Source of the DNA: Alphaproteobacteria bacterium
Lineage (GTDB): Bacteria; Pseudomonadota; Alphaproteobacteria; RF32; UBA3637
Length of the DNA stretch: 9,417 nt
Direction: 5' to 3'
NCBI GenBank assembly: GCA_017632555.1
Contig: JAGBRF010000132.1
Coordinates: 1 to 9,417, forward strand
In this document: positions 1 to 9,417 of the stretch, one piece after another
Position numbering within the stretch: the first letter of the stretch is position 1
Layout of the letters: each line of letters begins with the position of its first letter
Notes under the pieces: generated by a model
Database searches by the model: none
What the model was told of the DNA's origin: nothing
Seen by the model: the letters and a program-made list of their open reading frames with translations, nothing else
Translations under genes and position numbers: made by a program

Positions 1-1249
1 CTTCATGAACACACGCCGAACGCAAAGCGCCACCGACAACACTTCGGCGCAAACGACAATCCGCCAAAGTGCATTCTTGACCAAACGTGCAAGCATTTTT
101 ACAAACCGCCGCCAACAAAGTATCAACAAAATGCCCTTGGAAAAAAGATATTCCCACAGTGCGACCGAAAACCAAAGCATCTTCTGAACCGCAACGCGAT
201 AAAATAACTTTCTTGTCACGCTGTTCTTTCAAAAACTTTTTTAATGGGTCTTTGTAATCGGTCCATTTTGATGACCAAAAGATTTTGTAACAATCCACAT
301 CAAACGGTGCCATCGGAATAAATTCAAATTCGTTTACACCGATTGCATCCAAAGCGATTAAAACACCGGCTTGTTTCAATTTTGCACTGGCTTTACGAAA
401 TAATGCCAAATCATGCAAAATATCGGATATTTGAAATTCAATCATTAAATGCGAACGCATTGTTGACAACATTTTATCGAATATCGGCAAGAAAACACTT
501 TGCACATTCAAATTGATACTGATAATAGGCGGAAATGCTTTCAAATTCAAATCACACAAAGATGATAACATTTGGCGATCCAACTTATCCATCAACATCG
601 TAAATAATGCTTTATCGGCCGTCAAATTCAAATGTGGCGCATACGCATTTTGCAATTCCATCAGGGAAGTAAAAAATTCTTGTGCGATTTCTTCGTTTTT
701 TCCGTTTTCTTTTAAAGAAATAATTGTTTGCCGGCGAATAAAATCTTTGCTTTTATTTTGTTCAATCTGATAAAGCAATTTTTCCAAAATATCCGGTGAT
801 AATTCTTGTGTCATCGGTGTTGCCGGTGCGCTTTCGGGAACAATGTCTTGTTCTTTTGCTGCTTGGGGTTGCAACAAGTCTATCAAAGCATTTTTATCCC
901 GATCTAAAAAGAAAATTTGTTGGAAACCTTCGCCGGAACGGGAAGAAATGAAAAAATCGTCCGAAAACAACCCCTTGATTTGGTACAAAATATCATCGAT
1001 AGCATCCAACACCGGATTGGCCGTCAACAACAAAAAATCATGATTGGAAAGCAAAAACAAACGTGCTTGCGCATGATTTAATAACGGTTCAAACATTTTT
1101 GAAACAATTTCCAATTGACGATACCCGCGATTTTCGGGTTGCAATTTTGACATAGCCACATAAACAGCGCAAAAAGGCACTCCCAACTGTTCAACCCGTT
1201 GGATTGCTTCTATTGCTTGTTCTTCAGGCGACAAAATTTTCTTTTGCAT
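1..1249 (-). CDS. Degenerate GGDEF-EAL-like protein, 3' end off the window
   Basis: An open frame runs from ATG at 1249 to the left edge: 416 codons without a stop, C-terminus missing. The start has a good ribosome binding site (AAGGA, 1256-1260, six bases upstream). Residues about 28-115 resemble a GGDEF fold in which the signature is replaced by SNHDF (68-72). Residues about 190-400 resemble an EAL domain: TSL (194-196) sits where EAL is expected, followed by INLN (N246), IEF (E271), LDA (D301, A302 in place of the DD pair), YKI (K322) and FFQG (Q371). The EAL glutamate and second aspartate, needed for c-di-GMP hydrolysis in the family, are therefore lost, while several other site residues persist. 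I infer a non-catalytic c-di-GMP receptor or scaffold. No membrane segment or signal peptide is visible, so it is probably cytoplasmic. The domain calls rest on motif spacing read by eye; that the frame is a real gene is much surer. Confidence 0.7.
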   Translation of the reverse strand, partial: MQKKILSPEEQAIEAIQRVEQLGVPFCAVYVAMSKLQPENRGYRQLEIVSKMFEPLLNHAQARLFLLSNHDFLLLTANPVLDAIDDILYQIKGLFSDDFFISSRSGEGFQQIFFLDRDKNALIDLLQPQAAKEQDIVPESAPATPMTQELSPDILEKLLYQIEQNKSKDFIRRQTIISLKENGKNEEIAQEFFTSLMELQNAYAPHLNLTADKALFTMLMDKLDRQMLSSLCDLNLKAFPPIISINLNVQSVFLPIFDKMLSTMRSHLMIEFQISDILHDLALFRKASAKLKQAGVLIALDAIGVNEFEFIPMAPFDVDCYKIFWSSKWTDYKDPLKKFLKEQRDKKVILSRCGSEDALVFGRTVGISFFQGHFVDTLLAAVCKNACTFGQECTLADCRLRRSVVGGALRSACVHE

Positions 1250-1267
1250 ATTGTTTCCTTTTTGCTT

Positions 1268-1296
1268 ATCGTATGAAAAAACACATCAAAAGTAAA
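1268..1296 (-). promoter_or_regulatory. Putative promoter of the degenerate GGDEF-EAL gene
   Basis: On the minus strand, TTTACT (1296-1291) and TACGAT (1273-1268) are separated by 17 bases and each match the sigma-70 hexamers at 4 of 6. The predicted start lies about 12 bases before the AAGGA ribosome binding site at 1260-1256, a normal short leader. Confidence 0.45.
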
Positions 1297-1336
1297 GCAA
1301 AACTTTAATGAATTTGTATCGATTTTTACCGATTTG

Positions 1337-1401
1337 AAAAAAAAATCAAAAAAAATAAAAAAAATGCTTGCAATGACAAAAAAAGTATTTTAAGTTGAAA
1401 T
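1337..1401 (+). promoter_or_regulatory. Phased A-tracts (UP-like) and promoter for the tRNA-like RNA
   Basis: Three A-tracts (1337-1345, 1348-1355, 1357-1364) start 9-11 bases apart, a phasing that bends DNA and resembles an UP element. Just downstream is ATGACA (1373-1378, 5 of 6 to the -35 consensus), then 17 bases, then TGAAAT (1396-1401, 4 of 6 to the -10). That places initiation near G1407/G1408, at the 5' end of the first tRNA-like unit. Another -35 option is TTGCAA at 1368-1373. The -10 box is mediocre, so the exact hexamers are uncertain; the A-tract pattern is plain. Confidence 0.45.
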
Positions 1402-1405
1402 TATA

Positions 1406-1476
1406 AGGCAGATAGCTTAAACAGAAAAGCGGTTGACTCTTAATCAACAAATATGGGTGCGAATCCCATTCTACCG
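1406..1476 (+). ncRNA. tRNA-Lys(CUU)-like element, unit 1
   Basis: This folds as a cloverleaf. The acceptor strands 1406-1412 and 1470-1476 pair at 5 of 7 positions (C1409 opposite A1473 and A1406 opposite G1476 fail). The D stem is GCTT/AAGC (1415-1418/1427-1430), the anticodon stem GTTGA/TCAAC (1432-1436/1444-1448), and the loop CTCTTAA has CTT at 1439-1441. A four-base variable region precedes a perfect T stem ATGGG/CCCAT (1453-1457/1465-1469). The D loop AAACAGAA has no GG. The T loop TGCGAAT has G where U55 belongs. No CCA follows. The core anticodon arm matches bacterial tRNA-Lys(CUU). As a working tRNA it would lack the G18-U55 and G19-C56 elbow contacts, so I call it tRNA-like, not tRNA. 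A decaying pseudogene is the main alternative. Confidence 0.65.
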
Positions 1477-1546
1477 AAAGAGTAGCTCAAAAGCAGAGCA
1501 GTTGACTCTTAATCAGCGGATAAAGGTGCAAATCCTTTCTCTTTTT
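1476..1546 (+). ncRNA. tRNA-Lys(CUU)-like element, unit 2
   Basis: A second cloverleaf lies 69 bases downstream in register. The acceptor GAAAGAG/CTCTTTT (1476-1482/1539-1545) pairs 7 of 7 with one G-U. The D stem is GCTC/GAGC (1485-1488/1496-1499), the anticodon stem GTTGA/TCAGC (1501-1505/1513-1517), and the loop CTCTTAA has CTT at 1508-1510. The variable region is four bases and the T stem is AAAGG/CCTTT (1522-1526/1534-1538). It has the same oddities as unit 1: D loop AAAAGCA without GG, T loop TGCAAAT with G at position 55, no CCA. Its stems differ from unit 1 by paired substitutions, so the fold looks selected. G1476 serves both as the end of unit 1 and the start of unit 2, so there is no spacer for normal processing. 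An authentic but divergent tRNA-Lys is possible and is the alternative to test. Confidence 0.7.
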
Positions 1547-1577
1547 AAAAAATCCCCGTTTCAAAGCGGGGTTTTTT
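1547..1577 (+). terminator. Rho-independent terminator of the tRNA-like RNA
   Basis: A GC stem CCCCG (1554-1558) with CGGGG (1567-1571) encloses an eight-base loop and is followed by six T (1572-1577), with a run of A before it. It sits directly after the second tRNA-like unit and ends a transcript of about 170 bases. It also insulates the M23 gene downstream. Confidence 0.85.
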
Positions 1578-1592
1578 AATTGTGTTTTATCG

Positions 1593-1621
1593 TTGACATT
1601 CATTTTTTTTGTTGATACCAT
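1593..1621 (+). promoter_or_regulatory. Promoter of the M23 peptidase gene (leaderless arrangement)
   Basis: A perfect TTGACA (1593-1598) is followed after 17 bases by TACCAT (1616-1621, 4 of 6). Initiation six to eight bases further falls on or next to the ATG at 1628, and no Shine-Dalgarno-like purine stretch lies between. The upstream terminator ends at 1577, so the gene needs a promoter here. Confidence 0.6.
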
Positions 1622-1627
1622 TTCATT

Positions 1628-2440
1628 ATGGTAAAAAAGTTTTTATTTCTTCTTTTATTTTCGTTTCCGGCCATGGCCTTTACCATTCCGGAAAATTTAA
1701 CACAGGGAATGTTGGTCTATGGCACGGCAGACAAAGACGAAAAAATATATTATGAAGATTTACCCGTTCCCGTTTATGACGGCAAATATGTTTTTGCTTT
1801 GGGACGTAATGCACCCGAAGAAATTCAAATGACAATCAAACGCGGTTGGTTTGATACCGAAAAATTATTATTCAAAGTGACACCAAGGAAATGGCAAAAA
1901 GATGTCTTTGACGGCGTTCCGTCCAAAACACTCACCCCGTCCGAAGAAGATTTGAAACGCATTGCCGAAGAACAAAAATTATTGGATTCATCCCGTGCCA
2001 AAAGACCCGTTGAAAAAGGTTTTCCGACTTGCTTTATCAAACCGGTGGAAGAAACACGTATTTCTTCGGCTTTCGGTTCACAAAGAATTATAAACGGCGT
2101 ACCGCAACGCCCGCACAGCGGGGTTGATATGGCCGCCCCCGAAGGCACACCCGTCAAAGCATCGGCTGACGGTGTTGTTATTTTGGCTCATAATGATTTA
2201 TTTTATACCGGCGGTACGGTTTTAATTGAACACGGCAGCGGTGTTCAAACGGGATATTCCCATTTAAGCAAAGTCAATGTAAAGACGGGCGACACCGTTA
2301 AACAAGGCGACATTGTCGGATTGGTCGGCATGACCGGACGCGCAACGGGACCGCATTTGCATTTTACTTTGGCATGGGAAAATATCCGTGTTGCACCGGA
2401 ATTCGAATACTGTACCAGCTGTCCCTGTGGGGACAAATAA
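1628..2440 (+). CDS. Secreted M23 (LytM-type) zinc metallopeptidase
   Basis: The 270-residue product starts with a classic signal peptide (KK at 3-4, hydrophobic core, cleavage after AMA at about residue 17), so it acts in the periplasm or envelope. Residues about 20-100 form a beta-rich N-terminal domain of the type I recall from alphaproteobacterial M23 proteins. A charged linker (about 102-130) follows. The peptidase domain has the complete site: H163 and D167 (HSGVD), H212 (YSHLS) and HLH at 243-245. M23 enzymes cut peptide cross-links in peptidoglycan, and the intact site predicts an active endopeptidase rather than a LytM activator such as EnvC or NlpD. The C-terminus has three closely spaced cysteines (CTSCPC). 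The start is fixed by the signal peptide; there is no ribosome binding site, in line with a leaderless mRNA. Which bond or cell-cycle process it serves cannot be told. Confidence 0.9.
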   Translation: MVKKFLFLLLFSFPAMAFTIPENLTQGMLVYGTADKDEKIYYEDLPVPVYDGKYVFALGRNAPEEIQMTIKRGWFDTEKLLFKVTPRKWQKDVFDGVPSKTLTPSEEDLKRIAEEQKLLDSSRAKRPVEKGFPTCFIKPVEETRISSAFGSQRIINGVPQRPHSGVDMAAPEGTPVKASADGVVILAHNDLFYTGGTVLIEHGSGVQTGYSHLSKVNVKTGDTVKQGDIVGLVGMTGRATGPHLHFTLAWENIRVAPEFEYCTSCPCGDK

Positions 2441-2443
2441 TTA

Positions 2444-2472
2444 TTGCTATTTTCAAAAAAATCTGTTATTTT
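2444..2472 (+). promoter_or_regulatory. Weak candidate promoter for cysS
   Basis: TTGCTA (2444-2449), 17 bases, then TATTTT (2467-2472); each box matches 4 of 6. The position just after the M23 stop and about 28 bases before the cysS start is sensible. Such matches are common in AT-rich DNA, and co-transcription with the M23 gene over the 60-base gap is equally possible. Confidence 0.3.
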
Positions 2473-2500
2473 ATTTCAAACTGTTATAAAGGAATTTATC

Positions 2501-3898
2501 ATGTTAAAATTATTTAATACTCGTACACACTCTTTGGAAGAATTTAAACCGATAGACGGATCAAACACCGTTCGTATGTATGGTTGCGGACCGACTGTTT
2601 ATAATTATGCGCATATCGGTAATCAAAGGGCGTATATTTTTTATGACTTGTTGCGCCGTTATTTGAAATTCAAAGGCTATAATGTTGTTTTTGCAATGAA
2701 TATAACGGACGTGGACGATAAAACCATCCGCTCTTCCCGTGAAGCCGGTCAAAGCTTGCGCGATTATACAACTTTCTATATGAACGAATTTTTCAAAGAT
2801 TGGGAATATTTAAACATTTCCCGTCCGGATAAAGTTATTCGCGCAACCGATGAAATTGATGCTATGGTGGACACCATTGAAATTTTAATGCAAAAAGGAC
2901 ATGCTTATAAAGCCCACAGTGGCGATATTTTCTTTAAAATTTCCACATTCCCCGATTACGGGAAAATGGCAAACATTGACGCCAGCAAATTAAAAGCAAA
3001 TGCTGACGGTCGTTTGGCCGATGAGTATGAAAAGGAAGATGCCCAAGATTTTGCATTGTGGAAAGCATGGACCGAAGCTGACGGTGATGTTTATTGGGAT
3101 ACACGTATCGGTAAAGGTCGCCCGGGTTGGCACATTGAATGTTCAACAATGAGCCACAAATACTTGGGTCAACCGTTTGATATTCACACCGGTGGTGTAG
3201 ATTTGATTTTCCCGCACCACACAAACGAAATAGCTCAATCCGAATGCGCTTACGGTTGCTTGTTTGCAAACTTTTTTGTTCATAATGCGCACTTGATGGT
3301 GAACGGCGAAAAAATGTCAAAAAGCAAAAACAACTTTTACACCGTTCGTGATTTGTTAAACAAAGGTTATGATAAACGTGCTATTCGTTATGAATTCTTA
3401 AAATCCAGCTATCGTCAAACATTGGATTTTATGGAAGGCAACATGGCCGGAAATAAATCCGTCATCGACCGATTGGATAATTTTATGGAACGTTTAGGCA
3501 CGGCAAACGGCACGGGGTGGAATGAAACGGATACGGCCGTTCAAAATGCCCGCAAAGCATTCGAAGAAGCGATGGATAACGATTTGAATACATCGGAAGC
3601 TTTGGCCGCCGTTTTCGAACTGATTGGCATTGTCAATAAAAACTTTGATGCTTTATCAAAAGATGATGCAAACAAGATTATTGACCTGATGAAATTGTTT
3701 GACACTGTTTTGGGTGTTTTACCGGAAAAAACGGAACGGACTTTAACGGCCGAAGAACAATCTTTGATTGATCAACGTCAAGCGGCCCGACAAGCAAAAG
3801 ATTGGGCAACGGCGGACGCATTAAAGGCGGAATTGATTGCGCGTAAAATCGAAGTCAAAGACACGCCGACAGGCCCGCAAATTCGTTTTATAGATTAA
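2501..3898 (+). CDS. cysS: Cysteinyl-tRNA synthetase
   Basis: This is a class I aminoacyl-tRNA synthetase that charges tRNA-Cys in the cytoplasm. I chose ATG 2501 because AAAGGA (2488-2493) lies just upstream and the product then begins in the usual family way; the in-frame ATG at 2444 would add 19 residues with no ribosome binding site. Length is 465 residues (E. coli 461). The HIGH signature reads HIGN (38-41) within a CGPTVYNYA context. The KMSKS loop is exact (271-275). The zinc ligands that give cysteine specificity in the family are in place: C29, C214, H239, E243. The domain after about residue 340 is the helical anticodon-binding part, ending in a lysine/alanine-rich stretch typical of CysRS C-termini. 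Nothing is truncated. It follows the M23 gene after 60 bases and ends at a shared terminator. Confidence 0.98.
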   Translation: MLKLFNTRTHSLEEFKPIDGSNTVRMYGCGPTVYNYAHIGNQRAYIFYDLLRRYLKFKGYNVVFAMNITDVDDKTIRSSREAGQSLRDYTTFYMNEFFKDWEYLNISRPDKVIRATDEIDAMVDTIEILMQKGHAYKAHSGDIFFKISTFPDYGKMANIDASKLKANADGRLADEYEKEDAQDFALWKAWTEADGDVYWDTRIGKGRPGWHIECSTMSHKYLGQPFDIHTGGVDLIFPHHTNEIAQSECAYGCLFANFFVHNAHLMVNGEKMSKSKNNFYTVRDLLNKGYDKRAIRYEFLKSSYRQTLDFMEGNMAGNKSVIDRLDNFMERLGTANGTGWNETDTAVQNARKAFEEAMDNDLNTSEALAAVFELIGIVNKNFDALSKDDANKIIDLMKLFDTVLGVLPEKTERTLTAEEQSLIDQRQAARQAKDWATADALKAELIARKIEVKDTPTGPQIRFID

Positions 3899-3912
3899 AG
3901 AAAACAGATAAC

Positions 3913-3947
3913 AAAAAAGCACCGTTTCAATCGAAGCGGTGTTTTTT
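3913..3947. terminator. Bidirectional rho-independent terminator between cysS and rpsT
   Basis: A nine-pair stem with one G-U (CACCGTTTC 3920-3928 with GAAGCGGTG 3933-3941), a four-base loop AATC, T6 on the right (3942-3947) and A6 on the left (3913-3918). It can stop cysS transcription rightward and rpsT transcription leftward; the two genes converge on it. Confidence 0.92.
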
Positions 3948-3964
3948 ATTCAAGAATTAAATTC

Positions 3965-4225
3965 TTACATTTTTTTGATAGCAGCTGACAATCTGGATGT
4001 TTTGCGAGCAGCAGCAAGCTTTTTGATAACGCCCTTACCTGCGGCTTTACCCAAAGCGGATTCAGCTTGTTTGAAGTTTTCTTCAGCTTCTTTTTTGTTT
4101 TTGTTCAAGATAGCTGATTCAACCTTTTTTACCCAAGTACGTACATTGGATAAATAAGAACGATTGAAAGCTTCACGCTTTTGGTTTCTTTTAATCCGGA
4201 TCTTTGCCGAAATATGATTGGCCAT
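3965..4225 (-). CDS. rpsT: 30S ribosomal protein S20
   Basis: The 86-residue, lysine- and arginine-rich product begins MANHISAKIRIKRNQKR, has the long helical core and ends with the S20 pattern (ARKTSRLSAAIKKM). S20 binds 16S rRNA early in small-subunit assembly, and the length is normal for the family. The start at 4225 is supported by AGGGA (4233-4237, minus strand) seven bases upstream. The gene has its own strong promoter (4273-4301) and ends before a bidirectional terminator. Upstream transcription from the two exported-protein genes could also read into it, since no terminator lies between. Confidence 0.97.
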   Translation of the reverse strand: MANHISAKIRIKRNQKREAFNRSYLSNVRTWVKKVESAILNKNKKEAEENFKQAESALGKAAGKGVIKKLAAARKTSRLSAAIKKM

Positions 4226-4272
4226 TTTCTTTTCCCTAAAAAATAATACTATTACAAATAAAACACCCGAGT

Positions 4273-4301
4273 CTTATATAGTATCTTTTAGGAAATGTCA
4301 A
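4273..4301 (-). promoter_or_regulatory. Strong promoter of rpsT
   Basis: On the minus strand a perfect TTGACA (4301-4296), exactly 17 bases, then TATAAG (4278-4273), 5 of 6 with its flanks AT-rich. It is the best sigma-70 match in the window. It begins four bases after the stop of the upstream gene and gives a leader of about 40 bases before the rpsT start. Confidence 0.85.
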
Positions 4302-4304
4302 GCA

Positions 4305-4679
4305 TTATTTTGATTTTGTTACCAATTCAAAAACAACGGTTACGATTTTTCCGTCTTCGGTTTGCTTATCCGTTGTGCTGATACGCAACACATCATCTTC
4401 CCGAACAAAGTTTTTGAATTCATCTTCTTTCCAACCCAGTTGGGGTAATGTTTGACGGTAAAAATCCAAAACTTTTTCCGAATCGACAGACGTGACCGCT
4501 TTTGAAAAATAAAGGCGACCGTCTTGCGTATCAAAATCAAATGTTTCTTCGGGAAGCAATGTCAATTCCTGCATTAAAGGAACATCTTCTGTTCCCGCCA
4601 AAAAATCATCGGCCAAAACAGGCGTTGCAACAAAAAACAACAAGAAAATTATATTAAAGAGCTGACGGCATCGGTGCAT
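4305..4679 (-). CDS. Small exported protein of unknown function
   Basis: A 124-residue protein with a clear signal peptide (hydrophobic 6-19, cleavage after VLA at 23), so mature and soluble in the periplasm or secreted, with no lipobox. The mature part is acidic and reads as a compact alpha/beta domain: a strand region around FDFDTQDGRLYFSKA, a helix SEKVLDFYRQTLPQLGW, and a final strand KIVTVVFELV. I recall similar proteins with a YAQTLPQLGW-type motif in alphaproteobacteria but cannot assign a family or function. The start at 4679 has an ideal AGGAGG (4689-4694, minus strand) placed inside the upstream gene. It overlaps the Sel1-repeat gene by 26 bases in another frame, which predicts co-expression and perhaps a joint role. 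The stop lies just before the rpsT promoter. Confidence 0.85.
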   Translation of the reverse strand: MHRCRQLFNIIFLLFFVATPVLADDFLAGTEDVPLMQELTLLPEETFDFDTQDGRLYFSKAVTSVDSEKVLDFYRQTLPQLGWKEDEFKNFVREDDVLRISTTDKQTEDGKIVTVVFELVTKSK

Positions 4680-5418
4680 TATCTAAATCCTCCTGAGAGA
4701 AAATGGATTCATTGGCTCTGGCCCTTTTACTTCTGTTTTCACGTTCTTTGGCCAAAATGGTTTTCTTACTCTTTTTCTTACTTGTGGACTTTACTGTTTT
4801 TTCCACATCAACATCTTCATCTTCTTTCGCTTTTACTTTCTTTTTGGATGAACGATTTAAAATTCTGCCATGCTTTGTCAAATCTTTAATATCGGCATTT
4901 GCAACTCCGATTTCTTCTTTTATCTTTTCTTGTTTTGAATCTTCATCTTCCAATTCTTTCAAAGAAGCTTCTTTAATGATAGGAATTAAACCTTCCAAAG
5001 ATTTTGTGGAAGCTTCAATATCCTGAATGGATAAGAATTGTTCAATGCTGGCGCCCAATCTGTCCGCTTCTGTATGGCCATTCAAAGCGGCAATCGTTGC
5101 CCATTTATATGCCGCCAATTCACTTTTGGGCAACAAGATTCCTTTTTGATACAAACGAGCCACTTGATATTGCGCATCGGCGTTATTATCCATAGCGGCC
5201 GCCAACAAACAATACGGAGCACCCCGTTTGGCATATCCGGTTTCTTCCAACAAACGCATACCGGCTTCATATAACTCTTGAGCACTTAAACTGCTGTCAC
5301 ATTCGGGCGGAATAATCAATTCCCGATTGTCTTCATCGAATCCCCAAAACACTTCTTGTGCCATAACAACAGGCGCAAAAAGCGTAATAAATCCAATCAA
5401 AAGTAATTTTTTTAACAT
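4654..5418 (-). CDS. Exported Sel1-repeat protein with basic C-terminal tail
   Basis: I chose ATG 5418: GAGG (5428-5425) lies six bases upstream, and the product (254 residues) then starts at once with a signal peptide (MLKKLLLIGF..., cleavage after VMA at about 20). The in-frame ATG at 5424 touches the ribosome binding site, and the distant one at 5508 has none and would bury the signal. Residues about 66-118 contain Sel1-like helical repeats (AAAMDNNADAQYQVARLYQKG, then AYKWATIAALNGH), which serve as protein-binding scaffolds. A charged, probably coiled stretch follows (about 140-170), then a lysine/arginine-rich tail (about 180-235) of low complexity. Cysteines at 40 and 70 could form a disulfide after export. 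It probably acts in the periplasm as an adaptor; the partner is unknown, but the overlapping downstream gene is the first candidate. Confidence 0.85.
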   Translation of the reverse strand: MLKKLLLIGFITLFAPVVMAQEVFWGFDEDNRELIIPPECDSSLSAQELYEAGMRLLEETGYAKRGAPYCLLAAAMDNNADAQYQVARLYQKGILLPKSELAAYKWATIAALNGHTEADRLGASIEQFLSIQDIEASTKSLEGLIPIIKEASLKELEDEDSKQEKIKEEIGVANADIKDLTKHGRILNRSSKKKVKAKEDEDVDVEKTVKSTSKKKSKKTILAKERENRSKRARANESIFSQEDLDNAPMPSAL

Positions 5419-5462
5419 GGCCATCCTCTTTTTAACTTTTTTATAGCATAAATATGATTCTT

Positions 5463-5477
5463 TTAACATAAAGTTAA
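5463..5477. repeat. Short inverted repeat in the divergent promoter region
   Basis: TTAAC (5463-5467) and GTTAA (5473-5477) form a perfect five-base inverted repeat around ATAAA, between the Sel1 gene and glgP. It could be a small operator. In DNA this AT-rich a repeat of this size is also expected by chance. Confidence 0.25.
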
Positions 5478-5502
5478 TTTTTTTCAAAAATAATAGATTT
5501 AA

Positions 5503-5530
5503 TTGCAAAGTTTTGCTACAAAGATAAAAT
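5503..5530 (+). promoter_or_regulatory. Putative promoter of glgP-trmB
   Basis: TTGCAA (5503-5508, 4 of 6), a 16-base spacer, and TAAAAT (5525-5530, 5 of 6). The start would fall near 5537, leaving a short leader that still contains the AGGAG ribosome binding site at 5544-5548. Confidence 0.5.
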
Positions 5531-5558
5531 AAAATGATTTTTTAGGAGATTCGAAGCT

Positions 5559-8006
5559 ATGAAATTGCAAAAATTTAAAAAACCGACACCGGAAACATTG
5601 GCGCATCATATTGAATTGCACATGAAATACACTTTGTGCAAACAAATGAAAGAAGCCACAAAAGAACACTTATTCACGGCTTTGGCTTTGGCTGTGCGCG
5701 ACTGGTGTATTGACCAAATGTTTGAAACGGCGGCAAGACACAGCAAAAAAGATCCTAAAAGAGTTTATTATTTGTCCATGGAATACTTGATTGGCCGCAT
5801 GCTTGAAAACAACCTGCACAATTTCGGTATTTACGATATTTTGGATAAAGTCAAAATCGACAACCCGATTCCTTTGCGTGAAGTTTTAGATGCCGAATAT
5901 GATCCGGCTTTGGGAAACGGTGGCTTGGGACGATTGGCCGCTTGCTTTTTAGACAGCATGGCAACATTGGGATTACCGGGTTACGGTTATGGAATCAACT
6001 ATCAATTCGGGTTGTTCCGCCAACGTTTTGAAAACGGTTATCAAAAAGAAAGCGCTGACAGTTGGATAGAACGTGATTCGCCGTGGCAAATCGAAAGATC
6101 CGACCGTTCATGTTATATTCCGATTCGCGGACGTATTCATTATGATGAACGTGACGGTGTTCGCTATCCGCGTTGGATAGATGCCGATCACATTATGGGT
6201 ATTCCGTATGATATGCCTATTGTCGGATTTGGCGGACAAACAGTCAATTATTTAAGATTATTTTCCGCACACGCTACAAACGCTTTGAATTTGCAAGTAT
6301 TCAATACCGGCGGTTATGTTGATGCTGTTGAAAATAACATTAAAGTCGAAACTATTTCAAAAGTTCTTTATCCGTCCGATTCGTTTGAAGAAGGTCGTAA
6401 ATTGCGTTTATTGCAACAATACTTCTTTGTTTCTTGCGCTATCAACGATATTTTACGGCGGTTTTTGGAAGATCATGATGATTTGCACCAATTACCCGAA
6501 AAAGTGGTTATTCAATTAAACGATACGCATCCGACTTTGGCAATTGTTGAATTGATGCGTGTTTTAATGGACGTGCATGGTTTGGCTTTCGAAGAATCTT
6601 GGGATATTGTTTGCAAAACGATGGCTTATACAAATCACACTTTATTGCCGGAAGCTTTGGAAAAATGGAACGTTTCATTATTTGAAGAAAATTTACCACG
6701 CCATTTGCTGATTATTTACGAAATCAACGAATGGTTGATGAAAAAAGTCCGCGATACGTATCCGGGCGATGCGGGTAAATTATCGCGTATGTCCATTTTT
6801 GAAGAAGGCGACCAAAAGAAAGTACGTATGGCAAACTTAGCTATTGCAGGTAGCTTTTCCGTCAACGGTGTTGCCGAATTGCATTCCAAATTGGTTAAAA
6901 CGCATTTGGTTCCTGATTTTTACGAAATGTGGCCCAAGAAATTCAATAACAAAACAAACGGCGTAACGCCAAGACGTTGGTTGTTGGATTGCAATACGGA
7001 TTTGGCTAATTTAATTTCCGCCCACATCGGTGACGAATGGATACGGGATTTAAGCCATTTGCAACAATTAAAAGCTTTTGCCAACGACAATAAATTTTTG
7101 AAAGAATTTATGGCCGTCAAAATGGCTAACAAACAAAAACTGACTGAATACATTTTCAACACAACGGGTGTAGAGGTTATTCCGGATTCTATTTTTGATG
7201 TTCAAGTCAAACGTATTCACGAATACAAACGTCAATTATTGAACGCTTTGCATATTATTCACCAATACTTGTCTATCATAGAAGACGGTGCTGTTTTACC
7301 AAACCCAAAAACTTATATTTTCGGTGGTAAAGCCGCCCCGGAATATGCGATTGCAAAATTGATTATCAAGTTGATAAACAACATTGCCCGTGTAGTCAAC
7401 CACGATGTAAAAGCTTCACAACAATTGCGGGTTGCTTTTATACCGGATTATAAAGTTTCCGTAGCTGAAAAAATTATTCCGGCAACGGACGTTTCCGAAC
7501 AAATATCAACCGCCGGATTCGAAGCTTCCGGTACCGGCAATATGAAATTTATGATGAATGGTGCTTTAACGTTGGGAACGTTAGACGGCGCCAACATTGA
7601 AATCCGCGAAGAAGTCGGCAACGAAAACTTTTATTTGTTCGGCCTGACATCCGAAGAAGTCAACGAAAGACACAAAAGCGGATCACATAAACCGTGGGAT
7701 TTTTACAATTCCGACCCGCGCATTAAACGTGTTATGGACGCTTTGACTTCCAGTTTATTCTGTGATGATGAACCGGGGTTATTTACACCGCTTTTCCAAA
7801 ACATTATGTTCAACGATTTTTATTTGGTGTTAGCGGACTTTGATTCTTACATAAAAGCACAAGAACAAATCCAAAAAGATTATGCAAATAAAATGGAATG
7901 GGCCAGAAAGGCTTTGTTGAATGTCGCTTGCAGCGGTAAATTTTCATCCGATCGGACTATCCAAGAATATGCCGATGATATTTGGCATGTTAAATCGACT
8001 TTATAA
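5559..8006 (+). CDS. glgP: Glycogen/alpha-glucan phosphorylase
   Basis: This is a GT35 family phosphorylase that splits terminal alpha-1,4 glucosyl units from glycogen or maltodextrin with phosphate, yielding glucose-1-phosphate in the cytoplasm. At 815 residues it equals E. coli GlgP in length. Family landmarks are all present: YYLSMEYLIGR near 69, GNGGLGRL (119-126), NDTHPT (321-326), NNKTNGVTPRRW near 466, KRIHEYKRQ (551-559), and GTGNMKFMMNG with the pyridoxal-phosphate lysine at K663. AGGAG (5544-5548) ten bases upstream supports the start. The other glycogen genes are not in the window. trmB begins 12 bases after its stop, so the two are probably co-transcribed. Sequence alone does not separate glycogen from maltodextrin preference, so the symbol could equally be malP. 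Confidence 0.96.
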   Translation: MKLQKFKKPTPETLAHHIELHMKYTLCKQMKEATKEHLFTALALAVRDWCIDQMFETAARHSKKDPKRVYYLSMEYLIGRMLENNLHNFGIYDILDKVKIDNPIPLREVLDAEYDPALGNGGLGRLAACFLDSMATLGLPGYGYGINYQFGLFRQRFENGYQKESADSWIERDSPWQIERSDRSCYIPIRGRIHYDERDGVRYPRWIDADHIMGIPYDMPIVGFGGQTVNYLRLFSAHATNALNLQVFNTGGYVDAVENNIKVETISKVLYPSDSFEEGRKLRLLQQYFFVSCAINDILRRFLEDHDDLHQLPEKVVIQLNDTHPTLAIVELMRVLMDVHGLAFEESWDIVCKTMAYTNHTLLPEALEKWNVSLFEENLPRHLLIIYEINEWLMKKVRDTYPGDAGKLSRMSIFEEGDQKKVRMANLAIAGSFSVNGVAELHSKLVKTHLVPDFYEMWPKKFNNKTNGVTPRRWLLDCNTDLANLISAHIGDEWIRDLSHLQQLKAFANDNKFLKEFMAVKMANKQKLTEYIFNTTGVEVIPDSIFDVQVKRIHEYKRQLLNALHIIHQYLSIIEDGAVLPNPKTYIFGGKAAPEYAIAKLIIKLINNIARVVNHDVKASQQLRVAFIPDYKVSVAEKIIPATDVSEQISTAGFEASGTGNMKFMMNGALTLGTLDGANIEIREEVGNENFYLFGLTSEEVNERHKSGSHKPWDFYNSDPRIKRVMDALTSSLFCDDEPGLFTPLFQNIMFNDFYLVLADFDSYIKAQEQIQKDYANKMEWARKALLNVACSGKFSSDRTIQEYADDIWHVKSTL

Positions 8007-8018
8007 AAGGTTCAAAGA

Positions 8019-8744
8019 ATGGATATCATACCGACAGACAAGCGTTTTTACGGTCGCAGACATGGTAAGAAATTAAAAAGCGGCAAGTTGTTTTTAATGG
8101 AAAATTTGTTGCCGCAAATTCGCGTACCGAATGCCACAGATATGCCGAAGGATTTGAATCATCTGTTTTCTTTTAAACCGCGCGCATATTGGTTGGAAGT
8201 CGGTTTTGGTGGCGGTGAACATCTGGCCGAACAAGCCCGGCGTAATCCCGATGTCGGTATTATCGGTGCCGAACCTTTTTTAAATGGTGTAGCCAGCTTG
8301 CTATCGCACTTAAACGGCACTTGGGGTAAAACGCCAAACACAGACAGATTGATTGAAGAAGGTCGCGAAGATAACGTGCGAATTTATCCGGACGATATTC
8401 GTCATTTGTTTGATGCTTTTCCGGACAATACTTTTGAACGCATATTTATTCTGTATCCGGACCCGTGGCCCAAAGCTCGTCATGAAGACAGACGCTTTTG
8501 CAATCCGAAAAACTTACCTCAACTGCACAGATTATTGAAAAAGGGCGGACAATTACGCATAGCCACCGATGTTCAACAATATGCCGATTGGGCGGTCGAA
8601 CGAATCCAAAACAGCAATTTATTCGAACGCATAAATGATGATGTACGCCAACCTTTTGAAGATTGGGTGTCAACCCGCTATGAACAAAAGGGATTAAAGG
8701 CCGGCAGAATACCGACTTACTTGGTTTATGAACCGAAAAAATAA
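8019..8744 (+). CDS. trmB: tRNA (guanine-N7)-methyltransferase
   Basis: TrmB makes m7G at position 46 in the variable loop of many tRNAs, using S-adenosylmethionine. The 241-residue product has the family landmarks: the SAM loop VGFGGGEH (61-68), GAEPFLNGV (83-91), PDPWPKARH (147-155), TDVQQYADW, and the C-terminal TRYEQKG (219-225). The start follows AAAAGG (8005-8010) by eight bases, and the ribosome binding site overlaps the glgP stop, so the pair forms an operon. One oddity: between GVASLL (90-95) and NVRIY (119-123) the loop is about 14 residues longer than in E. coli TrmB (residues about 97-117). The catalytic parts look intact. Confidence 0.95.
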   Translation: MDIIPTDKRFYGRRHGKKLKSGKLFLMENLLPQIRVPNATDMPKDLNHLFSFKPRAYWLEVGFGGGEHLAEQARRNPDVGIIGAEPFLNGVASLLSHLNGTWGKTPNTDRLIEEGREDNVRIYPDDIRHLFDAFPDNTFERIFILYPDPWPKARHEDRRFCNPKNLPQLHRLLKKGGQLRIATDVQQYADWAVERIQNSNLFERINDDVRQPFEDWVSTRYEQKGLKAGRIPTYLVYEPKK

Positions 8745-8764
8745 AAAAATTTCAACATTTTTTT
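8743..8764 (+). terminator. Possible weak AT-only hairpin after trmB
   Basis: AAAAAAAT (8743-8750) can pair with ATTTTTTT (8757-8764) around TTCAAC, directly at the trmB stop. The T run is inside the stem, there is no GC pair, and stability would be low. It may mark partial termination or nothing; dnaJ could be reached by read-through. Confidence 0.25.
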
Positions 8765-8820
8765 GTCAGGGTCTTTTTTTTATTGAAAACAATACCCATA
8801 TATGTTAAAAGGTTTTCATC

Positions 8821-9417
8821 ATGGCAAAAAAAGATTTTTATGAAACATTAGGCGTTTCCAAAAACGCATCGGCAACAGAAATTAAAAGTGCATATCGGAG
8901 TATGGCTAAAAAGTGCCACCCTGACTTGCACCCGAATGATAAAGAAGCCGAAAAACAATTCAAAGAAATAACCGAAGCTTACGAAGTGTTATCCGACCCG
9001 CAAAAACGGGCGGCTTATGACCAATACGGACACGCCGCATTTGAAGGTGGTGCCGGTGGCTTTGGTGGCGGTAATCCGTTTGGCGGTTTTTCTGCCGGTG
9101 GCTTTTCGGATTTATTTGAAGAAATGTTCAATGGCTTTATGGGTGGTTCCGGGCGCACGCAAGCCGATATGAATACGCGCGGTAATGATTTACGCTATGA
9201 TATGACCATTTCATTGAAAGAGGCCTTTACGGGCGTAAAAAAACAAATTGAAATCAACACGTTTGTCAGCTGTCCGAAATGTAATGGTAAAGGTGGCGAT
9301 AACGTAGAAAGTTGTACCACTTGCGGTGGTCGCGGACGTGTACGCCGTCAAATCGGTTTCTTTATGATGGAAACACCCTGCCCGGCATGTTACGGAACGG
9401 GACACGTTATCTCAAAG
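8821..9417 (+). CDS. dnaJ: Chaperone DnaJ (Hsp40), 3' end off the window
   Basis: The first 199 codons of DnaJ, the co-chaperone that stimulates the DnaK ATPase and delivers unfolded protein to it. The J domain (about 1-70) carries the HPD motif at 33-35. A glycine/phenylalanine-rich linker covers about 74-111. The zinc region starts with CPKCNGKG (151-158), CTTCGGRG (165-172) and CPACYGTG (187-194); the fourth repeat and the C-terminal substrate domains lie beyond the edge. This makes it a full type I DnaJ rather than a J-domain-only protein or CbpA, which lacks the zinc module. ATG 8821 follows AAAAGG (8807-8812) by eight bases. The gap from trmB is 76 bases with no convincing sigma-70 promoter. 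dnaK is not the upstream neighbour here. Confidence 0.97.

What the first reader, a model, noticed from the sequence alone, without database searches (positions are those of the whole stretch)
1406..1546. Tandem tRNA-Lys(CUU)-like RNAs that keep the cloverleaf but lack the tRNA elbow
Two cloverleaf units 69 bases apart both carry an intact CTCTTAA anticodon loop, D, anticodon and T stems, and a four-base variable region. Both lack the D-loop GG and have G instead of U at T-loop position 55, and neither encodes CCA. In known tRNAs G18-U55 and G19-C56 hold the elbow; losing these contacts in both copies argues against ordinary tRNAs. In unit 2 the D-loop GC could instead pair with the T-loop GC, a possible replacement contact (inference). 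A tRNA-Lys-derived decoy, regulator or enzyme substrate is conceivable.
Basis: partly seen in the sequence, partly recalled or inferred. Interest (0 to 1): 0.8.

Follow-up and report, generated by a model that had tools for sequence, protein, structure and literature searches.

The report
Chromosomal tRNA-Lys pair with swapped elbow
Two adjacent lysine tRNA genes in a rumen-type bacterium look as if they had lost the contact that bends a tRNA into its L shape, but they carry a matched replacement contact that is common in some phage tRNAs and was not seen in the bacterial tRNAs examined.

Summary
The sequence observation holds: two cloverleaf tRNA-Lys(CUU) units lie at 1406-1477 and 1476-1546, without a D-loop GG and with G at T-loop 55. 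The inference that the elbow is lost does not hold. Both units keep G19 and C56, and the 18-55 pair is changed on both sides, from G-U to A-G. In 726 viral tRNAs from contigs not chosen by D-loop, T-loop UC goes with D-loop GG (620 of 626), GC with AG (60 of 64), and rarer T-loops (UU, UA, UG, GA) carry the matching D-loop pair (16 of 16). Cellular tRNAs read the same way were GG with UC (85 of 85). In the tRNA arrays of three viral contigs almost every tRNA is switched (32 of 33, 29 of 33, 32 of 34). The window is a bacterial chromosome stretch; the nearest relative lacks the pair there and has ordinary tRNA-Lys(UUU) and (CUU) elsewhere. Best reading: captured phage-type tRNA genes, unit 2 plausibly usable, unit 1 partly decayed. 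A18-G55 is recalled from selected suppressor tRNAs; ten literature searches found no report of it as a natural phage class.

The parts
1406..1477 (+). tRNA-Lys(CUU)-like unit 1; A18 at 1423, G19 at 1424, U54-G55-C56 at 1458-1460, anticodon loop CTCTTAA; acceptor stem 5 of 7 paired, discriminator A
1476..1546 (+). tRNA-Lys(CUU)-like unit 2; A18 at 1492, G19 at 1493, U54-G55-C56 at 1527-1529; acceptor stem 7 of 7 (G1-U72), discriminator U
1554..1577 (+). intrinsic-terminator-like hairpin (7 pairs, 5 G-C) with T run; 7 nt lie between unit 2 and its stem
1316..1584 (.). stretch absent from the matching gap of the nearest relative (L001): holds both units and the terminator
1368..1396 (+). weak promoter-like stretch TTGCAA-17-TAAGTT upstream of unit 1 (read by eye; the consensus scan lists no + strand site here)
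   Evidence: sequence; negative; inference

Best explanation
The two units are tRNA-Lys(CUU) genes of a phage-type class in which the elbow pair G18-U55 is replaced on both sides by A18-G55, while G19-C56, U54, A58 and purine 57 are kept. The replacement should keep D-loop and T-loop joined, so the RNA should still fold into an L; it would no longer offer U55 for pseudouridylation or G18 for 2'-O-methylation. The pair sits with its own terminator in an intergenic stretch of a bacterial chromosome and was most likely captured from a phage tRNA array. Shown: sequence, predicted folding, covariation in viral tRNAs, rarity in the cellular genomes examined, absence from the matching gap in the nearest relative. 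Inferred: geometry of the contact, phage origin, expression, use. Most likely present state: unit 2 a spare, poorly chargeable tRNA-Lys; unit 1 partly decayed.
For: Covariation, by a cloverleaf scanner of my own that puts no condition on nt 18, 19, 55 and 56. Leaving out the 74 contigs first found with a pattern that itself contains AG and TGC, 726 tRNAs on 107 contigs remain: UC with GG 620 of 626, GC with AG 60 of 64 (GG in 5 of 64), CC with GG 20 of 20, UU with GA 11 of 11, UA/UG/GA with the predicted pair 5 of 5. In all 716 of 726 have the D-loop dinucleotide predicted from nt 55-56; 1000 shuffles of T-loops gave mean 596, maximum 612. Chance level: AG occurs somewhere in the D-loop of 114 of 626 UC tRNAs, GA in 162 of 626. 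Counting each D-loop/T-loop combination once: GC with AG 56 of 60, UU with GA 10 of 10. ARAGORN on all contigs, one search's included, gives 1717 of 1740, shuffle maximum 1385. A58 is kept in 207 of 207 AG/UGC tRNAs. Cellular tRNAs: 85 of 85 GG with UC. Rarity: A18/G55 pattern in 1 of 142 relatives and 0 of 398 of the phylum; the canonical form of the pattern in 141 of 142. Gap: L001 (CysS 90% identical) matches the window on both sides but lacks 1316-1584. L001's genome has ordinary tRNA-Lys(UUU) and (CUU), GG/TTC, CCA encoded. Units 1 and 2 differ at 8 pairs on both sides with pairing kept.
Against: No close phage source: the best matches in my library are only 73% identical, to tRNA-Ile and tRNA-Asn of viral contigs that came from the AG/TGC pattern; no hit at 1e-5 in phages or plasmids. 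A loose search (E up to 10) gave partial matches to phage tRNA-Lys genes, and the tRNA-Lys(CUU) of the four records I fetched from it have the standard elbow. Nothing in the insert marks a mobile element. Unit 1 has two acceptor mismatches, the units overlap by 2 nt, no CCA is encoded, and unit 2 has discriminator U: all weigh against efficient processing and charging. The consensus scan found no promoter for the pair. Gain in the window or loss in L001 rests on one relative. The compensated differences between the units may predate capture. A local change from a host tRNA-Lys(CUU) is not excluded: cellular tRNA-Lys(CUU) of more distant relatives match unit 2 at 68%. The covariation rule for rare T-loops was framed after seeing part of the same contigs, and relatedness of the phages is not corrected for; in ten named phages, separate data, 3 of 4 tRNAs with T-loops other than UC obeyed it.
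Confidence: 0.66

Rival explanations
1. Relic: captured or duplicated tRNA genes that are now decaying and have no role (this overlaps with the best explanation on origin, and differs on present use).
For: Unit 1 acceptor mismatches, 2-nt overlap, no CCA, discriminator U in unit 2; no consensus promoter; ordinary tRNA-Lys(CUU) in the nearest relative; no copy by an exact pattern in 142 relatives.
Against: All D, anticodon and T stem pairs can form in both units, elbow positions are kept in both, and a terminator follows at once.
Confidence: 0.4
2. A non-translational tRNA-Lys mimic: decoy for a tRNA-Lys-cutting defence nuclease, or lysine donor for a non-ribosomal enzyme.
For: Two copies, intact CTCTTAA anticodon loop, poor acceptor features, extra to what a relative already has.
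Against: No nuclease or lysyl-transferase family among the 5 window proteins scanned (the others were only read as ORFs). The elbow is re-paired, not removed. No test of function was possible.
Confidence: 0.12
3. One reading: tRNA-like RNAs without an elbow.
For: No D-loop GG, G at 55.
Against: G19 and C56 kept; A18-G55 covaries in viral tRNAs.
Confidence: 0.06
4. The units arose in place from a host tRNA-Lys(CUU), with the elbow swap made locally.
For: Unit 2 shares the D-stem and most of the anticodon arm with the relative's tRNA-Lys(CUU); cellular tRNA-Lys(CUU) at 68% identity are among its 8 best library matches.
Against: The swap needs two changes with an unmatched middle state, and the type was found in 1 of 142 and 0 of 398 cellular genomes by pattern.
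Confidence: 0.2

Closest known systems
Canonical bacterial tRNA-Lys(CUU)
   Same: Cloverleaf, anticodon loop CTCTTAA, G19-C56, U54, A58
   Different: A18-G55 instead of G18-U55; no CCA; weak acceptor stem in unit 1
Suppressor tRNAs with the 'specific purine trap' selected in E. coli (Doyon et al. 2004, J Mol Biol; recalled, paper not held; two other papers of that group seen in the reference list of PMC7912444)
   Same: A18 goes with G55, G18 with U55 (as I recall the abstract)
   Different: Those were selected from a randomised library; here the pairing is natural, in viral tRNA arrays and in one chromosome
tRNA arrays of tailed phages
   Same: Mixed or nearly fully A18/G55 arrays in IMG/VR contigs; a named example is tRNA-His of Mycobacterium phage Crossroads
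   Different: The window pair is chromosomal, has no CCA and only two genes; viral AG/UGC tRNAs often encode CCA (126 of 207)
Non-elongator tRNA-Gly of staphylococcal cell-wall synthesis (recalled, not compared by any search)
   Same: As recalled, departs from GG in the D-loop and from the usual T-loop
   Different: As recalled, its D/T contact is weakened; here the contact positions are changed on both sides to a combination that recurs

Membership tests
Canonical tRNA-Lys(CUU) | Cloverleaf with CUU anticodon | tested here: met
Canonical tRNA-Lys(CUU) | Elbow pair G18-U55 | tested here: not met
   A18 and G55 in both units
Canonical tRNA-Lys(CUU) | Elbow pair G19-C56 | tested here: met
   both letters present; the contact itself is inferred
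Canonical tRNA-Lys(CUU) | Seven-pair acceptor stem | tested here: inconclusive
   unit 1: 5 of 7; unit 2: 7 of 7 with one G-U
Canonical tRNA-Lys(CUU) | Charging by LysRS and use in translation | not testable with these tools
   -
A18/G55 phage-type tRNA (class described here) | A18, G19, U54, G55, C56, A58, purine 57 | tested here: met
   both units; class
A18/G55 phage-type tRNA (class described here) | Found in a virus | tested here: not met
   Window genes look chromosomal: M23 peptidase and a methyltransferase family by Pfam; CysS, S20, glycogen phosphorylase and DnaJ by my reading of the ORFs
D/T double-helix suppressor tRNAs (Kotlova et al. 2007, recalled) | Base after G19 pairs with nt 55 | tested here: not met
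   Base after is A in unit 1, and A in 10 of 45 viral cases; unit 2 has C and could form it
tRNA-like RNA without elbow | No D-loop/T-loop pairing possible | tested here: not met

The most novel reading that the evidence does not exclude
Phages carry a natural second elbow code: nt 18-55 and 19-56 covary (G-U, A-G, G-C at 18-55; G-C, A-U, U-A, C-G at 19-56), and some phages have switched nearly their whole tRNA array to A18-G55. This would mark phage tRNAs as chemically distinct from host tRNAs (no U55 for TruB, no G18 for TrmH), so that they could escape, or be independent of, host enzymes that act on the standard elbow. The window would be a case where a bacterium has taken up such tRNAs.
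Probability: 0.35. Interest if true: 0.85.

Novelty: new variant of a known kind. Interest (0 to 1): 0.6.

Why it matters
The letters at 18, 19, 55 and 56 did not vary in the cellular tRNAs read here (85 of 85 alike), so covariation cannot show the elbow pairs there. In viral tRNAs they do vary, and together, which gives natural-sequence evidence for both contacts and shows that A18-G55 is used in many tRNAs. It makes a question testable: why a phage would re-pair the elbow of nearly its whole tRNA array, and whether the loss of U55 and G18 as modification sites is the point. The chromosomal pair in the window is a rare cellular case.

Tried and rejected
Elbow-less RNA: rejected on covariation. 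D-loop GC / T-loop GC helix as general rule: rejected, though unit 2 alone could form it. Only source of tRNA-Lys(CUU): cannot be tested in the window's own genome (not held); the nearest relative has an ordinary copy (L098). My narrow pattern and the wider one both missed that copy, so those counts (22 of 42 and 20 of 57 genomes with a match) are not evidence of absence. ARAGORN bias as cause of the coupling: tested with my own scanner, which agrees but reads the same contigs; it demands A14, U8, U33, U54, A58, G53-C61 and type I tRNAs, and found unit 2 but not unit 1. Results against a strict rule: 10 of 726 tRNAs break it (6 with T-loop UC, 4 with GC), 23 of 1740 in ARAGORN's set, and 1 of 4 in named phages (Cp1R7A-A1 tRNA-Thr). 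Six of the ten named phages I read had no T-loop other than UC besides those counted (CcrSC, Yappy, Blue7, Yvonnetastic, Alice, S-CAM7), nor did Gaia. The M23 protein found no viral relative. Gene families near the switched arrays and on other stretches explain nothing about the switch; look-ups for named kin of G143 and G145 gave no close kin. Two tRNA-like stretches in G136 (L381, L382) match the AG/TGC pattern but score only 33.3 and 32.3 bits and are not called by ARAGORN. Literature: ten full-text searches listed nothing that I recognised as a report of natural A18-G55 phage tRNAs; the library lacks most subscription papers and I read only listings for most hits. Passages seen: PMC7912444, PMC13191261, PMC4810234, PMC7162821; PMC10264068 searched for six terms with no hit.

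Full report
Observation. Both units are real cloverleaves: ARAGORN calls tRNA-Lys(ctt) at 1406-1477 and 1476-1546, Rfam gives 59.0 bits for unit 2 and 57.3 bits for unit 1 searched alone, and the cloverleaf is the minimum-free-energy fold of each, though not unusually stable against shuffles. The anticodon loop is CTCTTAA in both. D-loops are AAACAGAA and AAAAGCA, T-loops TGCGAAT and TGCAAAT. What was missed is that G19 and C56 are still there and that nt 18 is A in both units, so that position 18-55 is changed on both sides. The calls overlap by 2 nt, unit 1 has two acceptor mismatches, and unit 2 ends in discriminator U.

Is the elbow lost? The first three do not look at the D-loop. A scanner of my own, with no condition on nt 18, 19, 55 and 56, found 996 distinct tRNAs on 181 of 356 viral contigs and 85 in cellular loci. 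Taking out the contigs first found, which are circular for this question, leaves 726 tRNAs on 107 contigs: T-loop UC with D-loop GG 620 of 626; GC with AG 60 of 64, with GG in 5 of 64; CC with GG 20 of 20; UU with GA 11 of 11; UA with GU, UG with GC and GA with AU together 5 of 5. In UC tRNAs AG occurs anywhere in the D-loop in 114 of 626 and GA in 162 of 626, which is the chance level. In all, 716 of 726 obey the rule, against mean 596 and maximum 612 in 1000 shuffles; counting each D-loop/T-loop combination once, GC goes with AG in 56 of 60 and UU with GA in 10 of 10. ARAGORN on all contigs, circular ones included, gives 1717 of 1740, shuffle maximum 1385. All 85 cellular tRNAs are GG with UC. 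The rule for the rare T-loops was framed after seeing part of these tRNAs, and phage kinship is not corrected for. So 18-55 and 19-56 covary in viral tRNAs, and the window's A18-G55 with G19-C56 is one of the used combinations.

Which contact? If the T-loop GC paired antiparallel with a D-loop GC, the base after G19 should pair with G55. In T-loop GC tRNAs with one internal D-loop G, the base before it is A in 41 of 45 and the base after it is C, T or A in 19, 16 and 10. The constraint is on nt 18. This agrees with what I recall of Doyon et al. 2004, who selected suppressor tRNAs and found that purine 18 is G when 55 is U and A when 55 is G; I could not read that paper. [quoted passage not shown] A18/G55 tRNAs would lack both U55 and G18 as modification sites (inference).

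How widespread? In the array stretches read from four viral records, 32 of 33 (L531), 29 of 33 (L532), 32 of 34 (L533) and 17 of 23 (L534) tRNAs have T-loop UGC; the D-loop partner predicted for each tRNA's own T-loop is present in 32 of 33, 30 of 33, 34 of 34 and 22 of 23; in L532 and L533 the tRNA-Met(cat) genes (3 and 2) keep the standard T-loop. These records came from the AG/TGC pattern, but their other tRNAs were not chosen. The stretches hold 30 of 33, 29 of 31, 30 of 32 and 22 of 22 of the Rfam tRNA matches of the records G143 to G146, so the few tRNAs outside were not read. Tail sheath (G143), tape measure and portal (G144) proteins mark two of them as tailed phages; two proteins scanned from G145 gave no family. 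Among ten named phages, 4 of 147 tRNAs have T-loops other than UC; one, tRNA-His of Mycobacterium phage Crossroads, is A18/G55, two in Phass-1 are G18-A19 with UU, and one does not fit. In bacteria a pattern for TAGCT-type tRNAs with AG and TGC hit 1 of 142 relatives (two weak tRNA-like stretches) and 0 of 398 genomes drawn from the phylum, while the canonical form hit 141 of 142 relatives. The pattern covers one common layout only, and the two genome sets share members.

The locus. The window looks like a bacterial chromosome stretch: CysS, S20, glycogen phosphorylase and DnaJ reading frames (my reading), M23 peptidase and a methyltransferase family by Pfam. The nearest relative, a yak-rumen alphaproteobacterium (L001, CysS 90%), matches the window on both sides but lacks 1316-1584, which holds both units and the terminator. 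Two other relatives that I looked at, L002 and L003, have other genes upstream of M23, so the direction of change rests on one comparison. L001's genome holds ordinary tRNA-Lys(UUU) and tRNA-Lys(CUU) with GG, TTC and CCA. The window's own genome is not held. Lysine codons in the window's genes are mostly AAA (186 AAA, 37 AAG), so an extra CUU tRNA is not obviously needed.

What the pair does. Of 21 stem pairs, 8 differ between the units on both sides with pairing kept, 1 on one side, 2 do not pair in unit 1, and 10 are the same. This suggests that both descend from working structured RNAs, but the changes may predate their arrival here. The terminator directly after unit 2 speaks for a transcription unit; the missing consensus promoter, the acceptor faults and the discriminator speak against efficient use. 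No close source was found: best library matches 73%, and loose phage matches whose tRNA-Lys(CUU) have the standard elbow. My best reading is capture of phage-type tRNA genes, with unit 2 possibly usable and unit 1 partly decayed; a plain relic is the main rival. A decoy or regulator role has no evidence here.

Novelty. The pair itself is a rare cellular member of an unusual tRNA variant. The broader finding, natural covariation at 18-55 and 19-56 in phage tRNAs and arrays switched almost wholly to A18-G55, I did not find in print in ten searches of an open-licence library; it may exist in papers not held.

Noticed in passing
L531, L532, L533, L534 (stretches of viral records G143 to G146): tRNA arrays in which nearly all tRNAs have T-loop UGC: 32 of 33, 29 of 33, 32 of 34, 17 of 23.
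   Followed up: partly
viral tRNAs, e.g. L197, L216, L261, L407: The 19-56 pair also covaries: T-loop UU with D-loop GA in 12 of 12 over all contigs; two tRNAs change both pairs (D-loop AU with T-loop GA).
   Followed up: partly
L529 1516-1588: Mycobacterium phage Crossroads tRNA-His(gtg) carries A18/G55: a laboratory phage in which the pair could be tested.
   Followed up: partly
L381 and L382, about 1500-1560: Two tRNA-like stretches with AG/TGC and a TGG-like anticodon (my reading) in one genome bin (G136); Rfam 33.3 and 32.3 bits, not called by ARAGORN.
   Followed up: partly
L533 444-801: A tmRNA (Rfam 126.8 bits) at one end of the switched tRNA array.
   Followed up: no
window 2-1249, minus strand: Protein with a weak EAL match below Pfam's cut-off (22.1 bits against 31.3), possibly a degenerate EAL domain.
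   Followed up: no
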